DNA of 45,620 nt from Pseudomonadota bacterium (GTDB taxonomy: Bacteria; Desulfobacterota; Desulfobulbia; Desulfobulbales; SURF-16), in contig JAHIVT010000149.1 in NCBI GenBank assembly GCA_018816555.1, positions 1 through 45,620 on the forward strand, written 5' to 3'. Below the pieces are notes generated by a model. That model was not told the origin of the DNA. It worked only from the letters and a program-made list of their open reading frames with translations, and searched no databases. This document shows positions 1 through 45,620 of this stretch, piece after piece. The stretch's first letter is position 1, and every line of letters begins with the position of its first letter. Made by a program: the position numbers and the translations under genes.

Positions 1-343
1 GAGCGGGCGGAAAAGTCCCCGCAGTCAGATTTAACGCTGATCATCGGCGATCTGCAGATATTCGAGACATCCCGCACAGCTCGCCTGGGGGTGGAAACTC
101 TGTCCCTGACGCCACTGGAATTCGATCTTCTGGTCAGTCTGATCAAGGCAGCTGGACGGGTTCTGACCAGGGACCAGCTGTTGGATGCCATCGCCGGGCG
201 GAGTTACGAAATATTTGATCGGTCCATCGATGTTCATATCTCCTCCCTGCGGCGAAAGTTAGGTGATACCGCCAGGAGTCCCAAATTCATCAGAACCGTT
301 CGTTCAGCGGGCTACATGTTTCAAGCCCCGGCAGTCATCCATT
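1..343 (+). CDS. OmpR/CpxR-type response regulator, C-terminal DNA-binding domain (partial, lacks its stop)
   Basis: The reading frame is open from base 1, so the receiver domain lies outside the window. What remains is a winged-helix output domain. LTPLEFDLL is the start of the fold, RSIDVHISSLRRKLGD is the recognition-helix region, and RTVRSAGYMF is the C-terminal wing. In the family this binds direct repeats upstream of envelope-stress genes. The cognate kinase normally starts right after the GYMF motif, and a kinase start does lie at 344 in another frame. The regulator frame has no stop there and runs on to 931-933 through kinase and methyltransferase remnants. The protein therefore probably carries a long meaningless tail. 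The domain call is firm; whether it still functions is doubtful. Confidence 0.85.
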
Positions 344-442
344 ATGAAGCCTTTTTCCTCCCTGTTTACCAGAATTCTCCTCTGGTTTTTCATGAATATA
401 GCCCTGGTTGCTGCGGCCCTGCTGGTGTTTTTCGCCTTCTAG
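344..442 (+). pseudogene. Remnant of the paired sensor histidine kinase (N-terminus only)
   Basis: ATG at 344 opens a 32-codon frame, MKPFSSLFTRILLWFF followed by a hydrophobic stretch. This is the usual N-terminal membrane anchor of CpxA/BaeS-like kinases located directly after the regulator. It ends at an in-frame TAG (440-442). No HAMP, H-box or ATPase domain follows. Within about 40 bases the sequence becomes methyltransferase-like instead. The simplest reading is a deletion that removed nearly the whole kinase and joined its start to the next gene, plus a nonsense change. Confidence 0.65.
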
Positions 443-477
443 TCCCAGGTGGATCTGCTGCCGTTTTCGGGCATCAG

Positions 478-1036
478 ACCACTGTCTTGTTTTCCCGCGC
501 CCTTCTTGCGAATCCGCGGGCCATCGGCGCTGCCTGCCCCATTTCATCGAGATTGGCCCGGCGCCATCATTGCCGACCCGGGATGTTGCCTTTTAACGAT
601 GGGTTGCTCCTGGAAATTGGTGGTGGTCCCCGCATGGTGACAACGGCCCTATTGAGGAGGGGCGTAGATCCGGGCAAACTGGCAGTCGTGGAGCAAGACA
701 GGCTGCCGGCTCAACATATGAAAGACCGGTTTCCGAATGTTGCGGTAGTCCACGGCAAAGCGGTCAAGCTCTGCCAGTTGTACAACAGTTACGGCCGACA
801 TGTCGGAACCATGGTACCAAGCCCGCCGCTTCTTTCTCTGCCATCCTGCCGCGTTGGAAGCCCTTGGCCAAGAGTTGCGGAAAATGCTGGGCGGCAATGG
901 CTCATTCATTCAGTTCACCTATCGACACAATAACGGCTCCGGTCCTTTGGTTGCATACCTGGAACGAACTTCGGCAAAAACCATATGGGCCAATCTTCCT
1001 CTGGGCCGGGTCGAGGTTTTCAGGACTCGTTCCTAA
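478..1036 (+). pseudogene. Phospholipid N-methyltransferase-like (PmtA family) pseudogene, frameshifted
   Basis: Frame 1 reads FSRALLANPRAIGAACP, the typical N-terminus of PmtA-like SAM-dependent methyltransferases. It continues with LLEIGGGPRMVTTALL (the SAM-binding glycine loop, usually ELGPGTG), KLAVVEQD, and DRFPNVAVVHGKA. Around 838-850 the homology jumps to frame 2, which continues CHPAALEALGQELRKML, then GSFIQFTY, and ends ANLPLGRVEVFRTRS, the normal C-terminus of the family. Frame 1 stops at 931-933 and frame 2 at 1034-1036. Intact enzymes would methylate phosphatidylethanolamine or a similar lipid. A frameshift, a non-consensus glycine loop and the lack of a start codon of its own mark this copy as dead. 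Confidence 0.7.
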
Positions 1037-1111
1037 TTGATGCAGCACCTGGAAACAGGAAAATTGAAGATTTGAAACCCGTAAGATAACTTTCAATGAA
1101 GGAGGTACACA

Positions 1112-1324
1112 ATGAGAAGTCTTGGTAAATCGATCACGGCACTGGTGTTGCTTTTGTCGCTTACAGTTTTAATCGGTTGCGAACAGGCTGAACAGGCCAT
1201 TGAAAAGACAAAGGAGACAATTGGCAGCGTAACTGGCAGTGCGGATAAATCCGAGGACGAAGAAAAGAACAAAGATGCCGAATCTCCCGACGACAAAGAT
1301 AACGAAGAGAGTGAAAAAAAATAA
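1112..1324 (+). CDS. Small acidic lipoprotein of unknown function
   Basis: A strong ribosome binding site (AAGGAGG, 1099-1105) precedes the ATG by six bases. The 70-residue product has a lipoprotein signal: basic MRSLGK, a hydrophobic run and the lipobox LIGC at about residue 24. The mature part is a highly charged helix rich in Glu, Asp and Lys, ending in a run of acidic residues and lysines. It should be anchored in an envelope membrane and extend into the periplasm as a flexible or coiled structure. I recognise no family. It is monocistronic; a hairpin follows at 1470-1499. Confidence 0.75.
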   Translation: MRSLGKSITALVLLLSLTVLIGCEQAEQAIEKTKETIGSVTGSADKSEDEEKNKDAESPDDKDNEESEKK

Positions 1325-1469
1325 TAGCATGAACGAGTACCCAGACAACATGACAATGATTCGCAGAATTATGAATACCGCAAAAAAATCTTTTGGGCGA
1401 ACTGTTTGATATCTGATCCAAATCAAAGGTGAATCCTGCCGCATAAGCATCTCAACTCCGTCTACCAAC

Positions 1470-1526
1470 CCGGCCACTTACTCCGAGGTTGGTGGCCGGT
1501 CAGGGATGTCCCTTCTTTTTTTAAAT
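1470..1526 (+). terminator. Possible terminator: GC-rich hairpin followed by a delayed T run
   Basis: CCGGCCAC (1470-1477) pairs perfectly with GTGGCCGG (1492-1499). A T-rich run follows about 14 bases later (1514-1525). The gap between stem and T run is longer than ideal, so this may be only partly efficient. It would end the lipoprotein transcript. Confidence 0.35.
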
Positions 1527-1539
1527 ATCAATCAAGACA

Positions 1540-1809
1540 ATGAACATATTAAAAACGTATCAGAAAGCAGGTATTTTCATAATGCTGATTTTCAGGTGGG
1601 ACTTGCAGCTCCATTTCTTCTGGGGTTTTGTTCTTACCCTCCAAGGCGTCTGGTGGACACCATTTTTTGCCGCCGGGATTGCTGTAACCGTAATAAAAGA
1701 AACTTTGGACCTCTGGAGCAAGAAACATTGGTGCTGGGGTGATTTTTGGTGCGGAATTTGGGGAAGTATTTCCGCGCTGATCTATCTTTATGCCGGCTGC
1801 AACCGGTAA
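1540..1809 (+). CDS. Small YfiM/VanZ-like membrane protein
   Basis: The 89-residue product has two hydrophobic segments and a conserved-looking block: LQLHFFWGFVLTL, then GIAVTVIKETLDLW, then WGDFWCGIWGS. The HF...GF, KE.xD and GD..xxxxG pattern resembles the YfiM/DUF2279-type small envelope proteins, whose biochemical role I do not know. The start is uncertain. ATG 1540 has little Shine-Dalgarno match; ATG 1582 (residue 15) has AGCAGGT upstream and would give 75 residues. The family assignment is tentative, but the Trp/Asp/Gly pattern argues that the gene is real. Confidence 0.55.
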   Translation: MNILKTYQKAGIFIMLIFRWDLQLHFFWGFVLTLQGVWWTPFFAAGIAVTVIKETLDLWSKKHWCWGDFWCGIWGSISALIYLYAGCNR

Positions 1810-2054
1810 AATTGGATATGAATCAATATGCCGGCCGGTTGCTGAGGGCACTGTCGATCTGGTCAATCTGCTTTTTGAATGATGCGAGTTTGAAAAGAGT
1901 CATCTGGTCGAAGGGATGGATTATCTTACGGCATAGCGGATCAGGGACGCGAAAAAGGGGGGAGAGCTGAGAGTTGTTGAAAAAAGAGCAGGGATACCCC
2001 CACCGCCGCATGATACGGCAACTATTCGTTGATCGCTTTCTTACTGGAAAGGAC

Positions 2055-2489
2055 TTAGCGGCGGCCCCTGCCGGAAGGACCGATTTTCGTCTCCCGGGTT
2101 CTCAGGCATTTGTTTTTAAAGTCATCAAACTCGTCGCAGGTGGTGCGGACAAACGACTCATGGGCCGGGTAAAATGTACATTTAGTCTGGAAAAAACAGG
2201 TATTGCGGAATGAATCCCAGTGCTGGCATTCTTCGACGCATTCCAGGTTGCGGTAGGTCAGGACATTTTTTTCAAAAAGACATTTGTTATTGAAATCATC
2301 CCAGTACTGGCATTCCGCAAGCGACAGCGGGGCCATTGCCTGCCCTGCATCGGCCGCCTGGCAGGTGACGGTGAGATCATTCTCCCGGTAAGTTTCGCCG
2401 GCCTGCAGCCTTACTTCCCGGGCTTCGGCGGTTGCAGTTATTACCAGCAACCACGCCAGCAACATCAACACGATACGCAACTTCATCAT
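2055..2489 (-). CDS. Secreted cysteine-rich protein with three internal repeats
   Basis: The start is placed at the paired ATGs (2489/2486), which follow a GGAGAGAGG ribosome site. The frame is open further upstream, but only this start gives a proper signal peptide: MMKLRIVLMLLAWLLV, then a cut near TAEA-R. The mature region of about 120 residues carries three copies of a motif, C-QYWDDFNNKCLF, C-QHWDSFRNTCFF and C-DEFDDFKNKCLR, spaced about 25-35 residues apart, with extra cysteines between them. This suggests disulfide-linked or metal-binding repeats in the periplasm. I recognise no family. It runs opposite to its neighbours and appears to be a single-gene unit. Confidence 0.7.
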   Translation of the reverse strand: MMKLRIVLMLLAWLLVITATAEAREVRLQAGETYRENDLTVTCQAADAGQAMAPLSLAECQYWDDFNNKCLFEKNVLTYRNLECVEECQHWDSFRNTCFFQTKCTFYPAHESFVRTTCDEFDDFKNKCLRTRETKIGPSGRGRR

Positions 2490-2692
2490 CTCATCCTCTC
2501 TCCTGAACCCAGCGCCTGACAGCGTTGCCAAGACTTTTCCGCCTAAGCCTACTGAACCGTCGGGAATCGGCAGGTACGCCCCACCAGTCATCATCGGCAA
2601 CATCAATTGCTCCACAGCCTACCCTGAAAAAAAACAGGGGTCAAGCAGGATGGCAACGGGGTGGAAAGAACGGCAAAAATTCTTTGAATAGG

Positions 2693-2721
2693 TTGACAAT
2701 CCGGCAAAACAGATTGATATT
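2693..2721 (+). promoter_or_regulatory. Candidate sigma70 promoter for the esterase gene
   Basis: TTGACA (2693-2698), a 17-base spacer and GATATT (2716-2721) lie about 50 bases upstream of the ATG at 2773. The -35 box is perfect; the -10 box matches four of six positions. Confidence 0.4.
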
Positions 2722-2772
2722 GCCGGGGCTTGATGTTAACCCGAAGAAAAAATTGGAGAGACCCGACAACAC

Positions 2773-3246
2773 ATGACTCGCATATTTCTGCACGGACTTG
2801 ACAGCAGCAGCAAGGGAAACAAGGCTCAATTCTTCCGCGTACACTTGCCCGGCATGCTTACCCCGGATTTTACCGGCGATCTTGACAACCGTCTGACCCG
2901 GCTCAGGGAGATACTCCAGGACACCGGGGATCTTATCATTGTCGGTTCAAGCTTCGGCGGACTGATGGCAACGATCTATGGCCTTGAATATCCGGACAGG
3001 GTGAACAAACTCATCCTGCTTGCCCCGGCCCTGAATTTCCCAGATTTCTCCGCCTGGCAGGACTTGACAAGCCACATCCCCACCTCACTTTTTATCGGCA
3101 GCCATGACACGATTACCCCGCCCGGACCTGTTGTGGAAACTGCCCAAGCGATATTTACCACTCTCACCGTCAGTTTGCTGGACGATGACCACCTGCTGTC
3201 CAAAAATTTTCTGCAGCTGGACTGGCCCGCCCTGCTGCACATCTGA
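2773..3246 (+). CDS. YqiA-like alpha/beta hydrolase (esterase)
   Basis: The 157-residue protein opens with IFLHGLDSSSKGNKA, the oxyanion-side motif of the UPF0227/YqiA group. It has the nucleophile elbow GSSFGG at about residues 57-62, an acid-site region FIGSHDTITP and a C-terminal DDDHLL that supplies the catalytic histidine. Members are small cytoplasmic esterases with activity on short acyl esters; the physiological substrate is unknown. Length agrees with the family (about 160-190). ATG 2773 follows a GGAGAGA site. It converges with the phosphatidyltransferase gene at 3275-3856. Confidence 0.8.
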   Translation: MTRIFLHGLDSSSKGNKAQFFRVHLPGMLTPDFTGDLDNRLTRLREILQDTGDLIIVGSSFGGLMATIYGLEYPDRVNKLILLAPALNFPDFSAWQDLTSHIPTSLFIGSHDTITPPGPVVETAQAIFTTLTVSLLDDDHLLSKNFLQLDWPALLHI

Positions 3247-3274
3247 CAAGATCAATTCCGGCAGGCTTTCCATC

Positions 3275-3856
3275 TCAGGTCTTTCCGGCCCCATCCTTTT
3301 CCCTGCCGCGGATGCGCAGGGCGTGAAAAATCGACGGAACATCGGCCAGCCAGCGAGGCAGCAGGGCCGTGATGCACAGCTCCTCCACTTCGGCCATGAC
3401 AAAAATAACGGTGGCAACGTGAAAGGGCCAGGCAGGCCCTCCCAAAAGCATCAGAAGAATAGAGCTGCTCAGCAGCACGGCGGAAAGCTTAGCCCCCCGG
3501 GTATGATAACTTGTCAGACACCTGAATTTGGCATAGCCGATCAGCACCGGGATGATAAAACTGATCAGGGCCGTACTGACATACAAGGCCTCCCGGATGA
3601 TGACCTGGGGCCAAAGCCACCAGACGGACAGGGGTACAATCAGATAGATGGCCAGGTCCCCAAGGCTGTCAAGCCTTGCCCCAAATTCCGTCACCTGCTG
3701 GTATTTCCTGGCAAAATACCCATCCAGAAAATCGGTCATCAGCGCCAGAATGACAAAGATGAGAAACAGATCATGTCTGGATGTCCAGGCGAAATAAAGC
3801 AGCAACGGCGAGAAAAATATCCTGGAAACGCTTAGTATATTTGCAATATTTACCAT
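3275..3856 (-). CDS. CDP-alcohol phosphatidyltransferase family protein
   Basis: The protein is 193 residues with about five membrane segments. The diagnostic active-site motif D-x2-DG-x2-AR-x8-G-x3-D-x3-D is complete: DFLDGYFARKYQQ, then FGARLDSLGD, near residues 42-67. These enzymes move a phosphatidyl group from CDP-diacylglycerol to an alcohol in the inner membrane (phosphatidylglycerophosphate, phosphatidylinositol or similar). The acceptor cannot be read from the sequence. The last 25 residues are polar and probably cytoplasmic. It is likely to be in the same lipid-metabolism setting as the nearby DgkA and the YejM-like protein. Confidence 0.85.
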   Translation of the reverse strand: MVNIANILSVSRIFFSPLLLYFAWTSRHDLFLIFVILALMTDFLDGYFARKYQQVTEFGARLDSLGDLAIYLIVPLSVWWLWPQVIIREALYVSTALISFIIPVLIGYAKFRCLTSYHTRGAKLSAVLLSSSILLMLLGGPAWPFHVATVIFVMAEVEELCITALLPRWLADVPSIFHALRIRGREKDGAGKT

Positions 3857-3876
3857 AACAGTTTAATTAGATATTG

Positions 3877-3919
3877 TTTGCCGGCTTGTCAAGATGACCC
3901 ATAAGACATTGCCGGCAAA
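3877..3919. repeat. Inverted repeat between divergent genes
   Basis: TTTGCCGGC (3877-3885) and GCCGGCAAA (3911-3919) are perfect complements separated by 25 bases. They lie between the phosphatidyltransferase start (3856, minus) and the cytochrome start (3992, plus). It could be a regulator site or a transcript 5' hairpin. Confidence 0.45.
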
Positions 3920-3991
3920 TATTTCTGGACAGTTATTCGTCAGCACCATTAATAATGACGACGCCATAATAAAGAAAACGGGGGAAAAATT

Positions 3992-5821
3992 ATGAGCAGC
4001 AAAAAAGGAAGACTGTCAGCGAGTCGATTGTTTCTGTTTTCAACCACCACATTTTTATCTTTTTCACTGCTGAACGGGTGTGCCCAGGCCCCGTCTGGTG
4101 ATAAGGGGACGATGTCCGCTTTCTTCAAAGGCCCTCAGAAAATTGAGCAGATATCTCAGGATGTCACACTGACTGTGCCGAAAAACAACAATCAGCAGGC
4201 TAATCTCGGCGCACCGCTGACCATCTTTATTGAAAAAGACTTTATTGGTTCAGGCCGCTGTGCCCTGTGCCACGGGAATCTCGTTGACAAAGAGGACCGA
4301 GACATGTCCATCACCAATCACTGGCGCTCCACCATGATGGGCAATGCCGCCAGGGATCCTTTATGGCAGGCGAAAGTCGACTCGGAAACCAGCCGCAATC
4401 CGGCCATTAAGCAGGTTATTGAAGAAAAATGCGTCAGTTGCCATATGCCGATGGCCTGGAGGCAGCTCAATACCGACAAACAGGCATATGGCCCCGGCGC
4501 CTCCGGCACGCCTTTCGACACCTTTATTGATCCGACGAATCAACTGTATGAGGCCGCGCTTGACGGCGTGTCCTGCAGCCTCTGCCACCAGATTGAAGAT
4601 CAGGGACTGGGGACCAAAGATAACTTCAGCGGCAAATTCAGCATTGACACCCAGACCCCTGCTCCGGACCGGCCCATCTTCGGGCCCTATAAAGAAACAG
4701 TGCCGGAGCCCATGCAGACCAGCCTCGGCTTCAAACCAGTTTACAGCGCCCACACCAACGACTCTGCCCTGTGCGCCACCTGCCATACCCTTTATACGCC
4801 GTATCTGGACTCGGCAGGCAACATTGCCGGTGAATTTCCCGAACAGACCCCTTACCTGGAATGGCTCCACAGCGAATATGGGGAACCCCTCGGCATCAGG
4901 CATGATATCTCGGAGAAGGTTGGAACTGTGCGGCTCTGCCAGGAATGCCATATGCCCCACTCACCGGCCGGCGGGGTGCTGATTGCCATGCCGGCGCCGA
5001 AAGATTCCACGGAAAAGGACCATTTCTCCCAGCATCATTTTGTCGGCGGCAATATCCTGCTGTTAAACATGATGCAGGACAATGTTGACCTGCTTGGCGT
5101 CACTGCCTCCACCGATAAGATTGAGGACACCAAGAAACGGGCCGCCGCCCTGCTGCAGCAGGAAAGTGCCACCCTTTCCCTTTATGGCGGTGGAATCAGC
5201 AAGGGCACCCTGACTGCCGCTGTGGCCGTTGAAAGCAAAGTCGGCCATAAATTCCCCACCGGCTTTCCCTCCAGACGCGCCTGGCTGCATGTCATGGTGC
5301 AGGATACTTCCGGCGCCGTGATTTTCGAATCAGGCAAGCCCCAGACGGACGGCACCATAGTAGGGGATGACGGTGATGAGAAAAATTTCTTTGAGCCCCA
5401 TTATGATGTGATCACCAAACAGGACCAGGTGCAGATCTACGAATCGGTCATGCACAATACGGACGGAGAAGTCACCTACACCCTGTTGCGCGGGTCGGGC
5501 TATATCAAGGACAACCGTCTTCTGCCGAAAGGATTTGACAAAAACACGGCAATCGCCGATATTGCCGTCAAAGGAGCGGCAACGACTGACGAGAATTTCA
5601 CGGGCGGCTCCGACCTTGTAACCTACCAGGTGCCGGTGGGCAATAATGGCGGCCCCTTCACTATCACTGCCGAGCTTCTCTATACGTCGGTTTCCCACGC
5701 CTTTGCCCAGGACCTGGGCCAGGACAACTCTTTACCCAGGGTGGGCCGTTTTATGGGTTACTACAGCACCGCTGATAAGACCCCGGTGACCATTGCCGGC
5801 GTTAAGGCAGTGACAAAATAA
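3992..5821 (+). CDS. Five-haem c-type cytochrome, exported lipoprotein
   Basis: The product has 609 residues with five CxxCH haem sites: CALCH, CVSCH, CSLCH, CATCH and CQECH, all in the first ~330 residues. The N-terminus is a lipoprotein signal ending SLLNGC (Cys about 30), so the protein should be membrane-tethered and face the periplasm or cell surface. The C-terminal 270 residues lack haem sites and look like a beta-rich domain (for example VGHKFPTGFPSRRAW and DGTIVGDDG). The haem half plus a haemless C-terminal domain matches uncharacterised multihaem cytochromes of Desulfobacterota and Geobacter. The electron partner is unknown. It is a single gene with a strong terminator at 5886-5944. 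Confidence 0.85.
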   Translation: MSSKKGRLSASRLFLFSTTTFLSFSLLNGCAQAPSGDKGTMSAFFKGPQKIEQISQDVTLTVPKNNNQQANLGAPLTIFIEKDFIGSGRCALCHGNLVDKEDRDMSITNHWRSTMMGNAARDPLWQAKVDSETSRNPAIKQVIEEKCVSCHMPMAWRQLNTDKQAYGPGASGTPFDTFIDPTNQLYEAALDGVSCSLCHQIEDQGLGTKDNFSGKFSIDTQTPAPDRPIFGPYKETVPEPMQTSLGFKPVYSAHTNDSALCATCHTLYTPYLDSAGNIAGEFPEQTPYLEWLHSEYGEPLGIRHDISEKVGTVRLCQECHMPHSPAGGVLIAMPAPKDSTEKDHFSQHHFVGGNILLLNMMQDNVDLLGVTASTDKIEDTKKRAAALLQQESATLSLYGGGISKGTLTAAVAVESKVGHKFPTGFPSRRAWLHVMVQDTSGAVIFESGKPQTDGTIVGDDGDEKNFFEPHYDVITKQDQVQIYESVMHNTDGEVTYTLLRGSGYIKDNRLLPKGFDKNTAIADIAVKGAATTDENFTGGSDLVTYQVPVGNNGGPFTITAELLYTSVSHAFAQDLGQDNSLPRVGRFMGYYSTADKTPVTIAGVKAVTK

Positions 5822-5885
5822 ATATCGGCTGAATGAAGGGCACTTAGCGGGAACCTTTCCTGTGCCCTCTGGTCTTTAGGATTAC

Positions 5886-5944
5886 AGGAAGGACGCGAAG
5901 CATTGCCGGGAACTCCCCAGAGGCTTCGCGTCCTTCCTTTTTTT
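5886..5944 (+). terminator. Rho-independent terminator of the cytochrome gene
   Basis: AGGAAGGACGCGAAGC (5886-5901) pairs perfectly over 16 bp with 5923-5938, followed by an uninterrupted T run to 5944. The next gene's first possible ATG lies only two bases after the T run. Confidence 0.9.
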
Positions 5945-5945
5945 C

Positions 5946-7886
5946 ATGACAGCTTTACAAAGAAGATATACCTGGGATAAGCCAATATCCCGCTTAAAAC
6001 ATATGAACTTCAACGATCGCACCCGTTTACTGAATTACTATTTTTCGCTCTGCTACCTTGTGACCCTTGCCGTCTGCTCTGCTTATCTGCAGAAAACAGA
6101 CTTCCACAACGTCAAAACAGCACTTTTCTCAACCTCCGTTTTCCTGACCTACGGCATCATCTACCTACTGCCGCCCTTTGTCATCACCAAGGCGTTCCAT
6201 TACCTGGTCGGGAGAGTATTTATTCGCAGTGATGACAGCCGGCTCTCGGCAGCCCTCACCTATATCGTTGCCGTTGCAACCACAGCCGCCACCATCATCC
6301 TGCTTTACGTCGATCGCACCATCTATAATCTCCTGGGATTTCACATCAACGGCTTTGTCTGGAACCTGATCACCACCCCCGGCGGTATAGAATCCATGGG
6401 CAGCAGTGAAACGGCAACCATAACCTACGGGCTTATTATCGGCGGCATCATCACCTTGCTGGCTTTCCTCGTATGGATCCTCCGCTCTTTACTCTACCGC
6501 GGCAAACTCCCCGGTAAATCCCGCAAGACCATTATCTCTCTGGCCGTTGTTTTTCTCATGCTGACCTGTGGTGAAAGAATCACTTACGGTATCAGCCATC
6601 TGCAGAGTTACAGTCCCATTATGGTCACGGCGAATACCTATCCCCTCTATCTGCCTCTGACTTTCCGCAGCCTTGCCCAAAAAATGGGCTTTTCCGTAGC
6701 CCGTAAAAGTAATGTCTCATTTGACATCCAATCTTCCACCCTGCACTATCCCCTGCACCCCCTGCAAATCAAACCGCCGAAAAAACCACTTAATATTGTC
6801 TGGCTTGTGGCGGAATCCCTGCGCTGGGATATGCTGGACCCGGAAATCATGCCGGAGACCTTTGCCTTCTCCCGCAAAGGTAAACGCTTTACCCAGCATT
6901 ACAGCGGCGGAATCGGCACACGCATGGGAATGTTCTCCATGTTTTACGGCTTGTACGGCCCTGCCTGGTTTTCATTTCTTGCAGAGAGAAGAAGCCCGGC
7001 GCTGATGGATGAACTGCAGCATCAGAGCTACCAGTTGAGCATGTACACCAGCGCTAAATTTTCCTACCCGGAATTTGACAAGACCATCTTTTCCAGGGTT
7101 CCCGGAGAGATGCTCCATGAGCATAATGAAAAATACGGCTGGCAGTCCGACCAGAAAAATGTGGCGGACATGCTGAAGTTTCTCAAAAAACGGGACAAAT
7201 CGCGGCCCTTCATGACCTTCATGTTTTTCGAGTCGCCCCACGCCCGCTATTACTTCCCGGAAGAAAGCATCATTAGAAAAGACTACCTCCAGGACTTCAA
7301 CTACGCAACCATGTCCCTGGAGAGCGATATCGGCCTGATATTCAACCGCTACGTCAATGCCTGCCACCATCAGGACAGCCAGATAAAAAGGATTCTCGCC
7401 TTCCTGGAGCAGGAGCATCTACTGGATAATACCGTGGTGATCATCACCGGCGATCATGGTGAGGAATTCATGGAAAAAGGGCACTGGGGCCACAATTCGA
7501 ATTTTGTCGAGGAGCAGACCAGAGTTCCCCTCGTCCTCTATGTACCGGGCAGGGAACCGGAGGTTGTGGAACATATGACCAGCCATCTCGATATCCCCCC
7601 GACAATCATGAATCTGCTGGGGGTTGAAAACCCGCCGTCAGACTACTGCCTGGGATTTGATCTGCTTGGCGATAAGCACAGAGAATATACCGTGTTGACC
7701 GACTGGAGCCGAATCTGCTATGTGGACCAGTCGTACAAGGCGGTTTACCCTTACAAAGGTCCGCTTCTGCAAAACATCATCACCACCAGAAACGATCAGC
7801 CGGTCAGCGACGAAGCTGCCTTCATCTCGGCAAACCAGGCCAGGTTGATGAAGGTGATGGCTGAACTGGGAAAATTCAACAAATAG
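5946..7886 (+). CDS. YejM/PbgA-like inner-membrane protein with sulfatase-fold domain
   Basis: The product is up to 646 residues. The first ~230 hold about five membrane helices, as in the DUF3413 part of YejM. A periplasmic alkaline-phosphatase/sulfatase domain follows: NIVWLVAESLRWDML, GGIGTRMGMFSMFYG (the Thr is the usual nucleophile position), SPHARYYFP, ITGDHGEEF and GHWGHNSNF for metal binding. E. coli YejM (586 aa) regulates LPS synthesis; relatives with an intact site transfer or hydrolyse phosphoalcohols on lipids. Here the metal-site residues and Thr seem intact, so an enzymatic role is possible. Start is uncertain: ATG 5946 abuts the upstream terminator, while ATG 6003 (residue 20) also fits. 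It is convergent with dgkA, which would recycle any diacylglycerol released. Confidence 0.8.
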   Translation: MTALQRRYTWDKPISRLKHMNFNDRTRLLNYYFSLCYLVTLAVCSAYLQKTDFHNVKTALFSTSVFLTYGIIYLLPPFVITKAFHYLVGRVFIRSDDSRLSAALTYIVAVATTAATIILLYVDRTIYNLLGFHINGFVWNLITTPGGIESMGSSETATITYGLIIGGIITLLAFLVWILRSLLYRGKLPGKSRKTIISLAVVFLMLTCGERITYGISHLQSYSPIMVTANTYPLYLPLTFRSLAQKMGFSVARKSNVSFDIQSSTLHYPLHPLQIKPPKKPLNIVWLVAESLRWDMLDPEIMPETFAFSRKGKRFTQHYSGGIGTRMGMFSMFYGLYGPAWFSFLAERRSPALMDELQHQSYQLSMYTSAKFSYPEFDKTIFSRVPGEMLHEHNEKYGWQSDQKNVADMLKFLKKRDKSRPFMTFMFFESPHARYYFPEESIIRKDYLQDFNYATMSLESDIGLIFNRYVNACHHQDSQIKRILAFLEQEHLLDNTVVIITGDHGEEFMEKGHWGHNSNFVEEQTRVPLVLYVPGREPEVVEHMTSHLDIPPTIMNLLGVENPPSDYCLGFDLLGDKHREYTVLTDWSRICYVDQSYKAVYPYKGPLLQNIITTRNDQPVSDEAAFISANQARLMKVMAELGKFNK

Positions 7887-7914
7887 ACAGAGACAAAGCC
7901 TGGCCCTGCTGTGG

Positions 7915-8298
7915 TTAAAGGGGAAGGAGAATCAACAGCCAGACCAAGACGGCATGGGTAATCACCAGAAAGACAGCGGCTGAGCCCATGTCTTTGGCCC
8001 GGCCGGAAAGGGGATGAATCTCCAGGCCGACCCGGTCTACAACCGCCTCGACAGCGGAATTCAGCAACTCAACGATCATCACCAGCAGCAGACTGCCGGC
8101 AAGCAGGGACTTTTCCACACCGGTTTCACCAAGCAGCAGGGCCACAGGCAAAAGCACAACACACAGCACCAGTTCCTGGCGAAACGCCTCTTCATATTTA
8201 TAAGCGGCTGTAAAGCCTGCCAGAGATGATTTGCCGGCATTGATCAGACGACGAAGACCCCGGCCGTTTCTCATCTTATCGTATTGCTTGTTATCCAT
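7915..8298 (-). CDS. dgkA: Diacylglycerol kinase (prokaryotic DgkA type)
   Basis: This 127-residue protein has three membrane helices and the signature ELLNSAVEAVVDRVG (catalytic Glu and Asn region). GRAKDMGSAAVF follows, and the amphipathic N-terminal helix contains KSSLAGFTAAYKYEEAFRQE. The enzyme phosphorylates diacylglycerol in the inner membrane to phosphatidate and returns it to phospholipid synthesis. Its neighbour across a 28-base gap is a convergent sulfatase-fold lipid enzyme, a pairing also common for EptA-like transferases and DgkA in other bacteria. Length matches the family (about 120-130). Confidence 0.92.
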   Translation of the reverse strand: MDNKQYDKMRNGRGLRRLINAGKSSLAGFTAAYKYEEAFRQELVLCVVLLPVALLLGETGVEKSLLAGSLLLVMIVELLNSAVEAVVDRVGLEIHPLSGRAKDMGSAAVFLVITHAVLVWLLILLPL

Positions 8299-8376
8299 TT
8301 CCTCTTTTCCTTATTCAATAAATCGCCGTACTGCGGCGAACAGCAGTTTTCCTAAAAGGCAGATTATTTCAATCTA

Positions 8377-9111
8377 TCAGCTCTTGGCCATCTGATCAAC
8401 AATAGCGCTCATCACCTCAGTAAATTTTCCGGCCAGTGATATACGGGCCGTGCCTGCCAGTACCGGTACGAGGTTGATTTCGATGAGGTTCCCTCCCTGC
8501 CCCAGCACCTGCCGGGGAATCAATGCGGCGGGCATCACCTCGCATGAGGTCCCGACCACCAGCAGCAAATCTACTCCACACAGCAGCTCTTCCGTATCAA
8601 GCAGCGCCTTGGGAGGAATCTGCTCATCAAAGAAGACCACATCCGGCTTGAGTACTGACCGGCAGCCCGTACAGAGCGGCGGCAAAGCCATTTCACGCAC
8701 CGCAGCCAACGGCAACATCTTCCCGCATACAGGGCAACTGAAGGATGCCATGGAACCATGAAACTCGACAACCTGACAACTGCCTGCACGCTGGTGCAGG
8801 CCATCGATATTCTGGGTGATAATACCTTGCACAATACCCATCTCCTCAAGCCTGGCCAGGGCTTCATGCCCTCTGTTGGGCCGGCATTCAACCAGCGTGA
8901 GCAGCTCTTTCAGCATCTGCCACACCCTGTGCGGATCTCTTTGAAAGGCGCCGAGAGTGGCGTATTCAAAAGGGTCGAAACGGGACCACAAACCACCGGC
9001 ACTGCGGAAGTCGGGAATCCCGCTTTCCGTACTGACACCCGCACCGGTCAAGGCAACCGCCTTTCTGCATTTTTTCAACATGGAAACGGCTTGTCGTATT
9101 GCATTATCCAT
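8377..9111 (-). CDS. Sir2-family NAD-dependent protein deacylase
   Basis: The 244-residue sirtuin carries all hallmarks: ALTGAGVSTESGIPDFRS (NAD binding), TQNIDGLHQRAG, the catalytic histidine in VEFHGSM, a zinc pair CPVC...CTGC, and VGTSCEV with IEINL closing the Rossmann fold. It removes acetyl or other acyl groups from lysines of cytoplasmic proteins, using NAD and yielding O-acyl-ADP-ribose. The Tyr/Arg pair that marks CobB/SIRT5-type desuccinylases is not obvious near ATLGAFQRDP, so plain deacetylase activity is more likely. Divergent from hsp20. Confidence 0.92.
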   Translation of the reverse strand: MDNAIRQAVSMLKKCRKAVALTGAGVSTESGIPDFRSAGGLWSRFDPFEYATLGAFQRDPHRVWQMLKELLTLVECRPNRGHEALARLEEMGIVQGIITQNIDGLHQRAGSCQVVEFHGSMASFSCPVCGKMLPLAAVREMALPPLCTGCRSVLKPDVVFFDEQIPPKALLDTEELLCGVDLLLVVGTSCEVMPAALIPRQVLGQGGNLIEINLVPVLAGTARISLAGKFTEVMSAIVDQMAKS

Positions 9112-9243
9112 TTATAATCCTTATTTTTTTTGGAATTGACGCCAATCATGACATATAAATTACTTCACATCACGATTTTTAAGTGTAATATGATAAAATT
9201 CGCAAGTCATATAAAAAAACCAGCATGAGACAGAGGCAAGAGA

Positions 9244-9684
9244 ATGGATCCTTTTAAAAAGTTCCCAATCAACACATTTGACGAGATTGAAAGAGAATTC
9301 GGACGCATGCTCCGCAACATGTCCACCCACCGCATGTTTCCCTTCCGCGCTGAAAACCTGTTTATTGCCACGGATGTTTATGAAACCGTGAATGAATTCA
9401 TCGTTTATATGGAGATCCCCGGTGTCGATCCCGACAAACTGTCGGTGCTGGTTAACCAGTCAAGTGTCACGGTTTCAGGAGAACGTTTAAGGCCTGATTT
9501 TGACCATACCATCTGCATCCATCAGCTTGAGGTGGAATATGGCAAATTCAAGCGCACCATCTCTCTTGCCGTTCCCATCGATGGGGAGGCATCCTCATCC
9601 ACCTGCAAGAACGGATTTTTACTGATCCGCCTGCCCAAGAAGAAAATACCCAGTCCGGTCCAGGTCACAATCAAAGGAGAATAA
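9244..9684 (+). CDS. Small heat shock protein, Hsp20/alpha-crystallin family
   Basis: The 146-residue protein has an alpha-crystallin domain from about residue 38: ATDVYETVNEFIVYMEIPG, then GERLRPD, YGKFKRTISLAVPID and GFLLIRLPKK. The usual IxI-type C-terminal tail is reduced to PVQVTIK. It should form oligomers that hold unfolding proteins for refolding. The gene ends 17 bases before lon, so the two are almost certainly one heat-stress transcript. I see no CIRCE element and no convincing sigma32 promoter in 9112-9243. Confidence 0.92.
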   Translation: MDPFKKFPINTFDEIEREFGRMLRNMSTHRMFPFRAENLFIATDVYETVNEFIVYMEIPGVDPDKLSVLVNQSSVTVSGERLRPDFDHTICIHQLEVEYGKFKRTISLAVPIDGEASSSTCKNGFLLIRLPKKKIPSPVQVTIKGE

Positions 9685-9701
9685 AGGGAGAGGCAATCGA
9701 T

Positions 9702-12056
9702 ATGAGTGACGAAACAAAACAAAATCCCAACGTTGATCCCAATCAACTGGAAATACCCGACGAACTTCCCATCCTCCCGCTGCACGGTTTTGTTTTTTTC
9801 CCGGGCATGGGTTTTCCCCTGCAGATCAAAAGCGAGCAGTCCAAGCAACTTATCGACGATATCCTTCTCAAAAACCGATTGCTGGGTCTGGTCTCCCATA
9901 AGACCATGGAAGGAGAACCGGATCAGGTGACTGGGGAGCATCTTTACTCCATCGGCGTGGCCGGCTATATCCACAAGCTGGTCAAAAACAGTGACAACGC
10001 CTACCATGTCCTGACCAGCGGTTTTAAAAAAATACGAATTATCAATTATGTACAGTCCTCCCCCTATCTCGTTGCCAAGGTCGAAGTACTCGAGATGGAC
10101 GAAACTATGGACCAGGAAACCGAGGCCCTTGACCTGAATCTGAAAACCCAGTTCAAAAAACTTGCCGAACTGGTCATGCTGCCCCCGGAAATCGTCATGA
10201 CGGTGGAGTCTCTTACCAATCCCTTTCACGCCGCATTCCTCATCTCCTCCCAGCTCCATATCAGCCAGGAGGATGAGCAGGCTATCCTTGAAACAGCAAC
10301 ATTAAAGGAACTGCTGCTCCGGGTGACGACTCATCTCAACAAGAGGCTGGATACAGCCCAGATGAGCCAGGATCTCCAGAAATCCGTCAAGGTTGACATA
10401 GACAAGAAACAACGGGAATTCTTCCTCCGCCAGCAGTTGCAAGCCATCCGCAAGGAACTGGGCGAGGACAATGAAAATCTTGATCTTGACGAACTGAAGG
10501 CCAAGTTTGAAAATGCCAAACTGAGTGAGGAAGCACGCAAGGTCGCCAAAAAGGAAATGGACCGGCTGGGCAGAATTTCCCCCTCATCGCCGGAATACAC
10601 CGTTTCCCGCACCTATATCGACTGGCTGCTGGAAATGCCATGGGAGACATCCACTGAGGATTCGCTGGACATCAAAAAGGCCCAGGAAGACCTTGACAGG
10701 GACCATTACGGTCTGGAACGCATCAAAAAAAGGATCATCGAATTTCTGGCGGTGCGCAAACTCAAACAGGACATGCATGGCCCCATCCTCTGCTTTGTCG
10801 GTCCCCCCGGGGTCGGCAAAACCTCGCTGGGACAGTCCATCGCCCGCACCATGGGCAGAAAATTCGTGCGCATCTCTCTGGGTGGCGTGCGCGACGAGGC
10901 GGAAATCCGCGGTCACCGCCGCACCTATATCGGCGCCCTGCCCGGCAGAATTATCCAAAGCCTGCGCAAGGCGGGCTCAAACAACCCCCTGTTCATGCTG
11001 GATGAAATCGACAAGCTCGGCATGGATTTCCGCGGCGACCCCTCCTCCGCCCTGCTTGAGGTGCTTGATCCGGAGCAGAACTCCACCTTCAGCGACCATT
11101 ATCTGGAGATCAACTTCGATCTGTCCAAGGTGATGTTCATCACCACGGCCAACATGCTCGATACCATTCCAGGACCCTTACGCGACCGCATGGAGATCAT
11201 CACCCTGCCGGGCTACACCGAGGAGGAAAAACTGCATATCGCCAAAAGGCACCTCATCGAGCGGCAGCTTGAGGCCCATGCCCTCACGGCTGACGATATC
11301 TCCTTTACCGATGCCGCCATCCGCTCCATCATCCGCTCCTATACCCGCGAGGCCGGGGTGAGGAATCTGGAAAGGCAGCTGGCCACCATCTGCCGCGGCG
11401 TTGCCAAGGACATTGTCATCGGCGAGACCCAAAAGGCCGCCGTTGATGCCGGAGACCTGGAAAAATTCCTGGGCCCCCTTCAGTTTTTTCCTGAGACCCT
11501 CGCCCATTCATGGGGACCTGGATTGGCCACCGGCCTCGCCTGGACCCCGTTCGGCGGCGAATTGCTCTTTATCGAATCAGCCAAGATGAAAGGCGCAGCG
11601 GGCCTCAAACTGACCGGCAAACTGGGCGACGTTATGAAGGAATCGGCCAGTGCCGCCCTCACCTTTATCCGGGCCCATGCCGCAGAACTCAAAATTGATG
11701 AAGACCTTTTTGCCCAGAACGAAGTTCACATTCATGTTCCGGAAGGCGCCACCCCGAAGGATGGACCTTCGGCCGGGGTGGCCATGGTGGTGTCCCTGAC
11801 ATCGCTTTTCACCAACCGCCCGGTGCGCAAGGATGTGGTCATGACCGGAGAAATCACCCTTCGTGGCGATGTTCTGCCCGTGGGAGGGGTCAAGGAAAAA
11901 GTGCTGGCCGCTGTTCGTTCCGGTATCACCGAGGTGATCCTGCCGGCACTTAATAAGAAGGATGTATCGGAAATCAGCGAGTCGATCAGAGATACCATTA
12001 ACTTTCATTATGTGACCGACATCAGGGACGCCTTGAAGGTTGCGATAACTGAATAA
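9702..12056 (+). CDS. lon: ATP-dependent Lon protease
   Basis: This 784-residue protein has the full Lon A layout. The N-terminal substrate domain begins LPILPLHGFVFFPGM (about 23-215) and a coiled-coil linker follows with FFLRQQLQAIRKELGE. The AAA+ module has Walker A GPPGVGKTSLGQSIA (about 367) and Walker B LFMLDEIDKLG. The protease domain has the Ser-Lys dyad: Ser in PKDGPSAGVAM (about 690) and Lys in GGVKEKVLAA (about 731). It degrades misfolded and regulatory proteins in the cytoplasm. It is cotranscribed with hsp20 and followed by a convergent-gene hairpin at 12074-12102. Confidence 0.97.
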   Translation: MSDETKQNPNVDPNQLEIPDELPILPLHGFVFFPGMGFPLQIKSEQSKQLIDDILLKNRLLGLVSHKTMEGEPDQVTGEHLYSIGVAGYIHKLVKNSDNAYHVLTSGFKKIRIINYVQSSPYLVAKVEVLEMDETMDQETEALDLNLKTQFKKLAELVMLPPEIVMTVESLTNPFHAAFLISSQLHISQEDEQAILETATLKELLLRVTTHLNKRLDTAQMSQDLQKSVKVDIDKKQREFFLRQQLQAIRKELGEDNENLDLDELKAKFENAKLSEEARKVAKKEMDRLGRISPSSPEYTVSRTYIDWLLEMPWETSTEDSLDIKKAQEDLDRDHYGLERIKKRIIEFLAVRKLKQDMHGPILCFVGPPGVGKTSLGQSIARTMGRKFVRISLGGVRDEAEIRGHRRTYIGALPGRIIQSLRKAGSNNPLFMLDEIDKLGMDFRGDPSSALLEVLDPEQNSTFSDHYLEINFDLSKVMFITTANMLDTIPGPLRDRMEIITLPGYTEEEKLHIAKRHLIERQLEAHALTADDISFTDAAIRSIIRSYTREAGVRNLERQLATICRGVAKDIVIGETQKAAVDAGDLEKFLGPLQFFPETLAHSWGPGLATGLAWTPFGGELLFIESAKMKGAAGLKLTGKLGDVMKESASAALTFIRAHAAELKIDEDLFAQNEVHIHVPEGATPKDGPSAGVAMVVSLTSLFTNRPVRKDVVMTGEITLRGDVLPVGGVKEKVLAAVRSGITEVILPALNKKDVSEISESIRDTINFHYVTDIRDALKVAITE

Positions 12057-12073
12057 TATCTTAGTATTACAAT

Positions 12074-12102
12074 GCCGTAGCCCTGTCAAACAGGGCTACG
12101 GC
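12074..12102. terminator. Hairpin between convergent lon and the selenoprotein gene
   Basis: GCCGTAGCCCTG (12074-12085) and CAGGGCTACGGC (12091-12102) form a perfect 12-bp stem with a five-base loop. There is no T run on the plus side. It sits between the two convergent stop codons and could act in both directions. Confidence 0.6.
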
Positions 12103-12109
12103 GGCTCGG

Positions 12110-12427
12110 CTAAAAATTTAAAACCTTGTCCGCCTCCCTGGCCAGTTCATACAGGTCATCCATCCATCCTATGGGGCAGGTGCTTGATCCCTCCAGACCG
12201 TGGGATTTCATGCAGACCCCTCAGACGTAAAAATCACCGGCAAATTGATTCATCTGCTCCATGACATTGAACTGCTCCGTGCCGGCTTTTTCAAAGAGAA
12301 CCCCCTTACCCAGCATGAATACGCTGATATCGTCCCCTTTTTTTACCCCCACATTTGCCAGGCGCATGGCATTGTAAATGGTTTCCCCATCATCGGTTTG
12401 AATAATAAAAAGCATTTTCATAATCAT
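12110..12427 (-). CDS. DsrE-family selenoprotein (UGA read as selenocysteine)
   Basis: ATG 12427 has an AGGGGGT ribosome site. The frame gives MLFIIQTDDGETIYNAMRL, a DsrE/DsrF/YchN fold start, and FMLGKGVLFEK, then meets UGA at 12221-12223 directly after GDFYV. After the UGA the same frame reads GVCMKSHGLEGSSTCP and LYELAREADKVLNF, then a real TAG (12110-12112). In relatives this site is a Cys in a CxxC pair (C-G-x-C-x-K-x-R-G), so the UGA is read here as Sec69 in a U-G-V-C motif. The product is 105 residues, a normal family length. A SECIS-like hairpin with a GGUCU loop follows at 12187-12206. Family members carry or relay sulfur or act in thiol redox. It lies 75 bases downstream of the hybrid kinase gene on the same strand. 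Confidence 0.85.
12187..12206 (-). promoter_or_regulatory. SECIS-like hairpin for UGA decoding
   Basis: On the coding (minus) strand AUCCC (12206-12202) pairs with GGGAU (12191-12187) around a loop that contains GGUCU (12199-12195). GGUCU is also the apical loop of the E. coli fdhF SECIS. The loop begins 21 bases after the UGA, within the bacterial spacing range. It lies inside the coding sequence, as bacterial SECIS elements must. Confidence 0.75.
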
Positions 12428-12501
12428 GTACCCCCTGATTGTTTTGCCTGCACACGCAGATTTCGTCATTGCTCCGCATTACCTTCGCTCTACCCACCTG
12501 C

Positions 12502-14949
12502 TCAGTCTGAATGAAGAACCTTACGGATCAGCCGAGCAATCTGTTCCTTGGTAAGGGGTTTAAGGGCGAATTCCCTGATGCCTTTCTGCTTCGCCACCTC
12601 TTCGTCCACCAGACTGCTGAAACCGGTGCAGAGAATAATCGGAATATCGGCGCGGATGAGCAGCATTCTCCTGGCAAGTTCAACGCCTGTCATACCGGGC
12701 ATTGTCTGGTCTGTTATCACCACATCGAACTGGTCAGGCTGTTTGTAGAAAAGTTCCAGGGCCTCAAAGCTGTGCAGCTTTACCGTGACATGATAACCCA
12801 GCCTTTCAAGCATGCGTTTGCCCATGCCGGCCAGCAGTTCCTCATCATCAACCAGCAGGATTCGTTCCTTCCCAGTCGGGATATCCTTGTAGGCTAACTG
12901 CTCAGGAGCTGCATCCTCTTTGCTCCGGGGGATATAGATATGAAAAGTGGTCCCTTTGTGCAGCTGACTGTCCACGGTAATCGTTCCACCATAGTTGCGG
13001 ATGATCCCATAGGCTATGGACAGCCCCATACCTGTACCCTTTCCCTGCTCCTTGGTGGTGAAAAACGGATCAAATATTTTATCGATGATATCAGGCCCGA
13101 TGCCATGACCCGTATCACTTATGGAAAGCTCAATAAAGGTCTTTTCAGGGGATGCCTCATCTCGTAATTCCGCCGGTATCAGCTCAGCAACCTTTAATGT
13201 AATACGAAGAATGCCTCCGGATTGCTCCATGGCATGGAAGGCATTGGTGCATATATTCATCAGAATCTGATAAAACTGTGTGGGGTCAGCCTTGATGGTG
13301 CCGCAATCTTCGGCAATATCATGCTGCATCTCGATGGTGGTGGGGATGGAGGAGCGCAGCATTTTCAGGGCTTCCCTGATCAAAGGCTGGGGCTGCATGA
13401 TGATCCGTTCCACCTTTGTTTGACGGCTGAAGGTGAGAATCTGCTGCACCAGATTCTTGGCGCGATTGCCGGCAGTAAAAATTTCGTCTATATACTCGGA
13501 CAACTCGGTATCAGGCTTTACCTCTTCCTTGGCCATCTCTGCATACCCGAGAATGACACTGAGGATATTATTAAAATCATGGGCAATACCGCCGGCCAGG
13601 GTGCCGATCGCCTCCATTTTCTGGGCCTGGCGCAATTTCATTTCAATATTTTCTTTTTCAGATTCGGCCTGCTGACGCATTACATCCGCTTCTTTCTGCT
13701 TTTCAACCATGGTGTTGGCTGAGTGCGCCAGTCGCTGGAATTCCTGAAAACGCAGCTCGCTGACTCCAATTGTTTCCGCCTGGGATGATGCCTTCTCAAA
13801 AAAATTGGTGAAAACATTGAATTCCTTTTCTATTTTTTTTGTCAGAAACCGGGCGATCAACACCATTAGGAAAATGGAAAGGAGCATCGACAGCAGAATA
13901 TAGGAAATCTGCTTGACCGCCTTTCGCTTTAATATCTCTTTTTCCTGAGCTATGAGATTCTGGACATCATCAAGATAGACCCCGGCGCCGATCATCCAAC
14001 CCCAATTCTTATACCCCTTGATAAATGATATTTTCTGGACCGGTTTTGACTGTGTCGGCTTATTCCACACATAGCGGATAAAATCTCCATCCGGTTTTTC
14101 CGCTGCCTTTCTCTCCTCCTGGATTACCTTCACCCCGTTCGGGTCGGTCATATCCCAGATATTCACTCCTATCAGCTCCCGTTGGGTATCGTTCATCAAT
14201 GTCATGCCGTGGAAATCAACGACAAAGATGTAGCCATCCTGGCCGAATCTGATTTTTGCTATGCGTTCGAGAACCTCCTGTTGGATATCCTGTTCCATGT
14301 CATCAAGATATTCACCGGTACCTATCAGCCAGTTGAAAGGTTCAAAAAGTTTCACATAGGCAATCTTGGGATATACCCTTTCCCCATGAAACGGTTTGGT
14401 CCACAGATATTCATAAAATCCCTCGCCCTTTTCTTTTGCGATGCCGATCATGTCCTGGATGACTAATTTCCCTTCCTTATCCCTGGTTGCAAGCATGTTT
14501 CTGCCTTCAATCTCTGGCCGGTCGGCAAACAATTTCTCTATCCCGTCCAGGGAGACTGCGAAAAAATATCCCCGGCCATTGCTGAAACGGATTGGCCGCA
14601 GGGCCTCTCTGACAAGATCTTCAACTTCCGCAACCGGCATACCGGTTTCTGTCCTGTAGAGGTGCTCTGCGATTGCATACGCTTCATATACCCTGTTTTT
14701 CACTTCCGATTGCACGCGATGTTCAAGCAGTGATTTCATGAAGGTGACATAGTCAACGGTTTTCTCAACCTCATTTTTAATCAGTGATTTCTGCTGCTCG
14801 ACATATTTATTCTCAATGATTGTCGATTCGCTGAGAAATTCCCGGTAATCACTGTAGATGGTTATCGTGCCGCCAAAGACGCTTGCAAGAACCACCAGGG
14901 TAACCGCACTGGACAGAAATATCTTGATGATACTTTTATTTTTTTGCAT
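12502..14949 (-). CDS. Hybrid sensor histidine kinase with two Cache domains and a receiver
   Basis: The protein is 815 residues. TM1 is at about 7-31. Two periplasmic Cache modules of the sCache_2 type follow; each has the motif of aromatic and glycine residues: GRGYFFAVSLDG with YLWTKPFHG, and QDGYIFVVDFHG with YVWNKPTQS. TM2 is at about 350-372, then a coiled coil. The H-box GGIAHDFNN has His about 458; the ATPase lobe has DTGHGIG and GKGTGMGLSIA. The receiver from about 696 has LLVDDEE and phospho-acceptor Asp in VVITDQTMPG. Cache domains of this type bind small organic acids or amines. No separate regulator gene is adjacent, so the output partner is unknown. Confidence 0.92.
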   Translation of the reverse strand: MQKNKSIIKIFLSSAVTLVVLASVFGGTITIYSDYREFLSESTIIENKYVEQQKSLIKNEVEKTVDYVTFMKSLLEHRVQSEVKNRVYEAYAIAEHLYRTETGMPVAEVEDLVREALRPIRFSNGRGYFFAVSLDGIEKLFADRPEIEGRNMLATRDKEGKLVIQDMIGIAKEKGEGFYEYLWTKPFHGERVYPKIAYVKLFEPFNWLIGTGEYLDDMEQDIQQEVLERIAKIRFGQDGYIFVVDFHGMTLMNDTQRELIGVNIWDMTDPNGVKVIQEERKAAEKPDGDFIRYVWNKPTQSKPVQKISFIKGYKNWGWMIGAGVYLDDVQNLIAQEKEILKRKAVKQISYILLSMLLSIFLMVLIARFLTKKIEKEFNVFTNFFEKASSQAETIGVSELRFQEFQRLAHSANTMVEKQKEADVMRQQAESEKENIEMKLRQAQKMEAIGTLAGGIAHDFNNILSVILGYAEMAKEEVKPDTELSEYIDEIFTAGNRAKNLVQQILTFSRQTKVERIIMQPQPLIREALKMLRSSIPTTIEMQHDIAEDCGTIKADPTQFYQILMNICTNAFHAMEQSGGILRITLKVAELIPAELRDEASPEKTFIELSISDTGHGIGPDIIDKIFDPFFTTKEQGKGTGMGLSIAYGIIRNYGGTITVDSQLHKGTTFHIYIPRSKEDAAPEQLAYKDIPTGKERILLVDDEELLAGMGKRMLERLGYHVTVKLHSFEALELFYKQPDQFDVVITDQTMPGMTGVELARRMLLIRADIPIILCTGFSSLVDEEVAKQKGIREFALKPLTKEQIARLIRKVLHSD

Positions 14950-15452
14950 GGCAAAATAAAGGGAATATCATGGATGGCGGTCCCTGATTGCGGGACAGTT
15001 TGTTGGCGGCAAACATAAGGTGAAATCGCACCTGTTCATGCCGCAATAAATGCATGGTGCTATGGAAATCTGATTGTGAGGATGTATATTGACAGTCCGT
15101 TTCCGATCCCATTTTTCATATGATGGATTTTCGCATGAAAGGATTTGCGAAGTCAAGGGATGAATGAACACTGATTGTGGGACGAGGAGTACCGGCCGCA
15201 TATCTATCGTCATACGACCTTATAAGCTCTGAGCGGTTCGCGCCTGGATGGATCAGTATACCCGGATAGGGCGGTTGGTTATCTTCCTGACAACCAACCG
15301 GCAGGGGCAGGCGGGAAAGATCCGGGGCAAAGGCCACGTGTACGGTAAGGAGGCAAATGGTTCAAGGCCCCGTTCAAGAGGTAAAAAAAGGCAGCTGCAA
15401 CGCATCACCAGCAGTCACAGCACCATGATCTCTATTAATGCATCATATTGCC
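14950..15452. other. 503-base stretch without a convincing gene
   Basis: It lies between the kinase start (14949, minus) and the NosL stop (15453, minus), and should hold the kinase promoter. Short frames on both strands show no family resemblance. One clear structure is a 9-bp perfect hairpin, CGGTTGGTT (15272-15280) with AACCAACCG (15292-15300). I see no tRNA, riboswitch or recognisable mobile element. Confidence 0.5.
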
Positions 15453-15953
15453 TTACATTTTATGATGGGAACGCATTGAGTCAATCATTTCATTGGTAAT
15501 ATCGGGAAAGGACAGCAGCTTGCTGCCATGATGATCCTTCAAGAAACTCTCAGCCGAAGACTTGTTCTGGAAAGGAACAAACTCTTCACCCATGGGGCCA
15601 TAGACATCACTGCCCACCACATAAAAAGCCTTGCGGCCGTCAAGCCAGGCAAGGGTATAATAGTCCTTGACCCAGATCTCCTCCACGGTCAGCTTGCTGT
15701 CAGCCCCAAATGAGCCCGGATCAAAATAATAGGCCATCAGATCCTTGACACCGTCAAAAAGTTGTATATGGCCTGCACTATCACGGATCTTGGTAACCCA
15801 ATTCGGGTATTTTGCCACGAACATGCCGCAAACAACACAGCGTGAGGTGTTATCGATCTTGTCAAGCGGTTGGGCAAAGACTGGTACCGCACAAACAGAT
15901 GCGGAAAAAAACAACATCGCCGCCCCATAACCAAACAAACGTCCGATTTTCAT
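15453..15953 (-). CDS. NosL-family periplasmic protein
   Basis: The 166-residue protein has an N-terminal signal peptide (MKIGRLFGYGAAMLFF, cut near VFA-Q). The NosL signature follows: RCVVCGMFVAKYPNW, then FDGVKDLMAYY, TLAWLDGRKAFYVVGS and GPMGEEFVPF. NosL binds Cu(I) and delivers copper to N2O reductase; relatives occur next to other exported metalloenzymes. In this copy the cysteine region CxxCGM, which includes the candidate metal ligands, is intact, but it has a cleavable signal rather than a clear lipobox. Its start overlaps the TlpA stop by four bases, so the two are translationally coupled. No nosZ is seen in the window. Confidence 0.88.
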   Translation of the reverse strand: MKIGRLFGYGAAMLFFSASVCAVPVFAQPLDKIDNTSRCVVCGMFVAKYPNWVTKIRDSAGHIQLFDGVKDLMAYYFDPGSFGADSKLTVEEIWVKDYYTLAWLDGRKAFYVVGSDVYGPMGEEFVPFQNKSSAESFLKDHHGSKLLSFPDITNEMIDSMRSHHKM

Positions 15954-16504
15954 CTCTTTCCTCCATTAACAAAATATTTAGCAAGAAGTTTCTGCAACTC
16001 TGCCTCACCGACACCGCCAGGCACAGCCGCATTAATTTTCTGCTCCGGACCAATGATAATGGTCTGCGGCACAATTCTCACCCTGTAGAGTGCGGCCACT
16101 GCGCCATCCTTATCCATCACCACCGGAAAGGGGATTGCAAGATCGCTGACAAACCGGGCGACTTCTTCCTGGGAGGCTCCTGAATTAAGATAAACCACCA
16201 TCAACCCCATGTCCTTATATTTATCGAAATATTCATTAAAAATCGGGGTATCCGCCCGGCAGTATATGCAGTCAGTGCTCCAGAAGCGCAAGACAACCGG
16301 GTGTCCGCGCCACTCATGCAGACTGATTTTTTCTCCTTCCAAATCAGTGGCGGTAAAATCCGGAGCTCTGTCGCCGATCTTCAGAGAACTTTTCCGCTGA
16401 TTGGACTCGCAACCGGAAAGGAGCAGCAGGACTGCAAGTGCTGCCATGCAAGAAACAAATTTCTTCCGGAACAGTCTGTCCGGATTCAAGAGCATACCAG
16501 TCAT
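15950..16504 (-). CDS. TlpA/ResA-like thiol-disulfide lipoprotein
   Basis: The 184-residue product has a lipoprotein signal (lipobox LLSGC, Cys about 32) and a thioredoxin-like domain of the AhpC/TSA-Redoxin type: GDRAPDFTATDLEGE, then FWSTDCIYCRADTP with the redox CxxC (CIYC), and YRVRIVPQTIII with the cis-Pro. Such proteins keep periplasmic cysteines reduced for haem or copper insertion. Here that fits NosL downstream, whose CxxC would need reducing, and the exported cytochrome nearby. It overlaps the ABC ATPase stop by one base and NosL by four. Confidence 0.9.
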   Translation of the reverse strand: MTGMLLNPDRLFRKKFVSCMAALAVLLLLSGCESNQRKSSLKIGDRAPDFTATDLEGEKISLHEWRGHPVVLRFWSTDCIYCRADTPIFNEYFDKYKDMGLMVVYLNSGASQEEVARFVSDLAIPFPVVMDKDGAVAALYRVRIVPQTIIIGPEQKINAAVPGGVGEAELQKLLAKYFVNGGKR

Positions 16505-17181
16505 TATACTTGCCCAAAGGCTAATCTGCCATTTTTCATATGAAGAATGCGGCTGTTATGCTGGGTCACAGCCAGATGGGCATTGTGGGTTACCACCAAA
16601 AAGGTCATGCCCTGCTTATGAAAGCGTCGGAACATGGTGAGGATATCGGATTCGGTCTCCTCGTCAAGATCACCGGTGGGCTCATCTGCCAGAATAATCT
16701 CCGGCTCATTAATAAATGCCCGGGCAATGGCGATCCGGCGCTGCTGACCGCCGGACAGTTGAGCAGGATAGACGTTTGCCTTGTCTGCCAGTCCGACCTC
16801 TGTCAGCAGGCTCATGGCTCGATCTTTCCCTTTGGCGGCATCTGCCTGGAAATACAGGGGCAAAAGGAGATTTTCCAAAGAGGTAAGGGTGGGGATAAGG
16901 CTGGCAAACTGGAAAATAAAGCCAATGGTTTTATTGCGCAGCAGGGAAAGATATTTATCACCGGAACTCCAGTTGTTCCTGCCATGGATGCGGACACTTC
17001 CTCTGTCAGGGCTGGTCAAGCCGCCGATAAGACTGAGCAGTGTGGTTTTCCCGGAACCTGAATGCCCCAGAATTACGGCAAAATCACCGCCGTCAATATC
17101 CAGGTTGACATCTTCAACCGCCTGAACAACAGTGTCATCCGCCCTATAGGTCTTGCTTAACTGTTCGCACTGAATAATCAC
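16504..17181 (-). CDS. ABC transporter ATPase, LolD/MacB-type
   Basis: The 225-residue ATPase has Walker A LGHSGSGKTT, Q-loop FQFASLIPTLT, signature LSGGQQRRIAIARA, Walker B IILADEPTGDLDEET and the switch His in VVTHNAHLAV. The family couples ATP hydrolysis to FtsX-type permeases that extract lipoproteins or transmit force across the membrane (LolCDE, MacB). The matching permease is probably the gene at 19177-20367, separated from it by the regulator and the propeller gene. It is first in the ABC-TlpA-NosL operon and starts 90 bases from the 55-bp palindrome. Confidence 0.93.
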   Translation of the reverse strand: MIIQCEQLSKTYRADDTVVQAVEDVNLDIDGGDFAVILGHSGSGKTTLLSLIGGLTSPDRGSVRIHGRNNWSSGDKYLSLLRNKTIGFIFQFASLIPTLTSLENLLLPLYFQADAAKGKDRAMSLLTEVGLADKANVYPAQLSGGQQRRIAIARAFINEPEIILADEPTGDLDEETESDILTMFRRFHKQGMTFLVVTHNAHLAVTQHNSRILHMKNGRLAFGQV

Positions 17182-17272
17182 GTCACCACCTCGTTTGCTA
17201 TCGTCAGACGAAATCTAATTATATCAAATCATTTGTAATTTATTTTTCTGTCTTCATTTATATCTTTTTTAT

Positions 17273-17327
17273 AAATAATTGTTGACATAATGTACCACAA
17301 TGTGTCACATTATGTCAACAATTATTT
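17273..17327. promoter_or_regulatory. 55-bp near-perfect palindrome, probable shared operator
   Basis: Positions 17273-17293 are the exact reverse complement of 17307-17327 (21 bp each). The 13-base centre is itself palindromic as CACAATGTG (17296-17304). Of 27 base pairs around the centre at 17300, only two do not match. It lies between the ABC-TlpA-NosL operon (minus) and the XRE regulator (plus). It contains repeated (T)GACATAATGT half sites and a TTGACA hexamer on each strand. It is well placed to be bound by the adjacent regulator and control both directions. Confidence 0.75.
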
Positions 17328-17377
17328 GCAGCATTTCACAGATTAATCAACCGCTCAACCGCGTAAAGGACCTCTTC

Positions 17378-17767
17378 ATGGAAAAAGATGAACTGATCCA
17401 GATTCGCAAAAAGTTAAAAAAAACCCAGAAGGACCTTGCTGCGATTCTTGCTGTTTCTCTGCGAACCATCCGCAGTTATGAACAGGGTGATAGAACCATC
17501 CCCCCCCATATCGAAAGACAACTCTATTTCATATTAAGCAGACTCAATGGCAATCATTCAACCGCAAAGATGTGCTGGGATATAAAAAAATGCTCAGCTG
17601 ATCAGAGGAAAGCCTGCCCGGCCTGGGAATACCGCTGCGGTACACTCTGCTGGTTTATTAATGGCACGATCTGCAAATGTACAGCCGAAGAAAGCTGGCA
17701 AAGCAAAATGTTGATCTGCCGGGACTGTGAGGTATTTCGTTCCATGCTGAGTACCCCGAAGACTTGA
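17378..17767 (+). CDS. XRE-type regulator with a cysteine-rich two-CW domain
   Basis: The start is set at ATG 17378 (AAAGGA upstream). The frame is open back into the palindrome, but that part is not protein-like. Residues 1-55 form a helix-turn-helix: LIQIRKKLKKTQKDLAAIL, then VSLRTIRSYEQGDRTIP. The second half has a cysteine pattern typical of two-CW domains: CWDIKKC, ACPAW, YRCGTLCWFINGTICKC and CRDCEVF. That domain is found in anaerobic bacteria and is likely to bind a metal or Fe-S cluster. The combination suggests a metal- or redox-responsive repressor for the flanking Nos-like genes, probably acting at 17273-17327. That role is inferred from position. Confidence 0.8.
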   Translation: MEKDELIQIRKKLKKTQKDLAAILAVSLRTIRSYEQGDRTIPPHIERQLYFILSRLNGNHSTAKMCWDIKKCSADQRKACPAWEYRCGTLCWFINGTICKCTAEESWQSKMLICRDCEVFRSMLSTPKT

Positions 17768-17834
17768 GATGTAAGCCTGCAAACGGTGAGCAAATTTCTG
17801 CGAAACCGTATTATTAATACATAGGAGGGAAACT

Positions 17835-18989
17835 ATGAAATTGACAAACAGGAAGATTATCAGAGCCATTGCGCTAAGTGCCATGATGGTAGGCATCGCC
17901 GGGACCAGCTCCGTTCTGGCAGGAACAGAGTATGGAGGAACAGCCTATGTAGCCGGTATGGGCGGACATTTTGCCAAGGCGACTTTCAAGATCGATCCCA
18001 CAGCCGAAACACCGATTACCATAGAGCAACTTGAAAAAGTCGATATCGGTACCGGTGACACCCACCCCACCCATGATGCCCGTATTGACAGTAAGGATCG
18101 TGACACCCTCTACTGGTCGACCTACAAGCCGGATCACGAGGCAAATGACGTCTACCATTACGGCAAAAGCGATCTCAAAACCGGGCAAGTCATCAAAGAT
18201 GTCTCCATGAAGATTCCGGATAATATTCTCAATACCAAGGCAGGCTATTGCGCCTCGGCTCAGACCCAGGATTATTACATGCCCATCTCCATGAATAAGC
18301 CCGGTTACATAAGCGTCATCAGTAAAAAAGACATGCAGGTCAAACACACCGTTTTCATTGAAGGTACCGCCGCCGACATCAAGGCAGGCTACAAATTCAT
18401 CCACGGCACCAATTCACCGGACATGAAGGAAATTCTTATTACCGTTAACGAATCCAACGTCGGCCAGGACAACAAGGACCTGGGGGACACGGTGGGTAAG
18501 CTGCACATGATCGTGCTTGATGCCGCAGCCCTCGAACAGGGCAAGGTAAAGGTTCTGCGCCAGGGCACGGTGGACGTCAATCAAAAGTCCTCCATCAGCT
18601 TCCGCCAGTATTACTCGCCGGACGGCAAATACATTGCCAACGCCACCGGCGATATGCTGATCCTTCTTGATGCCAAAACCCTGAACCCGCTTGATAAGGA
18701 AACCATGCCGAACCTGCAGGAAACCCATGATGCCATCTTCACCCCGGACGGTAAATATGTCATTGCCACCTCCAGGACCAAAAGCATCCTGCCGGGCTGC
18801 GCTGCCCCGGAAAAACCGGCTGACGGCGAATGGCGCATGGACGGCCAGCTCAAACTTTATGATGTGGCTGCCAAAAAATTCATCGGCAATCCCACCTCAA
18901 CCTGTCTGAAATGCCATGATACTGAGCTGGGCACCGGCCCTGACGCACCCCATGCGGTGCTGTGCGGTCTTGACGTAAACTGGAAATAA
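17835..18989 (+). CDS. Secreted monohaem beta-propeller (YVTN-like) protein
   Basis: The 384-residue product has a signal peptide (cut near SVLA-G). Repeated propeller blades follow, such as YYSPDGKYIANATGDM and IFTPDGKYVIATSRT. One c-type haem site, CLKCH, lies near the C-terminus (about residue 357), and a conserved-looking tail follows with DAPHAVLCGLD. It has a strong AGGAGGG ribosome site, and two tight hairpins follow, as often seen with highly expressed genes. Propellers of this type occur in NirS, NosZ and YncE-like proteins, but no catalytic set is obvious. Histidines sit at blade edges (HPTHDA, FIHGTN, ETHDAI), so metal binding is possible. The context suggests that it is the client of the NosL/TlpA/ABC system. 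Confidence 0.75.
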   Translation: MKLTNRKIIRAIALSAMMVGIAGTSSVLAGTEYGGTAYVAGMGGHFAKATFKIDPTAETPITIEQLEKVDIGTGDTHPTHDARIDSKDRDTLYWSTYKPDHEANDVYHYGKSDLKTGQVIKDVSMKIPDNILNTKAGYCASAQTQDYYMPISMNKPGYISVISKKDMQVKHTVFIEGTAADIKAGYKFIHGTNSPDMKEILITVNESNVGQDNKDLGDTVGKLHMIVLDAAALEQGKVKVLRQGTVDVNQKSSISFRQYYSPDGKYIANATGDMLILLDAKTLNPLDKETMPNLQETHDAIFTPDGKYVIATSRTKSILPGCAAPEKPADGEWRMDGQLKLYDVAAKKFIGNPTSTCLKCHDTELGTGPDAPHAVLCGLDVNWK

Positions 18990-18991
18990 TC

Positions 18992-19040
18992 TGTCTGTCC
19001 ATGACAGACACGCCGGGAACCGCGCCCAGCGGTTCCCGGC
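18992..19040 (+). terminator. Two tandem hairpins after the propeller gene
   Basis: The first stem is TGTCTGTC (18992-18999) with GACAGACA (19003-19010). The second is GCCGGGAACCGC (19012-19023) with GCGGTTCCCGGC (19029-19040), both perfect. A T8 run lies about 30 bases further on (19069-19077). They may terminate most transcripts, or protect the 3' end while letting some continue into the permease gene. Confidence 0.6.
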
Positions 19041-19176
19041 CATTACTCCACCTGCTGTTCGACAGGAAGTTTTTTTTATCCACCCTACAAAATTTATTAT
19101 ATGATCATAACAGCAGACATCATTTCCGCTAACCGCCCACAGACCTCTCTCGTTCACCTCCAGAGGACACCGCGAC

Positions 19177-20367
19177 ATGCACCTTAACAGCGCCCTGGCC
19201 ATTGCCTCAATTGCCTGGAAAAACGTGGCCAGAAAAATATTCCGAAATTTCGTTCTGGCCCTGGCGGTTTCCCTGCTGGTTACCCTGCTGGTTTTTGCCC
19301 TGCTGTTTACCAAAGCCGTGCGCGAAGACATCGATGCCGCAGCCATGCGTCTCGGCGCCGATATTGTCATCGTACCGCCGGAAGCGAAAAGCATGGCAGA
19401 TGAATTCATCCTCGAGTCCCTGGTCAAAACCTTTTACATGGACGAAAAGGTATTCAAGACACTGGTTACGCTGCCCGACATTGCGGACGGAACCTATCAG
19501 ATATACCTGCATACCCTGGATTCAGGCTGCTGCAGCATTGATGAGGGACAGGTCATCGCCATCGATCCTGCCACGGATTTTATCGTCACCCCCTGGATAC
19601 AGGGAAATAAAAACCTGAACGCCGGGGAGGTTTTTGTCGGCAGCTATGTCTACGAATATCTTGGGCTTATTGCCACGGCGAAACTGTTTGGATCAGGAGT
19701 GGATATCGTCGGGCATCTCGAAGAAACCGGGACCGGACTTGACCGGGGCATTTTCATGAGGGTTGAAGACCTGGGCAAGATTTCCAAGGAGTCCATGGGC
19801 TCGTATACCCCCGGCAAAATCTCCATTATCTTCCTGAAAGTAAGGGAGGGGGCGGATGTAGATCAGGTCGTGGCCAAGATTCGCGACATCAACCCCAGAA
19901 TCGGCATCATGACCCGAGGCTCCATCGGCGCAGATGTGCGCAATACCCTGCGGGACATCCTCAGAGTGTTTTCCATCACCATAACCATATCCTCGGTACT
20001 GGCCATCCTGCTTGCCTGGTCAACCTTCACGGCCATGGCCAATGAACGTCAGCGAGAGGTCGGCATCCTGCGCGCCATCGGTGCCCGGCGGCACCATATC
20101 GTACAGATGTTTCTTGGCGAGGCTTTTATCATCAGTTTTATCGGGGGACTGATCGGTACCGCGCTGGGACACGGTCTCATTCTTTACCTGGCCGATGATT
20201 TCAATCTACTGACCCGCCTCGGCGCCCATTCCGTTCTTTCCCCGGAAAACATTCTGCTCAGCGCCCTTTCCATGTTTTCCGGCATCGCAGTCTGCCTCAC
20301 CGGCGCCCTGGCACCCGTCATGCGCCTGGCCCGCATGGAGCCTCTGCTCGCCATCAAAGAGGAATAG
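19177..20367 (+). CDS. FtsX/MacB-type ABC permease
   Basis: The 396-residue protein has one N-terminal membrane helix after WKNVARKIFRNFVLALAVS and a large periplasmic domain (about 45-265). Three C-terminal helices carry the FtsX coupling motif ANERQREVGILRAIGARR. This is the topology of LolC/MacB/FtsX permeases that act mechanically rather than by moving solute through a channel. The periplasmic part has a Cys pair, DSGCCSIDEG, unusual for the family. The ATPase partner is most likely 16504-17181. The ATG has an AGAGGA site. It converges with trxC. Confidence 0.88.
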   Translation: MHLNSALAIASIAWKNVARKIFRNFVLALAVSLLVTLLVFALLFTKAVREDIDAAAMRLGADIVIVPPEAKSMADEFILESLVKTFYMDEKVFKTLVTLPDIADGTYQIYLHTLDSGCCSIDEGQVIAIDPATDFIVTPWIQGNKNLNAGEVFVGSYVYEYLGLIATAKLFGSGVDIVGHLEETGTGLDRGIFMRVEDLGKISKESMGSYTPGKISIIFLKVREGADVDQVVAKIRDINPRIGIMTRGSIGADVRNTLRDILRVFSITITISSVLAILLAWSTFTAMANERQREVGILRAIGARRHHIVQMFLGEAFIISFIGGLIGTALGHGLILYLADDFNLLTRLGAHSVLSPENILLSALSMFSGIAVCLTGALAPVMRLARMEPLLAIKEE

Positions 20368-20398
20368 AATACTCCAGCGTTTGAGCGTTTAAACGATT

Positions 20399-20830
20399 TC
20401 AGATATGGGACCGCACCCATTGCAGCAGATTGCCCAAGTCCATGGCCCCGGGCTGACGCGCCACCTCCCGGCCATTTTTGAAAACCGCCAGGGTCGGAAT
20501 GGAGCGGATGCCGAACTGGGCGGCCAGGGCCTGCTCCTGCTCGGTATTGACTTTTGCCAGCCGCACATGGGGCTCAAGCTGGGCGGCTGCCTGGGCAAAT
20601 ACCGGCCCCATCATCTTGCACGGCCCACACCAGGGAGCCCAGAAATCCACCACCAGCGGGATGCCATTGCGCTCCACATGTTTCTGGAAGGAAACTTGAT
20701 TTAATTCCACCGGCTTGCCGGCAAAAAGCCTGTTTTTACACTTACCGCACAGCGCTCCGGCCCCGAGCTTTTCAGCCGGAACCCGGTTGACGCTGGTGCA
20801 GGCGGGACAGACAATATGTGTAGTGTTCAT
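20399..20830 (-). CDS. trxC: Thioredoxin 2 with zinc-binding N-terminus
   Basis: The 143-residue protein begins with a TrxC zinc module, CPAC...CGKC (residues 8-31). A thioredoxin fold follows with the active site FWAPWCGPCKMMGPVF and cis-Pro in IRSIPTLAVF. TrxC reduces cytoplasmic disulfides and is often oxidative-stress induced through its zinc module. The length matches E. coli TrxC (139). It stands alone, convergent with the permease. The 31 bases between them contain the palindrome CGTTTAAACG. Confidence 0.95.
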   Translation of the reverse strand: MNTTHIVCPACTSVNRVPAEKLGAGALCGKCKNRLFAGKPVELNQVSFQKHVERNGIPLVVDFWAPWCGPCKMMGPVFAQAAAQLEPHVRLAKVNTEQEQALAAQFGIRSIPTLAVFKNGREVARQPGAMDLGNLLQWVRSHI

Positions 20831-21178
20831 GGTGCTATTCCTCTGTTAACATTTTTAATTTTCTCTGCGCGCCGCCTTACCGAGGCCTCATAAGCTCAAG
20901 GCGGATCCACACCCGGATATTTTTCCAAGCAAATGGGTCAAGGAGCTATCTTTCCAGACTGCCTGCTGGAAAATACTCAGATTATACTCTAAACCGATCC
21001 GGCCAGAAATCAACTCTCCTTCTTTCCCCTTTTCTTGCACTCAATCCGCTTTTACTGTAAAAGTTTGGAGTTTACTTTATGCGTTTTCCTCTGTCAGCGC
21101 CGATGGACAGGCCAAGCAAACGGTTGGCACAGCCGGCAAGCCAGGGAAATTCTCAATTATCTTAAAGGGTTCAGATTA
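20831..21178. other. 348-base intergenic stretch
   Basis: It separates trxC (minus) from the YkgJ-like gene (plus) and should hold both promoters. A frame is open from 21035 into the YkgJ gene, but its first 48 codons do not resemble the family, so I treat them as untranslated. I see no strong hairpin, repeat or RNA gene. Confidence 0.5.
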
Positions 21179-21733
21179 ATGTTTGCCAAATTACTACATC
21201 TCTATCAGTATATCGACCAGACCATGGCCATGCTTTTTGACCGCTTCCCGTCTGAGATAAGGTGCGGTAAAGGGTGTACGGACTGCTGCAATGCAGTCTT
21301 TGACCTCTCTTATATCGAAGCCGCCAATCTGCTCGCTCACTTTCAAACTCTGACGCCTGATCTACAGAATGAAATTCTTACTGGATGCCCGCAGGCAGAG
21401 CAGCAATGGCAGGAAATTTTCAAAGACAAAGGCGATCCCTCCACGGCAAGGATCCGCTGCCCGCTGCTCAGTGACCAGGGCCTCTGCCGCTGTTATGCCG
21501 CCCGACCAATCAACTGCCGCACTTACGGGGTGCCCACGGTCATCAACGGCGCCGCCCATGTGTGCGGTCTGTCAAACTTTTCCAGGGGCAGCTCCTACCC
21601 CACCCTGAATCTTGCCCCGCTCCAGCGCAGCCTTTATGAATATTCCGTTGAGAGCGCGGGTGAACAACTCGGCGGGCAAAGATGGCCTGTTGCCGCTATT
21701 TTCCTTCATCCGGAACAGCTCACCCCAAAATAA
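21179..21733 (+). CDS. YkgJ-like cysteine cluster protein
   Basis: ATG 21179 (AAAGGG upstream) gives 184 residues. The zinc/iron cysteine cluster is CGKGCTDCCNAVFDLS near residue 28, followed by RCPLLSDQGLCRCYAARPINCRTYG, here read as separate motifs CPLL...C.CY...P..CR.yG. These Cys are the ligands of the UPF0153/YkgJ family, thought to bind Zn or Fe-S; function unknown. The length is usual for the longer members. It is not obviously in an operon. Confidence 0.85.
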   Translation: MFAKLLHLYQYIDQTMAMLFDRFPSEIRCGKGCTDCCNAVFDLSYIEAANLLAHFQTLTPDLQNEILTGCPQAEQQWQEIFKDKGDPSTARIRCPLLSDQGLCRCYAARPINCRTYGVPTVINGAAHVCGLSNFSRGSSYPTLNLAPLQRSLYEYSVESAGEQLGGQRWPVAAIFLHPEQLTPK

Positions 21734-21916
21734 CCGTCCTCGCGGGCAAAAAAACAGCCAGGGAACCTGTTGTCATCCGGGCAGGCAGAACCGTTCACGC
21801 TTCATCCCTTATCTCCGCCTGAAAAAGAAGCTATTGACAAACCCTTAACAAATGTTTACTTTTTTGTACCAAACGGTCGGTTTTTTTATTAACAATTCAC
21901 TTGCCGAGGAACGACT

Positions 21917-22369
21917 ATGAATTTCAGATTGCTGTTCACACCCTTTGTCCTGGGATTTCTTTTGTTTTTGCCGGGATGTGCAGCAACCGGCCCCCAGGGC
22001 TCCACAACTTTTATTGACCTGAACAATGGCATTTTCCAGGTGCCGGGATCGGAGCTGATGTGGCAGAAGGAAAGAAGCCCTTTATTCACCAGCAAGGAAG
22101 AAGCGGTTGACTATGTAAAGAATCTTAACTTGGGCGGCTATACCGACTGGAGACTCCCCACCCCTGATGAGGTGCTGGAACTGCACAACATTGTTGATTT
22201 CGGTCAGGCAAAAGAGGGTGACGACGATATCTTCCTGAAAGGAAACTACTGGTGCGTCTTAACTGGAGATGAAATTATCGCCGGCTCCTGGCAGGATGGC
22301 GTTTCCTGTGAGCTGACCCGTTCCTACAAGCCGAATTTATCAGGGCACGTGCGGGCTGTGCGGCCGTAA
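21917..22369 (+). CDS. DUF1566 (Lcl_C-like) lipoprotein
   Basis: The 150-residue product has lipobox LPGCAA (Cys about 21). A DUF1566 domain follows, with the typical LMWQKE, GGYTDWRLPTPDEVLEL, NYWCVLTGDE and HVRAVRP. These domains are related to the FGE-sulfatase/lectin-like fold and appear in surface or envelope proteins of Desulfobacterota with unknown ligands. GAGGAACG serves as the ribosome site. It is closed by a strong bidirectional terminator shared with the glutamate synthase operon. Confidence 0.85.
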   Translation: MNFRLLFTPFVLGFLLFLPGCAATGPQGSTTFIDLNNGIFQVPGSELMWQKERSPLFTSKEEAVDYVKNLNLGGYTDWRLPTPDEVLELHNIVDFGQAKEGDDDIFLKGNYWCVLTGDEIIAGSWQDGVSCELTRSYKPNLSGHVRAVRP

Positions 22370-22400
22370 AAGCAGCCCGACATTTTCCTTTTCTGCAAAT

Positions 22401-22442
22401 AAAAAAACCGGGCGTCCTGCAAGAGGACGTCCGGTTTTTTTT
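22401..22442. terminator. Bidirectional rho-independent terminator
   Basis: AAAAAAACCGGGCGTCCT (22401-22418) pairs with AGGACGTCCGGTTTTTTT (22424-22441) around a five-base loop. A-tract and T-tract flank it on either side. It ends the DUF1566 gene from the left and the glutamate synthase operon from the right. Confidence 0.92.
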
Positions 22443-22467
22443 ATAATAAAACAGCTGTAAATGCAGG

Positions 22468-24819
22468 CTAAAAGGGCCGCATCAGCCATACCCCGCAGGG
22501 GCAGGTGTTGGCGCAGAAGCCGCAGGCAATACACTTTTCATCGTCGGAAACATACTTATAGTCGTTTTCACCGAGCTTTTCACGGGAGATAGCGCCGGTG
22601 GGGCATATGGTTTCACACATATGGCAGTCACGGCAGGTGCCGCAGCTCATGCAGCGATCCGCCTCATGAATGTCCGCATGGGCGATATCCGTATGGGTGC
22701 CAGGGCAGGTCTCCGGCTCATAATGGGCCGGGGTCAGATTCTGCAGATTGATTACCTGCTTGGTGAACGGCTTCCAGTCCTCGCCCTTGATCTCGGCGAT
22801 AATGGCATGGGCGGCGTTTTTGCCATGGCCCAGGGCATTGGTGGCCAGGCCCGGACGCTCCACATCACCAACTGCGTAGATCTGCGGATCAGAGGTGCGA
22901 CAGGCCTCATTGGTCTTAATCCAGCCGGCACCGCCCACCTTAAGCACCTCCACGGTATCCGGCAGGAACTTGAGGGCGGGCACATCACCAATGGAAACAA
23001 TCACCGTCTGGGCGGGAATAAGCTCATCGGCCGCATCAATCAAACCCGCTTCCGTGACCTCCTTGGTGGAAACCGGCCACTTGAATTTGGCACCCAGTGC
23101 CTCAGCCGCCTTTTTCTCCTTGCCAAAGGCCAGGGGTTTCTGGATATCAACCAGGGTCACCTCCTGGGCGCCCAGGCGATAACATTCACAGGCCACATCG
23201 CAGCCCACATTACCGGCCCCGATGATGACCACCTGCTTACCCATCGCCGGCGGCTTATCACTTTTGGCCGCCTTGAGGAAATCAAGGGCCGGCATAACCC
23301 GTTCATGACCCGGGAAGGGTATACGCCGCGGTTCGTGGGTACCGACGGCCACAATCACATAATCATGGTCCTTCTGCAGCTCGGCGAACTTGTCCTTGGT
23401 CATGTTGACGCCGAAATGGACATGGATATTGGGGGTATCCATGAAACGTTTGACCTCGGCATCCCAGATGGCCCGGGGCAGCCTTTCCCAGGGAATCACC
23501 TGGGCCAGTTTGCCGCCCAGCTTATCATCCCGTTCGTATATATGGGCCTCGACCCCGCGCAGGGCCAGCTGCCAGGCGGCATTCATACCGCCGGGGCCGC
23601 CGCCGATGATGGCAACTTTTTTGCCCAGGGACTCAGCCACAGCCGGAGCCGGAAAATCCTTGACCGCCCGACCGAGCATGGCCACATCAATACTCTGGTC
23701 AACCATCTGGCGGGAACAGTTCTGCATACAGAGATTCGGGCAGATGGAACCGCAGACCGAAGCGGGAAAAGGCGTGTACTCAAGCACCAGTTCATAGGCA
23801 TCCTGCTCTCTACCCTCCCGCATCAGCCGCAGGCGGTCGATGGTGGGGATGTGCACCGGACAGTAATAGGCACAGGGCGCGGCGGATTCCTGGTTGGCCC
23901 AGAAAGGTTTGCGGCGACGGAGATCGCCGGTTTCGATCAGGCCGATGGGTGAACGGTCAAGGCCGGGGGCGAGATCTCTGATGGGATCTCCGCCAAAGGC
24001 CTTATCCCAGATATTCATGCGGAACTCATGCATGGGCATGGGACCGGAAAACATCAGGGCCCTGTCCTGGGGCGGAATGGACTGCAGCATCTTCCAGTCT
24101 TCGCGGACTGAAAGCTGATCCAGCAGGTCCATACGGTTGATGCCCTCCAGAAAACCGGGCAGGCGGGAAATGAGCCACTGCCATTGCTCATCGTCCGGCA
24201 ATACCGCCATGACATTGGATCGGGAATAGGACTGATCGGTCTGGCCCCGGTAATAGATGGAACCGCCCACCATGCCGACGCAGGGCCGGTAACCGAGCAC
24301 ATTTTCCGGTGTCTTCGCGTCCACTCCGCAGACCACGCCGATACCGCCGCAGTTGAATTCGGCAAAGGTGTCGCCCACAGAACCAAGCACCCAGAGTTGG
24401 GGCCGCCGGTACTCGGGGTTCCATTTAGTCATGGTGAGACCGCGGGCGCCGATGGAGCCGGCAATCATCACCCGGCCCTCTGCCATGGCGTTGCACACGC
24501 CGTTGGTGGCGTCACCTCGAACAATGATATCAGCCCCGATATTAAGATAACCCACATCATCCGAAGCGGAACCGTGGCAGGTGATGGTGGTGCCGGGCAT
24601 ACCCATGCAGCCCAGTCGCTGCCCGGCCGGGCCTTTGATTTGGATGTCGAGTTTTTTACCCTTGGGGTTCAGACGTCCGCCAACATTATGCTGGCCATAT
24701 GTTTCCAGGATGAGTTGCGATGATTGCTTGAAGGCCTCCTGTACCAGATCCTCAAAATCTTTGGAACTGATACGGTTGCCCTTCTCATCCACTCCTTTGA
24801 TGGTAATTGCTTCAGTCAC
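22468..24819 (-). CDS. Glutamate synthase fusion: GXGXG domain + GltD-like oxidoreductase + 2[4Fe-4S] tail
   Basis: The protein is 783 residues in three parts. Residues about 1-240 are the GXGXG beta-helix of the glutamate synthase large subunit (for example GADIIVRGDATNGVCNAMAEG). From about 310 comes a GltD-like module with an N-terminal Fe-S region (CAYYCPVHIPT, CGSICPNLCMQNCSR), FAD motif IIGGGPGGMNAA (about 400) and NAD(P) motif IIGAGNVGCDVA (about 525). The C-terminus has ferredoxin sites CMSCGTCRDCHMCETICP and CIACGFCANTCPCG. It would bring electrons from NAD(P)H or ferredoxin to the FMN subunit encoded upstream. This arrangement follows the split archaeal-type enzyme rather than E. 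coli GltBD. Confidence 0.9.
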   Translation of the reverse strand: MTEAITIKGVDEKGNRISSKDFEDLVQEAFKQSSQLILETYGQHNVGGRLNPKGKKLDIQIKGPAGQRLGCMGMPGTTITCHGSASDDVGYLNIGADIIVRGDATNGVCNAMAEGRVMIAGSIGARGLTMTKWNPEYRRPQLWVLGSVGDTFAEFNCGGIGVVCGVDAKTPENVLGYRPCVGMVGGSIYYRGQTDQSYSRSNVMAVLPDDEQWQWLISRLPGFLEGINRMDLLDQLSVREDWKMLQSIPPQDRALMFSGPMPMHEFRMNIWDKAFGGDPIRDLAPGLDRSPIGLIETGDLRRRKPFWANQESAAPCAYYCPVHIPTIDRLRLMREGREQDAYELVLEYTPFPASVCGSICPNLCMQNCSRQMVDQSIDVAMLGRAVKDFPAPAVAESLGKKVAIIGGGPGGMNAAWQLALRGVEAHIYERDDKLGGKLAQVIPWERLPRAIWDAEVKRFMDTPNIHVHFGVNMTKDKFAELQKDHDYVIVAVGTHEPRRIPFPGHERVMPALDFLKAAKSDKPPAMGKQVVIIGAGNVGCDVACECYRLGAQEVTLVDIQKPLAFGKEKKAAEALGAKFKWPVSTKEVTEAGLIDAADELIPAQTVIVSIGDVPALKFLPDTVEVLKVGGAGWIKTNEACRTSDPQIYAVGDVERPGLATNALGHGKNAAHAIIAEIKGEDWKPFTKQVINLQNLTPAHYEPETCPGTHTDIAHADIHEADRCMSCGTCRDCHMCETICPTGAISREKLGENDYKYVSDDEKCIACGFCANTCPCGVWLMRPF

Positions 24820-24925
24820 TTCTTTTCCTCCGGGAGGATCGGGAAAGGTTGCCCTTCCCGTAATCTTATATATTTCCGGCCTTCGGTCTTAATCCCTTAT
24901 GCCTGTTGCCTGTTGCCTTCATTCA

Positions 24926-26566
24926 TCAACAGACGTATTTGATATTCAGCCGGTTGGCGGCAGACTCATCACTGATGCCGATGGCATCCGACATGCCGAT
25001 GGGCAGACTCTGCGAGCGTCCCAGCGGGGCCATGATTTTCTTCATCTCGGTGCGGATTGCCATGAAGGTGTCCACCACGCGCTGGGCCACCTGATCAGGA
25101 TCCAGACGACGATACAGTTTCGGATTCTGGCTGGTGATACCCTTGGGGCAGATGCCGATATTGCAGACGTTGCAGCGGTTCTGCTCGCTGCCCAGACATC
25201 CGGCAGCGGCCTGCATCATATATTTGCCCATATGCACGCCGCTGGCGCCGAGCATGATCAGTGCCATGCCGTTCTGGGTGACGTTGCCGGTTTTACCGAC
25301 ACCGCCGGCGGCAAAGATGGGAATCTCGTTCTGCTTGCCCTGGGCACAGAGATCCAGGTAGCAATCCCTGACATTGGAGGCGATGGGATGGCCCATGGTA
25401 TCCATGCTGACGTTATAGGCGGCACCGGTGCCGCCGTCGATGCCGTCGATCAGCAGACCGGAGGCATAGGGGTTGCGCACCAGGTTGTTGAGCACCGATT
25501 TGGCGGAGTTGGAACCGGAAATCTTCGGATAGACCGGTACCCGGAAGTTCCAGGCCATGGACATGGTCTGGATCATCTTCATGACAGACTCCTCAATGGA
25601 GTAGAGGGTCTGATGGACCGGGGGAGAAGGAAGATCAACGCCTTCGGGCACGCCGCGCAGACGGGCGATGAGCTTGCTCACCTTGAACCACATGAGCAGG
25701 CCGCCGTCGCCGGGTTTTGCGCCCTGACCGTATTTGATCTCGATGGCCGCCGGATCGCATTGCATATCCGGGATGGCGCGGATGATCTCGTCCCAGCCGA
25801 AATAGCCGGAGGCAATCTGCAGGATGATGTATTTCAGGAACGGGCTCTTCAGCACCCAGGGCGGACAGCCGCCCTCACCAGTGGCCATGACCACCGGAAT
25901 GCCGAGCACCTCATTGCAGTAAGCCACGCCCTGCAGCAGACCGAGCCACATGTTGGGCGACAGGGCACCGAAGGACATGGAGCCGATGATAAAGGGAAAG
26001 ATTTCACGCACCGGCGGAATCCACTCCCCAGCCATTTTGCGGCGGATATACTCCTCAGGAGAAAGAACCCGGCCGAGCAGGGTATTGAGGAAAAACTCGT
26101 GTCGTCCGGCATCAAGGGCCGGGTCGGTGAGCATGGAAATACGATTAAAGATAATCTTGTCAAGCAGGCCCGGGGCCGGATCGTTTCTGCGGCCGCCGCG
26201 TTTGACCGGCTCGCCGCCCACCGTGCTCTGGAAACGAAAACGGTCAGCCATGGGGTTGGCAACCGGCCTGATGGCCGAGTTGGGGCAGACCATGGCGCAG
26301 GTGCCGCAGCCGATGCACTTGTTGGCAATCTCGGTTTTCTGCCGGATACCGACAAAGGTGCGAAACGCACTGCCGCGCTCGTTTGAGGTCAGCACCAGCC
26401 GCGGCATACGCTGCCGCATATAGGTCAGTTTAATGGCATAAACCGGACATACTGCGGTGCAGCGACCACAGAGGGTACACCTGTCTTCCCTGTGCTCAAT
26501 GATCCAGGGAAGGTCCCCCGGGGTTAAGCTGCTTGGGGTAGATGGAATTGATCGAATTGAGACCAT
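24926..26566 (-). CDS. Glutamate synthase FMN/synthase domain with N-terminal ferredoxin
   Basis: The protein is 546 residues. Residues about 30-110 hold two [4Fe-4S] sites: CTLCGRCTAVCP and CIGCGTCAMVCP. The rest is the (beta/alpha)8 FMN domain of glutamate synthase: SFGALSPNMW, ATGEGGCPPW, EIKYGQGAKPGDGG, DGIDGGTGAA, the 3Fe-4S cysteines in CLGSEQNRCNVCNIGICPKG, and a C-terminal arm. It converts 2-oxoglutarate and ammonia (from the amidotransferase) to glutamate. Its start overlaps the amidotransferase stop by 43 bases, which implies coupling. No later start preserves the ferredoxin. Confidence 0.93.
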   Translation of the reverse strand: MVSIRSIPSTPSSLTPGDLPWIIEHREDRCTLCGRCTAVCPVYAIKLTYMRQRMPRLVLTSNERGSAFRTFVGIRQKTEIANKCIGCGTCAMVCPNSAIRPVANPMADRFRFQSTVGGEPVKRGGRRNDPAPGLLDKIIFNRISMLTDPALDAGRHEFFLNTLLGRVLSPEEYIRRKMAGEWIPPVREIFPFIIGSMSFGALSPNMWLGLLQGVAYCNEVLGIPVVMATGEGGCPPWVLKSPFLKYIILQIASGYFGWDEIIRAIPDMQCDPAAIEIKYGQGAKPGDGGLLMWFKVSKLIARLRGVPEGVDLPSPPVHQTLYSIEESVMKMIQTMSMAWNFRVPVYPKISGSNSAKSVLNNLVRNPYASGLLIDGIDGGTGAAYNVSMDTMGHPIASNVRDCYLDLCAQGKQNEIPIFAAGGVGKTGNVTQNGMALIMLGASGVHMGKYMMQAAAGCLGSEQNRCNVCNIGICPKGITSQNPKLYRRLDPDQVAQRVVDTFMAIRTEMKKIMAPLGRSQSLPIGMSDAIGISDESAANRLNIKYVC

Positions 26567-27666
26567 ATCTTAAACTCCTGTCGGTCTGGAGGAACGATAA
26601 CTGTATGCTGACGCATTGGTTGAAAATCCAAGGATTGATCCCGGTCCGGAATCATGGCATCCACCCCGCACATCTCAGAAGCGATGGCCCATTCGCCTGG
26701 TTTGCCGCCGATGGTGGCCGGACGCATTTTCTTGGCATCCATGACCAGCAGACAGGTCTCATCAGGCAGGGTGCCGATAACCGCGTTGGGACCGTCAATG
26801 ATCAGGCGACGGCAGGCATCCCGCAGGCCGAGGAGAAAATCTCCCTGGGGATGCACTTTCAATTCTTCTGACTTCAAAGGGGTGATGATGTGTTTATATG
26901 CTTCAAGGGGCAATTTAAGCTGTTTCACCACATAATGGAGAATGTGGGCGAAAACCTCACTGTCGGACTGATAGCCGACATACGCTGGAAAACCCTTGCC
27001 GGTGAGCCAGTCCTTGATCGGAATAAAGGCGGTGTTCTCGCCGTTGGTCATGGTGGCAATGCCCTGGATAAAGAAAGGATGGCAGGCATAGAGGTTGATA
27101 CCCCAGTTGGTGTTCTGCCGACCCTGAGCCATGCAGATACGGGATTTGATGCGGTGAGAGTCAAGGCCGAGCGCCTCACCCACACCAAGGGGCCAGCCCA
27201 CCTCTTTAATCATGGCCACATCGGGCCAGAAGGAAAAGACGGTCAGGTCACCACCGTGGTCATCACCGTCCTTGCGTAAGGCCAGTCGGATCAGCATCAT
27301 CTGATACTCGACCTCCTCTTCGCTCAGATTGGCCCAGGCAACTGGTTTGTTATAAACCCGCAAGATATACTTATGCCTGTCTTTTGCCTCGATTTTACTG
27401 AAATTAACTTCGTACTCATGATCATACTTCAGACCAAAGCCCCGGTTTTGCATGAAGGCATGCAGGCGAAAGAGGGCATCTTCGGTGTGGGCGATACCGG
27501 AAAAAACCGGATCACCGGGCTTATAGCTGTAATCGGTGAACTGCAGGCCTCTCAGGAGGAGGCCCAAGCCGCTGCCGTCATACCCCTCCTGCATGGCCTC
27601 CATGGCCTGCAGTACGGTGAAGGGAGAAAATGGCTCACTGGCGGTTTTTAACGCTAACCGGCACAT
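26524..27666 (-). CDS. Glutamate synthase amidotransferase subunit (class II GATase)
   Basis: The 380-residue Ntn-type glutaminase has the catalytic Cys at position 2 (MCRLA), which is exposed by removal of Met. Family landmarks include YDGSGLGLLL, NRGFG, ARGR-equivalent MAQGRQNTNWG, HPFFIQGIATMTNGEN, and YQSDSEVF. It releases ammonia from glutamine for the FMN subunit. First gene of a three-gene operon (amidotransferase, FMN subunit, GXGXG-GltD fusion), all on the minus strand. Confidence 0.93.
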   Translation of the reverse strand: MCRLALKTASEPFSPFTVLQAMEAMQEGYDGSGLGLLLRGLQFTDYSYKPGDPVFSGIAHTEDALFRLHAFMQNRGFGLKYDHEYEVNFSKIEAKDRHKYILRVYNKPVAWANLSEEEVEYQMMLIRLALRKDGDDHGGDLTVFSFWPDVAMIKEVGWPLGVGEALGLDSHRIKSRICMAQGRQNTNWGINLYACHPFFIQGIATMTNGENTAFIPIKDWLTGKGFPAYVGYQSDSEVFAHILHYVVKQLKLPLEAYKHIITPLKSEELKVHPQGDFLLGLRDACRRLIIDGPNAVIGTLPDETCLLVMDAKKMRPATIGGKPGEWAIASEMCGVDAMIPDRDQSLDFQPMRQHTVIVPPDRQEFKIWSQFDQFHLPQAA

Positions 27667-27732
27667 CAGTTACTCCTTGGTTAATTGGTAATATAACAGA
27701 ATATAATGATAAAATTGCAGATATGAATTTAA

Positions 27733-27824
27733 GCGCCCCGCAGCAAGCTGAGAGGATTCGTTGATTTCAGGGAAACTCTTATTTCATCCACTAGCCCCCC
27801 AGAGCAAGCTGCAGGGGCATGCGC
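27733..27824. repeat. Imperfect inverted repeat with AGCAAGCTG units
   Basis: GCGCCCCGCAGC (27733-27744) and GCTGCAGGGGCATGCGC (27808-27824) are imperfect complements. AGCAAGCTG also occurs in direct orientation at both ends (27742-27750 and 27803-27811). It resembles the GCAGCAAGCTGCGGGG-type palindromes scattered through many Desulfobacterota genomes. It lies upstream of gltB1 and downstream of the kinase-like gene. Confidence 0.4.
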
Positions 27825-27932
27825 ACGCTTTTCAATCCGAAAAAATCACATCTGATTTCCCCAAATGCAAATCTTTGTCGATTACAACGAAAGAGCCTGC
27901 TTGTCAAGAGGAATTGCCCTGGGAGAAAATGA

Positions 27933-29252
27933 TCAGATGGGAACAACTTTAGGCAAGGGACCAGCCTCGTGCCAGAAAAGGGGGAGGCATATTTCAATGG
28001 ACTGCAGGGCGCCGCCTCCGCCCTTGAAGTTCACCTCTCCCTGATGTTCGGCCATGATCTGGCTGGCCAGATTGAGGGTCAGATTAAGGCTTTCCTGCCG
28101 CATAGCCTCTGAAGAAGCCGCCTGGGAATAGAGAACAGTGATGCAAGGCCGGTTCTCTGAACTGGTCATTTTCACGATCACCTCTCCGCCCATGCTGGTT
28201 GCGGCAGCGGCATGCCGGAAAATAGTGAGCAGGGCAATGGTCAGCGTACGCCGGTTTGCCTGCACCAGCACCTTTTTGTCCGGCAGAATCACCTTGGGCC
28301 TGATTTTTTTTCTGCTCAAGGTCACGCACAGGGAAAGTGCTTCATTTACCACATCAATGAGGTCTTCATCGCGGAACAGATTTTTTTTGCGAGTCACCAG
28401 GGAGTCGAAATCCCGCACCGCCTCCTCAAGTTTTTCCGCCTGCTTCTTTAACGCCAGCAGCCATTTTTCTTCTTTTTCATCCCCTGCGCTCTTGGCCTCA
28501 AGCAGTCTTGCAATGCCGCCGATCACCGTGGCCGGATTCCTGATGCGGTCGGCAATGCGCAAGGACATCTCAACCATGGTCCGCTCTTCGGCCATTTCCT
28601 CAAGGCTCTTGCTCAGAAAAAGAAGCTCGGCGTTTACCCGGTCCAGCTCTTTGGTGCGCGCTGATTTTTCCCTGAGCAGCTTGACGACCTCCTCATGCTT
28701 AACCTTCAGATTCTCCACATAGGACTCTTCCGTATCGGCAAAGAGTTCCCTTCGTATCTGATCCTCAAACTGCTGGAGTTCTTCCCATGCCAGTCCTAAT
28801 CCCCATTTCAGACATTGGATGCGCACCGGCATGCCCCGCATGCCCCGCATGCCCTGGGAGAGAACCACCTTGTCCAGTACGCTGCGGGCTCCCTTTACCT
28901 CCGCCAGTCTGCCGAACTCTTCGTAAATATAATCAGCCGATACGGAATCAGCACTTGACCCGTCATCCATGTTGATAAAGGGTTTTCTGCCCTCAAACAC
29001 AAGCTCCATCCCGGTCCGTCCATCCTTGTCCAACGAGTGGATCACGGAGAGATCCACCTTGCCGCCTCCGTATTTCTGCCATAACAGACGGGCCATCTCG
29101 GATGCGGCGGTGGACAGCTGGGTGACCACCAGACGGGGACAGCGGGCGGCTCCCGCCAACATCTTGACCTTGGCGCGGATCAGGGGGATATCCTGCCTGC
29201 GGTTGATGACAAGTGTGATTATGTGTAATGATTCGTAGATTTCTCCGGCCAT
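27933..29252 (-). CDS. RsbT-like / histidine-kinase-like protein lacking the H-box histidine
   Basis: The protein is 439 residues. Residues about 15-110 resemble an RsbT-type switch kinase (RRQDIPLIRAKVKMLAG, then TAASEMARLLWQKYGGGKV), but the family's conserved Asn after SELAR is replaced. A coiled coil occupies about 180-230. A HisKA-like helix follows with MSLRIADRIRNPATVIGG: the normal H-E-I-R-N-P has Asp in place of His. The C-terminal ATPase-like domain is degenerate: no clear DNGxG or GxGLGL motif. It may be a scaffold or sensor pseudokinase for the stressosome operon, of which it is the last gene; it overlaps the upstream gene by 34 bases. Confidence 0.7.
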   Translation of the reverse strand: MAGEIYESLHIITLVINRRQDIPLIRAKVKMLAGAARCPRLVVTQLSTAASEMARLLWQKYGGGKVDLSVIHSLDKDGRTGMELVFEGRKPFINMDDGSSADSVSADYIYEEFGRLAEVKGARSVLDKVVLSQGMRGMRGMPVRIQCLKWGLGLAWEELQQFEDQIRRELFADTEESYVENLKVKHEEVVKLLREKSARTKELDRVNAELLFLSKSLEEMAEERTMVEMSLRIADRIRNPATVIGGIARLLEAKSAGDEKEEKWLLALKKQAEKLEEAVRDFDSLVTRKKNLFRDEDLIDVVNEALSLCVTLSRKKIRPKVILPDKKVLVQANRRTLTIALLTIFRHAAAATSMGGEVIVKMTSSENRPCITVLYSQAASSEAMRQESLNLTLNLASQIMAEHQGEVNFKGGGGALQSIEICLPLFWHEAGPLPKVVPI

Positions 29253-30283
29253 TGCCAGGTCACCAGTGTTGCGTCGTCACGTTGCGGGGTAAGGGGCTCA
29301 AAAAGCATCTGTGCGATTACTGCGGGGGAAAGAGAGAAATCGGCGGACAAATCGGCAATTCTCTTCTGCCCGTCAGTATGCATGGACACCCTTACCCCGG
29401 AAAGAACCTTGTACTCCTGTCCGGTTATCTTCCGCCATTTGGCATGGCCGAGAATGCCGGACGGGTCCGTCTCTTCGATAAGCTCACCGTCAAGCGAGAT
29501 CAGCGTTGCGATGTTGCCGATGCCGGCGGAGGAGAGCAGCCCTTTGACATGGTCAAACAGCAGGACATGGACTGCGGCCCCGTTGGTTTTCACCAGGGCG
29601 AATTCCACCTCTTCCAACAGGTTGGCCGGCGGCCAGAACAGCGCATGCCTGTCCAGCTCGGCAAAAACACGGCTGGTGATCTCCGCCGCCCCTTGCCCCA
29701 GCCCAAGGCTGTCAACTATGGTAATTCGGGTAAAGCGCCCATCCTGCTGCACATGCACGCCGTCGCCGCCGCCCCAGCCTTCCCCTCCTCTGGACTGGCT
29801 GAGGATCGCCAGGGAACCGCCGATGCGGATAATCTCTTCATTGGCCTGATGGTCCGGCCCGAGGAGCGCGGAAATAATCGTTTCATAGGGGGATTGCATT
29901 TCCGACCGGGCCATGTGGGAAAAAATATCCAGTCTGTCCGACAGCCGCAGGACAGTGCCCATGCCCGCGCCCAGCCCGCAGCCCACTATATTTTTCCGAT
30001 GCTGCATGCAGACTGCGGGATCAAACCCGGGGCCGTGATCAAGGCTGGAAATAGATAAACAGGGAATTGACGAGGCATAAAAGCCGGAGAGGCGAATCAA
30101 ACCATGAACGGTATGATGCATGACGTGGTTATACGCCAGCTCACTGGTCACCAGCACCGCTTCAGCCTTGCGGCTCTGCGAAAATCCCAGCAGCATGGCC
30201 AGTTCGCCGGCCACCCTTCTGGCCACCGTGGCGCTGGCCATGTTTTCAATGGGAATATCGGCAAAAAGACAGCTGGGAAGCAT
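29219..30283 (-). CDS. RsbT-like ATPase fused to RsbX/SpoIIE-like PP2C phosphatase
   Basis: ATG 30283 gives 354 residues; TTG 30292 is an alternative that overlaps the rsbS stop. The N-terminal ~140 residues are a GHKL switch-kinase domain: RRVAGELAMLLGFS, TSELAYNHVMHH (N-box), DHGPGFDP (G1) and GCGLGAGMGTVLRLSD (G2). The remainder looks like a PP2C-type RsbX/SpoIIE phosphatase: GGDGVHVQQ, a DSLGLGQGA segment (in place of DGLGHG) and RDDATLVTW at the end. In stressosomes RsbT phosphorylates RsbS/RsbR and RsbX removes the phosphates; here kinase and phosphatase appear to be one polypeptide. Confidence 0.8.
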   Translation of the reverse strand: MLPSCLFADIPIENMASATVARRVAGELAMLLGFSQSRKAEAVLVTSELAYNHVMHHTVHGLIRLSGFYASSIPCLSISSLDHGPGFDPAVCMQHRKNIVGCGLGAGMGTVLRLSDRLDIFSHMARSEMQSPYETIISALLGPDHQANEEIIRIGGSLAILSQSRGGEGWGGGDGVHVQQDGRFTRITIVDSLGLGQGAAEITSRVFAELDRHALFWPPANLLEEVEFALVKTNGAAVHVLLFDHVKGLLSSAGIGNIATLISLDGELIEETDPSGILGHAKWRKITGQEYKVLSGVRVSMHTDGQKRIADLSADFSLSPAVIAQMLFEPLTPQRDDATLVTWQWPEKSTNHYT

Positions 30284-30288
30284 GATTA

Positions 30289-30657
30289 TCAATTTCCGCC
30301 GATCTGCATTTTTTCTTCCAGCTTGGACACCGCTTTTTCAACATCCAGGGCAAACTCCAGGTCGCTGAGCCGGATGCCGAAATCCGTCAAGGTCATCACC
30401 ACCGGCACGGAAAGGCCGACCACCACCATGTGCGCATGGAGCAGACGAAGGGTTGCCGCCATATCCTGCAGATAGCCCGCCATATAGGAATCAACCACCT
30501 CAAGGTTGTGCAGATCAACGATGACACCCAGGAACTTTTTTTCACTCACCTGTCTGGACAAACTGTCAAACATCCTGGATACCTCGGCATCACCGATGTC
30601 CTCCTGGATGGAAACCAGCAGCATCGTTCCGAGAGAAAAGAAGGAAAACGGTTGCAT
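30289..30657 (-). CDS. rsbS: Stressosome scaffold protein RsbS (STAS domain)
   Basis: The 122-residue single STAS domain begins ISIQ-like LLVSIQEDIGD and contains GVIVDLHNLEVVDSYMAG. In RsbS the Ser of the D-S-(F/Y) motif is phosphorylated by RsbT. It also has VVVGLSVPVVMTLTDFGI, typical of RsbS. It should assemble with RsbR into the icosahedral stressosome core and sequester the switch kinase until stress. It lies 18 bases after rsbR and 5 bases before the RsbT-X-like gene. Confidence 0.88.
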   Translation of the reverse strand: MQPFSFFSLGTMLLVSIQEDIGDAEVSRMFDSLSRQVSEKKFLGVIVDLHNLEVVDSYMAGYLQDMAATLRLLHAHMVVVGLSVPVVMTLTDFGIRLSDLEFALDVEKAVSKLEEKMQIGGN

Positions 30658-30675
30658 GGCGGCCTCTTTTGGCGA

Positions 30676-31554
30676 TCACTCGCCGGCGCCGCGGACCAGA
30701 GTAGTCGCCCTGGCGACCTGCTCCGATTTCCTGGCCAGCTCGCCGATGGCAAAATGGAGGGCATCGGTCATTCTGCCCCGCACCGTCAGGTTCTCCAACC
30801 CCACCCCGCCCTGGGCGATTACCTGGGCGATGTGCGGCCCCACCCCGGTGAGAATGGCCTCGCTGCCCATCAACCGGGTGGCGTTAGCCGTCTGCAGGAT
30901 ATGCCCCGCCACTTCGGAATCCACCATGGGCACGCCGGTGATGTCGATGATCACGAAAGAGGCCCGGTGCCGTTCAATGGCCTCCAATACCTTTTCCATG
31001 GCAATCTTGGCCCGGTGGCTGTCCAGCGTGCCGATGAGGGGCAGGCTGAGAATGCCATCCCATATTTCAATCACCGGGGTGGAAAGTTCCATGATTTCAT
31101 CCTGCAGATGGCGGATATCCTCCTCCCGCTTTTTAATGAGTCGCTCTTTCTGTTCCCAGATGATCTTATCCTTTTCCAGACGATCGGTAATATCGATGAA
31201 GTTCTCCACACAGCCGATGATCTCACCCTTGTAATTGCGCAGGGGGCGGGCCGAATATTCCAGGGGGATTTCCTGCTCGTTATAGAGAAGGACAGTCTGA
31301 CCCTGGATGATCGTCTGGCTTTCCATGGCCAGCCGGCAGGTGCAGTTGGGGGTATTGCAGAGTGGGGTTTTGAAGATCTCGTAACATTTGCGGTCAAAGC
31401 ATTCCCCGCACCTCTTCCCCACCATCTGAGCGCCGGCCTTGTTGATCATGAGAATATTATGATCGGGATCAGTCACAAAAATCCCCGAAGTGATGGCATT
31501 GATAATTTCTGAAAGAAATCCTTCATCCTGGCTCAGATCATTCAAATCTTTCAT
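30676..31554 (-). CDS. rsbR: RsbR-type stressosome sensor: PAS plus STAS
   Basis: The protein is 292 residues. The PAS domain (about 12-135) has GIFVTDPDHNILMINKAG and a cysteine-dense segment, CGECFDRKCYEIF with CNTPNCTC, also seen in PAS sensors of sulfate reducers and plausibly a metal or redox site. A coiled linker follows, then the STAS domain from about 160: ELSTPVIEIWDGILSLPLIG (an RsbR hallmark), VIIDITGVPMVDSEVAGH (phospho-site region) and EAILTGVGPHIAQ. It should sense a small molecule or redox state and pass it to RsbS/RsbT. First gene of the operon, with a GGAGAAGGGG ribosome site. Confidence 0.88.
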   Translation of the reverse strand: MKDLNDLSQDEGFLSEIINAITSGIFVTDPDHNILMINKAGAQMVGKRCGECFDRKCYEIFKTPLCNTPNCTCRLAMESQTIIQGQTVLLYNEQEIPLEYSARPLRNYKGEIIGCVENFIDITDRLEKDKIIWEQKERLIKKREEDIRHLQDEIMELSTPVIEIWDGILSLPLIGTLDSHRAKIAMEKVLEAIERHRASFVIIDITGVPMVDSEVAGHILQTANATRLMGSEAILTGVGPHIAQVIAQGGVGLENLTVRGRMTDALHFAIGELARKSEQVARATTLVRGAGE

Positions 31555-31807
31555 ATCCCCTTCTCCCCTTTATTGTGAACCCCCGGTAATATTACGGATA
31601 ATCCTCTTATCCTAACCATTAGGATACCATCACTTCCTTATAACGTATAATTTTAATTTCCAACACCAGGATTTACAAATAAAAAACAGAAATATTTCGG
31701 CTGGCATATTGCAAAACTTACAGAAGCTGTTTATAAGAAAAGCAATTTTTACATAGCTTATTCTTGCATCAAACCCACATAAAATTTCTTAACTTTTGCG
31801 GTATGTC

Positions 31808-33028
31808 ATGACAGAAATTGACCTTTCTCCATTGCGGGCAGAACTCAAAAAGCATTTCCTGAAGTCGATGCCCAACTCCAACCTTGAGTATTGCCTCACC
31901 TGCGGCCTCTGCGCCAGCGGCTGCCCTGCCAGCGACATCGAAGGTATGGACCCCCGCAAATTCATCCGTTATCTTGTTCTGGGCCAGGACGACCTGCTGA
32001 AAAACACCAACTGGCTCTATACCTGCTCCATCTGCCAGCGATGTGAATACGCCTGCCCCATGGGCATTCATGTCGGCCGTTTCGTTTACGAGCTGAAGGG
32101 CATGAAACCCAAGGAGCTGCGGCCGAAGAACCTGCAGAAATCCTGCGAACTGCAGAAAGAGGGCAATTCAACCGGGGTGCCCAACGCGGATTTTGTCTGG
32201 GTTGTCGGCGACATTCTCGAAGAGGTCCATGCCAACGAACCGGAATGGGCGGATCTCAAGGCCCCCATGGACAAGGTCGGCGCCCAGTTTTACCTGAACC
32301 AGAACGCCAAGGAACCCACAGTTGAGCCGGAAGAAATGGTTTTCTTGTGGAAGATCCTGCATGCGGCCGGCATTGACTGGACCTATTCCTCCAAATGGTG
32401 GGACGGCGCCAACTACTGTCTCTTTTCCGGTGATCCAAAGGATTGGGAATATGTCACCCGGATGCAGGCGGAAACGGTGGACGCCCTGGGCTGCCCGACG
32501 TACATAAACACCGAATGAGGCCACATGCTTTTTGCAACCCTGGAAGGGTTGAAAAGATTTAAAATCCCACACGACTTTGAAGTGGTGAGCATTATCAGCC
32601 TCTACGCCAAATGGATCAGAGAAGGAAGACTGAAACTCGATCCATCCTGGAACACTGAAGGTCTGAAATTCACCGTGCAGGACCCCTGCAAACTGGTGCG
32701 CCAGTCTCTGGGGGACCCGGTGGCGGATGATCTGCGGTTTGTCATTAAACAGGTATGCGGCGAGGAAAATTTCATCGACGTCTGGCCCAACAAGTCCAAC
32801 AACTACTGTTGCGGAGGAGGAGGCGGGGCAATCCAGGCCGGATTCACCGAAAACCGTATGAAACACGGGCGGATGAAATTCGAGCAGCTCCATACCACCG
32901 GGGCGGATGTGGTAATCACCCCTTGCCATAACTGCCATACCCAGGTCAAGGACATCTGCAAGTACTACGGCGGCAAATGGCAGACTACCCACCTGTGGAA
33001 CTGGATTGTCAAGGCCCTGGTTAGGTGA
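31808..33028 (+). CDS. HdrC-HdrB type heterodisulfide-reductase subunit with selenocysteine
   Basis: ATG 31808 (MTEIDLSPL) opens an HdrC-like part with two [4Fe-4S] sites, CLTCGLCASGCP and CSICQRCEYACPMG. It continues to in-frame UGA at 32516-32518 after PTYINTE. The same frame resumes GHMLFATLEGLKRF and continues with a canonical CCG domain: DPCKLVR, NNYCCGGGGG and TPCHNC, ending at 33026-33028. In relatives this position reads ECGH, so UGA is taken as Sec237; the total is 406 residues. An ORF caller would split it into two genes. A SECIS-like hairpin follows the UGA (32535-32551). The subunit should carry the catalytic Fe-S centre that reduces a disulfide, with electrons from HdrA. First gene of the hdr-flx operon. 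Confidence 0.87.
32535..32551 (+). promoter_or_regulatory. SECIS-like hairpin for UGA decoding
   Basis: CAACCC (32535-32540) pairs perfectly with GGGTTG (32546-32551) around the loop UGGAA. The stem starts 17 bases after the UGA, and the loop guanines are 24-25 bases after it, within the range used by bacterial SelB. The conserved apical G pair is present. Confidence 0.7.
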
Positions 33029-33030
33029 AG

Positions 33031-33086
33031 AAACGTTCCAGCGTGGAAGCGTTTCAGCGTTCAAACGTTGAAACCCTGGAACGTTT
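33031..33086. repeat. Nested inverted repeat (cruciform-like) before hdrA
   Basis: The outer arms AAACGTTCCAG (33031-33041) and CTGGAACGTTT (33076-33086) are perfect. The inner arms GTTTCAGCGTT (33051-33061) and AACGTTGAAAC (33064-33074) have one G-U type mismatch. Related CGTTT...AAACG sequence continues to 33094 and occurs again at 20373-20394. It looks like a dispersed intergenic element and may modulate hdrA expression within the operon. Confidence 0.6.
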
Positions 33087-33124
33087 AAACGCTTGAACAT
33101 TTTTAAATAAAAACGGAAAGAAAC

Positions 33125-36100
33125 ATGCCCAAAGGATCGGTATTAGTCGTTGGCGGTGGTATTGCAGGCGTGCAGGCAGCGCTGGACCTGGCAAACAGCG
33201 GGTTTCTCGTTCACCTGGTTGAAAGAACCGCGGCAATCGGCGGCAAGATGTCCCAATTGGACAAGACCTTCCCCACAAACGATTGCTCCGCCTGTATTCT
33301 CTCCCCAAAACTGGTGGAATGCGGCAGACATATGAACATCAATCTGCTCACCCTGTCCGACCTGGTCTCACTTGATGGCGAACCAGGCAACTTCAGGGCT
33401 GTTGTCCGCCAGCGTCCCCGTTATGTGGATCCGACAAAATGCATCGCCTGCGGACTGTGCGCCGAAAAATGCCCAAAAAAGGTGCCCAACGATTACAACA
33501 TGGGCATCGGCAAGCGCAAGGCCGCTTATCTAAGCTATCCCCAGGCCGTTCCCCTGAAATACGCCATTGATCCTACCCACTGTATCTGGATCAACAAACC
33601 TGGCCGCTGCGGCATATGCGCCAAGGAATGTCCGGCCGGGGCCATCAATTTTGATGACCGGGAAAAGGACCATGTCCTGGAAGTGGGCTCCGTGGTTCTG
33701 GCCCCCGGTTTTTCCCGTTTCAATCCGTCCTCTCTTGACTTCACCGGCTATGGCCGCCTGCCCAACGTGGTCACCTCCATGGAGTTCGAGCGGATGCTCA
33801 GCCCGTCCGGTCCCTGCATGGGCCACCTGGAACGGCCATCCGACGGCAAAGAACCACAAAGAATCGCCTGGTTGCAATGCGTGGGCTCGCGGGACATCCA
33901 CCGGGCCGGCAATGCCTACTGCTCCTCGGTATGCTGCATGTTCGCCCTTAAGCAGGCGGTGATCTCCATGGAACATGCCCACGGAGAGTTTGAGCCCTCC
34001 ATTTTTTACATGGATATGCGCACCCACGGCAAAGGCTTTGAAAATTACTACAACCGGGCCAAGGAGCAGGGAGTGCGCTTTCACCGGGCCCGGGTGCATT
34101 CCATCATCCCGGCGGATGACCAGGGCAACCTGAAAATCCGCTATGTGGACCAGCAGGGCAAGGTCAACTTTGAGGAGTTCGACATGGTGGTCCTGTCCAC
34201 CGGCCTGCAGCCCTACAGACATATCATCGAGCTGGCCGCCATGCTCAAACTTGAGCTTGACGCCGACCATTTCATCAAGACCGACAGTTTCAATCCGGTA
34301 GCCTCCAGCAGACCGGGCGTCTATGTCTGCGGAGCCGCCTCAGAGCCCAAGGACATTCCCCAGTCGGTGATGGAGGCCAGCGCCGCCGCGGCCGAGGCGG
34401 GCCGCATCCTGGCCCCGGTGCGCTGGACGGAAACCAGCAAAAAACAATACCCCATGGAGATGGACATCCATGCCCAGCCTCCCCGCATCGGCGTGTTCGT
34501 CTGCCACTGCGGCATCAACATCTCAAGTGTGGTTGATGTGGCGGCGGTCTCGGCCTATGCGGGCAACCTGCCCGATGTGGTCTTTTCCCAGGCCAACCTG
34601 TTCACCTGCTCCCAGGACACCATCAACCAGATGATCAATATCATCAAGGAAGAGAAGCTCAACCGGGTGGTGGTGGCCTCCTGCTCACCCCGCACCCATG
34701 AGCCCCTTTTCCAGGAAACCCTGCGGGATGCCGGGCTAAACCAATTTCTCTTTGAGATGGCCAATATCCGGGACCAAGACTCCTGGGTCCACCAGCATGA
34801 ACCGGTCAAGGCCACGGCCAAGGCCATGGACCTGGTGCGCATGGCAGTGGCCAGGGTGCGCGGCGAAGGCGCCCTGCCCTACAATACCGTACCGGTTACC
34901 AAGTCCGCCCTGGTCATTGGCGGCGGCGTCTCCGGTATGACAGCAGCCCTGACTTTTGCCGAGCAGGGTTATCCGGTCACCTTGATTGAACAGAGCGACA
35001 TGCTCGGCGGCAACGGCCGCAAGGTCTTCCGCAACTGGAAGGGTGATGCCATCCTGCCCTATGTCACCGATCTGGCGGCCAAGGTTACCACTCATCCGCA
35101 GATCAACGTCAAGTTCAACTGTGAAATTAAGGATGTGGCCGGTTCGGTGGGAAAATTCTCCACCACCTTTTCCGACGGCCAGAGTTTCGAACACGGGGTG
35201 GCGGTCATGGCGGTGGGCGGCGAGCCCTACAAACCGGAAGGCAAATGGCAGTTCCTGCACGGCAGCAATGCCAATGTGCATACCCTGCTTGAACTCGACA
35301 AACGCTTTATTGAAGAGGACGCAACGCTTAAAAAGGTCAAGCAGGCGGTCTTCATCCATTGCGTCGGTTCGCGTATCCCGGAACGCCCCTACTGCAGCCG
35401 GGTCTGCTGTACCCATGCCGTTGATTCGGCCATCAAGCTCAAAGAACTGAACCCGGACATGGACATCTTCATGCTCTACCGGGACATCCGCACCTATGGC
35501 CAGCGGGAGCGACTTTACCAGGAGGCCCGTGGTAAAGGCATTATCTTTATCAACTACGATCTTGACCGTATGCCCCAGGTGGAAGAAGTTAACGGCCAAC
35601 TCATCGTCAAGGCCCATGACCCGATTATAGACGCCCATGTCACTATCCATCCGGACATGCTGGTGCTTGCCACCGCCATCCAGCCAAGACAGCAGAGCGG
35701 CAAAAACCTGGCCAAGTTCTTTAAATGCGCCATTGACAGCCAGGGATTCCTGCTGGAGGCCCACATGAAGCTGCGGCCGGTGGATTTTGCCACGGAAGGC
35801 GTTTTTCTGGCCGGCCTCTGCCATTTCCCGAAATCCATGGAAGAGTCCATTGCCCAGGCCAAGGCAGCGGCCGCCCGGGCCAGCATTATCCTGGCCCATG
35901 ATGTGGTGCCGGCTGAAAGCATCACCGCCGAGGTCAACCGCGCCAAATGCACCGGCTGCGGCCTGTGCGTCGAGGTCTGCGCCTACAATGCGGTGAGCCT
36001 TGATGAAAACGGCCTGTCGTTGGTCAATACCAGTATGTGTAAGGGCTGCGGCAACTGCGTGGCCGGCTGCCGCTCGGACGCCGTCACCCTGAAGAATGTG

Positions 36101-36151
36101 GGCAACGAACAGATCATGGCTGCAGTAGACGCAGCTTTCTGTGATGAGTAA
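33125..36151 (+). CDS. hdrA: HdrA-type FAD/Fe-S subunit, tandem (double) form
   Basis: The 1008-residue protein consists of two HdrA-like halves. Half one: FAD motif VVGGGIAGVQAAL at the N-terminus, HdrA cysteines TNDCSACILSPKLVECGRH, then ferredoxin sites CIACGLCAEKCP and CGICAKECPAG. Half two from about 450: VFVCHCGINISSVVDV, SCSPRTHEPLF, a second FAD motif VIGGGVSGMTAALTFAEQG (about 593), and HCVGSR...YCSRVCC. The C-terminus has two more [4Fe-4S] sites, CTGCGLCVEVC and CKGCGNCVAGC. HdrA bears the FAD that bifurcates electrons between ferredoxin and the disulfide-reducing subunit. The hdr subunit with Sec is upstream, FlxD downstream overlapping by 8 bases. Confidence 0.92.
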   Translation: MPKGSVLVVGGGIAGVQAALDLANSGFLVHLVERTAAIGGKMSQLDKTFPTNDCSACILSPKLVECGRHMNINLLTLSDLVSLDGEPGNFRAVVRQRPRYVDPTKCIACGLCAEKCPKKVPNDYNMGIGKRKAAYLSYPQAVPLKYAIDPTHCIWINKPGRCGICAKECPAGAINFDDREKDHVLEVGSVVLAPGFSRFNPSSLDFTGYGRLPNVVTSMEFERMLSPSGPCMGHLERPSDGKEPQRIAWLQCVGSRDIHRAGNAYCSSVCCMFALKQAVISMEHAHGEFEPSIFYMDMRTHGKGFENYYNRAKEQGVRFHRARVHSIIPADDQGNLKIRYVDQQGKVNFEEFDMVVLSTGLQPYRHIIELAAMLKLELDADHFIKTDSFNPVASSRPGVYVCGAASEPKDIPQSVMEASAAAAEAGRILAPVRWTETSKKQYPMEMDIHAQPPRIGVFVCHCGINISSVVDVAAVSAYAGNLPDVVFSQANLFTCSQDTINQMINIIKEEKLNRVVVASCSPRTHEPLFQETLRDAGLNQFLFEMANIRDQDSWVHQHEPVKATAKAMDLVRMAVARVRGEGALPYNTVPVTKSALVIGGGVSGMTAALTFAEQGYPVTLIEQSDMLGGNGRKVFRNWKGDAILPYVTDLAAKVTTHPQINVKFNCEIKDVAGSVGKFSTTFSDGQSFEHGVAVMAVGGEPYKPEGKWQFLHGSNANVHTLLELDKRFIEEDATLKKVKQAVFIHCVGSRIPERPYCSRVCCTHAVDSAIKLKELNPDMDIFMLYRDIRTYGQRERLYQEARGKGIIFINYDLDRMPQVEEVNGQLIVKAHDPIIDAHVTIHPDMLVLATAIQPRQQSGKNLAKFFKCAIDSQGFLLEAHMKLRPVDFATEGVFLAGLCHFPKSMEESIAQAKAAAARASIILAHDVVPAESITAEVNRAKCTGCGLCVEVCAYNAVSLDENGLSLVNTSMCKGCGNCVAGCRSDAVTLKNVGNEQIMAAVDAAFCDE

Positions 36152-36629
36152 GACCAATAAGACCAGTGAGACCAATATGACTAGTGAGACTAACGAGACC
36201 GACACATGGGAACCCAAAATCATCGCCTTCCTGTGCACCTGGTGCAGTTATGCCGGGGCCGATCTGGCCGGAGTCAGCCGTTTCCAGTATCCGCCCAACA
36301 TCAGGATTGTCAAGGTGCCCTGCTCGGGCAGGGTCAGCGAGAACATGATCTTGTCAGCGCTTAAGTCAGGCGCCGACGGCATCCTGGTTTCCGGCTGCCA
36401 CCCGGGCGACTGCCACTTTATCAGCGGCAATATGTTTGCCAGAAGGCGTTCTCCCCTGCTCGGCAACTTGCTTGAATTTGTGGGCATCGAACCGGGCCGG
36501 GTCAGCTTTTCCTGGGTATCGGCCTCGGAAGGCGAACAGTTTGCCGAGATTGTTAAAACCGTGACGGAAAGAGTCAAAGCGTTGGGACCGGCAACCCGTC
36601 TGATCAAAAAAATCGATCAGGCTGCATAG
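36144..36629 (+). CDS. flxD: MvhD/FlxD-type iron-sulfur electron-transfer subunit
   Basis: ATG 36144 overlaps the hdrA stop by eight bases. The product has 161 residues. The domain proper starts at about residue 22 with KIIAFLCTWCSYAGADLAG, then VPCSGRVSENMIL, GADGILVSGCHPGDCHF and FSWVSASEG, all MvhD (2Fe-2S, DUF-type delta subunit) marks. It passes electrons between the FlxABC dehydrogenase and HdrA. The first ~20 residues are an oddity: a (K/E)-T-(N/S) repeat encoded by six 9-base repeats, absent from ordinary homologues. ATG 36178 would give a shorter form. Confidence 0.88.
   Translation: MSKTNKTSETNMTSETNETDTWEPKIIAFLCTWCSYAGADLAGVSRFQYPPNIRIVKVPCSGRVSENMILSALKSGADGILVSGCHPGDCHFISGNMFARRRSPLLGNLLEFVGIEPGRVSFSWVSASEGEQFAEIVKTVTERVKALGPATRLIKKIDQAA
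36151..36204 (+). repeat. Six 9-bp tandem repeats in the N-terminus of flxD
   Basis: The units are AGACCAATA, AGACCAGTG, AGACCAATA, TGACTAGTG, AGACTAACG and AGACCGACA, head to tail without gaps. They encode a three-residue repeat (K/E/M-T-N/S/D). The repeat starts at the last base of the hdrA stop codon. Confidence 0.85.
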
Positions 36630-36690
36630 TTTAGAGCAAAACTTTCAACCGTGAAATACGAACTTTGTTTTCCATAAGGCAGAAGAGAGC

Positions 36691-37737
36691 ATGCCAACAA
36701 TCAACGAAAAATTAACCGAAGAAATCAGGACACAGGCCAAGGCACTTCTTGCCGACGGCACGGTTGCCGCGGTTATCGGCTATAGCCGGGGCAGCCTGCC
36801 CATGACCGTCAAACCCACGGTGGTCCGTGCGAGCGAGGATTGCGGCAAACTGGTATGGAACAGCTTCTGCGTGCTGAACCTGGCCAATTACCTGCCGGAG
36901 GTGCTGAAATCCGTTGAGCCGCCCCGCGGTCCCCGCGACCCGAAACCGGAAGGCCCGCTGGCCAAGGTGGCGGTTCTGGCCACCGGCTGCTGGTCCCGCA
37001 ATATCGTGGTACAGACTCAGGAGCACCAGGTTGACCGCGACCGGGTGGTGGTCCTGGGCGTGGCCAGTCGCGGCATGGTCAGCCGGCGCAAGGTGGAGGA
37101 GCAGTTTGCCGGCCGTGAGATCCTGGCGGTGGAGGAGTTCGACCATGACCTGGTGATTAAGGGCGCTGACTTTGAAGAAAAAATTAACCGTTGGAGCGTG
37201 GTGCGCGACAACTGCCAGACCTGCACCCGTCCTGATCCGGTGCTGGTTGATGTACGCATCGGCGAGCCCGCCTCGGAAAGAAAGAACCCTAATCCCTTCC
37301 AGCAGGTTGACAAAATCGAAGAAAAATCAAGTGACGAGCGCTGGGCCTGGTTCACCTCGGAGTTTTCCACCTGCATCCGCTGCTATGCCTGCCGCAACGC
37401 CTGCCCCCTGTGCTACTGCCCCACCTGCTTTGTCGATGACGCCAAACCACAGTGGGTGGGAAAAAGCCTTGATGCGGTGGACACCGGCCTCTTCCATCTC
37501 CTGCGGGCTTATCACTGCGCCGGACGCTGCACCGACTGCGGAGCCTGCGAGTCGGTGTGCCCCATGGGAATCAACATGCGGATGCTGACCAAAAAACTGA
37601 ACAAGGATGTGCTGAACCTGTATGGCATGGAGGCGGGAATGCAGCCCGCTTCTCCCCTGCCGCTTACCACATACGCAACTGATGACCCCCAGAAATTTAT
37701 TGTAACCGAAGCCAAGGCTGTCAAGGAGGGCGAGTAA
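36691..37737 (+). CDS. flxC: FlxC-like iron-sulfur subunit
   Basis: The 348-residue protein has an N-terminal region like the F420-hydrogenase beta family (VIGYSRGSLPMTVKP, VLATGCWSRNIVVQTQ). A CQTC pair follows (about residue 176), and then ferredoxin-type sites FSTCIRCYACRNACPLCYCPTC and CTDCGACESVCPMG (read as separate CxxC groups). It matches the FlxC/HdrF-type component of the FlxABCD-HdrABC complex. It should relay electrons between the FAD/NAD subunit and FlxD. Ribosome site AGAAGAGAG before ATG 36691; 61 bases after flxD and two bases before the next start. Confidence 0.8.
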   Translation: MPTINEKLTEEIRTQAKALLADGTVAAVIGYSRGSLPMTVKPTVVRASEDCGKLVWNSFCVLNLANYLPEVLKSVEPPRGPRDPKPEGPLAKVAVLATGCWSRNIVVQTQEHQVDRDRVVVLGVASRGMVSRRKVEEQFAGREILAVEEFDHDLVIKGADFEEKINRWSVVRDNCQTCTRPDPVLVDVRIGEPASERKNPNPFQQVDKIEEKSSDERWAWFTSEFSTCIRCYACRNACPLCYCPTCFVDDAKPQWVGKSLDAVDTGLFHLLRAYHCAGRCTDCGACESVCPMGINMRMLTKKLNKDVLNLYGMEAGMQPASPLPLTTYATDDPQKFIVTEAKAVKEGE

Positions 37738-37739
37738 CT

Positions 37740-38777
37740 GTGAAGGTTTTCAGATTATCACAGACTGAACTGGACAACATGGTTCAGGGGTGGAGCCAAA
37801 ACCGCAGGGTTTACCGCCCTGCCGCGGGCAGGCAGCAATCGACCCATGCCGACTGCGCACCGGGCTGGGAGCGGGTTGCCGCTAGCACGCCGCTCACTTT
37901 GCCCCCCGGCCCCTCCAAAACATCGGTGAAGACCTTCCTCTTCCCCCAGCCGGAAACCATGCAGACCTACACCCTGAAGAGCAGTGATCCGGACAAGGGC
38001 CTGATGAAGGAACCGCAAAAGGCCACGGAAAAACAGATCATTGTCGGCCTGCGACCCTGCGATGCCCGCAGCGTCAAGCTCAACAACCTGCCCTTTCAGG
38101 AAGACCCCTTTTACCAGGTGAATCTTGCCCGCACCGTCATGGTGGGCTTCACCTGCAGCGCCATGTGCGCAACCTGTTTCTGCGATCAGATGGGCGGCTC
38201 GCCCATGGGCACCGAGGGCCTGGATATTGCCATCTCCCAAGTTGACGGCTCTTTTATCGCCGAGGTCTTGACTCCGGTCGGTGAAGAACTCACTGCGGAA
38301 ATCAGGCTTACCCCGGCAGAAGACAGCGAAATCAACGCCCTGGCCGAACGCCGCAAGAACTCCCCCCAGGCGGATTTTGCCAAACTCGACGTCCTGAAGG
38401 GCCGGGATCTCAATACACTCTACAAGGCGGCCCTGTGGCAGACGCTGGGGGAATCCTGCATCAACTGCGGGGCCTGCACCTTCAACTGCCCCACCTGCTA
38501 CTGCTTTGACGTGCAGGACGAGGTGGTGCGCGGCCAGGGGCGACGCATCCGCTACTGGGATTCCTGCATGTTCCCCCTGTACAGCCTGCACACCACCGGC
38601 CACAACCCCCGGGGCCAGAAGATGCAGCGCACCAGAAACCGCTTCATGCACAAACTGAAATATTTTCCGGAACGCTACGGTCTCTTTTCCTGTGTAGGCT
38701 GCGGCCGCTGCGTCAAGGATTGTCCGGTTAACATTGATATCCGCGAGGTTATGAGCGACCTCCTGGCGGTGGAGTAA
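37740..38777 (+). CDS. flxB: FlxB-like (AsrA-type) iron-sulfur subunit
   Basis: GTG 37740 is used, because an AGGAGGG site lies upstream and no ATG fits. The 345-residue protein resembles the AsrA/hydrogenase-sulfhydrogenase beta family: VGLRPCDARSVKLNN, GFTCSAMCATCFCDQ, and two [4Fe-4S] motifs CINCGACTFNCPTCYC and CVGCGRCVKDCPVNID. A long low-homology insertion at about residues 25-60 differs from the usual form. It would pass electrons from the FAD subunit FlxA onward. It ends three bases before flxA. Confidence 0.85.
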   Translation: MKVFRLSQTELDNMVQGWSQNRRVYRPAAGRQQSTHADCAPGWERVAASTPLTLPPGPSKTSVKTFLFPQPETMQTYTLKSSDPDKGLMKEPQKATEKQIIVGLRPCDARSVKLNNLPFQEDPFYQVNLARTVMVGFTCSAMCATCFCDQMGGSPMGTEGLDIAISQVDGSFIAEVLTPVGEELTAEIRLTPAEDSEINALAERRKNSPQADFAKLDVLKGRDLNTLYKAALWQTLGESCINCGACTFNCPTCYCFDVQDEVVRGQGRRIRYWDSCMFPLYSLHTTGHNPRGQKMQRTRNRFMHKLKYFPERYGLFSCVGCGRCVKDCPVNIDIREVMSDLLAVE

Positions 38778-38780
38778 GAT

Positions 38781-39614
38781 ATGATTTCCTATTTGCCATA
38801 CCCTGTCCGCATCGACGAGATCAAAGTTGAAACGGAAGACGGCAACCTGAAAACCTTTAAGCTTGTCTTTGAAAACGAGACGCAGAGAAAGGCCTGGAAA
38901 CACGTGCCCGGCCAGTTTGCCATGCTCTCATTGGCCGGACAGGGCGAGATCCCCATCGGCATCGCCTCCTCCCCCACGGAAGAAGGCCATTTGCTCTTCA
39001 CCGTCAACCGGGCCGGCAAGGTGACCACCGCCCTGCACCAGATGCATATGGGCGAGAGAATGGGCGTACGCGGCCCGCTGGGCAACGGTTTTCCCATTGA
39101 CACCGACATGAAGGGCAAGAATATCGTCATCATTGCCGGCGGTTTTGCCGTCACCACCCTGCGCGCCACCCTGATCTACCTCATGGAGCACCGGCAGGAT
39201 TACGGCAAAATCACCTTTATTTACGGCGCCAGAACCCCGGGCATGCTGCTTTACCAGAATGAGCTGCAGGAGTGGGCCAAACGGGACGATGTGGATCTGC
39301 ATATCACCGTGGACCGCGAGGCCCCAGGCTGGGACGGCTTGGTGGGCTTTGTGCCCACCATTGCCGGCCAGGTGGCCCCTTCGCCGGAAAACAGCGTAGC
39401 ACTGATCTGCGGCCCGCCCATCATGATAAAATTCACCATGCCGCCGCTGGAAAAAATCGGCTGGACCGACGACCAGGTCTATCTCTCCTTGGAAAACCGG
39501 ATGAAATGCGGTGAAGGCGTCTGTTGCCACTGCAACGTCGGCCCCACCCTGGTCTGCAAGGACGGTCCGGTCTTTACCCGCACCCAGGTAAGGAAACTTC
39601 CTGTTGAGTATTAA
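38781..39614 (+). CDS. flxA: FlxA-like FAD/NAD(P)-binding oxidoreductase with [2Fe-2S]
   Basis: The 277-residue protein belongs to the ferredoxin-NADP reductase superfamily (AsrB, HydG, PyrK-like). It has the FAD-binding barrel with HVPGQFAMLSLAG, GPLGNGFPI, the NAD(P) motif IVIIAGGFAVTTLRATL and FIYGARTPGMLLY. The C-terminal [2Fe-2S] ligands are CGEGVCCHCNVGPTLVC. It oxidises NADH (or NADPH) as electron entry or exit of the Flx-Hdr complex. It is the last gene of the operon, followed by two hairpins. The last 65 codons exist in a second copy at 43623-43820. Confidence 0.9.
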   Translation: MISYLPYPVRIDEIKVETEDGNLKTFKLVFENETQRKAWKHVPGQFAMLSLAGQGEIPIGIASSPTEEGHLLFTVNRAGKVTTALHQMHMGERMGVRGPLGNGFPIDTDMKGKNIVIIAGGFAVTTLRATLIYLMEHRQDYGKITFIYGARTPGMLLYQNELQEWAKRDDVDLHITVDREAPGWDGLVGFVPTIAGQVAPSPENSVALICGPPIMIKFTMPPLEKIGWTDDQVYLSLENRMKCGEGVCCHCNVGPTLVCKDGPVFTRTQVRKLPVEY

Positions 39615-39675
39615 GGGAAAAGCAACCCTTTTCCCTCCTTCAACCAGCAGCAACTCCCGGTCATCAGAGACCGGG
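39615..39675 (+). terminator. Two hairpins ending the hdr-flx operon
   Basis: GGGAAAAG (39615-39622) pairs with CTTTTCCC (39628-39635). CCCGGTC (39656-39662) pairs with GACCGGG (39669-39675). Both stems are perfect. Neither has a strong T run, although the first is followed by TCCTTC. Confidence 0.5.
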
Positions 39676-39694
39676 TGCAAGACAACAATTTCGA

Positions 39695-39788
39695 CCTTGT
39701 GTCTCATAAATTCATTGATACAATCTTTCATCCCAGTTCATACCCCGTTTGAGATCCTGGACGAATGAACCGCTGACGAGACACAAGG
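39695..39788. repeat. 11-bp inverted repeat flanking about 70 bases
   Basis: CCTTGTGTCTC (39695-39705) and GAGACACAAGG (39778-39788) are perfect complements. The enclosed stretch has no recognisable gene. It could be a small non-autonomous element or chance structure between the operon end and the ferredoxin gene. Confidence 0.4.
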
Positions 39789-39810
39789 CCGCAACCTTTC
39801 TGCTTAACTT

Positions 39811-40002
39811 CTAGCTATGTCGCCTCATTGGTTTGATGGTGGCGAAACCATATTCCCCGCAAATCTTGCGACAGCAGCCGCATCCTATACATTTTTCGGT
39901 ATCAACATAAATTGCATCCGCCTGTTCAATAAGAGCTTTGACCGAACACACCGGTTTGGCGAAACAGGATGCACAGTTCTTTTTACAAATAGGATTAATC
40001 AT
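39811..40002 (-). CDS. Small ferredoxin-like protein
   Basis: The 63-residue product has a very good GGAGGT ribosome site. It has an unusual N-terminal cysteine group, CKKNCASCFAKPVC, followed by one classical [4Fe-4S] half, CIGCGCCRKIC, and a basic tail. The N-terminal group is probably another cluster or zinc ligand set. It could serve the neighbouring glutamate synthase-like protein as electron donor; it is downstream of it on the same strand, 235 bases away. Confidence 0.75.
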   Translation of the reverse strand: MINPICKKNCASCFAKPVCSVKALIEQADAIYVDTEKCIGCGCCRKICGEYGFATIKPMRRHS

Positions 40003-40237
40003 CTGGAACCTCCTTCATGTTTTTGCGCATAATATGAAATGGCAAATCGAATTGTTGCCACCAGTATCATGCAATCACCCTTCATCTCGTTATTATTTCA
40101 AAGGATTGACATCCTTACGGCATAAAGATGTCATTGTCGTAAAAGCCGCTACCGACAATCACCACACAGAATCCAAACGAATCTGAAGCGATGTCCAGCC
40201 TCGTTCAGCGCGTGTTTTTGCGACATTGTCAAAATCG

Positions 40238-41803
40238 CTACCCCAGGATTCGGTCAATTTCTTCCTTATCCGCGTCCATGACATGAGAAATGCCGGATAT
40301 TTCCGCGGCTTCGCGGGTCAGGGCCATGATATCATCACGATCGATATACCTGACGGCAAATTTCCTGCTGCCGGCCATCAGCTGCTGCAATCCCTGTTTG
40401 AGTCGGTCAATGTATGAATACATGCCGATAGCGCCGGTGGGGATATTTTCAAATTCCTTACCGAACCGTTCTTTGAGTTTGGCCCCATTGGCAAAGAGGG
40501 AGAGATATCCTTCGGTCACATCTCTGCCTTTGAGTTCCATTTTCTCCTTCATGAGATTGCCATGGGTCTTGCCGACCATGGCGGCGGTAAAAATTGCCCT
40601 GCCGAGACAGATGGCCTTCACATACGGTGCGCCGAGGGCAATAGCCTTGTAAATATGATCTTCCAGAGAAAGTCCGCCAGCAATTGCAATCGGCGGCACA
40701 TAGGCTCCCTTTGCAGCAAGCCGTTCACACATCTGATGGGCGAGACATTCCAGTTGCACGGTCGGGACTCCCCATTCGTTCATCATCCGCCATGGGCTCA
40801 TACCGGTGCCGCCGCCTGCCCCGTCGATGGTCAGGAGATCTATCCTGGCGTCTGAGGAAAACTTGATGGCCCTGGCCAGATCCGCAGGCCGGTATGCTCC
40901 GGTTTTCAAGGTGACATATTTGGCGCCCACACTACGTAGATGGGCCACTGTACGATGAAAGGATTCCTCCTCCACCATGCCCAGTCGTGAATGCCGTTCG
41001 AACTCGCCGATACCACCCGAGTTAAAGGCCTTCTGCACAGCGGGGTTGTCCGGATCAGGCAGGACAATATAACCTCTTTTCTTCAGCTCCATAGCCCGCT
41101 CAATCGAATGAAGTTTCACTTCGCCGCCGATATCCTTGGCGCCCTGTCCCCACTTCATTTCAAAAATCTCAATGCCCAGTTTCTGGATGACATATTCGGG
41201 AACGCCAAGCTTGGTGTCTTCGACATTGGCCTGGATGATAATGCCGCCCGTGCCGTCATACCACCGCTTAAAGGCGTTTACCCGGCGTTCCATTTCAGGA
41301 GACTTGACAACCTTGCCATTTTTGAATTCAGCATTGGAATCCATGCCGCAGATATTTTCACCGGCAACGACTAGGACACCGGAAATAGCCGCGCCTACCG
41401 CCACGTCCTCCCAGTTGATGCGGGCTATCTCCGTGGAACCGACAGCGCCGGTAAAAACCGGGAAAGCCAACTTGATGCTGCCATCGGCACCGACAGTCGT
41501 GGTGGTGTCTACAGCCGGGAATGTGGCTATATCCGAATCAGCCTCGATTCCGACAGCGCCCACGGCCGTTCCCTGGATATTAAAATGGGAAAAATCACAC
41601 GGATAGTCTTTCTCGGATCCGGCAGTTATTTTCCCGAAGGGCATGGGATAAAGTACTTCTCTCCCTTTAAGGGCAGATCTTCCAATCTCGCAAGGCCCCT
41701 CACATCCGTCAATGCATGTTACACATATACCGGATATGGGGGCAGGATTTACCCTTGTTGTCGTCAGTGTTGCCGCGCTGTAATTCGGTTTGCTAAAGGA
41801 CAT
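40238..41803 (-). CDS. FMN-binding glutamate synthase-like protein (archaeal GltB2 type)
   Basis: ATG 41803 follows an AGGAGGAG site at 8 bases; GTG 41809 is a poorer choice. The 521-residue product has an N-terminal Cys region (CVTCIDGCEGPCEIG) and then the synthase barrel: EMKWGQGAKDIGG, TIDGAGGGTGMSPW, IAIAGGLSLEDHIYKAIALG and CLGRAI. There is no amidotransferase or GXGXG part. Such stand-alone proteins are related to methylamine-glutamate N-methyltransferase MgsC and to ferredoxin-dependent glutamate synthases, so the substrate is uncertain. It is divergent from nrpR, which suggests nitrogen control. Confidence 0.88.
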   Translation of the reverse strand: MSFSKPNYSAATLTTTRVNPAPISGICVTCIDGCEGPCEIGRSALKGREVLYPMPFGKITAGSEKDYPCDFSHFNIQGTAVGAVGIEADSDIATFPAVDTTTTVGADGSIKLAFPVFTGAVGSTEIARINWEDVAVGAAISGVLVVAGENICGMDSNAEFKNGKVVKSPEMERRVNAFKRWYDGTGGIIIQANVEDTKLGVPEYVIQKLGIEIFEMKWGQGAKDIGGEVKLHSIERAMELKKRGYIVLPDPDNPAVQKAFNSGGIGEFERHSRLGMVEEESFHRTVAHLRSVGAKYVTLKTGAYRPADLARAIKFSSDARIDLLTIDGAGGGTGMSPWRMMNEWGVPTVQLECLAHQMCERLAAKGAYVPPIAIAGGLSLEDHIYKAIALGAPYVKAICLGRAIFTAAMVGKTHGNLMKEKMELKGRDVTEGYLSLFANGAKLKERFGKEFENIPTGAIGMYSYIDRLKQGLQQLMAGSRKFAVRYIDRDDIMALTREAAEISGISHVMDADKEEIDRILG

Positions 41804-42202
41804 GGTCACGTCTCCTCCTCAGGAAAAATTTTCAGGGAACCTATTTCTTCAAACTCAACTTTTTCAAAAGAATATCTCTATGCTCTTTTACCGGAAACTT
41901 ATTGCCGATAATAAGAACCAGGTAACTTTTCCCATTCCTGCTTAAGCTCATCAAGTTGTTTATTTTTTATTCATAATATAAAGTAGTTAACTACAAAAAA
42001 ACATCTATAGTAAACGAATGAATCATCATTCATCTGTATATTACCAAAATTTTTAATCATTTTTTGTATAACAATGAGGTTTTTTGGCAATAACATGCCT
42101 GAAAAAATATGTCAAAAATATTTTTCAATATGCAAATAAGACGTATTTAGTGATAGTTATGATAATAATGTATTTTATGCCAAGATAATCATACTAGCCA
42201 AT

Positions 42203-42218
42203 TCGGCAAATTTGCCGA
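42203..42218. promoter_or_regulatory. Candidate NrpR operator 1 (16-bp perfect palindrome)
   Basis: TCGGCAAATTTGCCGA is fully self-complementary. Its core, GGCAA-AT-TTGCC, recurs at 42347-42358. It lies 180 bases upstream of nrpR and 400 bases from the divergent gene. Confidence 0.6.
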
Positions 42219-42346
42219 TTAACATTTTGAACACGCAAAAAAAAATGATACCAAAAACGAACAATCATTTAAAAAAAAATGTTTATTTGGTAAGGATTAG
42301 GGAGGAAACACACGGAAAAGCCATAATTCATTCCCATGGCAATAAC

Positions 42347-42358
42347 GGCAAAATTGCC
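42347..42358. promoter_or_regulatory. Candidate NrpR operator 2
   Basis: GGCAAAATTGCC has the same GGCAA-N2-TTGCC arrangement as operator 1. It lies 40 bases upstream of the nrpR start, suitable for autorepression. Confidence 0.55.
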
Positions 42359-42397
42359 TTTTTCTTGGTAATTTTCAAAATCAATTAAGAGGGCTTC

Positions 42398-43405
42398 ATG
42401 AGCGAGAAAACAGAAAAAAGACAGCTGATAATTCTAAAAATTCTCAGGAAAGCGAACCGTCCTCTCGGCAGCTCCAAAATCATGGAGAATCTGGAAGCCT
42501 TTGGCCAGGATATAAATGAACGCACAGTCCGTCATTATCTTATGGAGATGGACAATAAAGGCCTCACTAAAAATCTTGGCAGAAGAGGCCGCATAATCAC
42601 CGAAGAGGGCATTGCAGAACTTAATACCGCTCGTATTTTCGACAAGGTTGGTTTCCTGGCCGCCAAAATCGACCAGCTCACCTATCGGATGACCTTTGAT
42701 CTCAACAAACTGTGCGGAACCGTCATCACCAACATCAGCCTGTTGACACCTGAACAGATAAAAACACTTTCTCCTCTTATCTGCCGGGTTTATGAGGAGG
42801 GATACTCCATGGGTGACATGATGGCCCTGTTTGAGCCCGGTCAAAAAATAGGCGAGGTTCCTGTTCCTGAAAACATGCTGGGCCTGGGGACCATTTGTTC
42901 AATCACCATCAACGGAGTTCTGTTGTCCCACGGCATTCCCACCCGTTCAACATTTGGAGGACTGCTTGAACTGAGAAACAGGGAACCCTTGCGATTTGCA
43001 GAAATAATCACTTATGAGGGCTCCAGCATGGATCCTCTTGAAATCTTCATCAAAACGGGCATGACCGACTACATGGGAGCCACCACAACGGGCAATGGCC
43101 GAATCGGTGTGGGTTTTCGGGAAATGCCGGCGGACAGTCGCGACAGTGTTGTAAACCTTACGCACAAACTCAAAAAAGCGGGGCTCGGCTGTTTTCTGAA
43201 GATCGGCTGGCCGGGCCAGCCTCTGCTGGAAATTCCGGTGAACGAAGGACGTTTTGGCGCCATCGTTATCGGAGGACTGAATCCTATCGCAATTCTTGAA
43301 GAAATTGACATCAAAATAAAATCGCGGGCCCTGGCGGGAATGATAGAATATGAGAAGTTATTCCATTACCAGGAATTGGCAGGGAAAATAAAAGGGTTAA
43401 TCTGA
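42398..43405 (+). CDS. nrpR: NrpR-family nitrogen-regulatory repressor
   Basis: The 335-residue protein has a winged helix at the N-terminus (ILKILRKANRPLGSSKI, DINERTVRHYLMEM, GLTKNLGRRGRIITEEG). A single NrpR (DUF128) effector domain follows: LGTICSITINGVLLSHGIPTR and TTTGNGRIGVGFREMP, GGLNPIAILEE. In methanogens NrpR represses nif and glnA and is released by 2-oxoglutarate. Archaeal proteins often have two such domains; this has one. Its neighbour is a glutamate synthase-like gene, which fits a nitrogen role. It is probably self-regulated through the palindromes upstream. An archaeal origin of the gene is likely but not proven. Confidence 0.88.
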   Translation: MSEKTEKRQLIILKILRKANRPLGSSKIMENLEAFGQDINERTVRHYLMEMDNKGLTKNLGRRGRIITEEGIAELNTARIFDKVGFLAAKIDQLTYRMTFDLNKLCGTVITNISLLTPEQIKTLSPLICRVYEEGYSMGDMMALFEPGQKIGEVPVPENMLGLGTICSITINGVLLSHGIPTRSTFGGLLELRNREPLRFAEIITYEGSSMDPLEIFIKTGMTDYMGATTTGNGRIGVGFREMPADSRDSVVNLTHKLKKAGLGCFLKIGWPGQPLLEIPVNEGRFGAIVIGGLNPIAILEEIDIKIKSRALAGMIEYEKLFHYQELAGKIKGLI

Positions 43406-43523
43406 TGCTGATAATGCGTCAGAATGGTATCCGCATCTTGATCCCATAACGACCGATAGCCTCTTAAAAAAAGTTTTTTGCAACGGAGGTGTTTTACCTC
43501 TACAAAGAGCCTTTTAAGGGTAA

Positions 43524-43582
43524 GGTCAGGCTTGGCATTTTGACTTTTTGCAACCGCAAATGTCAAAATGTCAAGCCTGACC
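43524..43582. repeat. Long REP-like hairpin
   Basis: Positions 43524-43544 and 43562-43582 are inverted over 21 bases with one G-T mismatch. The interior (TTTGC-AACC-GCAAA) continues the stem. The arms contain GGTCAGGCTTGACATTTTGAC-type sequence, a motif I know from REP-like palindromes mobilised by RAYT/Y1 transposases. CATGACCC-type short repeats follow (43588-43616). No transposase gene is present. Confidence 0.7.
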
Positions 43583-43622
43583 CCAGTCATGACCCTGACC
43601 CATGACCCATGACCCAGTCACA

Positions 43623-43820
43623 CCGATTATGATCAAGTTCACCATGCCGCCCCTGGAAAAAATCGGCTGGACCGACGACCAGGTCTATCTCTCCCTGGAA
43701 AACCGGATGAAATGTGACGAAGGCCTCTGCTGCCATTGCAACGTCGGTCCCACCCTGGTCTGCAAGGACGGCCCTGTGTTTACCCGCAGCCAGGTGCGCC
43801 AACTTCCGGTGGAGTATTAA
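43623..43820 (+). pseudogene. Duplicated 3' fragment of flxA
   Basis: Sixty-five codons plus stop, colinear without gaps with the last 198 bases of flxA (39417-39614) and nearly identical at protein level: IMIKFTMPPLEKIGWTDDQ is shared. Most base differences are synonymous. The cysteines of the [2Fe-2S] site (C-D-E-G-L-C-C-H-C) are intact. Upstream homology stops abruptly at short CATGACCC repeats. An ATG at 43602 precedes it in frame, but without FAD or NAD domains the product could not work. It is the remnant of a second flx cluster or of a local duplication. Confidence 0.88.
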
Positions 43821-44371
43821 TTTTTTTTTTGGTGAAAAAGATCCGCAGTGGGCAATGGCGGTTGAGCGATCCGGCTTACCCGCCATTTCTTTTGCCTCTG
43901 TGATTTTTCAACTACCAAGTCCGCCCGGATCAATACCAAGCTGACCATTCCACCAGGATCTAACTATCTCCGGATGGACAGCCACCAGCACTGACCTTCC
44001 TCAGCACTCCTTCCGTATTACGTCAGGAATTCCTGCCTCTCAAACATCTGGCCCTGTAAGTACATTGTAATTTTTTCGAAATATCAAAATATAAAACGGT
44101 AAGTTTACAATGTAACATCAGCTATTTGCCACATATCAGCAATTATCAATTCGCAAAAATACGCCACAAATACAACCTATTGAAAGCAATTTTCCTTCTG
44201 ACCATCTTTTTTCCAACAAATAATTTTCTGTAAGCCAGTTTTAAGAAGGGATCTGCCATACTTACCTATTCAAGGGAAGTTATTCCCCATTGCTCCTACT
44301 CTATTTTTCATCTTGATTATCCGGTGACAAGTCACCTTTCGTTATTTAAAAAAAATTATGGAGGAAACAGC
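43821..44371. other. 551-base intergenic region upstream of the split-Soret gene
   Basis: AT-rich, with no convincing coding frame. It contains the perfect inverted pair TACATTGTAA (44061-44070) and TTACAATGTA (44105-44114). Each arm is itself a short palindrome (TACA-T-TGTA and TTACA-A-TGTAA), so it may be two sites for a dimeric regulator. Confidence 0.6.
44061..44114. promoter_or_regulatory. Paired TTACAWTGTAA-like operator candidates
   Basis: The two palindromic sites are 34 bases apart in the AT-rich leader, about 260 bases upstream of the split-Soret start. The regulator is unknown. Confidence 0.4.
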
Positions 44372-45256
44372 ATGATTGACAAAACAAGAAGAAACATTCT
44401 GAAAACCGGTTTTATCGGCGCCGTGGCCGGCTCAACCGTTATCAGCGGTTTGGGAGGCCTATGCAAAATAAAAGAAGCCAAGGCCGATACTTCGGAGCAC
44501 CCTTATCGCTATCCTGCAGAGGGTCTTAATATTAATGACACCCGCCAACTGGCCTATTACAGCTTAAAGGGTATTGCTGTAACAGGCCACAGTGGATGCG
44601 CTTTTGCCACGTTTCATGCCATCATCAGCCAGCTTGCCGATGCTGAAACCAACGGAGAAGTTGATAAATATGGTGATTTTCTTGGTCCTTACAGCCAGAT
44701 ACCCACCCAAATGATGGAATGGGGTGCCGGCGGAGTGGCGGACTATGGCTCCATCTGCGGGACTCTCAATGGTGCCTGCGCCGCTATCGGACTAATTTGT
44801 ACCAATGATCAAGCAAAAAAAATTATCACCTACCTTTTAAATTGGGCAGCTCTATCTCCGTTACCAACAACACCAGACTATAATGTTGTAAATAACTCTG
44901 ATATTGTGACGAGTATTGCAGGCGGTAATCTCTGTCATATGTCTGTTACAAACTGGTGCCTCGCAGCCGGTAAAGCCAGCGGTTCGATTGAACGAAAAGA
45001 AAGGTGTGCCCGGTTAGCCGCCGATGTTGCTGGAACAGTCGTAAAATTGCTTAACGAAGTGCTTAACGAAGATGTTGAACTTGCCCAAACCTCCCCGGCG
45101 GAAGCGACAGGCTGTATTGACTGTCATTCAAGCTCCAATAGTTTTGATGAGGGTGGATTTACCATGGGCAAAATGGATTGCACCACCTGCCATATTGATC
45201 TTGGAAAGGTAGGCGAAGAGGGACATTATCTGTCATTGATCAAGAAACCGGAATAG
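44372..45256 (+). CDS. Split-Soret-type dihaem cytochrome c, Tat-exported
   Basis: ATG 44372 is preceded by GGAGG at 8 bases; an earlier in-frame start (44324) adds 16 residues before the Tat signal and is rejected. The 294-residue product begins TRRNILKTGFIGAV (twin-arginine signal). It has the split-Soret fold marks SGCAFATFHAIISQL, TQMMEWGAGGVADYGSICG and GACAAIGL, followed by two haem sites near the C-terminus, CIDCH and CTTCH. In Desulfovibrio this cytochrome is a periplasmic dimer with closely stacked haems, linked to nitrate or sulfate respiration; its partner is unresolved. Tat export suggests folding with cofactor before transport, unusual for c-type cytochromes. Confidence 0.88.
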   Translation: MIDKTRRNILKTGFIGAVAGSTVISGLGGLCKIKEAKADTSEHPYRYPAEGLNINDTRQLAYYSLKGIAVTGHSGCAFATFHAIISQLADAETNGEVDKYGDFLGPYSQIPTQMMEWGAGGVADYGSICGTLNGACAAIGLICTNDQAKKIITYLLNWAALSPLPTTPDYNVVNNSDIVTSIAGGNLCHMSVTNWCLAAGKASGSIERKERCARLAADVAGTVVKLLNEVLNEDVELAQTSPAEATGCIDCHSSSNSFDEGGFTMGKMDCTTCHIDLGKVGEEGHYLSLIKKPE

Positions 45257-45290
45257 TTGACCATAGTTCCGTTTAGGCCTTGAATAATAA

Positions 45291-45374
45291 ATGGGGACAG
45301 ACTTGTTTTAGACATCCGTAAATACATAAGCTGTCCCCATACCACACAAGCAGGGAATTTTCGCGTTTCCCTGC
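45291..45374. repeat. Two inverted repeats: GGGGACAG-type REP and a GCAGGGAA hairpin
   Basis: ATGGGGACAG (45291-45300) and CTGTCCCCAT (45331-45340) are perfect complements enclosing 30 bases; GGGGACAGACTTG is a common REP/RAYT-end motif. GCAGGGAA (45350-45357) and TTCCCTGC (45367-45374) form a second hairpin, which could also end the cytochrome transcript. Confidence 0.6.
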
Positions 45375-45488
45375 CATATCTTAGCAGTTTTTTCTTGCAA
45401 CATTTTCAAATAAGAGTTTTGATTTTTCTGAACAGTCATTCAGTTTTTGCAGAAAAATATGCCGGAAGGAACAAGGATTCGCCCTTTG

Positions 45489-45620
45489 TCAATCCACCAG
45501 CCTATCCAGCGGGCTCATCAGTGCCATAATGTCGCTTTTCATGACATGGGTATAAATCTCTGTGGTCTTTATGAGTCATAGGGTCTTGAATCATGAATTT
45601 CAAAAATACCAGCCCGAAAA
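45489..45620 (-). pseudogene. C-terminal remnant of a tyrosine recombinase (integron-integrase-like)
   Basis: On the minus strand the last 25 codons read TTEIYTHVMKSDI and MSPLDRLVD, closely matching the catalytic-Tyr region of integron integrases and XerC/D (consensus TTMIYTHV...SPLD). Just upstream the homology (MTHKD, the GHKD motif) is in another frame, and stop codons interrupt the rest up to the window edge. The gene is therefore broken by a frameshift or small deletion. The body lies outside the window or is lost. Confidence 0.6.

Follow-up and report, generated by a model that had tools for sequence, protein, structure and literature searches.

A UGA codon very probably read as selenocysteine in the hdrCB gene of a Flx-Hdr operon from a sulfur-metabolising bacterium

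In the sulfur-metabolising bacterium from which the DNA analysed here derives, the UGA codon at positions 32516-32518, inside the hdrCB gene, is very probably read as selenocysteine (Sec). The whole stretch under investigation, hereafter the window, comprises 45,620 nucleotides, and all positions follow the numbering of this whole window. The gene, which specifies a putative fused HdrC-HdrB-type subunit, stands at the head of a Flx-Hdr operon. The gene is a well-supported representative of an already published selenoprotein family, here joined to a partner complex for which no such report was found in the literature searched, and it gives rise to a testable structural idea on the role of Sec. 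The pattern seen among relatives suggests that the Flx-Hdr complexes of a whole sulfur-metabolising clade use selenium at the disulfide-reducing end.

The gene and the two elements that bear on its decoding are the following:

31808..33028, + strand: predicted Sec-containing fused HdrC-HdrB-type (GlpC/DsrK-like) iron-sulfur subunit, 406 aa, UGA read as Sec237
32516..32518, + strand: in-frame UGA, predicted Sec237, motif E-U-G-H; TGA at the same site in 90 of 119 distinct members
32535..32551, + strand: predicted bacterial SECIS apical hairpin, stem 32535-32541 with 32545-32551, loop GGA 32542-32544

A reading of the frame 31808-33028 reveals a single internal stop, the TGA at 32516-32518, which falls at residue 237. 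The sequence across it is NTE-U-GHMLFATLEG and the read-through product has 406 residues, in which Pfam recognizes a Fer4 dicluster at residues 26-88 and a single CCG domain at residues 289-381. An ATG (32525) is located directly after the UGA, and the two adjacent frames correspond to HdrC-like and HdrB-like halves. An initial sequence-only reading had joined these frames into one 406-residue subunit across the UGA, a proposal borne out by the presence of the same UGA in 90 of 119 members.

The codon recurs widely among relatives. A scan of the collection of genome contigs yielded 33 loci, 30 of which were used for the codon count (L041 is cut, and L048 and L049 are short and distant): the corresponding codon reads TGA in all of these except L025, which has TGC (29 against one). 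The class scan gave a match at 1e-60 in 113 of 257 genomes and the phylum scan a match at 1e-100 in 52 of 395 genomes; among the matches listed in the latter, one TGA is present in 54 of 73 rows, and in 17 of the 19 rows at 66% identity or above (hand count). With loci from the class and phylum scans added, the site of residue 237 was compared in 119 distinct members, where distinct denotes a difference over 240 nt around the site and near-copies remain: TGA occupies the site in 90, Cys in 26 and Ser in three, and all 119 display the E-x-G-H motif. This set is non-random, as it was gathered by similarity mostly to Sec queries, counting members at or above 200 bits, and 20 non-TGA matches were fetched into it deliberately; owing to this bias, its Sec:Cys ratio is not a frequency, and the figures of the phylum scan are less biased. 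The sequence-only reading had anticipated Cys at this site in homologues, which the 26 members confirm, and had described the relatives as E-C-G-H. The latter holds for a minority and for DsrK of the same genome (615.6 bits, cut-off 400), which has E-C-G-H at the residue 237 site, whereas most close relatives (29 of 30) read E-U-G-H.

Sixteen nucleotides separate the UGA from a stem whose arms are CAACCCT and AGGGTTG. The hairpin amounts to 7 bp counting a T-A pair; without that pair it has 6 bp and a five-base loop, and the hairpin with GG in its loop that had been noted after the UGA is thus present. The pairing is beyond chance: across 55 Sec members 363 of 385 stem positions are paired and 46 members retain all seven pairs, against a mean of 201 paired positions (sd 8, maximum of 2000 draws 225) and a mean of 0.25 members with all seven pairs when the codons are redrawn synonymously, a null in which the same peptides are recoded independently and relatedness is not kept. 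Two-sided changes preserve the stem at three pairs (A-T to G-C, C-G to T-A, and G-C to T-A). All seven pairs are found in 78 of the 90 Sec copies and six in a further seven. The Cys copies serve as an internal control: none of the 26 has seven pairs and two (L025 and L111) have six. Similarly, a G opens the loop in 90 of 90 Sec members, compared with 11 of 26 Cys members. Fewer pairs are found in the remaining five Sec members, L035, L036, L037, L046 and one of the copies in L191; these could instead fold a stem, GACC(A)/(T)GGTC, that is shifted (17 nt), 4 or 5 bp long and capped by a G-rich loop. Cys member L025 has kept most of the stem and has a changed loop, as would be expected after a recent Sec-to-Cys change.

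The sequence-only reading had also looked to the sel genes of the host, and all four are in place. The contigs of the genome contain selB (371.6 bits, cut-off 242.25) and tRNA-Sec (selC; 71.5, gathering score 47), as well as selA (623.1 bits) and selD (379.7 bits), each above its curated cut-off. Of 32 genomes with a representative of the window's clade, 30 gave a selA match, and the two in which it was missed are 77% and 95% complete. An Rfam scan of positions 30000-40000 returned two matches only, both under the gathering scores, and ARAGORN detected no tRNA in the window. The UGA at 32516-32518 is almost certainly translated as Sec, SelB and tRNA-Sec being the decoding factors and the hairpin (32535-32551) the SECIS. 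The selD gene of the same genome (L051, C145:35773-36699) has one in-frame TGA inside, so that SelD is probably a selenoprotein as well.

The gene of the Sec subunit is the first of an operon with the order hdrCB(Sec)-hdrA-flxD-flxC-flxB-flxA, the remaining members of which are:

33125..36151, + strand: hdrA, long form, 1008 aa, FAD and Fe-S domains, Cys in NDCSAC
36141..36629, + strand: flxD, MvhD/FlpD family, 162 aa, Cys form
36691..37737, + strand: flxC-like Fe-S subunit, 348 aa
37740..38777, + strand: flxB-like Fe-S subunit, 345 aa, AsrA/HydB-related
38781..39614, + strand: flxA-like NAD(P)H-binding flavoprotein, 277 aa, AsrB/HydG-related

The letters FlxA, FlxB, FlxC and FlxD are those that we presume to apply to the window genes. 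By sequence similarity, the downstream genes represent the gene set of a Flx-Hdr complex; this set and the domains of the first product agree with the fused HdrC-HdrB-type subunit in a Flx-Hdr operon that had been recognized at the outset. The motifs NDCSAC in HdrA and GCH in FlxD are Cys forms, hence the fused subunit alone uses Sec in this operon. The complete operon occurs at 29 distinct loci including the window (31 were listed, two of them duplicates), 27 with Sec and two with Cys (L025 and L187), and the complete loci with Sec span 72-98% identity to the window protein. L029, at a contig end, is without flxA only, and the loci L024, L026, L041 and L188 are incomplete because they are cut. 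At 58-61% identity, the relatives L189/L174 and L190 have hdrA and mvhD, and no flxABC match was found in the 16 kb fetched; a distant member at 37% identity, L035, also adjoins flxCBA-like genes. Elsewhere in the window, the operon is followed by a gene (42398-43405) whose product combines NrpR regulatory domains (PF01995) with a winged helix, an NrpR-like match being located behind the operon in L021 too, and a protein with a C_GCAxxG_C_C redox domain (PF09719) is encoded near the window end (44324-45256).

The genome harbours further paralogues, two with Sec (C180 and C121) and one with Cys (C145). The C121 operon contains a glpC-like Sec gene followed by genes for HdrA (NDCSMU), an MvhD with U, a protein resembling hydrogenase small subunits (PF01058) and the large subunit of a nickel hydrogenase; in-frame TGAs are present in the glpC-like gene, hdrA and mvhD, with a late one in the hydrogenase large-subunit gene. 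This is the gene order glpC-hdrA-frhD-frhG-frhA given in the available text of PMC1794560. The C121 copy (L056/L095) carries an N-terminal helix-turn-helix (PF12728) that the window protein does not have, and such a DNA-binding-like domain is an odd feature for an Hdr selenoprotein. Approximately 20 related hydrogenase-linked loci (e.g. L082-L089, L091-L093, L098 and L099) show an extra N-terminal segment of ∼100 residues, and in the two hydrogenase-linked members scanned an HTH_17 match is at or barely above the Pfam cut-off. A different arrangement is observed in L100, L104 and L113, where the Sec protein adjoins a second CCG protein, ahead of hdrA and mvhD; the second protein of L100, the one scanned among the three, has Fer4 and two CCG stretches.

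The invariant Cys positions in a 22-row alignment (A1) are C29, C32, C35, C39, C73, C76, C79, C83, C237 (the Sec position), C294, C334, C335, C373 and C376, and C237 is the sole one between C83 and C294. By homology, the eight positions from C29 to C83 would ligate two cubane 4Fe-4S clusters, and C294, C334, C335, C373 and C376 would ligate one noncubane cluster. Two complete CCG motifs, as in HdrB/HdrD with two noncubane clusters, were not found: Pfam detects one CCG stretch. Residue 237 was placed by alignments to a two-CCG relative and to DsrK. HHalign against the HdrB-like protein of the C180 locus aligned the second CCG half only (probability 32%) and hence did not help to place the residue. 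In keeping with the sequence-only reading, residue 237 falls within the degenerate first CCG half and outside the DPC, CCGGGGG and CHNC motifs.

A structural counterpart is provided by EtfD of M. smegmatis (9ojn). The C-terminal profile of the window protein matches it weakly (28.8 bits, E 6.5e-06), with E-U-G-H-M over T-C581-P-H583-C584, the residue matches being counted by hand along the printed alignment, and the whole-protein profile also matches EtfD (52.9 bits). The best structural match of a predicted model (mean pLDDT 79.3) is again EtfD (Z 21.6 over 358 residues, rmsd 3.0; Foldseek E 3.7e-10), and a further high match is 3kwl, a protein from H. pylori (Z 18.1). According to the available text of PMC13083937, Cys581 of EtfD is a ligand of a linear 3Fe-4S cluster, the noncubane 4Fe-4S cluster is held by Cys637, 672, 673, 709 and 712 and by His583, and the authors consider that His583 renders the noncubane cluster non-catalytic. 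On the alignment and these ligands, U237 would match the ligand of a cluster whose other Cys are not conserved here, and H239, two residues from Sec237, would match the His ligand of the noncubane cluster, all five Cys of which are present. The earlier suggestion that Sec may be a ligand or a thiolate at the disulfide-reducing centre is made specific by this alignment; three members have Ser in its place.

The explanation that we favour, and regard as reasonably probable, is that the Sec subunit constitutes the HdrC-HdrB end of Flx-Hdr and that a selenolate at the noncubane cluster acts on the DsrC disulfide. The Sec codon, the SECIS, the sel genes, the operon and the residue match are its sequence-based parts, from which we infer the cluster assignment, the electron path, DsrC as partner and the Sec chemistry. 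NAD(P)H electrons would enter at FlxA and travel through FlxB, FlxC and FlxD to the flavin of HdrA, where ferredoxin would receive one share and a high-potential disulfide, reduced by the Sec subunit, the other. The high-potential branch, modelled on the published Flx-Hdr, would run from the cubane clusters of the Sec subunit to its noncubane cluster; the complex may also operate in reverse. On the substrate side of the noncubane cluster the selenolate would most probably form a transient selenenyl-sulfide with the DsrC disulfide or aid its cleavage. DsrC is the likely high-potential partner: it is encoded in 30 of the 32 genomes holding a clade member and in 28 of 28 of good quality, and the two-Cys tail ACKMAGLPKPTGCV ends at least 26 of the 30 DsrC copies fetched, three spurious frames and one miss not being counted as tails. 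Any dsr organism, however, would be expected to have DsrC, which makes its occurrence here weak evidence for the partnership. A more tentative proposal concerns the branch with one CCG: there, a single Sec may replace the missing second noncubane cluster, and the cluster and Sec237, the latter as selenenyl-sulfide, would split the halves of a DsrC disulfide or trisulfide between them. If true, Hdr chemistry would run with one cluster and one selenolate.

The main rival to the catalytic reading is a ligand role, in which Sec237 would bind Fe of the noncubane (or a residual second) cluster directly as a selenolate and tune its potential without contact with the substrate. EtfD lends itself to such a view, Cys581 being a ligand of the linear 3Fe-4S cluster and the neighbouring His583 of the noncubane one in the available text of PMC13083937. 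Yet the remaining Cys of the linear cluster are not conserved, C237 alone is invariant between C83 and C294 and three members accommodate Ser; we therefore consider a ligand role rather unlikely. A separate point against the catalytic reading is that, in the view of the EtfD authors, the matching His renders the cluster non-catalytic, so that the conserved His239 could mean pure electron transfer.

A further possibility is that the window protein is an ordinary GlpC-type selenoprotein in which Sec and Cys are exchangeable, the mechanism unchanged and the flx partner the outcome of operon reshuffling. The window's clade accounts for 21 of the 62 rows of a tree (support 100/99), 20 of the 21 being Sec, and Sec is the commoner state at residue 237 in this clade. 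The Cys state is scattered over the tree and needs at least three changes, and it extends to flx-linked members whose genomes keep selA (G178 and G320). Ser is specified by three different codons in L118, L119 and L120 (genomes G132, G130 and G131, respectively, of one genus). The three Ser members and the two flx-linked Cys members (L025 and L187) imply that Sec is not indispensable. As separate observations, G130, G131 and G132 each also have copies with TGA in the class scan, and L191 (G384:C3) holds two different Sec members of the family, at 35% and 53% identity to the window protein, within ∼4 kb. Set against free exchange is the retention of Sec by 27 of the 29 complete flx loci over the 72-98% identity range which, together with a SECIS kept in nearly all Sec copies, indicates that something selects for Sec. 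Simple exchangeability is thus doubtful.

If the UGA were a true stop, separate HdrC-like and HdrB-like proteins would be made, the second from ATG 32525, as two adjacent frames and an ATG immediately after the stop might suggest. This is highly improbable: that ATG is the M of GHM in the window's clade, whereas the corresponding residues are GHA, GHV or GHE in other Sec members, and these lack the ATG; moreover, Cys members form one open frame, and Sec copies maintain the SECIS that Cys copies have lost. A split gene with re-initiation at ATG 32525 was rejected because this ATG is missing from Sec members that fall outside the clade. Routine gene calling would break such genes into two. Finally, although the genome is fragmented (183 contigs), an assembly error or a pseudogene is scarcely credible, and a sequencing error behind the UGA is countered and assembly error dismissed by recurrence of the same UGA in separate records from other assemblies (29 of 30 homologues and, among the matches listed, 54 of 73 rows of the phylum scan).

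Fer4 dicluster plus CCG is what we take to be the architecture of the GlpC UGH selenoprotein family, and the window protein has both. By motif, architecture and the C121 operon, the window protein is assigned to this known family, which goes by the names GlpC, COG0247 and PTHR43551 and has WP_174406253.1 as published reference. In the available text of a 2026 review a Sec 'Fe-S oxidoreductase-like protein' family with the motif UGH is predicted with high confidence (PMC13188914); the same family figures in the accessible parts of PMC9312934 and PMC1914089, and its Sec form adjoining hdrA was described in 2006 (PMC1794560, from the part available). The U-G-H motif, the Fer4 and CCG architecture, and hdrA and frhD/mvhD as neighbours are shared with the window. 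Compared with the GlpC-type operon of C121, the window has flxC, flxB and flxA in place of the hydrogenase genes, both its HdrA and its FlxD are Cys forms, and the fused subunit has no N-terminal helix-turn-helix.

The complex FlxABCD-HdrABC is reportedly that of Ramos et al. 2015. It is described in PMC6687939 and PMC4287179, the available text of which indicates a set shared with the window: HdrA, an MvhD-like protein, two Fe-S subunits, an NAD(P)H flavoprotein, and HdrC and HdrB functions. HdrB and HdrC are separate there, whereas in the window the two are fused into one chain, which has Sec and a single complete CCG motif. No Sec form in a Flx-Hdr operon was found in the literature searched, outside which lie Ramos 2015, Pereira 2011, Zhang 2007 and Kryukov 2004. 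For Desulfobacterium autotrophicum HRM2, HdrD4 is listed as a selenocysteine-containing protein with domains homologous to HdrC and HdrB and no transmembrane part (PMC2702500, available text); it shares Sec and both domains with the window protein, likened by description, and no flx linkage is given in the text available. Sec at residue 237 had at first been thought unusual: this view does not stand, as Sec is the commoner state in the clade and, on the portions of the sources available, both the UGH family and HdrD4 had already been published.

EtfD (PDB 9ojn), the best structural match, has counterparts in the window protein for the five Cys and one His of its noncubane cluster; in contrast, EtfD is, according to the available text, a membrane protein that keeps a linear 3Fe-4S cluster, for which the window protein does not have the full ligand set. 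DsrK, HmcF and TmcB share E-[C/U]-G-H, which is present in DsrK of the same genome. The models NF045711, NF045724 and NF045796 match the window protein over most of its length, and its scores fall far below the equivalog cut-offs for DsrK, HmcF and TmcB (138.2 against 400, 174.9 against 750 and 172.7 against 735 bits, respectively). Unlike these proteins, the window protein belongs to an Hdr-Flx operon and has Sec for Cys. It thereby offers a concrete residue, placed by homology beside the noncubane cluster, at which the role of selenium, and that of the matching Cys in DsrK, can be tested directly.
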